Assembly: GCF_029255545.1 (NCBI RefSeq) | Contig: NZ_JANLJJ010000050.1 | Location: 1-50,610, forward strand | Source of the DNA: Ferrovibrio sp. | GTDB lineage: Bacteria; Pseudomonadota; Alphaproteobacteria; Ferrovibrionales; Ferrovibrionaceae | Reading direction: 5' to 3' | Length of the DNA stretch: 50,610 nucleotides | In this document: positions 1-50,610 of the stretch, one piece after another | How the letters are laid out: each line of letters begins with the position of its first letter | How positions within the stretch are numbered: position 1 is the first letter of the stretch | Notes under the pieces: generated by a model | Told to the model about the DNA's origin: nothing | The model's input: only the letters and a program-made list of their open reading frames with translations | The model's database searches: none | Translations under genes and position numbers: made by a program

Positions 1-407
1 GGCGCGTCTTCCCGGCGCCAGCGCAGCGCGACGTCGTGCAGCATGTCGAGCATCGGGTTGAGCTCCTCGCCGCGCGGCGCCAGCGAATAGGTCACCTGCG
101 GCGGAATGGTGGCGCGATAGTCGCGATGCACCAGCCGCGCCTCTTCCAGCATGCGCAGGCGTTCGGTCAGCACCTTGGCCGAGATGCCGCTGATCTCGCG
201 CTTCAGCTCGCCGAAGCGGCGCGGCCCCTGGTTGCGCAGCACATAGAGGATGTAGGTCGTCCACGGCCCCATCAGCAACCGCAGCACGGCATCGACCGGA
301 CAGGCGAATTTGGCATCCGGCAGAGTGGCGGCGGGCAACGCGGCGGCAGGGCCGGCTGCCTTCGGCTTGGCGGAGAGGGAGGCGACGGAATCGGGCATGG
401 CAGACAT
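1..407 (-). CDS. HxlR-family winged-helix regulator (partial, C-terminus off window)
   Basis: No stop codon is reached before the left edge, so the gene is truncated by the window. The translated part (about 135 residues) has an Ala/Pro-rich tail of about 33 residues, then the HxlR core CPVDAVLRLLMGPWTTYIL, followed by RRFGELKREISGISAKVL and the wing region LVHRDYRATIPPQVTYSL. The start at 407 is chosen because AAGGA lies 8 nt upstream; ATGs at 413 and 398 are alternatives. Cys36, just before the first helix of the domain, matches the position of the redox-sensing Cys in QorR/YodB-type members (family knowledge). It is divergent from an FMN quinone reductase, so a redox or quinone-responsive repressor of that gene is a reasonable inference. 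Confidence 0.85.
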   Translation of the reverse strand, partial: MSAMPDSVASLSAKPKAAGPAAALPAATLPDAKFACPVDAVLRLLMGPWTTYILYVLRNQGPRRFGELKREISGISAKVLTERLRMLEEARLVHRDYRATIPPQVTYSLAPRGEELNPMLDMLHDVALRWRREDA

Positions 408-491
408 CAGCATAATCCTTGTTGCGGCCAATCCGTGCACCGGAGCGCGTGACGGCGGCTACAGAGTGGTTCAAGAAATGAACTTACTTTT

Positions 492-503
492 AAGTACCTA
501 CTT
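492..503. promoter_or_regulatory. Inverted repeat in divergent HxlR/reductase promoter region
   Basis: AAGTA-CC-TACTT is a perfect 5-bp inverted repeat with a 2-nt spacer, in the AT-rich divergent region between the HxlR-type gene and the quinone reductase. The surrounding bases (482-510) continue with further ACTT/AAG half-sites. It is a candidate operator; binding is inferred. Confidence 0.4.
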
Positions 504-532
504 TACTAAAGAAATCAAGGCCACATATTTGC

Positions 533-567
533 GATTACCTGAAGTAACTAACTTGCTTTAGGTAATC
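533..567. promoter_or_regulatory. 12-bp inverted repeat upstream of quinone reductase
   Basis: The arms GATTACCTGAAG (533-544) and CTTTAGGTAATC (556-567) match at 11 of 12 positions when one is reverse-complemented; the spacer is 11 nt. The repeat ends 31 nt before the reductase start codon, a position suited to repressor binding. It is the best operator candidate for the divergent HxlR-type regulator. Confidence 0.5.
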
Positions 568-598
568 AATAAATCCTTTGCAGAACAGAGGCTTATCC

Positions 599-1180
599 AT
601 GACCAGCATTGCCATCGTCTATCATTCCGGCTACGGCCACACCCAGAAACAGGCAGAAGCCGTGGCAGACGGCGTCGCCCGCGTCGCCGGCGCCAGGGCC
701 CTGCTGATCCCGGTGGCCGAGGCCGAAGCCCGCGTCGCCGAGCTGACTGCCGCCGACGCCATCGTGTTCGGTTCGCCCACCTACATGGGCAGCGTCTCGG
801 GGCCGTTCAAAACCTGGATGGACGGCACCTCGAAAGTCTGGGGCCAGTGGAACGGCAAGCTGGCTGCCGGCTTCACCAACTCGGCCTCGCAGTCGGGCGA
901 CAAGCTGAACACGCTGCTGCAGATCTCGGTCTTCGCCGCGCAGCACGGCATGCTCTGGGTCAGCCTCGGCCTGATGCCGGGCAACAACAATTCCAAGGGC
1001 AGCGTGAACGACCTCAACCGCCTGGGCAGCTTCCTCGGCGCCATGGCGCAGTCGAATGCCGACCAGGGCCCCGAGCATGGTCCGATCGCCAGCGACCTGG
1101 AAACGGCGAAGCATCTGGGCCAGCGCGTGGCCGAAACGGCGAAGGCCTATAAGCCTGCGCGCGAACTGGTGGACGCTTAA
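599..1180 (+). CDS. FMN-dependent NAD(P)H:quinone oxidoreductase (flavodoxin/WrbA-like)
   Basis: A 193-residue flavodoxin-fold protein. The phosphate-binding loop is visible at the N-terminus (YHSGYGHTQKQAEAVADG) and the second FMN loop is GSPTYMGSVSGPFKTWMD. The length fits the WrbA / NAD(P)H-dependent oxidoreductase family (about 190-200 residues). The ATG at 599 is preceded by AGAGG with 7-nt spacing; the in-frame TTG at 578 is less likely. Members reduce quinones by two electrons in the cytoplasm. It is divergent from an HxlR-type regulator with a likely sensor Cys and has inverted repeats in its promoter, suggesting induction by quinones or electrophiles. The exact substrate is not determinable. 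Confidence 0.88.
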   Translation: MTSIAIVYHSGYGHTQKQAEAVADGVARVAGARALLIPVAEAEARVAELTAADAIVFGSPTYMGSVSGPFKTWMDGTSKVWGQWNGKLAAGFTNSASQSGDKLNTLLQISVFAAQHGMLWVSLGLMPGNNNSKGSVNDLNRLGSFLGAMAQSNADQGPEHGPIASDLETAKHLGQRVAETAKAYKPARELVDA

Positions 1181-1183
1181 GCG

Positions 1184-2074
1184 TCAGAGCGTTTCCACCG
1201 CGACGGCGAGGGACGGCCGCATCTGGCCGTCCCAGTCGCGGCGGGTGAAGACCTGGGCATTGTCGCGCGCGCGGCGCAGCAGGCCGAAATCCAGATCGGC
1301 GTAAACCCAGCCGGGTGCGTTCAGCTTGCCTTGCACGATCACGCCATCATCAGGCAGGCCACGGTCGGGCGCGGCGAACACGCCGGCCCAGCCGAGATTC
1401 ACATCCACCGCCGGCGACCAGGCCGCATTGCCCACGGTTGGCGCCACCGCGACATAGACCTGGTTTTCCAGCGCCCGGGCACGGGCGCCGACCAGCACGC
1501 GGTTGGCGCCGGCCAGCGTATCCGTGCAGCTGGGCGCCAGCACCAGATCGGCACCGGCAGCGGCCTGGGCATGGGCGATCAGCGGGAATTCGATGTCGTA
1601 GCAGATGTCGATGCCGAAGCGGATCGTTTCGCCGCCGATCCGCGCCTCGAACATCTTCAGGTCCGCGCCGCCGCCGATGATCCAGTCCTCGCGCTCGAAG
1701 CGCGTCATCTGGCGTTTATCCTGGAAGCCCATCGCGCCGGCGGGGCTGAAGACATAGGCGCGGTTGACGAAGCCATCGCCCTGTTTCACCGGCAGGCTGG
1801 GTCCGACGACGAACACGCCATGCTGCCGCGCCAGAGCCGCATAGGTTTCGACGAAGGCATCGCGATATTGCTGCATCGCCGCGATCTGGCCGGTGAGGTC
1901 GCGCTGCACGGCCTCGGGCAGCAGGGAGGCCAGCTCCATGCCGCCATATTCGGGAAACAGCAGCAGCTGCGCGCCGGCCCCGGCTGCCTCGTCCACCCAG
2001 CGCGCGGCATTGGCCCGCCAGTCTTCCAGCGAGGCGAATGTCCCGATGGGGTATTGCGCGCAGGAAATCTTCAT
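1184..2074 (-). CDS. Carbon-nitrogen hydrolase (nitrilase superfamily)
   Basis: A 296-residue cytoplasmic enzyme covering a complete CN-hydrolase domain. The Glu-Lys-Cys triad is recognisable: Glu in LLLFPEYGGMEL, Lys in GFQDKRQMTRFE, and Cys in GIDICYDIEFP. The superfamily hydrolyses amides or nitriles; neighbours do not identify the substrate. The gene lies 10 nt downstream of an acetyltransferase gene, and an NTF2-like gene precedes that, so the three probably form one operon (3100 to 1184). The stop codon is only 3 nt from the end of the convergent quinone reductase. Confidence 0.9.
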   Translation of the reverse strand: MKISCAQYPIGTFASLEDWRANAARWVDEAAGAGAQLLLFPEYGGMELASLLPEAVQRDLTGQIAAMQQYRDAFVETYAALARQHGVFVVGPSLPVKQGDGFVNRAYVFSPAGAMGFQDKRQMTRFEREDWIIGGGADLKMFEARIGGETIRFGIDICYDIEFPLIAHAQAAAGADLVLAPSCTDTLAGANRVLVGARARALENQVYVAVAPTVGNAAWSPAVDVNLGWAGVFAAPDRGLPDDGVIVQGKLNAPGWVYADLDFGLLRRARDNAQVFTRRDWDGQMRPSLAVAVETL

Positions 2075-2084
2075 TCGGCTATCT

Positions 2085-2693
2085 TCATGCGCGCAGGTCT
2101 TTCATCCAGTAGACCATCGGCTTGGCCGTCTGCTGCGTTTCGCCGATGTCGAGCCAGGAAAAGCTGGTCACCAGGTCGGGGCGTTTGACATAACCGCGTT
2201 TGCCCCAGAAGGCATCCAGCGGCACGTAATCGGCCGGTTTCATCGGATGATCCCCAGGCCGCTGCACCGCGCAGAAACAGCAGAGCGGATAACCGAAGCT
2301 CCGCGCCGCTGCCTCGCGTTCCTCGAAAAACCGCACGCCGATGCCATGGCCGCGATAATCCGACAGCAGCACGGATTCGCCAAAATAAAAAATCTCCGCC
2401 GTGTTCATGCCGGCCGCCACGAAGGGTGCGCGCACGGTATCGGTTTCCTCGTCCAGCGCCAGGGCGGTGGAGGCGCCCACGACCGCGTCTCCATCCAGCG
2501 CCACGACGATGGTGCCGGTGCGCGCCTGGGCGTAGCGCGCGATATAGCCGCGCTCATAGTCGAGCGAGCCTTCGTAGAGATAAGGCCAGGCGCGGAAGAC
2601 CACGATACGCAGCCGCGCCAGGTCGTCGAGCCGGGCGCGCATCTGCTCGCCCGTGAACCTGACAACGCGGATCGCGCCGCCGTTGCCATTCAT
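2085..2693 (-). CDS. GNAT-family N-acetyltransferase
   Basis: A 202-residue protein with the GNAT fold. The acetyl-CoA-binding motif A is in LLSDYRGHGIGVRFFEEREA, preceded by the strand IFYFGESVLL. The C-terminal part (FWGKRGYVKRPDLVTSFSW) resembles acetyltransferases of about 200 residues often found beside nitrilase-family genes. The start overlaps the stop of the upstream NTF2-like gene by 4 nt (ATGA), which implies translational coupling. Acceptor substrate unknown. Confidence 0.85.
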   Translation of the reverse strand: MNGNGGAIRVVRFTGEQMRARLDDLARLRIVVFRAWPYLYEGSLDYERGYIARYAQARTGTIVVALDGDAVVGASTALALDEETDTVRAPFVAAGMNTAEIFYFGESVLLSDYRGHGIGVRFFEEREAAARSFGYPLCCFCAVQRPGDHPMKPADYVPLDAFWGKRGYVKRPDLVTSFSWLDIGETQQTAKPMVYWMKDLRA

Positions 2694-3100
2694 CCGCCGA
2701 CCTGCCTGAGCCAGTCGTTGAGATTGTAGGTGTTGGAGATGCGCGCCACCTTGCCGTCACGGATCTCGAAGAAGGCGCCGGCCGGCAGGCTGTAGCGCTG
2801 GCCTTCGGCCGGCGGCAGCCCCTCGTCGCTTTCCAGGTAAACGCCCAGCACGGTGAACTCGGCCGCCGCGCGCGTACCATCGGCATTCGTCATGACGAAC
2901 AGGTCGACGATCTTTTCCTCGTAGCAGCGGTTCATGCGCTCGAGGAAGGCGCGGAAGGCCGCCTTGCCAGTCTCGCGCTCACCCTGGTTGATGTCATGCA
3001 CCACATCGTCGGTGAGCAAGGCGAGGAAACCCTCGACATCCTTGTCGTTGAAGGCGTCGTAATAGCGCTGGATCAGGGTTTCGGCATTGGTGCTGGGCAT
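2690..3100 (-). CDS. NTF2-like / SnoaL-like domain protein
   Basis: A 136-residue protein with the usual opening of the NTF2-like superfamily: an N-terminal helix (LIQRYYDAFNDKDVEGFLALL) followed by the strand DDVVHDINQGERETGK, then a cone-shaped sheet ending near GAFFEIRDGKVARISNTYN. These single-domain proteins are isomerases, hydrolases or ligand carriers, and function cannot be assigned from sequence. It is the first gene of the three-gene unit with the acetyltransferase and the CN-hydrolase, which share 4-nt or short junctions. Confidence 0.82.
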   Translation of the reverse strand: MPSTNAETLIQRYYDAFNDKDVEGFLALLTDDVVHDINQGERETGKAAFRAFLERMNRCYEEKIVDLFVMTNADGTRAAAEFTVLGVYLESDEGLPPAEGQRYSLPAGAFFEIRDGKVARISNTYNLNDWLRQVGG

Positions 3101-3120
3101 GGCGCGCTCGGGTCCTGAAC

Positions 3121-3157
3121 AAAGAAAAAAGGCGCGGACAGGTTAACTGTCCACGCC
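3121..3157 (-). terminator. Rho-independent terminator after grxD
   Basis: Read on the minus strand, the arms GGCGTGGACAG and CTGTCCGCGCC pair over 11 positions with one mismatch around a 5-nt loop (3142-3146), followed directly by TTTTTT (3130-3125). This is a textbook intrinsic terminator, 34 nt after the grxD stop. It closes the pur-bolA-grxD transcript and insulates the NTF2-like operon. Confidence 0.9.
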
Positions 3158-3191
3158 CTTGAATGCCACACCGGAGGGCGGCAGGCGGCGG

Positions 3192-3533
3192 TTACGCCTC
3201 CTGGTAGGCGACGCCCTTCTGCTTCAGGTAATCCTGCAGCTCGCCACTCTGGTACATCTCGCGCACGATGTCGCAGCCGCCGACGAACTCGCCCTTCACG
3301 TAAAGCTGCGGGAAGGTCGGCCACTCGGAGAAGTCCTTCAGGTGGGTGCGGATCGCCGGATCGGCCAGGATATCCACGCCCTTGAACTTCAGGCCGAGGC
3401 GGGAGAGCACCTGCACGACCGTTGCCGAGAATCCGCACTGAGGGAACACCGGCGTGCCCTTCATGAACAGCACGACATCGTTGCCGGCCAGTTCCTCGCG
3501 GATGCGTTCGAAAGTCTGTTCCTTCTCGCTCAT
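3192..3533 (-). CDS. grxD: Monothiol glutaredoxin, Grx4 type
   Basis: A 113-residue protein with the monothiol CGFS active site (KGTPVFPQCGFSATVVQVL) and the glutathione-binding WPTFPQLYVKGEFVGGCDIV segment typical of the Grx4/GrxD family. Such proteins carry a glutathione-ligated [2Fe-2S] cluster and work with BolA in iron-sulfur trafficking or iron sensing. The ATG at 3533 is preceded by AGGGGA; the same frame runs further upstream, but the family N-terminus and this ribosome site set the start here. It follows bolA by 26 nt, and the two gene products are known partners. Confidence 0.95.
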   Translation of the reverse strand: MSEKEQTFERIREELAGNDVVLFMKGTPVFPQCGFSATVVQVLSRLGLKFKGVDILADPAIRTHLKDFSEWPTFPQLYVKGEFVGGCDIVREMYQSGELQDYLKQKGVAYQEA

Positions 3534-3559
3534 GGCGAATGTCCCCTGCGGATTTCGTG

Positions 3560-3790
3560 TTAAGGCGTTTGCGTGGTGAGGGCCAGCGCATGCAGCTGGC
3601 CGCCCATGCGGCCCTTCAGCGCGGCATAGACCATCTGGTGCTGCTGCACCCGGGTCTTGCCGGCGAAAGCGGCCGAAATCACCGTGGCGGCATAATGGTC
3701 GCCGTCGCCGCGCAGGTCGTCGATGCGCACCTGGGCGTCGGGCAGGGCCGCCTTGATCATGGTCTCGATTTCGGTGGCATCCATCGCCAT
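3560..3790 (-). CDS. bolA: BolA-family protein
   Basis: A 76-residue single-domain BolA-like protein: an N-terminal helix (TEIETMIKAALPDAQVRIDD), the strand GDGDHYAATVISAAFAGK, and the helix-turn-like QHQMVYAALKGRMGGQLHALAL containing the conserved cluster-ligand His (GQLHAL). AAGGA lies 9 nt before the ATG at 3790; an ATG two codons later is possible. BolA proteins form [2Fe-2S] complexes with CGFS glutaredoxins, and grxD is the next gene. The gene lies 29 nt downstream of purL and is probably co-transcribed with it. Confidence 0.93.
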   Translation of the reverse strand: MAMDATEIETMIKAALPDAQVRIDDLRGDGDHYAATVISAAFAGKTRVQQHQMVYAALKGRMGGQLHALALTTQTP

Positions 3791-3819
3791 CGTCAGCGGT
3801 CCTTCTTTTCCGGTCTTTT

Positions 3820-6014
<2,195 letters not shown>

Positions 6015-6018
<4 letters not shown>

Positions 6019-6710
6019 GACAGGCTCTCCGCGATGCTCTCGAACAGGCCCATGCCATCCAGGCCGCCGCAGACGGGATCGGTGGCATCTTCCGGATGCG
6101 GCATCAGGCCCAGCACGGTTTTCTTGGCGTTGTAGATGCCGGCGATGTTGCCGACCGATCCATTGAGATTGGTTTCCGGCGAAACCGTGCCGAGCGGATC
6201 GGCGTAGCGGAAGGCGATCTGGTCGTTGTCTTCCAGGCGCTTCACGGTATCGGCATCGGCGGTGTAGTTGCCATCGTGATGGGCGACCGGCACGCGGATG
6301 GTCTGGCCCTTGCGGTATTTCTTCGTGAACGCGCTGGCCGTGGTCTCGACCCGCAGATTCACGTCCTTGCAGATGAACTTGAGCCCTGCATTGCTGATCA
6401 GCACGCCGGGGAGAAGTCCGGCCTCGCAGGCGATCTGGAAGCCATTGCACACCGCCAGAACGCGCACGCCGGCCTCGGCGCGCTTTTTCACCTCGCGCAT
6501 GATCGGCGAATGCGCCGCCATGGCGCCGCAGCGCAGGTAATCGCCGTAGGAAAAGCCGCCAGGCAGCACGATCAGGTCGATGCCCTCGGGCAAACCGCTG
6601 TCGCCATGCCAGACGTCAACCGGCGGCTTGCCGTTGTTGACCTTGGTCAGCGCCATGCGCATGTCGCGCTCGCGATTGGAACCGGGGAAAGTAATCAGCG
6701 CAGCTTTCAT
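6015..6710 (-). CDS. purQ: Phosphoribosylformylglycinamidine synthase, glutaminase subunit
   Basis: A 231-residue class I glutamine amidotransferase that supplies ammonia to PurL. The nucleophile Cys is in [13 protein letters not shown]; the His/Glu of the triad are in [13 protein letters not shown]. The N-terminus [17 protein letters not shown] is typical of PurQ. AAGGA is 6 nt upstream of the ATG. The stop overlaps the purL GTG start by 4 nt, so the two are translationally coupled. Upstream, a lipoprotein gene separates it from purS, which is not the usual arrangement. Confidence 0.96.
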
Positions 6711-6738
6711 GGCGATTCCTTACACCTGCCGGCGTTGG

Positions 6739-8010
6739 TCATTGCGTACCTCTTGCTTGGCTAACCTGATGCACGACGATGGCATCGTCGACCTGCCCCA
6801 TCTGATAGATCATGTCCCGGCTGGCGGAACTCAGCAGCCGGCGAGCCTGATCCCTGTAGCTGACGCCGACGCTGACCACCAGCAGGTAGCCGTCCGGGGC
6901 CGGATGCACTTCGTGGGGGATGAAGCTGAAGGGTTTGAGCGTGCCGGCTTCTGCTACGAAGATAGATTCGTAATAGCTGCCATTCCGTTCGAAATGCCGC
7001 CGAAGGGCCTGTTCGGTCGTGGTCCAGTTGGCCTTGACGTCCTGCAGGCTGGGAGCCGGTGCGTATGCGCCCGCGGCAGCCGGGGTGTTTTGCGCCGCCA
7101 TGACCAAGCCGCGATCCAGGCTGGCCTCGCGAACCACATAGGCCTGTTCGTCACGCGCGATGCCATATCGAATCAGTTTGATCTGCGTGGACAGCCGTCG
7201 ATTCACATCGAGCGATTCCGCCACGATCTGCACCACGAGATCCAGTCTGCCCGGTTCATCGGTGCGAATGTCGGCCAGCTTCCACTCCAAGACCCGCGTC
7301 CGGCCCGGCGTGGCAAACAGAATACTGTCGTAGAAGCCGATCTCGCGCTCGGCGTGGCGCTTCAGCGCCGGCAGGATGCGCTCCCATTCGCCGCGCACCT
7401 GCTCCAGCGTCACGGCCGGCGTGCCATCGCCGGCATCCTGCGCGGTGGCGGCCGGGGCGAGGCGAGGCGTCGGGCTGGCAACCCCGTAGACGATCTCGTT
7501 GACCGCGGCGCGGCCGACCTCGTCGGAGGTGGGCGTGAGTTCCGGGTTGTAGTATTCGCACTGGCGCCGCTGCGGACCGTCAATCATCTTGCTGGCCATC
7601 AGGCCGAGGACGCCGGACATGATCAGGGTTTCGGCATCGCTCACGATTCGGCAGTTCACGCCATGTTCATTGACGCGCAGATACCACGTTTCGCCGGACT
7701 GCAGTTCACGCTGCTGCGCCGACTTCGGACTCTTGTCGCCAAACAGGCCGGCGCGGATCATGTCGGCCGTATGGGAGCCAGGCTCCACTTCGCGAATGCT
7801 GACCTGGTTGGGGCCGTTCAGGCGGCCGACATCGACCTCGTTCACGCGCACGCCATGGGCAATGATCGGGCGGTAGTCCGGCGCGGTGTAGAAGATGATG
7901 CGCGCCTTGCCGGTCGCGACTGGCTGCACGGCGGTCGGCTGCGGCACGGCCGAGCAACCCGCCAGAAGCGGGAGCCCAACGATCGCAACGAGACCCGTGC
8001 GCGACATCAT
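6739..8010 (-). CDS. Predicted lipoprotein with DUF2846-like domain and a duplicated C-terminal module
   Basis: A 423-residue protein with a lipoprotein signal (LVAIVGLPLLAGC, lipid-modified Cys at residue 19), hence envelope-located. Residues about 35-112 resemble DUF2846-type domains (KARIIFYTAPDYR ... VNEVDVGRLNGPNQ ... VEPGSHTADM). The rest holds two related modules at about 201-290 and 321-412: EWERILPALKRHAEREIGFYDSI aligns with NWTTTEQALRRHFERNGSYYESI. The role is unknown. It lies 8 nt after purS and 28 nt before purQ on the same strand, so it should be on the purine transcript although no purine function is evident. The start could be either of two adjacent ATGs. Confidence 0.8.
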   Translation of the reverse strand: MMSRTGLVAIVGLPLLAGCSAVPQPTAVQPVATGKARIIFYTAPDYRPIIAHGVRVNEVDVGRLNGPNQVSIREVEPGSHTADMIRAGLFGDKSPKSAQQRELQSGETWYLRVNEHGVNCRIVSDAETLIMSGVLGLMASKMIDGPQRRQCEYYNPELTPTSDEVGRAAVNEIVYGVASPTPRLAPAATAQDAGDGTPAVTLEQVRGEWERILPALKRHAEREIGFYDSILFATPGRTRVLEWKLADIRTDEPGRLDLVVQIVAESLDVNRRLSTQIKLIRYGIARDEQAYVVREASLDRGLVMAAQNTPAAAGAYAPAPSLQDVKANWTTTEQALRRHFERNGSYYESIFVAEAGTLKPFSFIPHEVHPAPDGYLLVVSVGVSYRDQARRLLSSASRDMIYQMGQVDDAIVVHQVSQARGTQ

Positions 8011-8018
8011 CCGTTCGT

Positions 8019-8273
8019 TCAGCCCACCAGTTCGACCGAGTAATTCTCGATCACCGTGTTGGCCAGCAGCTTCTGCGCCATGTCCTTCACGGCCGCTTCG
8101 ATCTCGGCCTTCGGCTTTTTCGCGAGCGCGCCAGAAAGCTCCAGCTCGATCAGCTTGCCCTGGCGCACCTCGGCGACGTCGCTGAAACCGAGCGAATGCA
8201 GGGCCTGGCCGATGGCCTTGCCCTGGGGATCGAGCACGCCGTTCTTGAGGGAAACATGCACGCGGGCTTTCAT
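8019..8273 (-). CDS. purS: Phosphoribosylformylglycinamidine synthase subunit PurS
   Basis: An 84-residue protein with the PurS signature (KARVHVSLKNGVLDPQGKAIGQALHSLGF ... VRQGKLIELEL ... VIENYSVEL). PurS bridges PurL and PurQ in bacteria with the small PurL. The ATG at 8273 gives the conserved N-terminus; AAGGA lies 11 nt upstream. The gene is separated from purC by a strong hairpin and from purQ by the lipoprotein gene. Confidence 0.95.
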   Translation of the reverse strand: MKARVHVSLKNGVLDPQGKAIGQALHSLGFSDVAEVRQGKLIELELSGALAKKPKAEIEAAVKDMAQKLLANTVIENYSVELVG

Positions 8274-8292
8274 GGAGTTCTGTGTCCTTCTC

Positions 8293-8326
8293 AAAAAGCT
8301 GCGGCGGCCTTTAGTAGGGCCGCCGC
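8293..8326 (-). terminator. Terminator-like hairpin between purC and purS
   Basis: GCGGCGGCC (8301-8309) and GGCCGCCGC (8318-8326) form a perfect 9-bp GC stem with an 8-nt loop. On the minus strand the stem is followed by AGC and then TTTTT (8297-8293). This is an intrinsic terminator or attenuator positioned to reduce read-through from purC into purS; partial read-through or a separate purS promoter would be needed for the downstream genes. Confidence 0.75.
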
Positions 8327-8356
8327 GGTATTCTCACGGCGCCTGTATCGCGCCTC

Positions 8357-9121
8357 TTACTGCATGGTGTCCGGACCCTTGATGTCGCGGGGTCCGCCCT
8401 CGGGCAGGATGCCGAGCCGCCGCGCCACCTCCTGGTAGGCCTCGGCGACATTGCCGAGATCGCGGCGGAAGCGGTCCTTGTCCATCTTCTCGTTGGTCTT
8501 CAGGTCCCACAGGCGCGCCGAATCCGGGCTGATCTCGTCGGCCAGGATGATGCGCATCTCGTCATTCTGCCACCAGCGGCCGAATTCCAGCTTGAAATCG
8601 ACCAGGCGGATGCCGATGCCGAGGAACAGGCCGGACAGGAAATCGTTGATGCGCAGCGCGAGATGCATGATCTCGTCGATTTCCTGCGGCGTGGCCCAGC
8701 CGAAGCAGGTGATATGCTCTTCCGAGACCAGCGGATCGCCCAGCTCGTCGTTCTTGTAATAGAACTCGACGATCGAGCGCGGCAGCGTGGTGCCCTCGGC
8801 GACGCCGAGCCGGGTCGCCAGCGAACCGGCGGCGACATTGCGCACCACGGTCTCGAGCGGGATGATCTCGACTTCCTTGATCAGCTGCTCGCGCATGTTG
8901 AGGCGGCGCACGAAATGGGTCGGGATGCCGACCTCGCCCAGCCGCGTCATCAGGTATTCGGAAATCCGGTTGTTGAGCACCCCCTTGCCGGTGATGGTGC
9001 CCTTTTTCTTGTTGTTGAACGCGGTCGCGTCGTCCTTGAAATACTGTACCAGAGTGCCCGGCTCGGGTCCCTCGAAGAGGACCTTCGCCTTGCCCTCATA
9101 GACCTGTCTGCGGCGCGTCAT
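8357..9121 (-). CDS. purC: Phosphoribosylaminoimidazole-succinocarboxamide synthase (SAICAR synthetase)
   Basis: A 254-residue enzyme that joins aspartate to CAIR with ATP in purine synthesis. Family hallmarks: [19 protein letters not shown] at the N-terminus, [47 protein letters not shown] and [12 protein letters not shown]. The ATG at 9121 gives the normal family N-terminus; a longer frame to 9181 adds an unrelated extension. First gene of the minus-strand pur group; upstream lies a 234-bp region shared with the divergent ATPase-inhibitor gene. Confidence 0.95.
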
Positions 9122-9290
9122 GGCACACCCGTGATCTGTTGGGGGAAGCGGGGGAATTTGCTCGGCCATTGAATAGCGCAAGGGGGAGGCTGCCGCAATC
9201 CGCCGGGCGGCAGAATAGCGCGGGAATTTCCCCCGGGCCGGACAGGCGGAAAGGCGGTTTTCCGCGGCAAAATCCCGCAGCCGCCGACAC

Positions 9291-9320
9291 TTGCGGCCCG
9301 ACCCGCCGCTCTCCTATATA
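9291..9320 (+). promoter_or_regulatory. Candidate promoter of the ATPase inhibitor gene
   Basis: TTGCGG (9291-9296) and TATATA (9315-9320) are separated by 18 nt, about 35 nt upstream of the start codon at 9356. The match to a housekeeping promoter is moderate. The rest of 9122-9290 is GC-rich and shows no further gene. Confidence 0.4.
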
Positions 9321-9355
9321 ACGGGCACGCCAGACCGCATGATAACGAGGCCCGG

Positions 9356-9673
9356 ATGACCACCTTTGACGACCGCAAGGATGCCTTCGAGAAGAAGCAT
9401 GCCCATGACGAGGAGCTCGCCTTCAAGGCGACCGCGCGGCGCAACAAGCTGCTTGGCCTCTGGGTCGCCGAACAGCTCGGCCTGAGCGGCGACCAGGCCG
9501 AGACCTATGCCAAGGACGTCGTGGCCGCCGATTTCGAGGAAGCCGGCGACGCCGACGTGATCCGCAAGGTGCAGGCCGACCTGAAGGCCAAGAATATCGA
9601 CATCTCGGACCACCGCCTGCATGCCAAGCTGGCCGAACTGCTGGAAATCGCCAAAAAGCAGATCGCCGGCTAA
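9356..9673 (+). CDS. F1F0-ATPase inhibitor subunit zeta (DUF1476)
   Basis: A 105-residue, mostly helical charged protein beginning TTFDDRKDAFEKKHAHDEEL, which matches the DUF1476 family. In Paracoccus the family member is the zeta inhibitor of the F1F0-ATP synthase; its N-terminal inhibitory region and length (about 104) agree. GAGG lies 5 nt before the ATG. The family is essentially alphaproteobacterial, supporting the taxonomic call. Transcribed alone, convergent with the multicopper oxidase. Confidence 0.92.
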   Translation: MTTFDDRKDAFEKKHAHDEELAFKATARRNKLLGLWVAEQLGLSGDQAETYAKDVVAADFEEAGDADVIRKVQADLKAKNIDISDHRLHAKLAELLEIAKKQIAG

Positions 9674-9693
9674 GCCCCGGTTTTACGGCAGAT

Positions 9694-11154
9694 TCAGCCG
9701 ATTCTGACGGTCGCCATCATGCCGGCGGCCTGATGCTCCAGGATATGGCAATGGAGCATCCAGTCGCCCGGATTGTCGGCCGTGAAGGCCAACGCGGTCC
9801 GGCCTCGCGGTTCCAGCAGCACCGTATCGCGCAGCGGCCGGCCCGGGGCATCCAGCACCCGGAAGGCATGGCCATGCAGATGCATCGGATGCGGCCAGGC
9901 GGTCTCGTTGAATACCTCTAAAATATAGCTTTTCCCGAGGCTTAGACTGAAAAGTGGTGCGCCATGCCCGGCATGACCCCCACCCGGGAAGGTGCCGGTA
10001 TGGGCCTGGCCGTTCAGCGCCCAGGCGACGCGGTGGCGCTGGAAGGCCTCACGCAGGCCAACCTCCCGGCCATCGACCTGCAGGGCGGTCAGGACACCCA
10101 TGGCGCCGCCTTCCAGCTTCAGGGCCAGACGTTCCGCCCGGGCCAGATCGGGTTCGGCCACCGGATTGGCCGGCAGGGCGGGCGGCGGATCGCCGCGCCA
10201 CCGGGCGGCGGGTCTGCTCTGAACCGGGCCGTCCTGATAAGCCAGATCGAACAGGCGATAGGCCTCGCCGCGCGGATTGGTATCCGTCACGGCATGGCGC
10301 TGCCCGGCTGCGGCCGCGGCATCGAGGATCAGGTCGGCGCGCATGCCGGGACCAAGCGATAGCGCTTCGCCAGTTTCCAGCCGGCGTGGCGCCACAGGAT
10401 GCCCATCAAGCGCCATCAGCCAGGGCACGTGACCGGCAAAACGCAGATTGAAAATGCGGGCATTGGCGGCATTCAGCAGCCGCAGGCGCAAACGTTCGCC
10501 CGGTGTGACGGCGAAGGCCTCGGCCAGCCGGCCATTGAGCAAGGCGGTGTTGCCGAGCCGGCCGGCATGGGAGAGATCCATCGGATGGCGAAAATCCCCG
10601 GTGACCTGCGCCTGGTTATCGAGCCGCAGGTCGCTCAGCACCCAGGCGACATCGCGGTCGACCGGCGGTGGCGATGCCTCATCGACGATCAACAGGCCAT
10701 AGAGGCCGCGCCCGATCTGCTCGGCGCTGGCCCAGTGCGGGTGATACCAGTAGGTGCCGGCATCGCGACAATCGAACTCGTAGACGAAACTTTCGCCGGG
10801 TCGCACCGGCGGCTGGGTCAGACCCGGCACGCCATCCATCGCGTTGGGCAGGCGGATGCCATGCCAGTGAAGGCTGCTGTCCTGCGGCAGATCATTGCGC
10901 AGCACGGCGCGCAGCCGTTCGCCCTGCTTCACCCGCAGCAGCGGACCGGGAAAACCGCCATTGTATCCCCATAACACGGTATCCGGCTGGCCCGGCACCA
11001 CCGGCAGGCTGACCGGCGCGGCAGTCAGACCATAAGCCGTCAGACCATAAGCCGTCAGGCCATGGGCCGCGGCCGTTGAACGGCGCGGCAGCAGGATGCT
11101 GCCGACCATGGCGGCGGCGGAAGCGGACAGGAAGGTCCGGCGCGTGACATCCAT
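9694..11154 (-). CDS. Multicopper oxidase, Tat-exported
   Basis: A 486-residue protein with a Tat signal (DVTRRTFLSASAAAMVGSILL), so it folds with copper before export to the periplasm. The copper ligands are complete: HWHG and HPHW in the N-terminal cupredoxin domain, HPMHLHGH (about 422-429) and HCHILEHQAAGM (about 468-479) in the last domain, the final Met being a type-1 axial ligand. A His/Gly segment (FPGGGHAGHGAP) could aid metal binding. The likely role is oxidation of metals or phenolics at the expense of oxygen. The start at 11154 gives the Tat motif; a longer frame adds only a non-family extension. After the signal peptide the sequence repeats YGLTA. Confidence 0.9.
   Translation of the reverse strand: MDVTRRTFLSASAAAMVGSILLPRRSTAAAHGLTAYGLTAYGLTAAPVSLPVVPGQPDTVLWGYNGGFPGPLLRVKQGERLRAVLRNDLPQDSSLHWHGIRLPNAMDGVPGLTQPPVRPGESFVYEFDCRDAGTYWYHPHWASAEQIGRGLYGLLIVDEASPPPVDRDVAWVLSDLRLDNQAQVTGDFRHPMDLSHAGRLGNTALLNGRLAEAFAVTPGERLRLRLLNAANARIFNLRFAGHVPWLMALDGHPVAPRRLETGEALSLGPGMRADLILDAAAAAGQRHAVTDTNPRGEAYRLFDLAYQDGPVQSRPAARWRGDPPPALPANPVAEPDLARAERLALKLEGGAMGVLTALQVDGREVGLREAFQRHRVAWALNGQAHTGTFPGGGHAGHGAPLFSLSLGKSYILEVFNETAWPHPMHLHGHAFRVLDAPGRPLRDTVLLEPRGRTALAFTADNPGDWMLHCHILEHQAAGMMATVRIG
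11024..11061. repeat. 15-bp in-frame tandem repeat in the multicopper oxidase gene
   Basis: The unit CAGACCATAAGCCGT occurs twice in tandem, with a third, diverged copy adjoining. It keeps the reading frame and encodes successive (H/Y)GLTA units just after the Tat signal. This looks like slipped-strand expansion in a linker. Confidence 0.7.
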
Positions 11155-11206
11155 AACATGCAATCTAGCATGGCGGCGGCGCTGGACGATGGCTGCGATG
11201 GACGAT

Positions 11207-11761
11207 TCAGGAGACGGCGGCCACCGCTTCCCGGCTGGCGGCAACCGCCGCCGCGAAGGCGACAAGGGCGGCGCGGATATCCGCTTCTGCGACGGGGCCG
11301 GCCAGAATGTCGTCCATCTCCGCCGGCGGCCGCCCCAGCAGCGGCACGGTTGCGGTTGCCTCTGGCACCAGACGCGCCGACATCGTCACCAGGATCTCGG
11401 CCAGCGCCCCGCGGCTGATCTCGCTGCGTGGCGAGGCATGCAGCAAGGCCGTCGGTTTGTCGACCAGCTCGCTGCTGCCCACCACCCAGTCCAGCGCATT
11501 CTTGATGCCGCCCGGCACGCCATGGGCATATTCCGGGCAGGCGATCAGCAGGCCGTCGCAATCCTGCAGCCGGCGGCGGAAATCCCGCACCAGGGCCGGC
11601 GCCGGTTCGCCATCGTCGTCGGGATTGAAGATCGGCAGATGGCCAAGCTTGTCATACAGCGTGATGGCCATGCCCGCCGGAGCAAGCCGCTGCGCCGCGC
11701 GCAGCAGGGCGGTGTTGGTGGAGGCGGCGCGCAGGCTGCCTGAAATCGCCAGTATCTTCAT
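11207..11761 (-). CDS. NADPH-dependent FMN reductase family protein
   Basis: A 184-residue flavodoxin-like reductase. FMN-binding motifs: ILAISGSLRAASTNTALLRAA at the N-terminus and ACPEYAHGVPGGIKNALDWV in the middle, both characteristic of the NADPH-dependent FMN reductase / azoreductase-like family. The start overlaps the stop of the upstream EamA transporter gene by 4 nt, so it is the last gene of a coupled three-gene operon. Substrate unclear (flavin, quinone, chromate or azo compounds are known for the family). Confidence 0.88.
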   Translation of the reverse strand: MKILAISGSLRAASTNTALLRAAQRLAPAGMAITLYDKLGHLPIFNPDDDGEPAPALVRDFRRRLQDCDGLLIACPEYAHGVPGGIKNALDWVVGSSELVDKPTALLHASPRSEISRGALAEILVTMSARLVPEATATVPLLGRPPAEMDDILAGPVAEADIRAALVAFAAAVAASREAVAAVS

Positions 11762-12657
11762 TGACCGACTTGTCGTCCTGCCGGGGCATCGGGCCGGGTG
11801 GCCAGCCAGAGACCTAGCAGCAACACGGCCAGGCCCGCCAGTAAAGGCAGCGTGAGCGGTTCGGCCAGGAACAGCGCGCCGAACAGGCCGGCTGCCACCG
11901 GGCTTAAGCCCAGGAAAATCGTCACCCGGGTGGGCGAGGCATGGCGCAGGGCCCAGAGCCAGACGGCGTAGAAAATGCCGCTGGACACGCCGATGAACAG
12001 CACGGCGACCCAGCCTTGCGCGCTGTAGCCGGCCCAGCCGGCGAACAGGCCCTCGGGGATGCTGAGCAGCAGCAGGAAAGCCACGCTGGCCAGCATGGCG
12101 AAGGCGCCAATGGGCAGGGTCGGATAGCGCTGCAGATAGGGCCGGTACAACACGGAGCAGATGGCGCCGCAGAGCGCGGCCAGCAGCACGGCGGCTTCGC
12201 CGAGGAACCCCGTTCCGCCGGCTGGATCAAGCAACCGCTCGCCCAGTGCCAGCGCCACGCCCAGGATGGTGAGCAGCACGCCGATGCTTTTGTTCAAGGT
12301 GAGTTTTTCGCGACCGAGCAGAGCGGCGACGATCATGGTGAGCAGCGGAAAGCTGGCGAACAGCAGGGCGGCGCGCGCGGCGGGAATCAGCGACAGGCCG
12401 AAATTCAGCAATGCAATGAGCAATCCGAATTGAATGATGCCCAGTCCGGCGATGGGCAGGATGTCACGCCGGGCGAAGCGTATCGGCTGCCTCTGCCACC
12501 ACAAGACCGGCAGCAGGCAGAGCGCGCCGATGGCATAGCGGAACATCGCCAGGGTGGCCGGGCCGCTTTCCGCCACCACGAAGCGCGTCGCCACCATGGC
12601 GGCGCCGACCTGGATGCCGACGCTGGCGGCCGCCAGGATAGGCCAATAAGGCTTCAC
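11758..12657 (-). CDS. EamA/DMT-family transporter
   Basis: A 299-residue inner-membrane protein with about ten hydrophobic segments arranged as two EamA halves, the second starting near residue 150 (GTGFLGEAAVLLAALCGAICSVLY). An Arg/Pro tail follows the last segment. The family exports metabolites or drugs; the substrate cannot be read from sequence. It overlaps its neighbours on both sides by 4 nt (ATGA), so it is co-translated with the MarR-GNAT fusion and the FMN reductase. Confidence 0.88.
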   Translation of the reverse strand: MKPYWPILAAASVGIQVGAAMVATRFVVAESGPATLAMFRYAIGALCLLPVLWWQRQPIRFARRDILPIAGLGIIQFGLLIALLNFGLSLIPAARAALLFASFPLLTMIVAALLGREKLTLNKSIGVLLTILGVALALGERLLDPAGGTGFLGEAAVLLAALCGAICSVLYRPYLQRYPTLPIGAFAMLASVAFLLLLSIPEGLFAGWAGYSAQGWVAVLFIGVSSGIFYAVWLWALRHASPTRVTIFLGLSPVAAGLFGALFLAEPLTLPLLAGLAVLLLGLWLATRPDAPAGRQVGQ

Positions 12658-13586
12658 AACTTGAGGTCCCAGGTCTCGCCGATCAGGTCCACGCCAAAGC
12701 TGCGATGCTTTTCGCTGGCCACCAGCTTGAAGCCGGCTTTTTCATAGATGCCGCGGGCGGCCGTCAGGATGCTGTTGGTCCACAGCGTGATCTTTTTATA
12801 GCCCGCCTTGCGGGCGAAGCCGATGCATTCCGCCACCAGCGCCTTGCCGACACCCAGGCCACGCGCCTTCGGATCGATGATCAGCAGCCGCAGCTTGGCG
12901 ACGGTTTTGTTTTTCTTCACCAGGAAGACCGAACCAACCGGTTCGCCATCCATCTCGGCGATCCAGACGCGTTCGCAGGCTGGGTCGAAATCCTTCATGA
13001 TCCCGGCCGCGATATCGGCCACCAGCACCTCGAAGCTGTTGTCCCAGCCATATTCCTGCGCATAGAGCCGGCCATGGGCCTGCACCACCCAGCCCAGATC
13101 GCCCGGCTGCAGATCACGCAGACGATAGGCGGCTTTCGCGGCCGGTCTGTCGCCCAGCAGGGTTTCGATCGTCGTCATGGCGCCGGTGAGGCGCGCGCGC
13201 TCGGCCGGCGACAGCCGCGCCAGCAATGGTTCCAGCACGCGATGGGAAGCGGCTTCCAGCGGCGCCATGGTCCGGCGGCCCTTGGCGGTGAGCTGCAGCA
13301 GGCTCTGCCGCGCGTCTTCCTTCGTCGGCTTGCGCGTCACCAGCCCCTGTTTGGCAAAGCGGGCGAGCAGGCGGCTGAGATAACCGGCATCGAGACTCAG
13401 GTCGCGCACCAGGTCGCTGGCGGTGACGCGGTCGCGATGGGCCAGTTCGTAGAGCACGCGGGTCTCGGCCAGCGAGAAGGGGGCATAGAGCTTGCCGTCT
13501 TCCAGAACGCCGATCTTGTGCGTGTAGAAGCGGTTGAACTGCCGCATGCGTTCGACCTGCGGCGCGAGAGCGTATTTTATGGCCAT
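12654..13586 (-). CDS. MarR-type HTH / GNAT acetyltransferase fusion
   Basis: A 310-residue two-domain protein. Residues about 1-150 form a MarR-type winged helix (FSLAETRVLYELAHRDRVTASDLVRDL, recognition region DAGYLSRLLARFAKQGLV, wing KEDARQSLLQLTAKG). Residues about 160-310 form a GNAT domain with the acetyl-CoA loop LIIDPKARGLGVGKALVAECIGFARKAGYKKITLWTN. Such MarR-GNAT fusions are a known family. It heads the operon with the EamA transporter and FMN reductase, suggesting a regulator or modifier for a detoxification unit. The ATG at 13586 is chosen over a longer frame to 13778 that enters the serine hydrolase gene. Confidence 0.88.
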   Translation of the reverse strand: MAIKYALAPQVERMRQFNRFYTHKIGVLEDGKLYAPFSLAETRVLYELAHRDRVTASDLVRDLSLDAGYLSRLLARFAKQGLVTRKPTKEDARQSLLQLTAKGRRTMAPLEAASHRVLEPLLARLSPAERARLTGAMTTIETLLGDRPAAKAAYRLRDLQPGDLGWVVQAHGRLYAQEYGWDNSFEVLVADIAAGIMKDFDPACERVWIAEMDGEPVGSVFLVKKNKTVAKLRLLIIDPKARGLGVGKALVAECIGFARKAGYKKITLWTNSILTAARGIYEKAGFKLVASEKHRSFGVDLIGETWDLKL

Positions 13587-13638
13587 GGCGCTTCCCCGGC
13601 GGATACCGGCGCCAGTGTCGGCAGAATGGTTGACTGAG

Positions 13639-14484
13639 TCAAGTATATCGGAAAACCGCCGCCTCCAGCGCGGCCATGTCGGCGCCGGCCAAAAACCCGG
13701 CCGCCGTGACGCCTTCGGCCGGACGGTGATAGACGGCGACCACGCTGCCTGGGCCGCCGCCGCTATGGCCCTCCACATGCAGGCCGGCTGCGGTTTCGCC
13801 GCACATCAGGCCCAGACCGTAGCCCGGCGCCAGCCAGGGCCGGTCGGTGACCGGGCCGCCCAGCCAATGCGGCTGTCGCATCGTCTGCAGCAGATCGGAT
13901 GGCAGCAGGTCGCCGGTCAGCAGGCCATGCAGCAACCGCACGGCAGCCTGCAGCGGCCCGATCAGCAGGCCGTGATAGACCCAGCCTGGATGATAACCCT
14001 CGACGCTGCCCGGCAGGCCGGCGAGATCGGCGCGGTCCTGCGCCAGCCGCACGCCATCGATGCCCAATGGCCTGAACGCCAGCCGATCCAGCGCCATGCC
14101 CAGCGGCTCGCCCGCGGCATGGGCGACGATCTGCGCCAGATGCCAGTAGCCGATATTGGAATAGGCCCAGCCTTCGCCCGGCGGATAACGCAGGCGCGCG
14201 GCCTCGCATCGCAGCAGCAGATCCGCGGCCGGCCATGGGTCGTCACCGCGCTCCACCGCCGCTTGATATTCGGCCAGGCCACCGTAATCGGGCAGGCCGG
14301 ACCGATGCTGCAACAGATGCCGCAAGGTATAGGGCGTATCGGGCTGGGCATCGTCGAGATGCAGCAGGCCATCGCGTACGAGCGCCAGCGCGGCAACGGC
14401 AATTGCGGTCTTGCTGAAACTCCACCACGGGACGACAGGTGATGCCGTCGGGGCGGAAGCGGTACTGACCAGAAGCATGTTCAT
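13639..14484 (-). CDS. Serine hydrolase of the beta-lactamase / class C family
   Basis: About 281 residues with penicillin-binding-fold motifs: SxxK in WWSFSKTAIAVAALALV, YxN in GWAYSNIGYWHLAQIV, and HSGGGPGS near residue 240 in place of KTG. TLRHLLQHRSGLPDY is typical of class C esterase/beta-lactamase-related proteins. No clear signal peptide is visible, so a cytoplasmic location or a mis-set start is possible; ATGs at 14484 and 14478 are the candidates. It is shorter than typical AmpC (about 380), so a peptidase or esterase role is more likely than antibiotic resistance. Confidence 0.78.
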   Translation of the reverse strand: MNMLLVSTASAPTASPVVPWWSFSKTAIAVAALALVRDGLLHLDDAQPDTPYTLRHLLQHRSGLPDYGGLAEYQAAVERGDDPWPAADLLLRCEAARLRYPPGEGWAYSNIGYWHLAQIVAHAAGEPLGMALDRLAFRPLGIDGVRLAQDRADLAGLPGSVEGYHPGWVYHGLLIGPLQAAVRLLHGLLTGDLLPSDLLQTMRQPHWLGGPVTDRPWLAPGYGLGLMCGETAAGLHVEGHSGGGPGSVVAVYHRPAEGVTAAGFLAGADMAALEAAVFRYT

Positions 14485-14515
14485 GCCGTCAGCATAACCG
14501 GCGCGACCGGCGCCG

Positions 14516-15910
14516 TCAGGCCCTGAGCTGGCTGAGGAAACGCTCACGCCAGTGGGTGATGGTGTTGGCGCGCAGCACCGCCATCATCGATTCCCAGCGC
14601 GAACGGCGTTCATCCCGCGGCATGGTCAGCGCCCGGTCGAGCGCCTCGGCCAGCGCCTCGCTGTCATAGGGATTGACGATCAGCGCGCCCTGCATCTCGC
14701 GCGCCGCGCCGGCAAAGCGCGACAGCACCAGCACGCCGGGATCGTCGGGATCCTGCGAGGCGACATATTCCTTGGCCACCAGGTTCATGCCGTCGCGCAG
14801 CGGCGTAACGAAACCGACCCTGGCATGGCGGTAGAATCCGGCCAGGGTTTCGCGCGAGAAGGCCTTGTTGAGATACCGCACCGGCACCCAGTCGAATTCG
14901 GCGAATTTGCCGTTGATGCGCCCGGTCAGGCCGTCGAGCTCGTTGCGCAGCTTGCGATATTGTGCCACCTCGCCGCGCGAGATCGGCGCGATCTGCATGA
15001 AGGTGACCTTGCCGCGATGCTCGGGCCTGGCGCCAAGCAGGTGGTGGAAAGCCTCGAAGCGCTGCGGGATGCCCTTGGAATAATCCAGCCGGTCGACGCC
15101 GATCACCAGGCTGCGCCCGACCAGGCTTTCGGTCAGCCGGCGGGTTTCGGCGCTGCCGGCGCCGGCAACCGCCATCCGGACGAATTCCTCGGTGTCGATG
15201 CCGATCGGGAAGGCGCCGATGCGCAGGGAACGGCCATAGGCGGTGATGTGGCCATCGGCGCCGTCCAAGTCGCCGCTCACCGTGCCGCCCGCCTCATGCA
15301 GGATGTATTCGCTCAGCGCCCGCACATCGCCGATGGTCTGGAAGCCGATCAGGTCATAGGCGCAGAGGTCGCGCACCAGCCGTTCATGGCCCGGCAGGGC
15401 GGCCAGCACTTCCGGCGCGGGGAAGGGGATATGCAGGAAAAAGCCGATGCGGTTCTGCACGCCACGCCGGCGCAACTCAGCCGCCAGCGGGATGAAGTGA
15501 TAATCGTGGATCCAGATCACGTCGTCGGGCCTGAGCAGCGGCACCAGCTGCTCGGCGAAACGGGCATTGACGGCGAGATAACCTTCCCAGCTGGCGCGGT
15601 TGAAATTGATCAGGCCAAGCCGGTAATGGCAAAGCGGCCACAGGGTGGCATTGGCGAATTCGAGATAGAACTGGCGATGCTCCTCGGGCGTCAGGTCCAG
15701 CACGGCATATTCAACGCGGCCCTGGCGGGCATGGCGCGGCGCCAGCCGATCGGGGGCCGTGGCCTGCTCGTTGACCTCACCACTCCAGCCGAACCACAGG
15801 CCGCCCTGGCTCTGCAGCGCCTCGCGCAGGGCCACGGCCAGGCCACCGGCCCGGCTCAGGCGTTCGCGCGGCATCGCCACGCGGTTGGAGACCACTACGA
15901 GCCGCGCCAA
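14516..15910 (-). CDS. otsA: Alpha,alpha-trehalose-phosphate synthase (GT20)
   Basis: A 464-residue glycosyltransferase that makes trehalose-6-phosphate from UDP-glucose and glucose-6-phosphate. Motifs: the N-terminal [54 protein letters not shown], and the nucleotide-sugar site [15 protein letters not shown]. The start is set at a TTG (15910) because GGAGGAGG lies 4 nt upstream and the resulting N-terminus matches the family; an ATG at 15925 lies before that ribosome site. It overlaps the end of the GH15 gene by 16 nt, in a coupled otsB-GH15-otsA operon. Confidence 0.93.
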
Positions 15911-17703
15911 AACGCCTCCTCCCATGTCTTTGACAACCGCATGGCGCAGACGATCAAGCCAACCATCGAATAGGTCTGCGGGAAATTTCCCCATAGCTCG
16001 CCCGTGGTCGTGTCGATGTCCTCTGACAGCAGGCCAAGATGGTTGCGGGCTGCCAGCAGGCCTTCGAAAATCTCCCGTGCCTCCTCGCGACGGCCCACCG
16101 CGGCCAGGGCATCGACATACCAGAAGGTACAGATCGAGAAGGCATTGTGCGGCGCCCCGAAATCGTCGGGCGCCACATAGCGCATCAGATGGTTGCCGCG
16201 CCTGAGCCCCCGGCCGATGGCGTCCAGCGTGCCGAGGAAACGCGGATCGTCGGCCGCGACGAAACCGATTTCCTGCAGCAGCAGCAGCGACGCATCGAGG
16301 TCGGTGCCATTGAAACTCTCGACGAAGCTGTTCAGTTCCGGATTCCAGGCATGCTCGAGAATGGCCTTGCGGATGGTTTCGGCATGGTCGCGCCAGTAGC
16401 CCGCCCGCTCGTCCAGCCCGAGCACGCCGGCGATCCTGGCCAGCCGGCGGCAGGCCGCCCAGCACATCGCCGCCGAATGGGTATGCACCCGGGCGCGGCC
16501 ACGGAATTCCCACAGCCCGGCATCGGGCGTGAGCGCCAGCGCCGCCGCCTTCTCGCCCAGGCGTTCAAGCTGTTCGAACAGCGCGACATCGCCGCGGCGC
16601 GGCAGGCGGCGATCGAAGAACATCTGCGCCACCGCCAGCACGATGGAGCCGTAGGTGTCATTCTGGCGCTGGGCGAAGGCGGCATTGCCGATCCGCACCG
16701 GCCCCATACCGCGATATCCCTGCAGGCCCGGTACGCTGCGTTCTTCCAGGCTGCCGGAGGGGTTCAGGCCATAGACCGGTTGCAGCTCGGCATCGGGATT
16801 GAGCGCCACCACGGTGGTGATGTAGCGGAGGAAATCCTCCATCGTTTTGGTCGCGCCCAGGCGGTTCAGCGCCTGCACGGTGAAATAGGCATCGCGCAGC
16901 CAGCAGAAGCGGTAATCCCAGTTGCGCGGCGTGTTGGCCGCCTCGGGGATCGAAGTGGTCAGCGCGGCGAGGATGCCGCCGGTTTCCTCGGCGGCGCATA
17001 ACTTGAGCGTGATGGCGGCACGGATCACCGCATCCTGCCATTCGAACGGCACGGAGAGATAACGCACCCATTCGACCCAGTATTCGATGGTGCGTTCCTG
17101 GAATTCACGCGCCATGTGGGTGATCGAGGCGGTGAAGCTTTCATCGGGCCCGAAGATCAGCGTGACCGGGCTGGTCAGCACGAACTCGCTTTCCGCGTCG
17201 ATGAAGGCGATCGGCGCATCGGTGGTGAGCCGCAATGCCGCGCCCGGCGCGGTGAAGCGGATATGGTTGCTGCCCAGGGTGCGGCTGGGCTGGGTGGCGG
17301 CATGATCGAATAACGGCCGCACCCGCAGGCGCACCACCGGCGTGCCGCTGATCGGCTCGATGCGGCGGATCAGCATGGCCGGACGGTAGACGCGGTCATG
17401 CTGCTTGAAGCGTGGACAGAAATCGGTGATGCGGATGCCGCCGCCATGTTCATCGGTCAGGCTTGTGACCAGCACCGCGGTGTTTTCGATGTAATGCTGC
17501 TCGCTCTGCTTCAGGCCGCGCAGCTCGACGGCCAGAACGCCCTCATTGGCGAATTTGGGCTGCAGCAGGTCGCAGAAGACCGGATCGCCATCCAGCCGCG
17601 GCGCGCAATGCCATACGATGCGGGCATCGCGGTCGATCAGGGCCGCCACCACGCAATTGCCAATCACGCCGAGATCGAGATTGCGGTTCTGCGTCCTGCT
17701 CAT
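15895..17703 (-). CDS. Glycoside hydrolase family 15 (glucoamylase/trehalase-like)
   Basis: A 602-residue cytoplasmic GH15 protein: an N-terminal beta-sandwich region (LDLGVIGNCVVAALIDRDARIVWHC), then the (alpha/alpha)6 barrel from about residue 230 (TSIPEAANTPRNWDYRFCWLRDAYF). The acid Glu is probably in LWEFRGRARVHTHSAAMCWAA and the base Glu in LLSEDIDTTTGELWGNFPQTYS. The length fits the GH15 proteins seen in proteobacterial and actinobacterial trehalose clusters; some relatives are trehalases. Its start overlaps the otsB stop by 4 nt and its end overlaps otsA, so it is made together with trehalose-synthesising enzymes and may hydrolyse trehalose or a related glucoside. Confidence 0.9.
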   Translation of the reverse strand: MSRTQNRNLDLGVIGNCVVAALIDRDARIVWHCAPRLDGDPVFCDLLQPKFANEGVLAVELRGLKQSEQHYIENTAVLVTSLTDEHGGGIRITDFCPRFKQHDRVYRPAMLIRRIEPISGTPVVRLRVRPLFDHAATQPSRTLGSNHIRFTAPGAALRLTTDAPIAFIDAESEFVLTSPVTLIFGPDESFTASITHMAREFQERTIEYWVEWVRYLSVPFEWQDAVIRAAITLKLCAAEETGGILAALTTSIPEAANTPRNWDYRFCWLRDAYFTVQALNRLGATKTMEDFLRYITTVVALNPDAELQPVYGLNPSGSLEERSVPGLQGYRGMGPVRIGNAAFAQRQNDTYGSIVLAVAQMFFDRRLPRRGDVALFEQLERLGEKAAALALTPDAGLWEFRGRARVHTHSAAMCWAACRRLARIAGVLGLDERAGYWRDHAETIRKAILEHAWNPELNSFVESFNGTDLDASLLLLQEIGFVAADDPRFLGTLDAIGRGLRRGNHLMRYVAPDDFGAPHNAFSICTFWYVDALAAVGRREEAREIFEGLLAARNHLGLLSEDIDTTTGELWGNFPQTYSMVGLIVCAMRLSKTWEEAFWRGS

Positions 17704-18476
17704 CGCGCGCGCTCCGCAAAGGCAGCCAGCCAGCCCCGCACGGCATGAGCATCGGCAAAGCCGTGGCGCGACGGCCAGCTGCGGCTGAGCGGCCCGACCG
17801 GCAGGGCAAAACCACCGGCCCGCTCCACGGCGCGGAACCCGTCCTCGTCGGTGCGGTCATCGCCGATGAAAACCGGGCGACGGCCGACGAAAGGCTGCTG
17901 CTGCAGGAACAGCTCCACCGCCGTGCCTTTCGACTGGCCGGCATCCTTGATTTCCCAGACCTGCCGGCCCGGCATCAGCATCAGGCCATCGCGGCCTTCC
18001 AGAGCAGCCGCCAGCCGCGCGCCCAGGTCAGGCCCCAGTTCCGGCGCATGGCGGTAATGCACCGCGAGGGCATGGCTCTTGCGTTCGACCAGGATACCCG
18101 GATGCAGGGCGGCGAGCTGCGCGGCAATGTCATGCAGATCATCGGGCAGCGGCCGGACAGCCACCGGGCGGATCATTGCCTGCGGCGTTGGCCGCCATTC
18201 GCTGCCATGCTGGCCCGCGGCCGGCAGCCGCAGCGGATCGAACAGGCGGTCGACGCTGTCCAGCGCACGGCCGGAAACCAGCGCCAGCGCGCCGTCGAGG
18301 GCGGCGGCGGCAAGGCGCAGGTGATCGCGCAAAGCGGCCGGCACCACGACAGCCTCGGGCGTTTCCGCGATATCGAGCAGCGTGCCGTCGATATCGAGAA
18401 ACAGCGCCCAGTCGGATTGCGGCAGCGGCGGCATGGCCGGCGCAGCCCTGCCGGTGGAAACAGGAGTGATCATCAA
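17700..18476 (-). CDS. otsB: Trehalose-6-phosphate phosphatase
   Basis: A 258-residue HAD-family phosphatase that releases trehalose from trehalose-6-phosphate. Catalytic motif I is FLDIDGTLLDIAETPE; motif II-like LVSGRALDSVDRLF; the conserved ERKSHALAVHYRHAP; motif IV GDDRTDEDGFRAV. It is the first gene of the otsB-GH15-otsA operon. The ATG at 18476 has no clear ribosome site; a start at 18434 would remove 14 non-conserved residues and cannot be excluded. Confidence 0.92.
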   Translation of the reverse strand: MMITPVSTGRAAPAMPPLPQSDWALFLDIDGTLLDIAETPEAVVVPAALRDHLRLAAAALDGALALVSGRALDSVDRLFDPLRLPAAGQHGSEWRPTPQAMIRPVAVRPLPDDLHDIAAQLAALHPGILVERKSHALAVHYRHAPELGPDLGARLAAALEGRDGLMLMPGRQVWEIKDAGQSKGTAVELFLQQQPFVGRRPVFIGDDRTDEDGFRAVERAGGFALPVGPLSRSWPSRHGFADAHAVRGWLAAFAERAR

Positions 18477-18514
18477 AACGGCTCGCCCCGCCGGAAAACC
18501 GGGTGATGGGAAAA

Positions 18515-18541
18515 AATATTTCTCGGATTACTGAGAATATT
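18515..18541. promoter_or_regulatory. Inverted repeat upstream of the trehalose operon
   Basis: AATATT-t-CTC (18515-18524) and GAG-AATATT (18533-18541) are complementary with a single unpaired T. The repeat lies 39-65 nt upstream of otsB in an AT-rich patch, so it may be an operator or part of the otsB promoter. No regulator gene adjoins it. Confidence 0.35.
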
Positions 18542-18624
18542 TAAGAGCCGAACGCCGGATTACAACCCCGGTTCCACGCTTTGGCACGCACGGGGCGGAT
18601 CATCAGGAGAACATCCGCGCATGA

Positions 18625-19473
18625 TCAGGCCATTTGCCGCTCCGTCATCCTCGCGACCGTGTGTAGGAAATCGATCAGATAAGAATTGACCCGGTCCGGC
18701 TGCGTGACCGGCGCCATGTGGGCCGCCCCGGCCAGATTTACATGGCGCGCGGCCGGCAGCAGACGGCGCAGTTCGGCAATCACGCCACGCGCCGCCAGCG
18801 TGGTTTCGCTGCCGCAAAGCAGCAGCACCGGCATGGCCAGGGATTTCAGATCGTCGCCAGCGGTTTCGCGTGCCCGCAACAGTTCGCGGAACTCGCTCGC
18901 CACCGTGCTCATGCAGCCCGTGACATAGACCTGCATATGCTCGGGCATCGCCCGCAGGGCGCCGGGCCCAACCCAGTAATCGAGGAAGGCGATGGCGGCA
19001 GCGTGCGTATCGCCGTTTTCCACCAGTTCGATATGGCGTTGCGCCACCAATGCGATTTCACGCCAGGCATCGCGTTGGCTGCTGTCGCGCAGCAGACCGA
19101 AAGCCACCGGCTCATACAGGGCCAGCGATGCGACGCGCCGTGGCTGGCGGCGCGCCAGTTCCAGTGCCATGGCGCCCCCATAGGAATGCCCGACCAGATG
19201 CACCGGGCCGTCCATCCGCTCAAGCAGAGCGGTCAGCAGGGCGACTTCCTCCTCCAGCGTGGGCCTACCGTGATCGGGCATGGGCGTTTCACCATGGCCG
19301 ATCAGGTCGGGTGCCACAACATGCCGGCCGGGGCCAAGCGCCACGATCAGCGGTCGCCACTGCCGGTGCGAGGCAGCGCCGGAATGCAGCAGCATCAGAC
19401 GGGGCGCACCGGCTCCATCACAGCCATTGTCGAACCAGGACAGGCGGCCCACGGCCGTTTCCAGCATCGGCAT
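18625..19473 (-). CDS. Alpha/beta-fold hydrolase
   Basis: A 282-residue alpha/beta hydrolase. The oxyanion-hole strand is LMLLHSGAASHRQW, the nucleophile elbow VHLVGHSYGGAMALELAR, and the catalytic His is in LAGAAHMAPVTQPDRVN. GGAG lies 8 nt before the ATG. It is the third gene of a minus-strand operon (hydrolase, MddA-like methyltransferase, this gene) probably controlled by the MarR regulator at 21348. No signal peptide; the substrate is unknown. Confidence 0.88.
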   Translation of the reverse strand: MPMLETAVGRLSWFDNGCDGAGAPRLMLLHSGAASHRQWRPLIVALGPGRHVVAPDLIGHGETPMPDHGRPTLEEEVALLTALLERMDGPVHLVGHSYGGAMALELARRQPRRVASLALYEPVAFGLLRDSSQRDAWREIALVAQRHIELVENGDTHAAAIAFLDYWVGPGALRAMPEHMQVYVTGCMSTVASEFRELLRARETAGDDLKSLAMPVLLLCGSETTLAARGVIAELRRLLPAARHVNLAGAAHMAPVTQPDRVNSYLIDFLHTVARMTERQMA

Positions 19474-19484
19474 CGCAGCAGCTC

Positions 19485-20225
19485 CTAGATCTTCAGGCCG
19501 GGGATCAGCGCCGGAACCCGGCGGCGATAATCGCGATAACGGCCACCGAAAGTTGCGATCAGATCGCGTTCTTCATAGATGATGCCGACCACGATATAGG
19601 CGCTCATGCCAATGGCGAAGAGCAGATGCCCCACCGACATCTGCGGCGTGGCCCAGAAGATCACCAGCCAGCCGGTATAGATCGGATGTCGCATGTAGCG
19701 ATAAAGCCAGGACGTACGGAATTCGTCATGCGGCACCGGCAGGCCGCGCCACTGGCGGAAAGGCTGCGACAGGCCGAAGAGCTCGAAATGGTCGATCATG
19801 AAGGTGGCGGCGACCAGCAGCAGCCAGCCGAAGCCATAGAGCATCCAGATCAGCGTGGCGGCGAAACTGTCCTGCACCTGCCAGATCATGGCCGGCAGCG
19901 GCTGCCAAAACGCGATCAGCACCGTCACCATGATTGACGTTGCCACCAGATAGACGGCGCGCTGCAGATACACCGGCACCGTCGCCGACATCCACCGCTT
20001 GAAGCCGGGCCGTGCCATCACGCTGTGCTGCAGGCCGAAGAATACGATCAGGCCGAAATCGATAGCGCCGGCGAACCAGGGCGATGACGCGGGCCAGAGC
20101 GAGGCGTCGACATGAATGGGCAGCCCCAGACCGGCACTGAGCGGGGCGGCGATGAATAGCGCCAGGGCCAGCGCAGCGAGACCAAAACCGAGATAGGCGA
20201 ACAGGGCGAACAACATTCCGGGCAT
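19485..20225 (-). CDS. MddA-like methanethiol S-methyltransferase / isoprenylcysteine methyltransferase-family membrane protein
   Basis: A 246-residue integral membrane protein with about six hydrophobic segments. FFGLQHSVMARPGFKRWM and the C-terminal YMRHPIYTGWLVIFWATPQMSVGHLLFA ... YEERDLIATFGGRYRDYRRRVP match the NnrU/ICMT-like family that includes MddA, which methylates methanethiol to dimethyl sulfide with S-adenosylmethionine. GGAG lies 7 nt before the ATG. It sits between two alpha/beta hydrolase genes with 10-11 nt gaps. Family membership is clear; methanethiol as substrate is inferred. Confidence 0.85.
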   Translation of the reverse strand: MPGMLFALFAYLGFGLAALALALFIAAPLSAGLGLPIHVDASLWPASSPWFAGAIDFGLIVFFGLQHSVMARPGFKRWMSATVPVYLQRAVYLVATSIMVTVLIAFWQPLPAMIWQVQDSFAATLIWMLYGFGWLLLVAATFMIDHFELFGLSQPFRQWRGLPVPHDEFRTSWLYRYMRHPIYTGWLVIFWATPQMSVGHLLFAIGMSAYIVVGIIYEERDLIATFGGRYRDYRRRVPALIPGLKI

Positions 20226-20235
20226 GATCGGACTC

Positions 20236-21186
20236 CTAGGATGTGAGCAGAGACGAAAGGAAAGCGAGATAGTCGGCAGCGACAGCTTCCGGCATCTCGA
20301 TCATCGGCAGATGGCCGCAGGGCAGCAGCAGCAGCGAGGCCCGCGCCAAGCGATCGGCAAACAACGTGGCGCCCGAGACATGCCAGATGCGGTCATGTTC
20401 GCCCCAGACAATGCGGGTTGGCACCGTCATGCCGCTCACGCTGAGTTCCAACGACGCGGTTTCGCGGGCAAAAGCGTCGAAGACACTGCGATGGAAGTCC
20501 GCTTTGCCGAGCGCGCGTTCGGCGAATGCGCGCCTGACCGGCGCGGGGATGGACGGCGGATGCGCCATCAGCCAGCCCAGGTACGCGGGATAGTCCTGCG
20601 TGCTGCGGATAAACAGCGGATTGTCGCCACCCGCCTGCAGATGCCGCAGCAGGTCGCTCGGCATGGCCGACAGGACCCCGCTCGGGCCGGGGAGCCAAAG
20701 GCTGCGCACACGGTCGGGATGCGCGGCGGCATAAAGCGCCGCGACGCGTGCGCCCATGGAATTGCCGCCAAGATGCAACCTACGCAGCCCGAGCGCGTCG
20801 ATGATGGCCGCCAGGGCCGCTACCTGTCCCTGCAGCCCAATATCATGGGCAGGCCAGCGCGGACTATCGCCGAAACCTGGCAGATCAATGGCGATCACGC
20901 GATGGCGGGGCATGAGGAAGCGCGCGATGCGGTTCCAGTTGTCCTTCTCGCCGCTGCTGCCATGGACCAGCAGGATCGGCGCGGCATCGGTCATCGGGCC
21001 GCCATCGAGGTAGGCCACGGCATGGCCCCGGACGAGAATCGTTTTCGCGGCGAGTCCAGCGCGTTTACGTTCGACGGCTACGACAAGGTCGCGCAGCGTG
21101 GCCGCCGGCGCCAGGAACCAGGCGGCAGCGCCGGCCAGCGACAGTGAGATCAGACAACAGAGCAGGATGAACATGATGCGGTGCAT
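20236..21186 (-). CDS. Membrane-anchored alpha/beta hydrolase
   Basis: A 316-residue protein with an N-terminal hydrophobic anchor (IMFILLCCLISLSLAGAAAWFL), then an alpha/beta hydrolase domain: oxyanion strand ILLVHGSSGEKDNW, nucleophile elbow LHLGGNSMGARVAALYA, acid WGEHDRIWHV and the C-terminal His in LLPCGHLPMIEMPEAV. The catalytic domain probably faces the periplasm. First gene of the operon with the MddA-like protein and a second hydrolase. It is divergent from a MarR regulator, with operator-like repeats 32 nt upstream of its start. Confidence 0.87.
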   Translation of the reverse strand: MHRIMFILLCCLISLSLAGAAAWFLAPAATLRDLVVAVERKRAGLAAKTILVRGHAVAYLDGGPMTDAAPILLVHGSSGEKDNWNRIARFLMPRHRVIAIDLPGFGDSPRWPAHDIGLQGQVAALAAIIDALGLRRLHLGGNSMGARVAALYAAAHPDRVRSLWLPGPSGVLSAMPSDLLRHLQAGGDNPLFIRSTQDYPAYLGWLMAHPPSIPAPVRRAFAERALGKADFHRSVFDAFARETASLELSVSGMTVPTRIVWGEHDRIWHVSGATLFADRLARASLLLLPCGHLPMIEMPEAVAADYLAFLSSLLTS

Positions 21187-21217
21187 GGGGTGGATCGCCT
21201 TTGAACGGCGGCCAATA

Positions 21218-21252
21218 TATCAATCTTATTGATAATATCAATAGTATTGATA
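21218..21252. promoter_or_regulatory. Tandem 17-bp inverted repeats (likely MarR operators)
   Basis: TATCAAT-CTT-ATTGATA (21218-21234) and TATCAATA-G-TATTGATA (21236-21252) are two perfect inverted repeats with centres 18 bp apart. A 12-bp palindrome, TTGATATATCAA (21247-21258), overlaps the second. They fill the divergent region between the membrane hydrolase operon and the MarR gene. The 17-bp size and position between divergent genes fit MarR dimers bound side by side. Binding is inferred. Confidence 0.75.
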
Positions 21253-21347
21253 TATCAAACGCCCGGCGCCGGATCAGGCTGCTAGCCCTCTGGAATCATT
21301 GGTGTATGCTGCGCAGACGCATCCGCCCCGGTTTCTGGACTCCGCCC

Positions 21348-21851
21348 ATGACGGTCGCCAAAAAATCCCCCACTCCGCGCATCCCGGTCCCGCGCAGGGA
21401 TATCCTCGATTCGCTCCGCGGATCGGTCGACGAGACCATTTCGCTGTTTTATCTGGGCTACCGAGCCGGCGTGGCCGGACCGGGCCGCGTGCTCAACAAG
21501 CTGGGCTTCGGGCGGCCGCACCACCGCATTCTCTATGTGGTGGCGCGTCAACCCGGCATTGCCATCGGCAGCCTGATCGAGATGCTGGCCGTATCCCGTC
21601 AGGCCCTGCACAGGCCGCTGCGCGATCTGGTCGCACAGGGATATGTCGCGCAGAAAGCGGCGCCGACCAACCGCCGGCTCGCTTTGCTGACGCTGACGCC
21701 CAAGGGCGCGGCACTGGAGAGCAAGCTGACAGACCTGCAATATCAGGCCTTCGCCAAGGCGTTTGCCGCGACCGGGCCGGAAGCCGAGCAGCACTGGAAG
21801 GCCGTGATGCGTGCACTGGCCGACCAGGTGCGTCCCGCTTTTACGGTATAG
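21348..21851 (+). CDS. MarR-family transcriptional regulator
   Basis: About 167 residues with a MarR winged helix: GRPHHRILYVVARQPGIAIGSLIEML, recognition helix SRQALHRPLRDLVAQGYV, wing AAPTNRRLALLTLTPKG. The start is uncertain: an ATG at 21306 would add 14 Arg-rich residues, and neither has a strong ribosome site; the open frame back to 21201 is excluded because it runs through the operator repeats. Divergent from the hydrolase/MddA-like operon, so it most likely represses itself and that operon until a small ligand binds. Confidence 0.85.
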   Translation: MTVAKKSPTPRIPVPRRDILDSLRGSVDETISLFYLGYRAGVAGPGRVLNKLGFGRPHHRILYVVARQPGIAIGSLIEMLAVSRQALHRPLRDLVAQGYVAQKAAPTNRRLALLTLTPKGAALESKLTDLQYQAFAKAFAATGPEAEQHWKAVMRALADQVRPAFTV

Positions 21852-21887
21852 GTGGCGCCGGCCCCTGCCGGTATTCACGCATTGCGG

Positions 21888-23219
21888 TCACGCCGCCGCG
21901 CGGCCGGCCGCCGCCAGCATGCGGTAGCGTTGGGCGATCGGACTGGCTGGTTTGGCATGCAGGCGTTCCGCGCTTAAAGCCTGCACCAGGCCCAGATCGC
22001 CGTCGCGTTTCGCCGCCTCGATCAGCGTCAGGTCCAGCAGGTCGCGCTGGGCATGGCTGCCGCCGAAACGGCTGGCGATGTAACGCAACGGCCGCAGGCG
22101 CAGAACCGTGTCGGCGTAATGCCCGGCCTGGAATGACAGCAGCGCCTGGGCCAGCGGCAGCCCAACCTGCATCGCCATCGCGGCGTTATTGCCACGCTTT
22201 TCGCCAGCAGCGCGTTGCAGAGTCGCCATCTGCTGTTCGATCAGATCCTGGCGGCCGGCGCCAATGAAGCCGATCAGCGCATGCACGTCGTTGAAGCTGT
22301 AGATGCCGTCCCGCACCATGCCGGACCAGGCCGCGGCCAGTTCGCCCCAGCGCGCCGCGCCCGGATCGATGCCGCGCAGATGCAGGCGCCACAGCATGGC
22401 CGAGGCGTCGATCAGGTCGAGCACCACGGTGGATTGGCCGCTGCGCACATGTTGGTCGTAGAGCGCCAGCACCTCGTCATGCTCGTCGCGATCCAGATGA
22501 AACAGCGCGAGATGCCACCAGTTATGCACGGCCATCATGTTGTCTTCGGCCCAGTGCGGGATACGCTCACGCGACCAGCGGATGCCATCTTCCACGCGGC
22601 CCTGCATTTCCATCACGTGCGCCACGGCATGATGCGCCCAGGCATCACGCGGCTCCAGCGCGCAGGCCTGGCGGCCGGCTGCCTCGGCGCGGACATAGTC
22701 GCCGCTTTCCTCCAGCCCGAAGGCCAGCATACCCTGCACCGCATGCCAGCCCGGCCGCCGGGCATCCCAGCCCGGCAGCACGCGCAGCACGCGGTCGCGC
22801 AGGTTGCGGGACTGGCCACGGTAGAAGTCGAGCAGATGACCCATCTGCAGCGCCAGCAGGTCGTGCGGATGATCAATCAGGATGTCGTCGAAGCGCTCGG
22901 CCGCGTCGTCGAAGCAGCCGGCCGCCAGGGCATCGGCCGCCACCACATGCAGCTTCTCGCGCTCGGTGCGGGCATGCCGGCGGGCCAGCGCGATGCTCTC
23001 CCGCGCCGGGGCCAGGCCGGCGGCCTCGGTGCCGCTGAGAAACAGATGCGCCCGCAGGGCATGCGCCATGGCGAAATCGGGCTGGCCGGCGATCACCGTC
23101 TCGATCGCCGCCACGGGATTGCCGCGGTAGCAATGGAACTGGGCCAGCGCCTCTTCATAGCCTTCCAGGGCGGCAGACGTGGCGCCGCTGCAGGTCTGGC
23201 CGTGAGAATCCTTCATCAT
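21888..23219 (-). CDS. Tetratricopeptide repeat protein, TTC38-like
   Basis: A 443-residue soluble helical-repeat protein. The block WAHHAVAHVMEMQGRVEDGIRWSRE followed by NMMAVHNWWHLALFHLDRDEHDEVLALYD is the signature of the TTC38 family. GGAG is 8 nt before the ATG. The molecular role of the family is not established. The gene is divergent from a TetR regulator, and an operator-like 14-mer lies 27 nt upstream of its start, so it is probably that regulator's target. Confidence 0.85.
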   Translation of the reverse strand: MMKDSHGQTCSGATSAALEGYEEALAQFHCYRGNPVAAIETVIAGQPDFAMAHALRAHLFLSGTEAAGLAPARESIALARRHARTEREKLHVVAADALAAGCFDDAAERFDDILIDHPHDLLALQMGHLLDFYRGQSRNLRDRVLRVLPGWDARRPGWHAVQGMLAFGLEESGDYVRAEAAGRQACALEPRDAWAHHAVAHVMEMQGRVEDGIRWSRERIPHWAEDNMMAVHNWWHLALFHLDRDEHDEVLALYDQHVRSGQSTVVLDLIDASAMLWRLHLRGIDPGAARWGELAAAWSGMVRDGIYSFNDVHALIGFIGAGRQDLIEQQMATLQRAAGEKRGNNAAMAMQVGLPLAQALLSFQAGHYADTVLRLRPLRYIASRFGGSHAQRDLLDLTLIEAAKRDGDLGLVQALSAERLHAKPASPIAQRYRMLAAAGRAAA

Positions 23220-23245
23220 CTGTCCGTCTCCGATGAGTCTCTAAA

Positions 23246-23259
23246 ACTGACCAGTCGGT
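23246..23259. promoter_or_regulatory. TetR operator-like site near the TTC38-like gene
   Basis: ACTGACCAGTCGGT matches the 14-mer at 23399 at 11 of 14 positions; the shared pattern is ACYGACYAGWCGGT, an imperfect palindrome. It lies 27-40 nt upstream of the TTC38-like start. Another perfect inverted repeat, GCAGAT-CA-ATCTGC, is at 23297-23310 between the two sites. Confidence 0.5.
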
Positions 23260-23398
23260 ATAAATAAGATTCTTTCTGGCCGTCAAGGTATATATCGCAG
23301 ATCAATCTGCAACCTAGAGAATGAGGTATTATGTTGATTATCATGGTATTTTTATGATTTCACACTGGTAAGCGGATTACCCTTCACTGTCTTGTGAA

Positions 23399-23412
23399 AC
23401 CGACTAGACGGT
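23399..23412. promoter_or_regulatory. TetR operator-like site near the tetR gene
   Basis: ACCGACTAGACGGT is palindromic except for one symmetric pair of positions and lies 29-42 nt before the TetR start. Its partner site is at 23246. The ACCG/CGGT half-sites resemble known AcrR/TetR operators. Probable autoregulation, inferred. Confidence 0.55.
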
Positions 23413-23440
23413 CTATATTGAGGACTTTAGAGGAGTTCCA

Positions 23441-24079
23441 ATGGCCCGCGACGGCACGGCGACCCGCACAGCGATCATGGATGCCGCCCAGGCGCTGATC
23501 CTGGAAACCGGCTTTTCCGCCGCCTCGGTGGATGCGGTGATCGCCCGCGCCGGCATCACCAAGGGCACCTTCTTCTATCACTTCAAGACCAAGGCCGACC
23601 TGGCCCTGGCCCTGGTGCAGCGCGACGCCGCCCACGACGCCGCCCTGCTGGAAGCCAATATGGCCCGCGCCGAGGCGTTAAGCCGCGATCCGCTGCAGCA
23701 GATCCTGATCTGCATGGGGCTTTATGAGGAAGAGCTGGACAAGCTGACCGCGCCCTATCCCGGCTGCCTCTATGCCACCTTCATCTACGAGGCCCAGCTG
23801 TTCGACGACCAGACGCTGGCCGTCGCGCGCGCGGTGTTCAGCAGCTGGACCACGCGCATCCTGGGCAAGCTGGAAGCGGTGATGAAGCTCTACCGCCCGC
23901 GCCTGCCGGTCGACCTGAAAACCCTGGCCGAGATGAGCCTGGTGCAGGCCGAGGGCGCCTATATCCTCTCCAAGGTGCAGCGCGACCCCAAGGCGGTGGC
24001 GGCTCAGTTCCGGCATTACCGCAATTATCTCGAGCTGCTGTTCGCCCCGCTCGATAGCGGAGCCGTGAAGCCGGCTTAA
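23441..24079 (+). CDS. TetR/AcrR-family regulator
   Basis: A 212-residue protein. The N-terminal HTH is clear (TRTAIMDAAQALILETGFSAASVDAVIARAGITKGTFFYHFKTKADL). The C-terminal ligand domain contains YPGCLYATFIYEAQLFDD, similar to YcdC/NemR-like subgroups. AGGAG lies 5 nt before the ATG. Divergent from the TTC38-like gene, with matching operator-like sites before both genes. The inducer is unknown. Confidence 0.9.
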   Translation: MARDGTATRTAIMDAAQALILETGFSAASVDAVIARAGITKGTFFYHFKTKADLALALVQRDAAHDAALLEANMARAEALSRDPLQQILICMGLYEEELDKLTAPYPGCLYATFIYEAQLFDDQTLAVARAVFSSWTTRILGKLEAVMKLYRPRLPVDLKTLAEMSLVQAEGAYILSKVQRDPKAVAAQFRHYRNYLELLFAPLDSGAVKPA

Positions 24080-24116
24080 GCTGGACGGCGGCACGACGCC
24101 TGCTTAGGCTGCGGCC

Positions 24117-25823
24117 ATGGCGGGTGGCGGACGTTTCGAGGATATCTACAGCCGGACCAAACTGGCATCCGGCCTGCTGCTGTTCAGCTTCCTGAGCACG
24201 CACCTGATCAATCATGCGCTGGGCATCGTGTCGCTGCAGGCGATGGAGGCCGGCGCGGCCGTCTTCGCCTTCATCTGGCGCAGCTGGCCCGGCAGCATCC
24301 TGCTATACGGCGCCGCGCTGCTGCATCCGCTGCTGGCGCTCTATAACTGGCTGCGGCGTGGCCATTACCGCGGCATCCCCTGGCAGGGCTGGGTGCAGGT
24401 CTCGCTCGGCCTGCTGGTGCCGCCGCTGGTCGTCGATCACGTGATCGGCACCCGCGCCCTGAACGCGGCCTTCGACCTGAACGACTCTTACGCCTATGTG
24501 CTGATGGTGCTGTTCGTGCAGGAGCCGCTGATCGGCCTGCGCCAGAACGCCCTGATCCTGGTCGCCTGGGGCCATGGCTGCATCGGCGTCTATTACTGGC
24601 TGCGGCTGAAACCCGCCTTCGAGCGCGCCTGGCCGTTTCTCTATGCCATTGCCCTGCTGCTGCCCATGGCGGCGATCCTCGGCTTCCTCTCCGGCGGCCG
24701 GTCGGTGATGCTGCTGATGCAGCAGCCCGGCTGGCTCGACGATTTCCGCGCCGCGCTGAACTGGCCCGGCCCCATCGCGCAGGATTTTGGCTACCGCGCC
24801 ATCGAGGTTGGCTATGGCGTGATGATCCTGCTGCTGGCCAGCGCGCTGATCGGCCGCGGCCTGTCGTTCCTGCTGCAGCGCCGCCGCGGCAGCATCACGA
24901 TCAGTTATCCCGATGGCCGACGTTTCCGCGGCCAGGCTGGCGCCCTGAGCGTGCTGGAAGCCAGTCGCGCCATCGGCTATCCGCATGCTTCGGTCTGCGG
25001 CGGCCAGGGCCGCTGCTCGACCTGCCGGGTGCGGGTCAGCGGCTTGGGCGCCGCCCTGCTGCCGGCGCCGGATACCGCCGAGCAGAAAGTGCTGGACCGC
25101 ATCGCCGCGCCGCCGGGCGTGCGACTGGCCTGCCAGATCCGGCCCGAAGCCGATATCGCGATCATGCCGCTGCTGCCCGCCGGCGTGCCGGCGAAGGTGG
25201 TCTATGGCGCGGCCAGCCATGCCCAGGGCGCCGAGCGCCGCATCGCCATCCTGTTCGCCGACCTGCGTGGCTTCACCAAACTCTCCGAAAGCAAGCTGCC
25301 CTACGATGTGGTCTTCGTGCTGAACCAGTATTTCAAGGCGATGGGCGAAGCCGTGGAAGGCGCCGGCGGCCGCCTCGACAAATTCATCGGCGATGGCGTG
25401 ATGGCCCTGTTCGGCATCGAGGAAGGCCCCGAGGAAGGCTGCCGCCGCGCGCTGGACGCGGCGCAGCGCATGGCGGCGGGCCTGAGCCGGCTGAACGAGG
25501 CGCTAAAAATGGATCTCGACCAGATGCTCAGGCTTGGCATCGGCATCCATTGCGGCCCCGCCATCGTCGGCGAGATGGGCCATGGCAGCGCCATGCATCT
25601 CACCGCCGTGGGCGATGCGGTCAATACCGCCAGCCGGCTGGAAAGCGCCACGAAAGACTTCGGCGCCGAACTGGTGATCTCGGCCGAGGTGGCCGAGCGC
25701 GCCGGCCCGGATGCGCTCGCGGCGCTGGCCTGGCAGCGCGAGACGGTGAGCCTGCGCGGCAAATCCGAGCCGCTGGCCGTGCTGGTGGCGCAGAAGATCG
25801 CGGCAGTACAGCCGGCGGAATAA
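24117..25823 (+). CDS. Membrane-[2Fe-2S]-adenylate/guanylate cyclase fusion
   Basis: A 568-residue three-part protein. Residues about 1-255 form a membrane region of several helices with His29, His33, His70, His83 and His143, resembling succinate-dehydrogenase-type cytochrome b subunits, so heme binding is plausible. Residues about 258-345 form a [2Fe-2S] ferredoxin domain with Cys284, Cys290, Cys293 and Cys329, the CX5CX2C spacing of adrenodoxin-type ferredoxins. Residues about 364-560 form a class III cyclase domain with metal-binding Asp372 (ILFADLRGFTKL) and Asp416 (DKFIGDGVMALFG) plus AVGDAVNTASRLE. All catalytic parts look intact. The inferred role is making cyclic nucleotide in response to membrane redox state. 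It lies 37 nt after tetR and stands as a single transcript or leads into DUF1003. Confidence 0.9.
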   Translation: MAGGGRFEDIYSRTKLASGLLLFSFLSTHLINHALGIVSLQAMEAGAAVFAFIWRSWPGSILLYGAALLHPLLALYNWLRRGHYRGIPWQGWVQVSLGLLVPPLVVDHVIGTRALNAAFDLNDSYAYVLMVLFVQEPLIGLRQNALILVAWGHGCIGVYYWLRLKPAFERAWPFLYAIALLLPMAAILGFLSGGRSVMLLMQQPGWLDDFRAALNWPGPIAQDFGYRAIEVGYGVMILLLASALIGRGLSFLLQRRRGSITISYPDGRRFRGQAGALSVLEASRAIGYPHASVCGGQGRCSTCRVRVSGLGAALLPAPDTAEQKVLDRIAAPPGVRLACQIRPEADIAIMPLLPAGVPAKVVYGAASHAQGAERRIAILFADLRGFTKLSESKLPYDVVFVLNQYFKAMGEAVEGAGGRLDKFIGDGVMALFGIEEGPEEGCRRALDAAQRMAAGLSRLNEALKMDLDQMLRLGIGIHCGPAIVGEMGHGSAMHLTAVGDAVNTASRLESATKDFGAELVISAEVAERAGPDALAALAWQRETVSLRGKSEPLAVLVAQKIAAVQPAE

Positions 25824-25914
25824 GGCCGGCTTGACCTTCATCAATCGCGACGGCTGACCCGCCGGCTAGATTGCCGTTAAAATGCCGCGTCCGCCGCCTG
25901 TATCGGAGTCTGCC

Positions 25915-26403
25915 ATGCCCAGCACCGTCATTCTGACCGACCGCGACCGCGACCTGCTGCGCCAGCTGCGCCGCCACCGCGCCAGCCACCGGCATGCCCC
26001 GCCCGGCGAGGAACGCAGCCTTGGCCAGGTCATCGCCGATGCCGTGGCCCGGGCGGTCGGCTCCTGGCGTTTCATCCTGATCCAGAGCGCGCTGCTGGTG
26101 GCCTGGATCATCGGCAACGCGTTCAACGGCAGCAATGCCTGGGATCCGTTCCCGTTCATCCTGCTCAATCTGCTACTCTCGTTCCAGGCGGCCTATACCG
26201 CGCCGGTCATCATGATGAGCCAGAACCGCCTGTCGGAAATCGACCGCCGCCATGCCGAGGATGACTACAAGGTCAACGTGAAGGCCGAGCTGGAGATCGA
26301 ATTGCTGCACCAGAAGATCGACCTGCTGCGCGAGCAGGAAATCCTCGCGCTGACCAAGGCGGTCAATGCCCTGGCCGACAAGATCGACGGCAAGGGCGTA
26401 TGA
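25915..26403 (+). CDS. DUF1003 membrane protein
   Basis: A 162-residue protein with two transmembrane helices (WRFILIQSALLVAWIIGNAF; PFPFILLNLLLSFQAAYTAPVIMM) and the conserved SQNRLSEIDRRHAEDDYKVN tail followed by a helical, possibly coiled-coil end. This is the DUF1003 signature; no biochemical function is known. GGAG lies 6 nt before the ATG at 25915. It ends 4 nt before the phosphorylase gene, so the two are probably co-translated. Confidence 0.88.
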   Translation: MPSTVILTDRDRDLLRQLRRHRASHRHAPPGEERSLGQVIADAVARAVGSWRFILIQSALLVAWIIGNAFNGSNAWDPFPFILLNLLLSFQAAYTAPVIMMSQNRLSEIDRRHAEDDYKVNVKAELEIELLHQKIDLLREQEILALTKAVNALADKIDGKGV

Positions 26404-26407
26404 AGCG

Positions 26408-27904
26408 ATGCTGAAACTCAAGCGCGTGGCGATCGACACCCATCGCGAAAGCATCGCCTATCTCAGCCGCGCCTGCCCGCTGTATCGCGCCGAGGAATTC
26501 CAGGCCCTGGGCAAGATCGAGGTGAAGGCCGGCGGACATTGCATCCCCGCCACGCTGAACATCGTCGACGATGCCGGCCTGCTGGCGCCAAACGAACTGG
26601 GGCTTTCGGAAGAGGCCTTCCGCCTGTTCGGCCGCGCCGAGGGCACCGGGATCAGCATCGAACATCCGCGCCCGGTGGAAAGCCTGGAATTCGTGCGCAC
26701 CAAGATCCAGGGCCGCGTGCTGAGCGAGGCCGACTACCATGCGGTGATCCGCGACATCGCCGCGCAACGCTATTCCAAGATGGAAATCGCCGCCTTCCTG
26801 GTCGGCTGCGCCAGCTTCATGACGCCGGGCGAGGTGCTGAGCCTGACCCGGGCGATGGCCAATGTGGGCCACCGCCTGGAATGGAACCACAAGATGGTGG
26901 TCGACAAGCATTGCATCGGCGGCATTCCCGGCAACCGCACCTCGATGATCGTGGTGCCGATCGTGATGGCGCATGGCCTGACTATCCCGAAAACCTCGTC
27001 GCGCGCCATCACCTCACCGGCCGGCACCGCCGATACCATGGAGGTGCTGGCGCGGGTGGATATCGGCACCGACGAAATGCGCGCCATCGTCGAGAAGATC
27101 GGCGGCTGCCTGGTCTGGGGCGGGCGGGTCAACCTCTCGCCCGCCGACGACGTGCTGATCACCGTGGAACGCCCGCTGCGCATCGATACCCGCGAGCAGA
27201 TGGTGGCCTCGATCCTGTCCAAGAAACTCACCGCCGGATCGCGCTACCTGGTGCTCGACATCCCGGTTGGCCCCACGGCCAAGGTCCGCAGCCAGGAAGA
27301 CGCCGTGCGGCTGCGCAAGCTGTTCCAGTATGTCGCCGGCGAACTGGACCTGCCGATCGAGGTGGTGATCACCGACGGCCGGGAGCCGATCGGCAATGGC
27401 ATCGGCCCGATGCTGGAAGCGCGCGACGTGATGGCGGTGCTGCGCAACGAGAAGGACGCGCCGCAGGACCTGCGCGAGCGCGCGATCCTGCTGGCCGGCG
27501 TGCTGATCGAAGGCGATGCCGGGATCACCGGTGGCCAGGGCCTGCGCCGCGCCCGTGAGCTGCTCGATTCCGGCGCCGCGCTGAAAGCCATGGAACGCAT
27601 CATCGAAGCCCAGGGACCGAGTGGCCTTGCCGTCACGCCGAGCCCGACCGGCTATGAGGTGCTGGCGCCCAAGGACGGCGTGGTGATGAGCATCGACTGC
27701 CTGCGCATCGCGCGTATCGCCCGCATGGCCGGCGCGCCGGCCTTCAAGGGCGCCGGCGTCGACCTGCTGAAGAAAACCGGCGACGCCGCGCGCAAGGGCG
27801 AACCGCTGTATCGCATCCATGCCGCCCTGCCGACCGATCTGGGTTTCGCCGCCGACCTCGCCGCGCAGGACAGCGGCTTCCTCGTCAACGGAACGCCGGC
27901 CTAG
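26408..27904 (+). CDS. AMP phosphorylase-like / thymidine phosphorylase family enzyme
   Basis: A 498-residue nucleoside phosphorylase of the long, archaeal-type subfamily: an extra N-terminal domain of about 90 residues, then the DeoA-like core. Motifs: VVDKHCIGGIPGNRTSMIVVPIV and IPKTSSRAITSPAGTADTMEVLARVD, the same signature as archaeal AMP phosphorylases. The reaction would be phosphorolysis of a nucleoside or nucleoside monophosphate. No RuBisCO or ribose-1,5-bisphosphate isomerase gene is in the window, so the archaeal pathway cannot be assumed. It lies between DUF1003 and an MBL RNase-like gene with gaps of 4 and 13 nt. Confidence 0.88.
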   Translation: MLKLKRVAIDTHRESIAYLSRACPLYRAEEFQALGKIEVKAGGHCIPATLNIVDDAGLLAPNELGLSEEAFRLFGRAEGTGISIEHPRPVESLEFVRTKIQGRVLSEADYHAVIRDIAAQRYSKMEIAAFLVGCASFMTPGEVLSLTRAMANVGHRLEWNHKMVVDKHCIGGIPGNRTSMIVVPIVMAHGLTIPKTSSRAITSPAGTADTMEVLARVDIGTDEMRAIVEKIGGCLVWGGRVNLSPADDVLITVERPLRIDTREQMVASILSKKLTAGSRYLVLDIPVGPTAKVRSQEDAVRLRKLFQYVAGELDLPIEVVITDGREPIGNGIGPMLEARDVMAVLRNEKDAPQDLRERAILLAGVLIEGDAGITGGQGLRRARELLDSGAALKAMERIIEAQGPSGLAVTPSPTGYEVLAPKDGVVMSIDCLRIARIARMAGAPAFKGAGVDLLKKTGDAARKGEPLYRIHAALPTDLGFAADLAAQDSGFLVNGTPA

Positions 27905-27917
27905 AAAGAAGAGCGTC

Positions 27918-29537
27918 ATGTCTGCCACATTGAGTTTCCATGGCGCCGCCGGCGTCGTCACCGGCTCCTGCTATCGCCTGCAGCTGGGCAACCGCAGCAT
28001 CCTGGTCGATTGCGGCATGTTCCAGGGCGACAAGACCCTGAAGGAGCTGAATTACGGCGCCTGGCCGTTTGATCCCCGCCATATCGACGCCGTGCTGCTG
28101 ACCCATGCCCATATCGACCATAGCGGCCTGATCCCCAAGCTGGTGAAGGCGGGCTTCACCGGCCCCGTGCTGACCACCGAGGGCAGCGCCGACCTGCTGC
28201 AGTACATGCTGCCCGATTCCGGCGGCATCCAGGAAATGGAGGTCGAGCGGCTGAACCGCCGCAACCAGCGGCGCGGCCGCGGCATCGTGCAGCCGATCTA
28301 TACCGAGCAGGATGCCGTCGCCAGCCTGAAGTTGATCGCCGCCCGCGATTACGAAACCTGGTTCGAGGTGATCCCCGGCATCGAGGCGCGGCTGTGGAAT
28401 GCCGGCCATATCCTGGGGGCCGCCTCGATCGAGCTGAAAGTGGCTAATGGCGAGCACGAGCCGTTGCGGCTGCTGTTTTCCGGCGATATCGGGCCGGAAC
28501 ACAAGGCGCTGCAGCAAAGCGCCGAGGCACCGAGCGACCTGGATGTGGTGGTGATGGAATCCACCTATGGCGGCCGGCCCCGGCCGAAGCTGGACCCGCA
28601 GCAGCGGCGCGCCGTGCTGGCCGGCGAAGTGAACGAGGCGCTGAAGGCCGGCGGCAACCTGGTGATTCCGGCTTTTGCCGTGGAACGCACCCAGGAATTG
28701 CTGGCCGACCTGATCAAGCTGATGGCCGATGGCGATATGCAGCGCGTGCCGATCTTCGTCGACTCGCCGCTGGCGCTCCACATCACCGAGGTGTTCGCCC
28801 GGCATTTCCATCACGAGAAGGACATGCAGGCCGCCACGATGGCATCCAATGGCGGCAACCTGCATTTCACCCGCAGCGTGCAGGAAAGCATGCAGATCGA
28901 GCAGGTGACCGGCGGCGCCATCATCATCGCGGCCTCCGGCATGTGCGAGGCCGGGCGCATCCGCCATCACCTGAAGAACAACCTGTGGCGGCCAAATGCC
29001 ACCGTGCTGCTGATCGGCTACATGGCGCCGGGCACGCTGGGCGCGCTGCTGGAGCAGGGCGAGAAGGCCGTGCGCATCCAGGGCGACGAGCTGGAGGTGC
29101 GGGCGCGTATTCGCAAGCTGGAAATCTATTCCGGCCATGCCGACCATGACGAATTGCTGGACTGGCTGAAGGACCGCCTGCCGATCCGCCGCGGCCTGAT
29201 GCTGACCCATGGCGAGCCGGATTCCGTGGGCGCCCTGCGCGCCGCCATCGCATTGTGGGACAAAAGCAAGCTGCCGCTGGGCCAGCTGCCGCAGGTCTAC
29301 GCGCCGCGGCTGGACGAGCTCTATGCCCTGAACCATCCGCATCCCAAACTGCTGAAGACCCCGCAGGTGCAGAAACGGCTGGATCGCTATGCCGAGGCCG
29401 AGGCGCTGTCGGGCCATGACTGGCATAACGACTATGCCCGCCTGATGCTGCAGGTGCAGGCCGAGCTGCGCGGGGCGAAATCGGATGTGGAGCGCCGCCG
29501 GCTGCTGAAAAAACTGCAACGCGTGCTGGGGCGCTAG
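27918..29537 (+). CDS. MBL-fold / beta-CASP ribonuclease-like protein
   Basis: A 539-residue protein. The metallo-beta-lactamase motif HAHIDHSG is at residues 63-70 and further metal ligands are in NAGHILGAAS and LLFSGDIG. A beta-CASP insert (VFVDSPLA-like IFVDSPLALHITEVF, AASGMCEAGRIRHHL) and the terminal SGHADHDELLDWL motif define a CPSF/YSH1-type RNA-processing exonuclease. It ends the DUF1003-phosphorylase-MBL operon, convergent with the P-type ATPase. A link to RNA-derived nucleotide salvage with the phosphorylase is inferred. Confidence 0.9.
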   Translation: MSATLSFHGAAGVVTGSCYRLQLGNRSILVDCGMFQGDKTLKELNYGAWPFDPRHIDAVLLTHAHIDHSGLIPKLVKAGFTGPVLTTEGSADLLQYMLPDSGGIQEMEVERLNRRNQRRGRGIVQPIYTEQDAVASLKLIAARDYETWFEVIPGIEARLWNAGHILGAASIELKVANGEHEPLRLLFSGDIGPEHKALQQSAEAPSDLDVVVMESTYGGRPRPKLDPQQRRAVLAGEVNEALKAGGNLVIPAFAVERTQELLADLIKLMADGDMQRVPIFVDSPLALHITEVFARHFHHEKDMQAATMASNGGNLHFTRSVQESMQIEQVTGGAIIIAASGMCEAGRIRHHLKNNLWRPNATVLLIGYMAPGTLGALLEQGEKAVRIQGDELEVRARIRKLEIYSGHADHDELLDWLKDRLPIRRGLMLTHGEPDSVGALRAAIALWDKSKLPLGQLPQVYAPRLDELYALNHPHPKLLKTPQVQKRLDRYAEAEALSGHDWHNDYARLMLQVQAELRGAKSDVERRRLLKKLQRVLGR

Positions 29538-29559
29538 GAGAAAGGCTTGCGCGCGGCGA

Positions 29560-32190
29560 TCAGGCCGCCGCCTCGTCCTTGCGCATCGCCTTGTAGATTT
29601 CCATGGCCGCCACCAGCATGAGCGCCGGCAAGGCCAGCAGCGCACCATGCAGCAGCGATACGTCTTCCAGCCGCAGCATCGGGCCGATGCCGGGCAGCGA
29701 GGCAGCGGCGAACTGCAGGCCCTGGGCGGCCAGCACGCCGAGAATCAGCAGCCAGTTGGCCGAGAGCGGCACGCGGAACAGCGAGCGCCGCTCCGAGCGG
29801 CAATTCAGCACATGGGCGTTCTCGAACCACACGATCAGCCAGAGCGTGAGGCCCTGGGCGGCCACCAGCGACATGTTCATGCCATGCAGCGCCCAGGCAT
29901 AGAAGACGAAACTGGCGATGCCGATCACCGCGCCGGAGAGCAGCACCTGCTCGATCATGCGACGGTCGAAGATCGGGCTGTGCCTGGGCCGTGGCCGGCG
30001 CTGCAGCAGGCCGGGTTCGGGCTTTTCGAAAGCCAGCGCCACATCCTGAATGCCGTTGGTGACAAGGTTGAGCCACAAAAGCTGCACGGCCGAGAGCGGC
30101 GGCGGCAGGCCGCTCAGGCTGGCCAGCAGCATGAGCAGGATCTCGGCGGCGCCGGTGGAGATGCAGAGCAGTATCACCTTGCGCAGGTTGTCGTAGGCGG
30201 CGCGGCCTTCCTCGATGCCGGCAACGATGGAGGCGAAATTGTCGTCGACCAGGATCAGGTCGGACGCCTCGCGCGCCACGTCGGTGCCGCCGCGACCCAT
30301 GGCAACGCCGATATCGGCGGCTTTCAGCGCGGCGGCGTCGTTGATGCCGTCGCCGGTCACCGCCACCACATGGCCCTGGCGGCGCAGGCTTTCGACGATG
30401 GCGAGTTTCTGCAGCGGCTCGGTGCGGGCGAAAACCAGCGCCTGCGCCACCGCCGCATCGAAGGCGGCGAGGTCATGGTCCAGGGCTTTCAACTGCGCGC
30501 CGGTGATCAGCTGCGCTTCGCCGGCGGGGCCCTCGGCGGCGAGGTCGAGCTGGCGCGCGATGGCCAATGCCGTGAGCGGATGGTCGCCGGTGACCATGGC
30601 GACGCGGATGCCGGCAGCCCGGGCGGCACGCACCGCATGGCGGGCTTCCTGGCGCAGCGGGTCGATCAGCCCGGCGAAGCCGAGCAGGATCAGGCCGTCG
30701 AGCGATTCCGCTTCCGGTTCGGTGACCGGGCCGGCCGCCACGGCGATGACGCGGTAGCCGTCGGCGGCCAGAGCCTGCACGGCGCGCTCGGCGGCGCTGC
30801 GACGCTCCGGCTCCCAGTCCGCGGCGCCGCAGAGCTCAAGCAGGGTTTCCGGCGCGCCTTTCACATAGGCGACCAGCATGTCGCCTTCGCCATGGAAATC
30901 GGCGGCATAACGCCGGGCCGGCTCATAGGCGATGCGGCCGCGGTGATCCACCGCCTCCATCGCCGCGTTATAGTCGAAGCGCAGCGCCAGCCGCAGGAAA
31001 GCCAGGTCGACGGCATCGCCGATCTCGTCGCCAGTATGGTCCACCGCGCCGCCATGGGATTCGGAACAGCGCGCGGCAGACAGCGCCAGCTGGCGCACCC
31101 GGGAATCCTGCGGCGCCACGCGGCCATCGTTTTCGCTGACATCGGGCAGCCAGACGGTTTCCACCGTGAGGCGGTTGATGGTGAGCGTGCCGGTCTTGTC
31201 GGTGGCGATCATGGTGCAGGCGCCGAGGCCTTCGACGGCGGGCAGGTGGCGCACCACCACGTTCCGCTGCCCCATGCGATGCACGCTGATGGAGAGCGCC
31301 ACCGTCATCGCCACCGGCAGGCCCTCGGGGATGGCGGAGACCGCCAGCGCCACGGCGAGCAGGAAGATATCGGCCAGACCGGCGCCGCGCAGGATTTCCA
31401 GCCCGGCAATCAGCGCGATCAGCCCCAGGGCGGCAAAAGCGATCTGGCGGGTGAACACCTCCATGCGGCGCACCAGCGGCGGCGCCGCCCCGGCCACCTG
31501 CATGGCCAAGGCCAGGCGGCCGATCTCGCTGTGTCGCCCGGTGGCGGCAACCACGGCGCGGCCGCGGCCACTCTGCACCATGCTGCCGGCGAACAGCATG
31601 CCGGCGCGATCGCCCAAAGGCGCATCGGCGGCGCAGACATGATCGGCCTGCTTGGCCACGGCGAGGGATTCGCCGGTCAGCAGGCTTTCATCGGCCTCCA
31701 GCGCTTCTGCCTCCAGCAGGCGCAGGTCGGCTGGAATCTTCAGGCCGCTTTCCAGTTGCACGATATCGCCGGGCACCAGCAGTTCGGTGTCGAGCGAGAC
31801 CAGCGCGCCGTCGCGCCAGACCGGGATATGGCCACGCACCAGGGATTTCAGCGCGCGGGCCCGCGTCTCGGCCTGCCATTCCTGCCAGAAGCCGATGCTG
31901 CCGTTGAGCAGCAGCACGATGGCGATGAAGCCGGCATCCGCCAGATGGCCAAGCGCCAGGCTCAGGGCTGCCGCCGCCAGCAACAGATAGATGAAGGGCG
32001 AGCGGAACTGGTGCACGGCCACGCCCAGCATGGAGCGGACATGCGCCTCGGGCAGACGGTTCGGGCCATATTGCCGCAGCCTGGCCGTGGCTTCGACCGC
32101 CGACAGGCCCTCGGGCGCCGCCTGCAGCCGGATCAGGGCCTCGGAGACGGGCAGGCTGTGGATCGGCTGGTTATGGGAATGCTCGGCCAT
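29560..32190 (-). CDS. P-type cation-transporting ATPase (P2 type)
   Basis: An 876-residue inner-membrane pump with an N-terminal cation-ATPase domain, the actuator LLTGESLAVAKQ, TM4 AVSAIPEGLPVAM, the phosphorylation site IATDKTGTLTINRL and the hinge TGDGINDAAALKAADIGVAMG. TM5 retains a Glu (GAAEILLML), matching a Ca2+ ligand of SERCA. In TM6 the usual NLVTD reads NLVTN (708-712), so a key acidic ligand is replaced by Asn and ion specificity is uncertain. Divergent from nothing: it follows the HIT gene on the same strand and is convergent with the MBL gene. Confidence 0.92.
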   Translation of the reverse strand: MAEHSHNQPIHSLPVSEALIRLQAAPEGLSAVEATARLRQYGPNRLPEAHVRSMLGVAVHQFRSPFIYLLLAAAALSLALGHLADAGFIAIVLLLNGSIGFWQEWQAETRARALKSLVRGHIPVWRDGALVSLDTELLVPGDIVQLESGLKIPADLRLLEAEALEADESLLTGESLAVAKQADHVCAADAPLGDRAGMLFAGSMVQSGRGRAVVAATGRHSEIGRLALAMQVAGAAPPLVRRMEVFTRQIAFAALGLIALIAGLEILRGAGLADIFLLAVALAVSAIPEGLPVAMTVALSISVHRMGQRNVVVRHLPAVEGLGACTMIATDKTGTLTINRLTVETVWLPDVSENDGRVAPQDSRVRQLALSAARCSESHGGAVDHTGDEIGDAVDLAFLRLALRFDYNAAMEAVDHRGRIAYEPARRYAADFHGEGDMLVAYVKGAPETLLELCGAADWEPERRSAAERAVQALAADGYRVIAVAAGPVTEPEAESLDGLILLGFAGLIDPLRQEARHAVRAARAAGIRVAMVTGDHPLTALAIARQLDLAAEGPAGEAQLITGAQLKALDHDLAAFDAAVAQALVFARTEPLQKLAIVESLRRQGHVVAVTGDGINDAAALKAADIGVAMGRGGTDVAREASDLILVDDNFASIVAGIEEGRAAYDNLRKVILLCISTGAAEILLMLLASLSGLPPPLSAVQLLWLNLVTNGIQDVALAFEKPEPGLLQRRPRPRHSPIFDRRMIEQVLLSGAVIGIASFVFYAWALHGMNMSLVAAQGLTLWLIVWFENAHVLNCRSERRSLFRVPLSANWLLILGVLAAQGLQFAAASLPGIGPMLRLEDVSLLHGALLALPALMLVAAMEIYKAMRKDEAAA

Positions 32191-32274
32191 GCCTGCATCC
32201 TGCCATGCCGGGCGGCCGGATGCATCTGATCGAAATCAAGCGGCCGGGCACGACCAGCCGTTTTGCCGGCCGGC

Positions 32275-32643
32275 TTATTCGCCGTCTTTCTTCAGCATGC
32301 GGCCAAGCCTGCGGCCGCCGAAGATATGGACATGCAGATGCGGCACTTCCTGGTTGGCATTGACGCCGCAATTGCTGAGCAGGCGGTAGCCACCCTCATC
32401 GGCGCCAACCAGCCGCGCGGTATCGCCGATCGCCTTCACGTAATCGGCCTGCTCTTCCGCGCTGGCCTTGGCCGCGAAATCGTCGAAGCCGACATAGGCG
32501 CCCTTGGGGATCACCAGCACATGGATGGGGGACAGCGGATTGATGTCGTGGAAGGCCAGGCTGTGCGCGCTCTCATGCACCTTCTTGCACGGAATCTCGC
32601 CGCGCAGGATTTTCGCGAACACGTTATTCGGATCGTAAGCCAT
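32275..32643 (-). CDS. HIT-family (histidine triad) hydrolase
   Basis: A 122-residue HINT-type protein: NVFAKILRGEIPCKKVHES at the N-terminus, then the histidine triad motif HLHVHIF near residue 102. These enzymes hydrolyse nucleotide phosphoramidates such as AMP-lysine. The ATG at 32643 gives the family N-terminus; a longer frame overprints hisE. It follows hisE by 34 nt, a common alphaproteobacterial arrangement. Confidence 0.93.
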   Translation of the reverse strand: MAYDPNNVFAKILRGEIPCKKVHESAHSLAFHDINPLSPIHVLVIPKGAYVGFDDFAAKASAEEQADYVKAIGDTARLVGADEGGYRLLSNCGVNANQEVPHLHVHIFGGRRLGRMLKKDGE

Positions 32644-32677
32644 GGTCTGTGCTGTCCTTCCCTGAACCGGCGCTGCC

Positions 32678-33007
32678 TCAGGTGAGCTGGCGCGCCTTCT
32701 TCTCCTCGATGCCCGACTGGCCTTCGCGGCGGCGCAGCTCGGCGCGCACATCCTCGATGGTGATGCCGCATTCGGCCCACAGCACCAGCAGGTGGAACAC
32801 CAGGTCGGCGCTTTCCGAAACCATTTCCTCGCGGGTTTCCGACACCGCCGCAATCGCCAGCTCAACCGCTTCCTCGCCCATCTTCTGGGCGATCTTGGCG
32901 CGGCCCTTGGCGAACAGCTTGGCGGTATGCGACACCGCCGGATCGCCGCCCTTGCGGCTGAGGATCACGTCATAGAGGCGTTCGAGCGTGTCGCGGTTCT
33001 CGCCCAT
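32678..33007 (-). CDS. hisE: Phosphoribosyl-ATP pyrophosphatase
   Basis: A 109-residue all-alpha NTP-pyrophosphatase. KIAQKMGEEAVELAIAAV followed by ESADLVFHLLVLWAECGI carries the acidic Mg-binding residues typical of HisE. It catalyses the second step of histidine synthesis (PR-ATP to PR-AMP). It lies 17 nt after hisF in the same operon. No fused HisI domain. Confidence 0.94.
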   Translation of the reverse strand: MGENRDTLERLYDVILSRKGGDPAVSHTAKLFAKGRAKIAQKMGEEAVELAIAAVSETREEMVSESADLVFHLLVLWAECGITIEDVRAELRRREGQSGIEEKKARQLT

Positions 33008-33024
33008 CGCGTCGGTTCCCTTCC

Positions 33025-33786
33025 CTAGAGCCGGACCGGAATCCCGGCGGCGGCCATGCGTTGTTTGGCTTCGGCAATGCTATGCCGGCCGAAATGGAAA
33101 ATCGAGGCCGCCAGCACGGCCGAGGCATGGCCCTGCACGACGCCATCGACAAAGTGATCCAGGTTGCCTACGCCGCCCGAGGCCACCACCGGGATGCTGA
33201 CCGCATCGGCCACGGCGCGGGTGAGGTCGAGATCAAAGCCTTTTTCGGTGCCGTCGCGATCCATCGAGGTGAGCAGGATCTCGCCGGCGCCATAGGCCGC
33301 CATGCGCTTCGCCCAGTCCACCGCGTCCAGCCCGGTGGCGTTGCGGCCGCCATGGGTGAAGACCTCCCACTTGCCGGGTGCCACATTGCGCGCGTCGATC
33401 GCCACCACCACGCACTGGCTGCCGAATTTCTCGGCCGCCTCGCGCACGAATTCGGGGCGGTTGACGGCGGCGGTGTTGATCGAGGTCTTGTCGGCGCCGG
33501 CCAGCAGCAGCTTGCGCACGTCTTCCACCACGCGCACGCCGCCACCCACGGTGAGCGGCATGAAGCAGCGCTCCGCCGTGCGCGCCACCACGTCATAGAG
33601 CGTGTCGCGGGCGTCCGACGAGGCGGTGATGTCGAGGAAGGTCAGCTCATCGGCGCCGGCGGCGTCATACACGGCCGCCTGCTCGACCGGGTCGCCGGCA
33701 TCGCGCAGGTTGACGAAATTGACGCCCTTGACGACGCGGCCGTCCTTCACGTCGAGACAGGGTATGACACGGACTTTCAGGGTCAT
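33025..33786 (-). CDS. hisF: Imidazole glycerol phosphate synthase, cyclase subunit
   Basis: A 253-residue (beta/alpha)8 barrel. [21 protein letters not shown] carries the first catalytic Asp, and [17 protein letters not shown] the second. Together with HisH it forms imidazole glycerol phosphate and AICAR. In related genomes hisF directly follows hisA; here the two are separated by about 7.2 kb of other genes. Confidence 0.96.
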
Positions 33787-33856
33787 GATCCGGGATCCAG
33801 TTTCCGGTCCCGGTCATAGCGGATCGCTGCCGCCGGCGAAAGCGGTTTTACCGGCA

Positions 33857-33877
33857 AAACGCGCCTTTTGGGCGTTT
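33857..33877 (-). terminator. Weak terminator-like hairpin after the aminotransferase gene
   Basis: On the minus strand AACGCC (33876-33871) can pair with GGCGCGTT around a short A-rich loop, with one bulge, followed by TTTTG. It overlaps the aminotransferase stop codon. If functional it would separate the inserted block from hisF. Modest support. Confidence 0.4.
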
Positions 33878-35117
33878 ACGCGGCCCGGTTGGCGCGCAAC
33901 TTGTTCTGCAGCAGCGCCGCCAGCCGCTCGATGCCTTCGCGGATGCGGGCCGGCTCGCCCAGCGAGAAACTGAGCCGCGCGGTGTTGCGCTTCGGCTCGG
34001 TGGCATAAAAGGCCGAACCGGGCACGAAGGCGACCTGGATGTCCTTCACGGCTTCGGCCAGCAGCTCGGTACCGTCGATGCTGTCGGGGAATTCCAGCCA
34101 GATGAACATGCCGCCGTCGGGGCGGGTGAAGCGCACCTCCTTGGGCAGGCAGCGCTCCAGCGCCTCGAGCATCACGTCCCGACGTTCCTTGTAGGCCTTG
34201 CGCAGCTTCTCGACCTGGCTGGCATGGGAGGAACCGGCGATATCGAAGGCGATCATCTGGTTGATCGTGCTGCAATGCAGGTCGGAAGCCTGCTTGAGCA
34301 GCACCAGCGTGTTGATCAGCGCCGGATCGGCGCAGATCCAGCCGATGCGGAGCGCCGGGGTCAGCACCTTCGACAAGCTGCCGACATAGATCACCAGGCG
34401 CCTGCCGTCGCCATCCGGGCCGGCGAGATACTGCTGCTCAAGGGCCGCGAAGCTGGGGATGCGCGCATTCTCGTAGCGCAGCTCCTCGTAAGGCGAATCT
34501 TCCAGGATCGCCACGTTGTAGCGATGCGCCAGAGCGAGGATCGCCTGGCGGCGCGCCAGCGAGGTGGTGATGCCGGCCGGATTGCAGAAATCCGGCGTGA
34601 GATAAAAGAATTTCGGCTTCTGCCTGAAGGCGGCTTCCAGCGCGTCCAGCGTGACGCCTTCATCATCCATCGGCACCGAGATGAATGTCGGGCGATAGGT
34701 ACCGAACACCTGGATGGCGCCGAGATAGCTGGGCGAGGACATCACCACGCCGTCGCCCGGGTTGATCAGGGCGCGGGCAATGAAATCGAGCGCCTGCTGC
34801 GCGCCCGAGGTGATCAGGATCTGCTCCGGGCCGGCTTCGATGCCGTGTTTCCCAAGGTAGCCGGTGATCCAGTCGCGCAAAGGCGGATAGCCTTCGCTGA
34901 TCGAATACTGGAAGGCCTCGCCCGCCATGGCCGGGTTCTGCAGCACGGCCTGGTAGGCCTTGCCGATGGCATCCAGCGGGAACAGCGCCGGATCGGGGAT
35001 GCCGCCGGCAAACGAGATGATTTCCGGCCGGCTGATCAGCTTCAGCAATTCGCGGATTTCGGAGGCGCGCAGTTCGCTGACGCCCTGGGACAGGCCGGGG
35101 AAGGACGGATCGGACAT
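33876..35117 (-). CDS. PLP-dependent aminotransferase (class I/II, 2-aminoadipate-type)
   Basis: A 413-residue fold-type I aminotransferase. PLP contacts: LITSGAQQALDFIARAL, LTPDFCNPAGITTS, and the Schiff-base Lys in VIYVGSLSKVLTPALRIGW. The N-terminal SELRASEIRELLKLISRPEIISFAGGIPDP resembles LysN/2-aminoadipate and valine-pyruvate-type aminotransferases. The ATG at 35117 is chosen over an upstream TTG. It ends the block inserted between hisA and hisF; 111 nt separate it from the acyl-CoA-dehydrogenase-like gene. Substrate unknown; a HisC (histidinol-phosphate) role is not suggested by sequence. Confidence 0.9.
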   Translation of the reverse strand: MSDPSFPGLSQGVSELRASEIRELLKLISRPEIISFAGGIPDPALFPLDAIGKAYQAVLQNPAMAGEAFQYSISEGYPPLRDWITGYLGKHGIEAGPEQILITSGAQQALDFIARALINPGDGVVMSSPSYLGAIQVFGTYRPTFISVPMDDEGVTLDALEAAFRQKPKFFYLTPDFCNPAGITTSLARRQAILALAHRYNVAILEDSPYEELRYENARIPSFAALEQQYLAGPDGDGRRLVIYVGSLSKVLTPALRIGWICADPALINTLVLLKQASDLHCSTINQMIAFDIAGSSHASQVEKLRKAYKERRDVMLEALERCLPKEVRFTRPDGGMFIWLEFPDSIDGTELLAEAVKDIQVAFVPGSAFYATEPKRNTARLSFSLGEPARIREGIERLAALLQNKLRANRAA

Positions 35118-35228
35118 GGTAACAGCCTTGGGCAATGGGCTCGGGGTTTCCTCAAATCTGCCCTTACCATAGCCGAGGCAGCCGGCGGCGGGAAAGCGCC
35201 GGGACAGCCCATCCGAAGACCCGGCGGC

Positions 35229-36389
35229 CTATTTGGCGTCCAGGTCGGCCAGCATCTTGCGCAGCTGCTTGGTCGCCGGGGTGACAATGGCGACAAAGTA
35301 GGATTCCCTTAAGCGCCGCTGGGCCGGGGCGCCGACGATATAGCCCGAGGCGCCGGCATGCAGCATGGCGGCCTGGGCCGCCTTCAGCGACCACTCGCCG
35401 GCGGCCAGCCGGGCCTCGATCACCGCCCGCCAGTAGGCCGGATCGGTCTCGAACGGCGTGACGGCCAGGTCATGCACGGTCGCCCGCATGGCGGCCAGGG
35501 CATCCTCGAACATGGCCGGCTGCTCGGGCAGGTATCTGTTGATATGGCCCAGGCCCTTTTCGGTGCCGCGCATGAGGTTGATGCAGCCCTGGATCAGGCC
35601 AAAGGCCATGCCGGCCTGCAGCAGGATGAAGCCGGCGCGGATGCGCTTGATGAAACCGTCCACCGGCTCGGCCAGCACCATGCTGTCGGGGATGAAGGCC
35701 TTGCGGAAATTCACCGCCATGGTGCGGGTGCCTTCCAGCGCCAGGAAATGCGTCGACTGGCGCAGCACGATATCCTCGCGGCTGCAGTCGATCACCGCCA
35801 TCACGCGATGCTGCGGCGCATCGGCCAGTTCGAACACGGCGCCGAACAGATGGTCGTCGCCCAGGTTGGACACCCAGGGCAGGCCGCCCGAGACCTCGTA
35901 GCCGCCCTTCACGCGGCGGCCCCTCAGTTTCAGGTTCTCGATGCCGAAAAAGCTTTTCATCGGGTTCGACAACCCGGTGCCGCCAAGCAGCTGGCCCTGC
36001 GCCACCTTGCCCAGCAGGGCCTCGCGCGGCGCGGCATTCTGGCTTTGCGCCAGATACCAGCCCAGCGCATCCTGGCACCAGATGCAGAAGGCGGTGGACA
36101 GGCAATGCTCGCCAGCCAGGGTCATCGCCTCGATGGCGGTGACCAGGTCGGGCTTGGCGCCGACATGCGCGGCGAAAGCGCCAGCCTGGCCAAAGCTGCG
36201 CATCGCCACTTCGGGATAGATGCCTTCATGGTCGATCTTGTGCACCTGCGGCGCCAGATCGGCGGCGATGATCGGCCGCAGGCGGGCGAACAGATCGTCG
36301 CGGCCCATGGGAAGAGCGGCGGGAGCCATGCCCGCCGCCGTGTGGGGCAGCGGTTCCGACAGGGGGGCGGAAGCGAGGGCGGCGGACAT
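35229..36389 (-). CDS. Acyl-CoA dehydrogenase-family flavoprotein
   Basis: A 386-residue protein with the acyl-CoA dehydrogenase fold: an N-terminal helical domain, the middle beta-domain around LLGGTGLSNPMKSFFGIENLKLRGRRVKGG, and a C-terminal helical domain. No obvious catalytic Glu motif is recognised, and the family also includes flavin-dependent monooxygenases such as DszC/SfnB. AAGGAG lies 6 nt before the ATG. It lies 58 nt downstream of the OsmC gene and the ABC importer; use of a sulfur- or nitrogen-containing organic compound is an inference from that company. Confidence 0.82.
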   Translation of the reverse strand: MSAALASAPLSEPLPHTAAGMAPAALPMGRDDLFARLRPIIAADLAPQVHKIDHEGIYPEVAMRSFGQAGAFAAHVGAKPDLVTAIEAMTLAGEHCLSTAFCIWCQDALGWYLAQSQNAAPREALLGKVAQGQLLGGTGLSNPMKSFFGIENLKLRGRRVKGGYEVSGGLPWVSNLGDDHLFGAVFELADAPQHRVMAVIDCSREDIVLRQSTHFLALEGTRTMAVNFRKAFIPDSMVLAEPVDGFIKRIRAGFILLQAGMAFGLIQGCINLMRGTEKGLGHINRYLPEQPAMFEDALAAMRATVHDLAVTPFETDPAYWRAVIEARLAAGEWSLKAAQAAMLHAGASGYIVGAPAQRRLRESYFVAIVTPATKQLRKMLADLDAK

Positions 36390-36447
36390 GGTGGTCTCCT
36401 TAAGCTGCGACGATCATCTCAAACGCGACAGACGAGGCGGCCGGGCC

Positions 36448-36993
36448 TCAGCCCAGCACGACATCCACGCCGACCGGCTTCATGAAGGTGTTTGCCACCG
36501 GCGACCATTTCTTCACATGCTGGACCAGCGCATCGAGTTCGGCCTTGGGCGCGTCGGCGTCGAGATCGACCTTGATGCGCACGGCATCGAAGCCGACCGG
36601 CTTGGGCGAGGTGTCGCCGGTGCCCCAGACGGCGGTGATGTTGATATCCGCCTCCAGCTCAAGCTCAAGCTTGCGGATGGTGATGTTGCGCGCCACGGCA
36701 TTGGCATGGATGCCAACGGCGATGCAGGAGCCGAGCGCCGCCAGCGAGGCTTCGGAGGGATTCGGCGCGGTGTCATCACCGAGCAGGCCCGGCGGCTCGT
36801 CGACGATATAGGGCGGCAGGTTGCGGATGTAGTTGAGATGCCGGAAGCGGCCTTCGGCCACGGTCTTGCATTTCAGCGTCTTGATCGCCTTCGGGTTTTC
36901 CTTGCCCTTGGCGATCAGGTCGAGCAGACCGTCCTTGTCGATCGGGGCGAGACAACCGGTGATGGCGGTAGCGGGTACGGGATTGGCGCTCAT
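36448..36993 (-). CDS. OsmC-family protein
   Basis: A 181-residue OsmC/Ohr-fold protein. The conserved core includes NPSEASLAALGSCIAVGIHANAVARNITIRKLELELEADIN, with one redox Cys in LGSC; a second Cys expected earlier in Ohr-type enzymes is at a non-standard place (CKTVAEG about residue 43). AAAGGAG is 7 nt before the ATG. The family reduces organic peroxides or binds small molecules. It is placed between the ABC importer and the flavoprotein on the same strand. Confidence 0.87.
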   Translation of the reverse strand: MSANPVPATAITGCLAPIDKDGLLDLIAKGKENPKAIKTLKCKTVAEGRFRHLNYIRNLPPYIVDEPPGLLGDDTAPNPSEASLAALGSCIAVGIHANAVARNITIRKLELELEADINITAVWGTGDTSPKPVGFDAVRIKVDLDADAPKAELDALVQHVKKWSPVANTFMKPVGVDVVLG

Positions 36994-37035
36994 TATCAGA
37001 CTCCTTTCAGATGTTTTGGTCTCTTGGCGCGTCGT

Positions 37036-37875
37036 TCATCCTTCCCTGCTCCAGCCGTAACGCTTGATCAGGGTCAGACAGATCCAGTCGAGCAGGAAGC
37101 CGACGATGCCGATCACCACCACGATGGCGGCGAGGCGGTCGTATTCCAGGGTGTCGCGGGCATCGTTGATGGCGTAGCCGAGCCCGCTGGTGACACCGAG
37201 ATATTCCGCCGGCACCAGCACCACCCAGGCGGTGCCAAGCGCCAGCCTGATGCCGGTGAGCACGTCCTGCGCCGCGGCCGGCAGGATGATCTGCAGCAGC
37301 ATCTGCCAGGAACGCGCGCCGAGATTGCGCGCCACCTTGAACCAGGCGGGATCGATCTTGCGGATGCCGTTGGCGGTGGCAAACGTGATCGGCCAGACGG
37401 CGGCGGCGAAGATCAGGAAGACAATGGCGCCTTCCCAGCTTGAAAAGCTAAGCACCGCGATCGGCATCCACGACAGCGGGCTGATCATGCGCAGGAACTG
37501 GAAGGGCAGATGGGTCAGGTTGCGCAGCGCCGCAATGCGGCCGATGGCGATGCCGACCGGCACGCCGATGGCAATCGCCCAGGCCAGGCCACCCAGGATG
37601 CGCAGCAGGCTGGGCTGCATGATCGACCACAGGCTGCCGCCAGAGATCAGCTTCCACAGGCTTTTAAAGGCTGGCCCCGGCGCGAAGCCGGCGAAATTCG
37701 CCGTCGCCGGATTGCTGGCGATCACCCAGCCGCCCAGCCACCACAGGCCAAGCAGCAGGCCGACGCCCAGCGTCGCATTGCCGAGCGGGATCAGCCGGGG
37801 CAGCAGATGCGTGTGCAGGGCCGGCCGCAGCCGTGGCCGGCTTTTGGCCGCAGGCATGTCGAGCACCAGGCTCAC
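37036..37875 (-). CDS. ABC transporter permease (nitrate/sulfonate/taurine type)
   Basis: A 279-residue inner-membrane permease with about six helices and the cytoplasmic EAA-like loop (KVARNLGARSWQMLLQIILPAAAQDVLTGIRLALG) of the SsuC/TauC/NrtB family. The start overlaps the stop of the binding-protein gene by 4 nt. It forms an importer with the ATPase (39097-39984) and the binding protein. Substrate not determinable. Confidence 0.92.
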   Translation of the reverse strand: MSLVLDMPAAKSRPRLRPALHTHLLPRLIPLGNATLGVGLLLGLWWLGGWVIASNPATANFAGFAPGPAFKSLWKLISGGSLWSIMQPSLLRILGGLAWAIAIGVPVGIAIGRIAALRNLTHLPFQFLRMISPLSWMPIAVLSFSSWEGAIVFLIFAAAVWPITFATANGIRKIDPAWFKVARNLGARSWQMLLQIILPAAAQDVLTGIRLALGTAWVVLVPAEYLGVTSGLGYAINDARDTLEYDRLAAIVVVIGIVGFLLDWICLTLIKRYGWSREG

Positions 37876-39113
37876 AGCGCAATCACCTCTTCGCGGCTGA
37901 ACGGATCGGCGCCGGTTGGCACGGTCGGGTCCTTGCGCCAGTCGGGGAATTTGGCCAGCGCCGTGCGGATGAAGCGGTCGTCGACCAGATCCTTGGCGAC
38001 GAAATCCGGATCGAGGCCCTTCAGGAAAGTGGTGTCGCCCGAGACCACGGTCTCGTTCATCGCCTTGACGATCAGTTTCGTGGCCGAGGCATAAGGGAAG
38101 CCGTTGAAGTCGATGCGGCCGTTCTTCCAGTCGGGATGCTTGATCGCCGGCGGCGTGGCATAGGTGCCGGTGTCATAGAGCGTCATGGCGCGCTCGACCA
38201 CATCCTGCGGCACCGGCAGGTATTCCATGCCGTCGCGCGACAGCAGCCTGGCGACTTCCTTTTTGTTGGCGCTGGCATAGACCTGCGCCTTCACCACCGC
38301 ATTGACCACCTTCTGGGTCCACTCGGCGCGTTCCCTGGTGTCGGCCTCGTGCATGCAGACCACGCAGCAGGGATGGTTCTTCCACATGTCGCCGGTGAAG
38401 CGCAGCATCCTGGCGCCGGCCTTCAGCTCGCCCAGCGCATTGAACGGCTCGGCCACGATATAGGCGTCGATCTTCTTGGCCGCCAGGGCCGGCGGCATGT
38501 CGGGCGGCGCCATGACCTGCAGGTTGCACTCATCGGCGGCAACCGTTTCGCCCTGGCTCTTGATCACGGCCTTCACGCCATTGGCGCGCATCGCCATCTG
38601 CAGCACGATGTTGTGCATGGAATACCAGTAGGGCACGGCAATCTGCTTGCCCTTCAGGTCGGCGAAGGTATTGATGCCGGAATCCTTGCCGACCACGATG
38701 GCCGAGCCGTTGGTATGCGCCCAGGCCATGATCTTGACCGGAAACTTGTTGTTGTAGCGCATCCAGACCGGGATCGGCTTGAGCAGGTGTACCAGGTTGA
38801 ATTTCTGCGCCGCGAAGCTTTCCACCAGTGACGACCAGGAGCGGATCAGGGTCGGTTTCTCGGCGACCAGGCCTTCTTCCTTGAAGAAGCCCATGCCATG
38901 GGCGACCAGCAAGGCGGTGGCATCGGTGATCGGCAGATAGCCGATGCGCACCACGTCATCCTTCGGCTGCGCAAAGGACAGGCCGGGCTTCAGCGCGCCC
39001 ATCATGGCGAGGCCGCCGGCAGCCATCAGGTCGAGATAACCACGCCGGGTGAGGCCGCCCGTGGAGACAGCGCCATGGTCGATCAGGTTGCCGTTGTCAC
39101 ACTGCTCGCACAT
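37872..39113 (-). CDS. ABC transporter substrate-binding protein (NrtA/SsuA-like), Tat signal
   Basis: A 413-residue NMT1/NrtA-like periplasmic binding protein. A Tat-type signal (GGLTRRGYLDLMAAGGLAMMGAL) begins about residue 19 and is preceded by an unusual Cys-containing leader, MCEQCDNGNLIDHG. The mature part starts near VVRIGYLPITDATALLVAHGMGFF. Its length and signature fit nitrate, bicarbonate, cyanate or sulfonate binders. Its start lies inside the end of the ATPase gene (17-nt overlap). Tat export hints that folding or a cofactor is completed in the cytoplasm. Confidence 0.9.
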   Translation of the reverse strand: MCEQCDNGNLIDHGAVSTGGLTRRGYLDLMAAGGLAMMGALKPGLSFAQPKDDVVRIGYLPITDATALLVAHGMGFFKEEGLVAEKPTLIRSWSSLVESFAAQKFNLVHLLKPIPVWMRYNNKFPVKIMAWAHTNGSAIVVGKDSGINTFADLKGKQIAVPYWYSMHNIVLQMAMRANGVKAVIKSQGETVAADECNLQVMAPPDMPPALAAKKIDAYIVAEPFNALGELKAGARMLRFTGDMWKNHPCCVVCMHEADTRERAEWTQKVVNAVVKAQVYASANKKEVARLLSRDGMEYLPVPQDVVERAMTLYDTGTYATPPAIKHPDWKNGRIDFNGFPYASATKLIVKAMNETVVSGDTTFLKGLDPDFVAKDLVDDRFIRTALAKFPDWRKDPTVPTGADPFSREEVIAL

Positions 39114-39984
39114 AGCTCACCTCTTTGCGGGTCGTCTGGGGGATATCGGTATCGTTTTCGCCGCGCGGCAGGTGTTCGCCGGTGCAGCCTTCGAAGAGTT
39201 TCAGCAGGCGGTCGCGCTCGGCCAGCACGGCCGCATCGCCGCGCTGGCGCTCTTCGGCAAGGTCGATGCGGGTGGCGGTGGCGATGCGGCCCGGATTGGC
39301 GTTCATGATCAATGCGCAATCGGCCATCAGCACGGCTTCGTCGATATCGTGGGTCACCAGCACCAGGGTGATCTGGCGTTCGCGGCAGATGCGGCGCACG
39401 TCGCGCTGCAGGGAAGCGCGGGTGAAGGCATCGAGCGCCGAGAAGGGTTCATCCAGCAGCAGCACATCGGGCTGCGTGGCCAGGGAGCGCGCCAGCGCGA
39501 CGCGCTGCTGCTGACCGCCGGACAGCTGCAATGCAGGCGTGTCGTAATGCTCGCCCAGCTGCACCAGATTGAGCAGCTCCTGCACGGCGGCGCGGCGCTC
39601 GGCCGGTTTCACGCCGGCGAATTTCAGGCCAAGGGCGGCATTCTCGCCGACGCTCATCCATGGATAGAGCGAGGGCGACTGGAACATCATGTTCCATTTC
39701 GGCGACGGCCCGCGCACGATCTCGCCGTCGATCAGAACCTGGCCCTCGGCCGGCTTCAGCAGCCCGGCGATGATATGCAGCAGGGTGGACTTGCCGCAGC
39801 CCGAGCGGCCGATCAGCGCCACCGCCTCGCAGGGCTGGATCTCGGCATCGATGCCGCGCAAGGCGGGCTGGCCCCGGCGATACTGGTGGCCGATACCCTG
39901 GATCTGGATATGGGCGCCGGGCTTATACATCGGTGCCGGCTCCGCGGGCGGCGGCAGGAAGGACGGACGAGCGAGTACAGCCAT
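39097..39984 (-). CDS. ABC transporter ATP-binding protein (SsuB/NrtD type)
   Basis: About 295 residues. Walker A is LIGRSGCGKSTLLHIIAG, the Q-loop WNMMFQSPSLYPWM, the signature LQLSGGQQQRVALARSLA, and Walker B DVLLLDEPFSALD followed by the switch His in VLVTHDIDEAVLMADC. The start is uncertain between 39984 and 39930, both with acceptable ribosome sites. First gene of the importer operon, divergent from a TetR regulator across a 350-bp AT-rich region. Confidence 0.92.
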   Translation of the reverse strand: MAVLARPSFLPPPAEPAPMYKPGAHIQIQGIGHQYRRGQPALRGIDAEIQPCEAVALIGRSGCGKSTLLHIIAGLLKPAEGQVLIDGEIVRGPSPKWNMMFQSPSLYPWMSVGENAALGLKFAGVKPAERRAAVQELLNLVQLGEHYDTPALQLSGGQQQRVALARSLATQPDVLLLDEPFSALDAFTRASLQRDVRRICRERQITLVLVTHDIDEAVLMADCALIMNANPGRIATATRIDLAEERQRGDAAVLAERDRLLKLFEGCTGEHLPRGENDTDIPQTTRKEVSYVRAV

Positions 39985-40106
39985 GCGACGAGGACCCCCA
40001 TAAACACGCTTTATAGTGTGAATATGATAAGTATGCGTCATTTGAACTGTTAATCCAATAGAACAACATTCTTGATTGTCCTTTCTGGATCACCCGTCAC
40101 AAGAAT

Positions 40107-40121
40107 GATCGGTCTATCTAG
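40107..40121. promoter_or_regulatory. Candidate TetR operator, ABC side
   Basis: GATCGGTCTATCTAG is the reverse complement of the site at 40296-40310 at 14 of 15 positions. It lies 123 nt upstream of the ATPase start. Because the two copies face each other between divergent genes, both are probably bound by the adjacent TetR regulator. Confidence 0.6.
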
Positions 40122-40295
40122 AGCAAGCTTGATGCCAAGTCATATTTTCCAATGGCTTATGGGATTTTGGAGCAGCCTGGGCGCCGAGTCTGATTGCAAA
40201 GCAAGCAGTCGCCCCGGGCAGAGGGCGGAATCTTGGGCAATTCCACAGTGACGACCGCGTGTATACGGTGGAATAAAGTCGCCCTATAAATCCAG

Positions 40296-40310
40296 CTAGA
40301 CAGACCGATC
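40296..40310. promoter_or_regulatory. Candidate TetR operator, tetR side
   Basis: CTAGACAGACCGATC lies 25-39 nt before the tetR start. Continuing into ACCGATCCGT it is itself nearly palindromic (one mismatch), as TetR operators usually are. The site at 40107 is its inverted near-copy. Confidence 0.6.
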
Positions 40311-40334
40311 CGTTCAGAGTCTTCTCAGGCCATC

Positions 40335-40964
40335 ATGCAGCCCCAGCCGACCACCGCCGCCCCTGCGACCACCCCTGCCGCCGACACCGACGGCAATGCC
40401 CAGCCGACCGAGCGGCTGCTGAGCACCGCCAAGCTGCTGTTCTGCCGCGATGGCATCCATGCCACCGGCATCGACCGCATCATCGCGGAATCCGGCGTAG
40501 CGCGCATGACGCTGTATAACCGCTTCGGCTCGAAAGAAGGCCTGCTCTATGCCGTGCTGGAGCGCGAGGGCGAGGAATGGCGCGACTGGTTCTTCTCCGC
40601 CGTGGAAGCCGCCGGCGGCACGCCGGCGCAAAAACTGAAAGCCGTGTTCCCGGTTTTGCGCAGCTGGTTCGAGCGCGAGGATTATTTCGGCTGCGCCTTC
40701 ATCAATGCCGTGGCCGAGCATGACAAGAGCGAGACGCGGCTGCGCGGCCTGACGCTGCAGCACAAGGGCGCGGTGCTGGCGTTTTTCGGCCGCCTGGCGC
40801 GCGAGGCCGGCATCGCCGCGCCCGAGGCGCTGGCGCACCAGATCGGCCTGCTGATGGATGGCGCCATCGTCGCCGCCATGGTGACGCAGCAGCCGGCGAT
40901 GGCCGATCACGCCGCCGCAGCCGCCAGCGCGATCCTCGACGCGGCTTTGCCAGCCGCGGCTTAG
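40335..40964 (+). CDS. TetR/AcrR-family regulator
   Basis: A 209-residue protein with a 24-residue Pro/Ala/Thr-rich tail, then the HTH ([46 protein letters not shown]). The C-terminal ligand domain contains [19 protein letters not shown], common in one TetR subgroup. Its stop overlaps the stop of convergent hisA by 4 nt. Divergent from the ABC importer with paired operator-like sites, so it probably controls the importer operon and itself. Confidence 0.9.
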
Positions 40965-41698
40965 GCGGCTTCCTTCAGGACGGCGGCCGGATCGATGCGG
41001 CCGTCATAAAGCGCGCGGCCCAGAATGGCGCCGTCGATTGCCGCGCCGTTGGCAGCTTCTTTCTTGAGCGCGATCACATCCTCGATGCCGGCCAGGCCAC
41101 CCGAGGCGATCACCGGGATCGGCACGGCGCGCGCCATCGCCGCGGTGGCGGCGACATTCACGCCTTTCAGCAGGCCGTCGCGGTCGATATCGGTATAGAC
41201 GATGGCGGCCACGCCGGCATCGACGAATTTCCTCGCCAGGTCGATGGCATCCAGGTCGCTGGCCTCGGCCCAGCCTTCCACCGCGACGCGGCCCGAACGC
41301 GCATCGATGCCAACCACGACGCGGCCGGGCCAACGTCGCGCCGCCGCCTTCACCAGATCTGGATTGCGCACGGCAACCGTGCCGAGGATCACGCGGGTGA
41401 TACCGGCATTAAGCCAGCGTTCGATCGTGGCCTCATCGCGGATGCCGCCGCCGAGCTGGATCGGCAGGGTGACGGCCTTGCGGATCGCCTGCACGGCTTC
41501 CGCATTGGCCGGCTTGCCGGCGAAGGCGCCATCGAGATCGACCAGATGCAGATACTGGAACCCGGCATCCTGCCACTGTTTCGCCTGCGCCGCCGGATCA
41601 TGGTTGAACACGGTGACGCGATCCATGTCGCCCTGCTGCAGGCGCACGCATTCGCCGTTCTTCAGGTCGATGGCGGGATAGAGATTGAGCGCACTCAT
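40961..41698 (-). CDS. hisA: Phosphoribosylformimino-5-aminoimidazole carboxamide ribotide isomerase
   Basis: A 245-residue half-barrel-duplicated (beta/alpha)8 enzyme for the ProFAR to PRFAR step. [19 protein letters not shown] carries the catalytic Asp; [15 protein letters not shown] carries the second. Its start overlaps the stop of the GNAT gene by 4 nt. The downstream partner hisF is displaced about 7.2 kb away by an inserted block. Confidence 0.96.
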
Positions 41699-42243
41699 TC
41701 GCTGACCAGGGTTTTGGAATAGAAATAGCCGTCGACATAGGCGCCATCGACATAGGCATACCGCGGCTTGGTGCCCCAGCGTTTATAGCCCGACTGCTCA
41801 CAGAGCTGGATCGCCGCCGTCTGGCTGGCGCGGAAATCGAGGTCGATCTGCTGGAAGCCGGCTTTGCGCGCGGTATCTTCCACCACTTTCACCAGGCCGC
41901 GCGCCAAGCCATGGCCGCGCGCCCAGGGCGCGATGAAGAAGGTGGTGAGCGTGGCCGAATGTGCCTGCGCCTCGTTGTTCGGCGGCGGCCGCAGCAGCTG
42001 CGCCGAGCCGACGATGGCGCCATCCAGCCGGGCGACGAACAGATCGCGCTGCGGCATCAGCAGCACGCCACGCCAGTAGCTTTCCAGCACGCGGCGCGGC
42101 GGCACCTTGAGCCAGCCAAAGCCGTTGCCATCGATGATCGCCTTCTCGGCCGCCTCGCACAGCTCGTCAATCTCGTCATCGCCCAGCGCGAGGACCTTCT
42201 CGACCACCGCATTGGGCCTGATCTGCTGCAGTCTGGTCGCCAT
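41695..42243 (-). CDS. GNAT-family acetyltransferase within the his cluster
   Basis: A 182-residue protein with the GNAT acetyl-CoA motif [26 protein letters not shown] and the C-terminal [20 protein letters not shown]. The start is placed at 42243 because GGAGGAGGAG lies 6 nt upstream; an ATG at 42273, overlapping the hisH stop as ATGA, is the alternative. It is embedded between hisH and hisA and overlaps hisA by 4 nt, so it must be co-expressed. Such a GNAT at this place is seen in other alphaproteobacteria; acceptor unknown. Confidence 0.85.
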
Positions 42244-42269
42244 GGCGCGCTCCTCCTCCGGCTTACCGC

Positions 42270-42926
42270 TCATGGCCGCCACCGCAGGAAGTTGGCGAGC
42301 AGCCGCAGGCCGGTAGCCTGGCTTTTCTCGGGATGGAACTGCGTGCCCACCATGTTGTCGCGGCCGATCGCGGCGACCACCGGCCCGCCATAATCGGCCT
42401 CGGCCAGCACCACGGTCGGGTTATCCGGGCGCAGGTGATAGCTGTGGACGAAATAGGCGTGATCGCCTGACCTGATGCCGGCCAGCACCGGATGCTGCGG
42501 CTGCAGCAGGCGCAGCTGGTTCCAGCCCATATGCGGCACTTTCAGCGCGGCATCCCCGGAAACGACAACCGGCTTCAGCAATTCAACGGCGCCGTCGATC
42601 CAGCCCAGGCCCTTATGCTCGCCATGCTCGCGGCCGACGGTGGCCATCAGCTGCATGCCGACGCAGATGCCCAGGAAAGGCTTGCCGCCTTTGATCACCT
42701 GTTCGTTCAGCGTCTCGATCATGCCGGACAGGCTGTTCAGGCCCCGGTAGCAGTCGGCAAAGGCGCCGACGCCGGGCAGCACGATGGCATCGGCGGCGGC
42801 CACCGTTTTGGTGTCTGCCGTGACGGCCAGATCCAGCGCGATGCCGTTTTCATCGGCGGCCCGCTGGATGGCCTTGGCGGCGGAGCGCAGATTGCCCGAC
42901 CCATAATCGATCAATGCCAGCTTCAT
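42270..42926 (-). CDS. hisH: Imidazole glycerol phosphate synthase, glutamine amidotransferase subunit
   Basis: A 218-residue class I amidotransferase. The nucleophile is in [12 protein letters not shown]; the His-Glu pair is in [13 protein letters not shown]; the N-terminal [17 protein letters not shown] is the usual HisH opening. It feeds ammonia to HisF. Its ATG shares one base with the stop of the DUF2628 gene (TGATG), so the two are coupled. The longer open frame upstream overprints that gene. Confidence 0.96.
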
Positions 42927-43384
42927 CACACGAGCCTCGGAAATGCGTCGGTCTGCTGCGGCAGCAGGATGCGGACCGGCGATGCGGATGCGCCGGCGCC
43001 GGCCGGTGGTGCGGCCACGGCATGGCCGCGGATATAGCGTTCCTCGGCTTCCGCCGCATCCCCGGCGCGCAGCACGCCCATAAGGCGCCAGCCACGACGC
43101 TCCAGCGTCCAGCGCCGGTAATCCGCCGCCATGGCCCCGATCAGGAAACTTAAGCCCAGGGCCAGCACGCTGGCCGCGGGTTCGGCAATGTCGCCCAGTT
43201 CCAGCGCCAGGCCCCAGATGCTGCTGAGCAGCAGATAGCCGATCAGGCCAAGCCAGAGGCGATGGCGCAGCAGCCAGAGCGGCGGAAAGATCGCAGCCCA
43301 CCAGGAAAATCCGCTGGCCACGGCCACGACCTGCGGATCGCCGCCGGCTTTGCCGGGGCGCTCATGCAAGGTGAAGAAACGCAT
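42926..43384 (-). CDS. DUF2628 membrane protein
   Basis: A 152-residue protein beginning [11 protein letters not shown], with hydrophobic segments around residues 28-50 ([30 protein letters not shown]) and 68-86, and a basic [10 protein letters not shown] stretch. This matches DUF2628. It is regularly placed between hisB and hisH in alphaproteobacteria; its role is unknown. It starts 12 nt after hisB. Confidence 0.85.
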
Positions 43385-43396
43385 GATTGCCCCGCT

Positions 43397-43990
43397 TTAC
43401 AGCGTGCCTTTGGTCGACGGCACTGCATGCGGACTGCGCGGGTCGACCGTGAATGCGGCGCGCAGGGCGCGGGCGAGGCCCTTGTAGCAGGTCTCGACGA
43501 TATGGTGGTTGTTATCGCCGTACAGGTTCTCGACATGCAGGGTGATGCCGGCATTCTGCGCGAAGGCCTGGAACCATTCCTTGAACAGCTCGGTATCCAT
43601 GTCGCCCAACTTGGGCCGGGTGAAATTCACCTTCCAGATCAGATACGGACGGTTCGACACGTCGAGCGCGACGCGGGTCAGCGTTTCGTCCATCGGGATC
43701 AGCGCGTCGCCATAGCGCTGGATGCCGGCGCGCTCACCCAGGGCCTTGGCCACGGCCTGGCCGATGGCGATGCCGGTATCCTCGGTGAGGTGGTGGAAAT
43801 CGATATGGATGTCGCCCCTGGCCTGGACCTCGAGGTCGATCAGGCTGTGGCGCGAGAGCTGCTCCAGCATATGGTCGAGGAAGCCGACCCCGGTGGCAAT
43901 CTTGTAGACGCCGGTGCCATCAAGATCGAGCTTGACCGCGATCTCGGTTTCCTTGGTTTTCCGGGCAATGCTGGCCTGACGTGCGGCCAT
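43397..43990 (-). CDS. hisB: Imidazoleglycerol-phosphate dehydratase
   Basis: A 197-residue metalloenzyme (Mn2+), monofunctional. The two metal-binding repeats are visible: [16 protein letters not shown] with [15 protein letters not shown], and [32 protein letters not shown] lies 8 nt before the ATG at 43990. First gene of the cluster hisB-DUF2628-hisH-GNAT-hisA. No fused histidinol phosphatase domain. Confidence 0.95.
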
Positions 43991-44158
43991 GGGGCACTCT
44001 CCTTGCACTGATACGGCAACTGCGGCAACGCGGGCCTGCCGGGCGGATCAGGCCCGGAAACGGGCCAGGATGCGCGGACGGGCGCGGTATAGCAGGAACC
44101 GGCCGATCAGGCTAGGCGGCTTTGCCCCGGACAGGGCCTGTCCATCCGTCCGATCCGG

Positions 44159-44617
44159 TCAGACCGGAACCGTCTCGGGCGGGCGCAGGTCCAGGGGCGG
44201 TTCCGGCGCGATGTGGCGGGCGGCCATCTCGGCCAGGGCGGACCGGTAATACGACAGCCGCGTGGCCAGGGCGGTCACCTCGTAAAGCGGGGTGCCGCGC
44301 AGGCGGCGTTCGGCCCCGTCGAGATCCTGCAGCAGCGGACGCAGCAGGCCGAGCTTGATCACCGGCGACAGTTCAGCCAGGCAGACCATCGGCAACCCGG
44401 CGATCATCCGGTTGAACAGCCTGGTCAGGCGCTCGCCGCGGCTTTCCGCCGGCAGGCCGGTGGCGGTACGGCTGTCGCCGCGCAACACGGCCAGCGCCTG
44501 CTGCAGGTTCTCCAGCGTCACCAGCCACTGGCCGGTGCGGCCGGGATTATCGATCAGGTCGAGTGGCAGCGGTGTTGCCTGCAGCAGGAGCAGGACGCGT
44601 CGGAGACGATCTGCCAT
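44159..44617 (-). CDS. Hypothetical protein
   Basis: A 152-residue, mostly helical soluble protein that I do not recognise. It has Leu-rich stretches (DRLRRVLLLLQATPLPLDLID; WLVTLENLQQALAVLRG) and ends in a Pro-rich tail. GAGG lies 8 nt before the ATG at 44617; an ATG at 44638 would add 7 residues. Codon usage looks normal for the window and the frame is long, so a real gene is likely. It precedes hisB by 168 nt on the same strand; two inverted repeats (GGACAGG-g-CCTGTCC at 44129-44143 and CCGGTC-a-GACCGG at 44155-44167) sit at its end. Confidence 0.6.
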   Translation of the reverse strand: MADRLRRVLLLLQATPLPLDLIDNPGRTGQWLVTLENLQQALAVLRGDSRTATGLPAESRGERLTRLFNRMIAGLPMVCLAELSPVIKLGLLRPLLQDLDGAERRLRGTPLYEVTALATRLSYYRSALAEMAARHIAPEPPLDLRPPETVPV

Positions 44618-44638
44618 GTCTGCGGCCTCAACCGTCAT

Positions 44639-45108
44639 GCCGACTCTCGCCAGACTGCTGCGGAGCAGGAGCGGGGCGCGAGACAGGGCGGACGATTGTG
44701 TCGGAAAAATTTCCTTGATTCACCGTCTTCATTAACCGTTTGGCTCGGTTGCAGGTCGGCACCAGGCGATGCCGGTTGCTACTCCAAATACGAGCAAAAA
44801 ATCCTTTGTTTACAGACCGTCGGACTCGCTTAACGAGTCCAGACTAACGGCATTACTCTTTTTTGGCGAGTGCAAATCCAAAAAAATACCGCTTTTCTGA
44901 TAGGTCGTCGAGTACATTTGTATGCAGTGGAAAGAATTAAACTAGAACTCGATAAAAATCAATTCTCGCCGTATTTACCATGTTTTAGATGCCGCGACGG
45001 GGGAATGCGCCATATCCCCGCAATGACCGGGAAACAGGGCCGGTGTGGCCGGCCACAGACTCACGCCCCGAGCCCCGGCCAGCGGCCATCGGGGCTCGGT
45101 CAGACCCG
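44639..45108. other. Intergenic AT-rich region with hairpins
   Basis: No credible gene. The segment 44700-44990 is distinctly AT-rich, with A- and T-runs, in contrast to the flanking GC-rich genes. It contains a perfect inverted repeat GGACTCG-CTTAA-CGAGTCC at 44822-44840. From 45050 the sequence turns GC-rich and holds a strong hairpin (45068-45099). It may include the promoter of the hypothetical gene and remnants from the recombination seen at 45109. Confidence 0.6.
45068..45099. terminator. GC-rich hairpin beside the orphan chemotaxis-gene end
   Basis: CCGAGCCCCG (45068-45077) and CGGGGCTCGG (45090-45099) form a perfect 10-bp stem with a 12-nt loop. No T-run follows on either strand, so efficiency as an intrinsic terminator is uncertain. 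It lies just past the orphan 56-bp repeat in the direction of minus-strand transcription and may be the original transcript end of the chemotaxis gene, now serving the VOC gene. Confidence 0.5.
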
Positions 45109-45164
45109 GGCTTTAGACGCGGAATCGCTGCAGCAGGCCGGCCAGGGCATCGGACTGGTTGGCC
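45109..45164. repeat. 56-bp direct repeat, left copy (orphan MCP 3' end)
   Basis: Identical over 56 bp to 50495-50550. On the minus strand it encodes the last 16 residues of a chemotaxis receptor (ANQSDALAGLLQRFRV) plus the stop, but no MCP reading frame precedes it: the sequence upstream on that strand is the VOC gene. It is a gene fragment that marks one border of the catabolic module. A 12-mer CCCGAGCCCCGG flanks it on both sides (45067-45078 and 45163-45174). Confidence 0.95.
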
Positions 45165-45175
45165 CGAGCCCCGGT

Positions 45176-46135
45176 CTAACGGCTGGCGGCGTCACGGAAA
45201 GCCTGTGGCGCCTGCGGTCCCCATTGTGAGTGCAGCCCGGTGCTTTTGGGATGTCGGCGGAACTCGTGGCTGTCGTTCAGCACGTCGGTATCGGTCCAGT
45301 GTTCATGGACACGGCCCCAGGGGTCTCTCCAGTAATCGAAAATCTGGCTGCCTAGGGTGTGGCGACCCAGGCCCCAGAGATGCAGGTCGCCATATTTGCG
45401 CATCATCGCGTCATGGCCTACGGCCAGATCATCGATATCCTGTACCTCGAACGACACATGATTGAGGCCGGAATTCGCGTGGCGGCCGAACATCATGACA
45501 TGATGATCGACATAGTCTTCTCCGGCATCAACACGGTTGAAGCTGGCCAGCAGAAGATTTGGATCATCCTCGGCATGCACATCGTCGGATGGCACGATGC
45601 CCAGATGCCGCCGCGCCCAGGCCACCGATTTCTCGATCTCCGGCGTGCTGATCACGGCGTGGCCGATGCGCTTCACACGGCATGGGCGATGCTCGACGCG
45701 CAGCAGATGCCCGGTTCTGGCCTGCTTGTTGTAGCCGAAATTCAGCGTTACCGGCTCGACGGCAAGAGCCGCAACAGCCTCGACGCCCCAGACCACTTCG
45801 ATGCCCATGCCGTTATGCTCGGTGAGCCGCACGCGCTTGCCGCCACCCGGCTCGTCTATGTCTTCCACTGCCGAGGCGCCATCGCCATCGCGGGACAGCT
45901 TGTGTAAATCCTCCAGCGAACGAGCCCAGAAGGCGATGCGCAGAACCGCCGGATCGCCTTTCTCGGTGATGTGAATATGATGTGCCGGGTCAGTCCCGCG
46001 CATATAAAGCGCATTGGCGGTGCGTTCAGCGCGCTCAAGGCCAAATGTGGTCAGATAGTCTTCCTGCAGGTCCAGATCGGGCGAACGCAGCCTGATCCAG
46101 GCGATGTCCCTGATGCGGATGATCGGCTCGACCAT
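45176..46135 (-). CDS. VOC-family extradiol dioxygenase-like protein
   Basis: A 319-residue two-domain vicinal-oxygen-chelate protein, the size of type I extradiol dioxygenases. The 2-His-1-Glu iron triad appears in the second half: His in RIGHAVISTPEIEKSV, His in GLNHVSFEVQDID, and Glu in GRVHEHWTDTDV. DDHVMMFG-type and YDYWRDPWG residues also fit. The start at 46135 has GAGG 6 nt upstream; an ATG at 46150 adds five residues. Probable ring-cleaving dioxygenase in an aromatic pathway; last gene of the minus-strand operon of the module. Confidence 0.86.
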   Translation of the reverse strand: MVEPIIRIRDIAWIRLRSPDLDLQEDYLTTFGLERAERTANALYMRGTDPAHHIHITEKGDPAVLRIAFWARSLEDLHKLSRDGDGASAVEDIDEPGGGKRVRLTEHNGMGIEVVWGVEAVAALAVEPVTLNFGYNKQARTGHLLRVEHRPCRVKRIGHAVISTPEIEKSVAWARRHLGIVPSDDVHAEDDPNLLLASFNRVDAGEDYVDHHVMMFGRHANSGLNHVSFEVQDIDDLAVGHDAMMRKYGDLHLWGLGRHTLGSQIFDYWRDPWGRVHEHWTDTDVLNDSHEFRRHPKSTGLHSQWGPQAPQAFRDAASR

Positions 46136-46154
46136 TGATGCCCTCGTCATGTCG

Positions 46155-47147
46155 TCACGGTTTCAGCAGGATCTTGCCCAGCACGACGCTTTGCTCGATG
46201 CGACGATGCGCCTCGGCGACTTCCGTCAGCGGTAGGGTCAGGCCAATGGCGGGCCGGATCGCGCCGCCAGCCAGCAACCCGATGACATCGGTCATGAATC
46301 GGCGCCGCCGTGGCGGATCGCCGTCATAGCTGTGCATCGAGAAGCAGCGCAGCGTCAGGCTTTTCGCCAGCAGGGCCCGCATCTCGGCAAACACATTCGC
46401 CTCCGGCACGCCAGCCATGGCATTGTAGGATACCACGCAGCCCCAGGACGCCAGCATTTTCAGGCAATCGATCAGCCCGGGGCCGCCGACATGATCGAGC
46501 ACGAGATCGACGCCGCGGCCCTCGGTGATGTCCAGCACGCGCTGCAATGGAGATTCGGTCCTGTAGTTGATGACGTGATGAGCGCCCTGCTGGCGGGCGA
46601 AGTCTGCCTTGGCCGGGGAGCTGACGCTGCCGATCACAACCATGCCGGCATGGCGGGCCAGTTGAACGGCGGCATTGCCGACTCCGCCGGCGGCGCCGGC
46701 AATGAAGATGCTGGCCGGTTTGCGTGGGCCCGCGCTTTCCTGCAGCATGGCCCAGGCAACCTGGTAATTGGGCAGACACGCGGCGGCATCGAGATCAGTT
46801 TCGGCCGGTAGCCGATAAGGCACCGCGGCCGGCACGACGAGATATTCCGTGTAGCAGCCGCCACGCTGCTTGAGATCACGGGCGGTGACCAGCACCTTGT
46901 CGCCGACTGCAAAGCCCTCAACGCCCGCGCCAATCTTAGCGATCACACCGCTCATGTCGCTACCCGGACTGGCCGGCAGAGATGGCATCCATTTATAGAC
47001 GCCGGTGCGGATCAGCACGTCGGGCCAGCCGACGCCGATGGCCGCTGCCCGCACCAGCACTTCGCCCGGGCCAGGGACTGGAACCGGTACCTCGACCGTT
47101 TCCAGCACCTCCGGCCCACCGGTCCGGTGGATCATGACTGTTTTCAC
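46155..47147 (-). CDS. Zinc-type quinone oxidoreductase / MDR-family NADPH oxidoreductase
   Basis: A 330-residue medium-chain reductase: N-terminal GroES-like domain (PGPGEVLVRAAAIGVGWPDVLIRTGVY) and a Rossmann domain with IAGAAGGVGNAAVQLARHAG. The structural and catalytic zinc ligands of alcohol dehydrogenases are absent, as in quinone oxidoreductases. The start is a GTG at 47147, 5 nt after the TctC-type gene stop. It is co-transcribed with the dioxygenase. The substrate may be an enone or quinone in the pathway (inference). Confidence 0.88.
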   Translation of the reverse strand: MKTVMIHRTGGPEVLETVEVPVPVPGPGEVLVRAAAIGVGWPDVLIRTGVYKWMPSLPASPGSDMSGVIAKIGAGVEGFAVGDKVLVTARDLKQRGGCYTEYLVVPAAVPYRLPAETDLDAAACLPNYQVAWAMLQESAGPRKPASIFIAGAAGGVGNAAVQLARHAGMVVIGSVSSPAKADFARQQGAHHVINYRTESPLQRVLDITEGRGVDLVLDHVGGPGLIDCLKMLASWGCVVSYNAMAGVPEANVFAEMRALLAKSLTLRCFSMHSYDGDPPRRRRFMTDVIGLLAGGAIRPAIGLTLPLTEVAEAHRRIEQSVVLGKILLKP

Positions 47148-47152
47148 GCGCC

Positions 47153-48124
47153 TTATTCCTGCTGCGGGATGCTGGCCTTCTTGATCACGTCGGTCCAGCG
47201 CGCGGCTTCCTTGGTCACCATGGCCTTCATCGCCTCTGGCGTGCTGCCCTGCACCTCGCCGCCCACCAATTCCCCAAGGCGGGTTTTCACGTCGGGCCGC
47301 GCCAGCGACTGCTGCACGGCGGCATTCAACCGGGCCACGATCTCCTTCGGCGTGCCCTTGGGCGCGAACAGGCCGGCCCAGGTGCGCACGTCAAAACCGG
47401 GGATGCCGCTTTCAGCTACGGTGGGTACATCCGGCATGCCGCGGAACCGCGTCGGCGAACTGACGGCAAGGGCCTTCAGCTTGCCGGCTCTAAGCTGCGG
47501 CGCCACCGTCACCGCTGTGGCGATGATGATCGGCAGCTCGCCGCTGAGCAGGCCGGTGAAAGCGGCGGCCTCGCCGCGATAAGGGATATGGTTCCACTGG
47601 ATGCCAGCCATCGAGGCGAGCAGCTCGCCAGTCAGGTGATGCGTCGAGCCAACCCCGGCCGAGCCGTAATCCAGCTTGCCCGGCTGGCTCTTGGCCTGCG
47701 CGATCAGGCCCTTGATATCGTTGGCCGGAAAATCCGGCCGGGCAGCAATGGCGAAGGCGTAATAGACCACGGTCGAGATCATCTCGAAGCTGTCGACCGG
47801 GTGAAAGGGCAGGTTCTTGTACAGGCCGGCCGACACGGCATGACCGCCGGTGGGCAGGCCTATGGTGTAGCCGTCCGGTGCTGCCTGTGCCACCACGCGG
47901 GAAGCCGTGTTGCCGCCAGCGCCGGTGCGTTGCTCCACGATCACCGGCTGTTTCAGGATTTCCGACATCGGCTGGGCCAGGATGCGTGAAATCGCATCCG
48001 CCGTGCCGCCAGCCGCGAAACCGTGAATCAAGGTGATTGGACGCGACGGATAATCGGCCGCCAGGGTCGGGCCGGCCAGCAGGACGGTACCGATCAGCGC
48101 ATAGGCAAGTTCACGCAGTTTCAT
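47153..48124 (-). CDS. TctC/Bug-family tripartite transporter substrate-binding protein
   Basis: A 323-residue periplasmic protein with a Sec signal (LRELAYALIGTVLLAGPTLAADYPSRP). The Bug signature includes PITLIHGFAAGGTADAISRIL and the conserved YGSAGVGSTHHLTGELL and VPTVAESGIPGF. GGGAG is upstream of the ATG. No TctA/TctB membrane genes are in the window, so it is an orphan binding protein, as is common for Bug proteins. It is the first gene of the minus-strand operon with the reductase and dioxygenase, so it probably captures the compound they degrade. Confidence 0.9.
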   Translation of the reverse strand: MKLRELAYALIGTVLLAGPTLAADYPSRPITLIHGFAAGGTADAISRILAQPMSEILKQPVIVEQRTGAGGNTASRVVAQAAPDGYTIGLPTGGHAVSAGLYKNLPFHPVDSFEMISTVVYYAFAIAARPDFPANDIKGLIAQAKSQPGKLDYGSAGVGSTHHLTGELLASMAGIQWNHIPYRGEAAAFTGLLSGELPIIIATAVTVAPQLRAGKLKALAVSSPTRFRGMPDVPTVAESGIPGFDVRTWAGLFAPKGTPKEIVARLNAAVQQSLARPDVKTRLGELVGGEVQGSTPEAMKAMVTKEAARWTDVIKKASIPQQE

Positions 48125-48172
48125 GTGTTTCTCTCCCTTTGTTTTTCTCGCGGCCCGGTGCCTGGGTCGCCA

Positions 48173-48207
48173 TTAATGTTTGCATTAAGACTCATTTTAT
48201 GCATAAA
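48173..48207. promoter_or_regulatory. Candidate GntR operator region
   Basis: Two inverted repeats lie in the divergent region between the Bug gene and the GntR gene: TTAATG-TTTG-CATTAA (48173-48188) and the perfect 12-bp palindrome TTTATGCATAAA (48196-48207). Both are AT-rich in a GC-rich surrounding and well placed for a dimeric FadR-type regulator. Confidence 0.5.
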
Positions 48208-48259
48208 GTCTATAAGAATGCATTTTCACCCTGCAGTGGTCCCGACATAGACTGAACCG

Positions 48260-48970
48260 ATGGAACCCACCGTCACCGTCCCGCGTCCCGATGCCGAAAC
48301 CACCTTGGTGGAGAAGGCCTACGCCGTGCTGCGCCGGGCCATCCTGCGTGGCGAGACCCTGCCCGGTGAAAAATTGAAGATCGACGTGCTGCAAAAGGAG
48401 CACGCGATTTCCAGTTCGCCGCTGCGCGAGGCGCTGAACCGCCTGACCGCCGAAGGCCTGGTGACGGCCGAAGGCAACCGTGGCTTCCGCGTGGCGCCGA
48501 TTTCGCTGGAGGATCTGCAGGACATCGTGGCAATGCGGGTCATGCTCGAGCGCGAGGCGGTCGAGGCGTCGATTGCCCAGGGTAACGACGAATGGGAAGC
48601 CCGCATCGTCGCCGCCTTTTACCGGCTCGAGCGCGAGGAAAAGCGCATCGTCGGCGACGGCGCACCGCTGTCGGAGGAATGGAGCGAGCGCCATCGCGAC
48701 TTTCACATGGCACTGCTGTCGGGTACCGGGTCGCGTCGGCTGATTAATCTTTGCGCCAGCCTGTTCGATCAGGCCGAACGCTATCGCCGTCTGTCCGCCA
48801 TCTATCGCAAGCGGCCGCGCAACAAGACCTTCGAGCACAAGCGGCTGATGGAGGCAGTGCTGGCGCGCGACGCTGCACTGGCCACGGCGCTACTGCGCGA
48901 GCATGTCGAGAAGACGGCGCAGAATGTCGCCAATGCCATGAAGGCGCAGGCCGAGGCCGCCGTCGACTGA
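48260..48970 (+). CDS. GntR-family regulator, FCD (FadR) type
   Basis: A 236-residue protein: N-terminal winged helix (EKAYAVLRRAILRGETLPGEKLKIDVLQKEHAISSSPLREALNRLTAEGLV) and a C-terminal FCD domain with the metal-binding His/Asp set (EERHRDFHMALLSGTG-like WSERHRDFHMALLSGTGSRRL, LREHVEKTAQNV). It is divergent from the Bug-reductase-dioxygenase operon and leads the FAH-AA_synth genes, so it probably controls the whole module in response to a pathway acid. Confidence 0.92.
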   Translation: MEPTVTVPRPDAETTLVEKAYAVLRRAILRGETLPGEKLKIDVLQKEHAISSSPLREALNRLTAEGLVTAEGNRGFRVAPISLEDLQDIVAMRVMLEREAVEASIAQGNDEWEARIVAAFYRLEREEKRIVGDGAPLSEEWSERHRDFHMALLSGTGSRRLINLCASLFDQAERYRRLSAIYRKRPRNKTFEHKRLMEAVLARDAALATALLREHVEKTAQNVANAMKAQAEAAVD

Positions 48971-49030
48971 TCCATCCTGAACGCCCTTTTGGGCTTCCTG
49001 TCCATCACATCATTCTGGGAGTACGCGTCG

Positions 49031-49897
49031 ATGAAACTGGCATCCTTCACCTATCAGGGGCGCGAATCCTGGGGTGCCGTGCAGGGCGACAAGATCGTTG
49101 ATCTCGGCCGGCATTTCGCCGGCAGGTATCCCGGCCTGGCCGATTTCATCGCCAGCGGCGACTTCGCCGAGCGCGACCGCATCGTGCAGGGCCTGAACGC
49201 CGACATCCCGTTATCGGACATCACCTATCTGCCGGTGATTCCGCGGCCGGAGAAAATTGTCTGCCTGGTGCGTAACTACATGGACCATCATCAGGAGGTG
49301 CTGGCTGCTGGCATGCAGCGTGAGCTGTCGGAATTCCCGCCGATCTTCCTGCGCGTCTGGCGTTCGCAGGTGGCGCATGGCCTGCCGATCATCCGCCCGA
49401 AGGTGTCGGAACAGCTCGACTGGGAAGGCGAGATGGCGCTGATCATCGGCAAGGGCGGCCGCCACATCGCGCCGGCCGATGCCTACAGCCATATCGCCGG
49501 CTATGCCTGCTACAACGATGCCAGCATCCGCGAATGGCAGTTCCATGCCAAACAGATCGCAGCGGGCAAGAATTTCGTCGGCACCGGCGCTTTCGGCCCC
49601 TGGATGGTCACGGCGGACGAAATCCCCGACCCGGAGAATCTGAAGCTCGAGCTACGCCTGAATGGCAAGATCGAACAATCATCGAATACCAGCAACCTGA
49701 TCTTCAAGATTCCGACCATCATCAATTACTGCTCCACCATATTCGATCTGGTGCCCGGCGACGTGATCGTCACCGGCACGCCAGCCGGAGTGGGCTGGAG
49801 CCGCAAACCCCCGCATTTCATGAAACATGGCGACGTGGTGGAGGTGGAGATCGAGAAGATCGGCATCCTGCGCAATCCCGTCGTCAACGAAGCCTGA
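49031..49897 (+). CDS. Fumarylacetoacetate hydrolase-family protein
   Basis: A 288-residue protein with the FAH C-terminal domain. The metal-binding Glu pair and Asp are in SEQLDWEGEMALIIGKGGRHI and the following AGYACYNDASIREWQ; GDVIVTGTPAGVGWSR is the usual late motif. The family includes acylpyruvases, 5-oxopent-3-ene-tricarboxylate decarboxylases and hydratases. GGGAG lies 9 nt before the ATG at 49031. After a ring-cleaving dioxygenase such an enzyme would process the opened product; the specific reaction is inferred. Confidence 0.9.
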   Translation: MKLASFTYQGRESWGAVQGDKIVDLGRHFAGRYPGLADFIASGDFAERDRIVQGLNADIPLSDITYLPVIPRPEKIVCLVRNYMDHHQEVLAAGMQRELSEFPPIFLRVWRSQVAHGLPIIRPKVSEQLDWEGEMALIIGKGGRHIAPADAYSHIAGYACYNDASIREWQFHAKQIAAGKNFVGTGAFGPWMVTADEIPDPENLKLELRLNGKIEQSSNTSNLIFKIPTIINYCSTIFDLVPGDVIVTGTPAGVGWSRKPPHFMKHGDVVEVEIEKIGILRNPVVNEA

Positions 49898-49913
49898 ACG
49901 CCGGAGTCCTGCC

Positions 49914-50492
49914 ATGTGGAAGGTGCGGAAATACGTTACCTCTGTCGAAGAGGTACTGCATGAACGCGGGCCCGACCTGGCCGTGCCCCTGCGTATTGGC
50001 ACGGCGGCCGTGGTGGTGAACAATCCCTATGCCGGTCGCTACGAGTCCGACCTGATGCCCGGCATGGCGGCGCTGAACGAACTCGGCCGCGAGGTCGCGC
50101 GCCGGTTGCTGAAAGCGCTGGAGGCCAAACCGGCCGAGATCGAGGCTTATGGCAAGGGTGCCATTGTCGGCGCCGATGGCGAAATGGAGCACGGCGCCAT
50201 GTGGCATCCCTCGGGTGGCTGGGGCATGCGGCAAGTACTGGGCGATACCAAGGCCATCGTGCCGGCTGGCAAGATGATCGGCACGGTCGGGGCGCGGTTG
50301 ATGATGCCGCTTGGTCATGTCAACGCCGCCTATGTGCGCTCGCATTTCAACACCATCGGACTCAGCATTGACGATGCGCCGCGATCCGACGAGATCGTCT
50401 TCGCACTGGCCATGGCAACCGGCGGCCGGCCGCATGCGCGTCTCGGCGGCTTGGCTGTGAGCGAGATCAAGGGCGTGGATGGTCTGCGCTGA
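49914..50492 (+). CDS. Amino acid synthesis family protein (AA_synth, PF06684-like)
   Basis: A 192-residue protein with the signature of the AA_synth family: KVRKYVTSVEEVLHERGPDL, AAVVVNNPYAGRYESDL, AYGKGAIVGADGEMEHGAMWHPSG and the late GRPHARLGGL. The family name is historical; function is not established, and members are often in catabolic gene clusters with FAH-type proteins and flavin reductases. GGAG lies 7 nt upstream of the ATG at 49914. The gene ends 2 nt before the right 56-bp repeat, exactly at the module border. Confidence 0.85.
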   Translation: MWKVRKYVTSVEEVLHERGPDLAVPLRIGTAAVVVNNPYAGRYESDLMPGMAALNELGREVARRLLKALEAKPAEIEAYGKGAIVGADGEMEHGAMWHPSGGWGMRQVLGDTKAIVPAGKMIGTVGARLMMPLGHVNAAYVRSHFNTIGLSIDDAPRSDEIVFALAMATGGRPHARLGGLAVSEIKGVDGLR

Positions 50493-50494
50493 TC

Positions 50495-50550
50495 GGCTTT
50501 AGACGCGGAATCGCTGCAGCAGGCCGGCCAGGGCATCGGACTGGTTGGCC
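50495..50550. repeat. 56-bp direct repeat, right copy (within MCP gene 3' end)
   Basis: Identical to 45109-45164, in the same orientation. It spans the last 17 codons (including stop) of the chemotaxis-receptor gene and a few bases beyond its stop. Because this copy continues into the intact MCP frame it is the native one. The repeat distance is 5,386 bp. Confidence 0.95.
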
Positions 50551-50610
50551 AGCGTCTGCGCCGATGCATTGGTCTGCTCGACCAGGGCGCCGTTGCGCTG
50601 GGTCATCTCG
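50499..50610 (-). CDS. Methyl-accepting chemotaxis protein (partial, C-terminal end)
   Basis: Only the last 36 codons are in the window; the gene continues past the right edge. On the minus strand it reads EMTQRNGALVEQTN, then ASAQTLANQSDALAGLLQRFRV and a TAA stop (50499-50501). This is the characteristic end of the MCP signalling domain (QRNAALVEQ / ALAxxLxxFRV). It is a receptor that controls CheA at the membrane. Its 3' 51 coding bases are duplicated at 45109. Confidence 0.88.
   Translation of the reverse strand, partial: EMTQRNGALVEQTNASAQTLANQSDALAGLLQRFRV

Follow-up and report, generated by a model that had tools for sequence, protein, structure and literature searches.

The 50,610-nucleotide stretch of DNA analysed here (the window) encodes a 568-residue protein with the architecture of CyaC, the quinone-responsive diheme-B adenylate cyclase of Sinorhizobium meliloti (SMc01818; described in PMC10463352). 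We consider it likely, with a probability of about 0.8, that this protein is a CyaC-type adenylate cyclase that senses the redox state of the quinone pool through a diheme anchor by the mechanism proposed below. The gene had originally been predicted to convert quinone-pool or respiratory redox state directly into a cyclic nucleotide. That mechanism is probably right in outline, since sequence, fold and the match to CyaC are all best read in this way, but the electron path from heme through the [2Fe-2S] cluster to the cyclase stays a proposal. The accompanying view that signalling of this type is little described has to be given up. S. meliloti CyaC has already been purified, and control by quinone redox state is stated in PMC10463352, PMC9552081 and PMC13259868, each citing Wissig 2019. 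The mechanism is hence likely but known in kind already; because a relative of the same build has been studied in the laboratory, the protein is a new example and not a new idea. Its value lies in showing that the quinone-sensing cyclase type, characterised in a legume symbiont, extends to a further genus of the Alphaproteobacteria.

Domain architecture and fold of the membrane domain

The open reading frame begins at an ATG and runs from 24117 to 25823 on the forward strand, on which all features of the protein lie. As the original prediction had it, one polypeptide joins a multi-helix membrane region to a [2Fe-2S] domain and a class III cyclase; the open reading frame, Pfam and AlphaFold2 bear this out and put the number of membrane helices at six. 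Fer2 matches residues 266–344 (E 3.5e-07) and Guanylate_cyc residues 374–551 (E 1.2e-18), both above cut-off, whereas residues 1–260 gave no Pfam match at E up to 1. The AlphaFold2 model of the whole protein, built from an alignment of 29 rows, contains six long helices (residues 4–37, 57–80, 89–119, 137–162, 168–201 and 219–256). Although its mean pLDDT is 88, a pTM of 0.63 makes the relative placement of the domains uncertain; residues 1–4 and 356–365 are poorly predicted.

The [2Fe-2S] ferredoxin domain (residues 259–351, 24891..25169; limits taken from the strands of the model) sits between helix 6 and the catalytic domain. Its CX5CX2C...C motif is complete, as had been claimed, with the predicted cluster ligands at C294, C300, C303 and C339 (first to last codon, 24996..25133); the original numbering of the first three, as Cys284/290/293, was ten too low.

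The class III cyclase domain (residues 369–562, 25221..25802) retains the full set of catalytic residues (D382, K422, D426, T496, N503 and R507), and the expectation of an apparently active enzyme fits this intact set. Its best match among known structures is an adenylyl cyclase (1wc1_C, 37% identity over 187 residues). The Lys-Thr pair of class IIIb cyclases marks ATP as the substrate. The pair K422/T496 thus points to ATP, and hence to cAMP as the predicted product; cyclic AMP or GMP had been proposed, and the pair favours the former over the latter. Twelve matches to the protein were found in its own genome at E 0.001, and just one of the twelve has the full architecture; ten others match the cyclase part and one the ferredoxin part.

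The membrane domain (residues 1–256, 24117..24884) was folded by itself because cyclases crowded out other matches when the complete model was searched. AlphaFold2 predicted residues 1–257 with a pLDDT of 94 and a pTM of 0.88. The six best structural matches of this model (2bs3_C, 2bs4_C, 1qlb_C, 5xmj_C, 1e7p_C and 9lay_C; Z 14.3, 14.1, 14.0, 14.0, 13.8 and 11.7, with 184–205 residues aligned at an r.m.s.d. of 3.3–4.1) are all membrane subunits of fumarate reductase or succinate dehydrogenase. They represent three proteins, from Wolinella succinogenes (FrdC, four entries), Desulfovibrio gigas (one) and Chloroflexus (one), and the next match, a cytochrome b561, falls to Z 7.1. Foldseek likewise placed five fumarate reductase chains first (probability 0.98–1.00, TM 0.49–0.58, E 0.27–0.61). 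Helical models may reach Z scores of about 14 in this aligner without kinship. Nonetheless, Z drops from 11.7 to 7.1 below a top six made up of one kind of enzyme, and the first four long helices carry the four invariant histidines; kinship or close analogy to the FrdC/SdhC cytochrome b subunits is therefore the better reading of the modelled fold.

A firm sequence tie to SdhC/FrdC was found neither with TIGR02046 nor by a profile search of the PDB. TIGR02046 scores 13.5–14.4 bits against the protein (cut-off 96; E 0.04), and the match is out of register, placing residues 10–50 on profile positions 95–136. At E 1e-10 the same model matched none of 299 genomes of the phylum. The family profile had no match in the PDB at E up to 1. 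Searched alone, the membrane domain of the window protein returned five antibody or butyrophilin matches, which we took as chance. Among eight flanking proteins scanned, two of which have no recognised family, none matched an SdhA- or SdhB-type partner.

Conservation and distribution of the anchor

The gene was found in nine of ten Ferrovibrio genomes searched, the genome of the window included. One copy (G004) ends at a contig edge, and the tenth genome (G009), in which there was no match, is 72% complete. Identity to the copies in four other genomes of the genus is 76–77% over 561–568 aligned positions, a conservation that argues against a chance open reading frame; metagenome-assembled genomes named Ferrovibrio carry copies that are 77% identical, which is the ground for assigning the genome of the window to this genus.

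Residue conservation was assessed across the wider family. The loci fetched gave 133 membrane-domain reading frames, of which 102 were left once duplicates and incomplete domains had been removed. The resulting alignment includes the window protein, six fragments or broken genes and two rows without a cyclase; rows were picked by similarity over the whole domain, not by their histidines or cysteines. All 102 rows have four histidines, distributed one per helix over the first four long helices: H29 (24201..24203, helix 1), H70 (24324..24326, helix 2), H108 (24438..24440, helix 3) and H153 (24573..24575, helix 4), each a predicted heme b ligand. Their spacing is 41/38/45 in the window protein and varies narrowly in the family (39–42, 37–38 and 41–46). 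W151 is equally invariant. C300, C303 and C339 are kept in 102 of 102 rows and C294 in 101, the exception being a gap in a fragment; both cyclase-less rows retain the four cysteines. H290, near the cluster cysteines, occurs in 100 rows.

These residues overlap in part with those first singled out. H29 and H70 stand, H33 does not (present in 89 rows, lost in 13), and H108 and H153 had been missed although they are universal. Loss of the named histidines or cysteines in homologues had been proposed as the finding that would speak against the mechanism; the key residues are invariant apart from the one gap, but they are not exactly those that had been named. The alignment thereby pinpoints the histidines and cysteines to be mutated.

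The cyclase residues are less uniform than this set of histidines and cysteines. At the K422 position, 82 of the 102 rows have Lys, 11 Gln, 3 another residue and 6 a gap; at the T496 position there are 92 Thr, 2 Ser, 1 Gln and 7 gaps. Seven of the 11 rows in which Gln replaces the substrate-binding Lys belong to a single family group (f171), and the substitution means that substrate or activity may differ in those rows.

The CyaC-type anchor is widespread. At E 0.001 the membrane domain was detected in 113 of the 385 alphaproteobacterial genomes surveyed; across the phylum, 48 of 398 sampled genomes have it. Of these 48, 15 lie outside the class, and three of the 48 have weak and partial matches (G686, G747 and G749). 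Most matches listed in the surveys are open frames of 545–720 residues, the length expected with a cyclase. The longer family members L084, L085 and L086 contain Fer2 and cyclase domains and no extra domain at E 0.001. One Geminicoccaceae metagenome-assembled genome holds two copies on separate contigs (L044 and L045). Two further genes (L083:5197-6402 and L089:5845-7134) read as frameshifted near the join between ferredoxin and cyclase, where a sequencing error is possible.

Neighbouring genes and relatives without a cyclase

A TetR-family regulator gene (23441..24079, + strand; Pfam TetR_N) ends 37 nt upstream of the cyclase gene, and the two are probably co-transcribed. Scans, which in themselves prove nothing, placed promoter-like sites ahead of the TetR gene but not between the two genes, and found no terminator-like site in 23200–26000. 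The TetR gene adjoins the cyclase gene in the window and in four other genomes of the genus. This adjacency was seen in none of the other loci examined with 1 kb flanks, and no TetR gene was found beside the more distant copies L013, L014 and L015. For 41 of the 102 reading frames, the sequence continues for at least 1 kb beyond the gene in either direction; with a TetR profile built here, five of the 41 have a TetR frame within 600 nt, all in one genus, and the idea that TetR and cyclase genes generally go together was rejected on this count. In L047 and L086, TetR frames lie 2.7–3.7 kb away.

In S. meliloti the TetR protein CycR binds CyaC, according to PMC10463352, as a partner rather than as a defining part of the enzyme, and by analogy the TetR protein encoded upstream may be a partner of the window cyclase. 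It was nevertheless rejected as the CycR counterpart. It aligns with the product of the S. meliloti Ak57 'rutR' gene, whose place suggests that it is CycR, solely in the DNA-binding part (32% identity over 50 residues). The C-terminal parts differ: the S. meliloti protein carries TetR_C_3, whereas the window TetR has only weak TetR_C_13-type scores below cut-off. By its sequence the window TetR is outside the CycR/RutR subfamily. In Ak57 the cyaC and rutR genes are separated by two transposase genes, and the record concerned (L047, CP090106.1) is titled pSymB and is 3.7 Mb long.

The region downstream of the cyclase gene holds a DUF1003 gene (25882..26403, + strand; PF06210, E 1.3e-36), genes resembling those of a pyrimidine phosphorylase and a beta-CASP nuclease and, in the opposite orientation, a gene for a cation ATPase. 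The DUF1003 gene follows the cyclase gene in four of seven other loci of the genus and is a neighbour by position alone. Elsewhere, on two rhizobial plasmids, cyclases of the same architecture (L049:4953-6665 and L050:4953-6695) directly precede a gene for an FkbM methyltransferase and also lie near glycosyltransferase and polysaccharide deacetylase genes, hinting at a role connected with surface polysaccharide.

Three relatives combine the diheme-type anchor with Fer2 and lack the cyclase: L081 (4974-6113, − strand), L082 (5420-6577, + strand) and L161 (2-973, + strand; its start is cut by the contig end). L081 and L082, of 380 and 386 residues, came from the class survey and keep the four histidines and the four cysteines; L161 was found in the same family as L082. 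In each case the next frame on the same strand encodes an MscS-type channel (2770-5013, −; 6556-8505, +; and 931-2937, +, respectively) and overlaps by 22–43 nt. These overlaps are of stop-to-stop frames, so the genes are to be read as adjacent or slightly overlapping. Comparison with other family loci, the majority of them with short flanks, turned up no similar channel. L162 was rejected as a further cyclase-less gene since it carries a cyclase; an MscS-type gene lies about 1.9 kb downstream of it, so these channels are not confined to cyclase-less loci.

The sample is small, with three cases from three genera and two families, fragmentary matches such as L154 not being counted. Surveys of 100 genomes from one family, 39 from the other and 43 from its order yielded no further case that we recognised. 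That all three adjoin MscS-type genes suggests that the redox unit may serve other outputs. We tentatively raise the idea, which we rate as rather unlikely, that the diheme and [2Fe-2S] unit is a portable redox sensor whose cyclase-less forms act on the adjoining channel. Were this so, the gating or regulation of a membrane channel would depend on respiratory redox state; no evidently related report of a channel with ferredoxin and heme was recognised in the literature searched. The arrangement is a testable hint of another output for the sensor.

Proposed mechanism and relation to known systems

In the mechanism that we propose, the six-helix anchor would bind two b hemes through H29/H108 and H70/H153. 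This pairing follows the ligand pairs of W. succinogenes FrdC, in which His44/143 hold the distal and His93/182 the proximal heme (stated in PMC10739449). The hemes would exchange electrons with the quinone pool, and their redox state would probably be passed on to the [2Fe-2S] domain. The resulting change could alter how the class III cyclase is shaped or packs as a dimer, and with it the rate of cAMP formation from ATP; oxidation should raise activity, by analogy with S. meliloti CyaC. The cAMP would act through cAMP-binding regulators, and ten matches over cut-off to the cNMP-binding domain in the genome make such receptors possible.

In a rival reading, the hemes alone might sense quinone, with the [2Fe-2S] domain a structural linker that carries no electrons. 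PMC10463352 ties the redox sensitivity of CyaC to its hemes, and we infer, rather than observe, that the hemes reduce the cluster. A mere linker would, however, be expected to lose its cysteines, and their near-universal retention, extending to proteins without a cyclase and accompanied by that of H290, weakens this explanation, which we regard as possible though on balance doubtful.

Electrons might instead enter from the cytoplasm, a soluble reductase reducing the [2Fe-2S] cluster, which would pass electrons through the hemes to quinone, so that the cyclase would report how much reductant the cytoplasm supplies. Electrons can move between heme and quinone in either direction, and the [2Fe-2S] domain scores against TIGR01941 (nqrF; E 2.6e-07), although its 29.9 bits are far below the cut-off of 295. 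Since Pfam identified no reductase family among the eight flanking proteins, two of which matched none at all, we judge this route unlikely. Less probable still is a membrane domain that serves as an inert or differently tuned anchor, responding for example to lipid or bicarbonate, with its histidines employed otherwise. The best fold match of the cyclase domain is the enzyme of Spirulina platensis, which responds to bicarbonate and has been solved with and without it. Four histidines within the membrane and W151, all invariant, together with the fold match to heme-bearing subunits, make such an anchor very improbable. We thus return to quinone sensing by a diheme anchor as the preferred reading, and to S. 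meliloti CyaC as the closest characterised system.

In a search of a plasmid collection, cyaC of S. meliloti Ak57 (CP090106.1) aligned with 95% of the query at 44.3% identity; an unannotated gene of Sinorhizobium sp. RAC02 ranked first, at 47.3%. CyaC is described in PMC10463352 as a class III adenylate cyclase with six helices and two b hemes that can be oxidized or reduced by ubiquinone, and as activated after oxidation; a figure legend there names a [2Fe-2S] cluster. Klein et al. 2023 mutated K410, T484, N491 and R495 of CyaC (PMC10463352). The Ak57 coding sequence has K, T, N and R at positions 410, 484, 491 and 495, which correspond to K422, T496, N503 and R507 of the window protein at a constant offset of 12. 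The two proteins share domain order, length (557 residues in the Ak57 record), the four cysteines, the Lys-Thr and Asn-Arg catalytic pairs and the four histidines, H29/H70/H108/H153 all being present in the S. meliloti row of the alignment. Wissig 2019 reportedly described a hexahelical membrane domain with a four-histidine signature.

They differ in neighbouring genes, the window TetR not being CycR-like, and in their place in the tree. In a tree of 96 rows, made by a quick method and with several deep forks open, the window protein falls within a fully supported group of seven Ferrovibrio-genus rows, whereas S. meliloti CyaC groups separately, together with three rows from rhizobial plasmids and four further rows. 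Because of these separate groups, we call the window protein a CyaC homologue of the same architecture, with orthology unproven. The S. platensis protein that bears the same name, a class IIIb cyclase, is a different one; it resembles the window protein closely in the fold of the catalytic domain (Z 26.1), to which the correspondence is limited.

Among respiratory enzymes, the type B FrdC/SdhC subunits resemble the window anchor in fold and in the one conserved histidine on each of its first four long helices. They have five helices, as in W. succinogenes FrdC, against six in the window protein. Prevotella FrdC is likewise modelled with five helices, and four histidines hold two hemes in FrdC, as set out in PMC10739449. 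The window anchor, unlike these subunits, is fused to a ferredoxin domain and a cyclase, and no significant sequence similarity between them was found.
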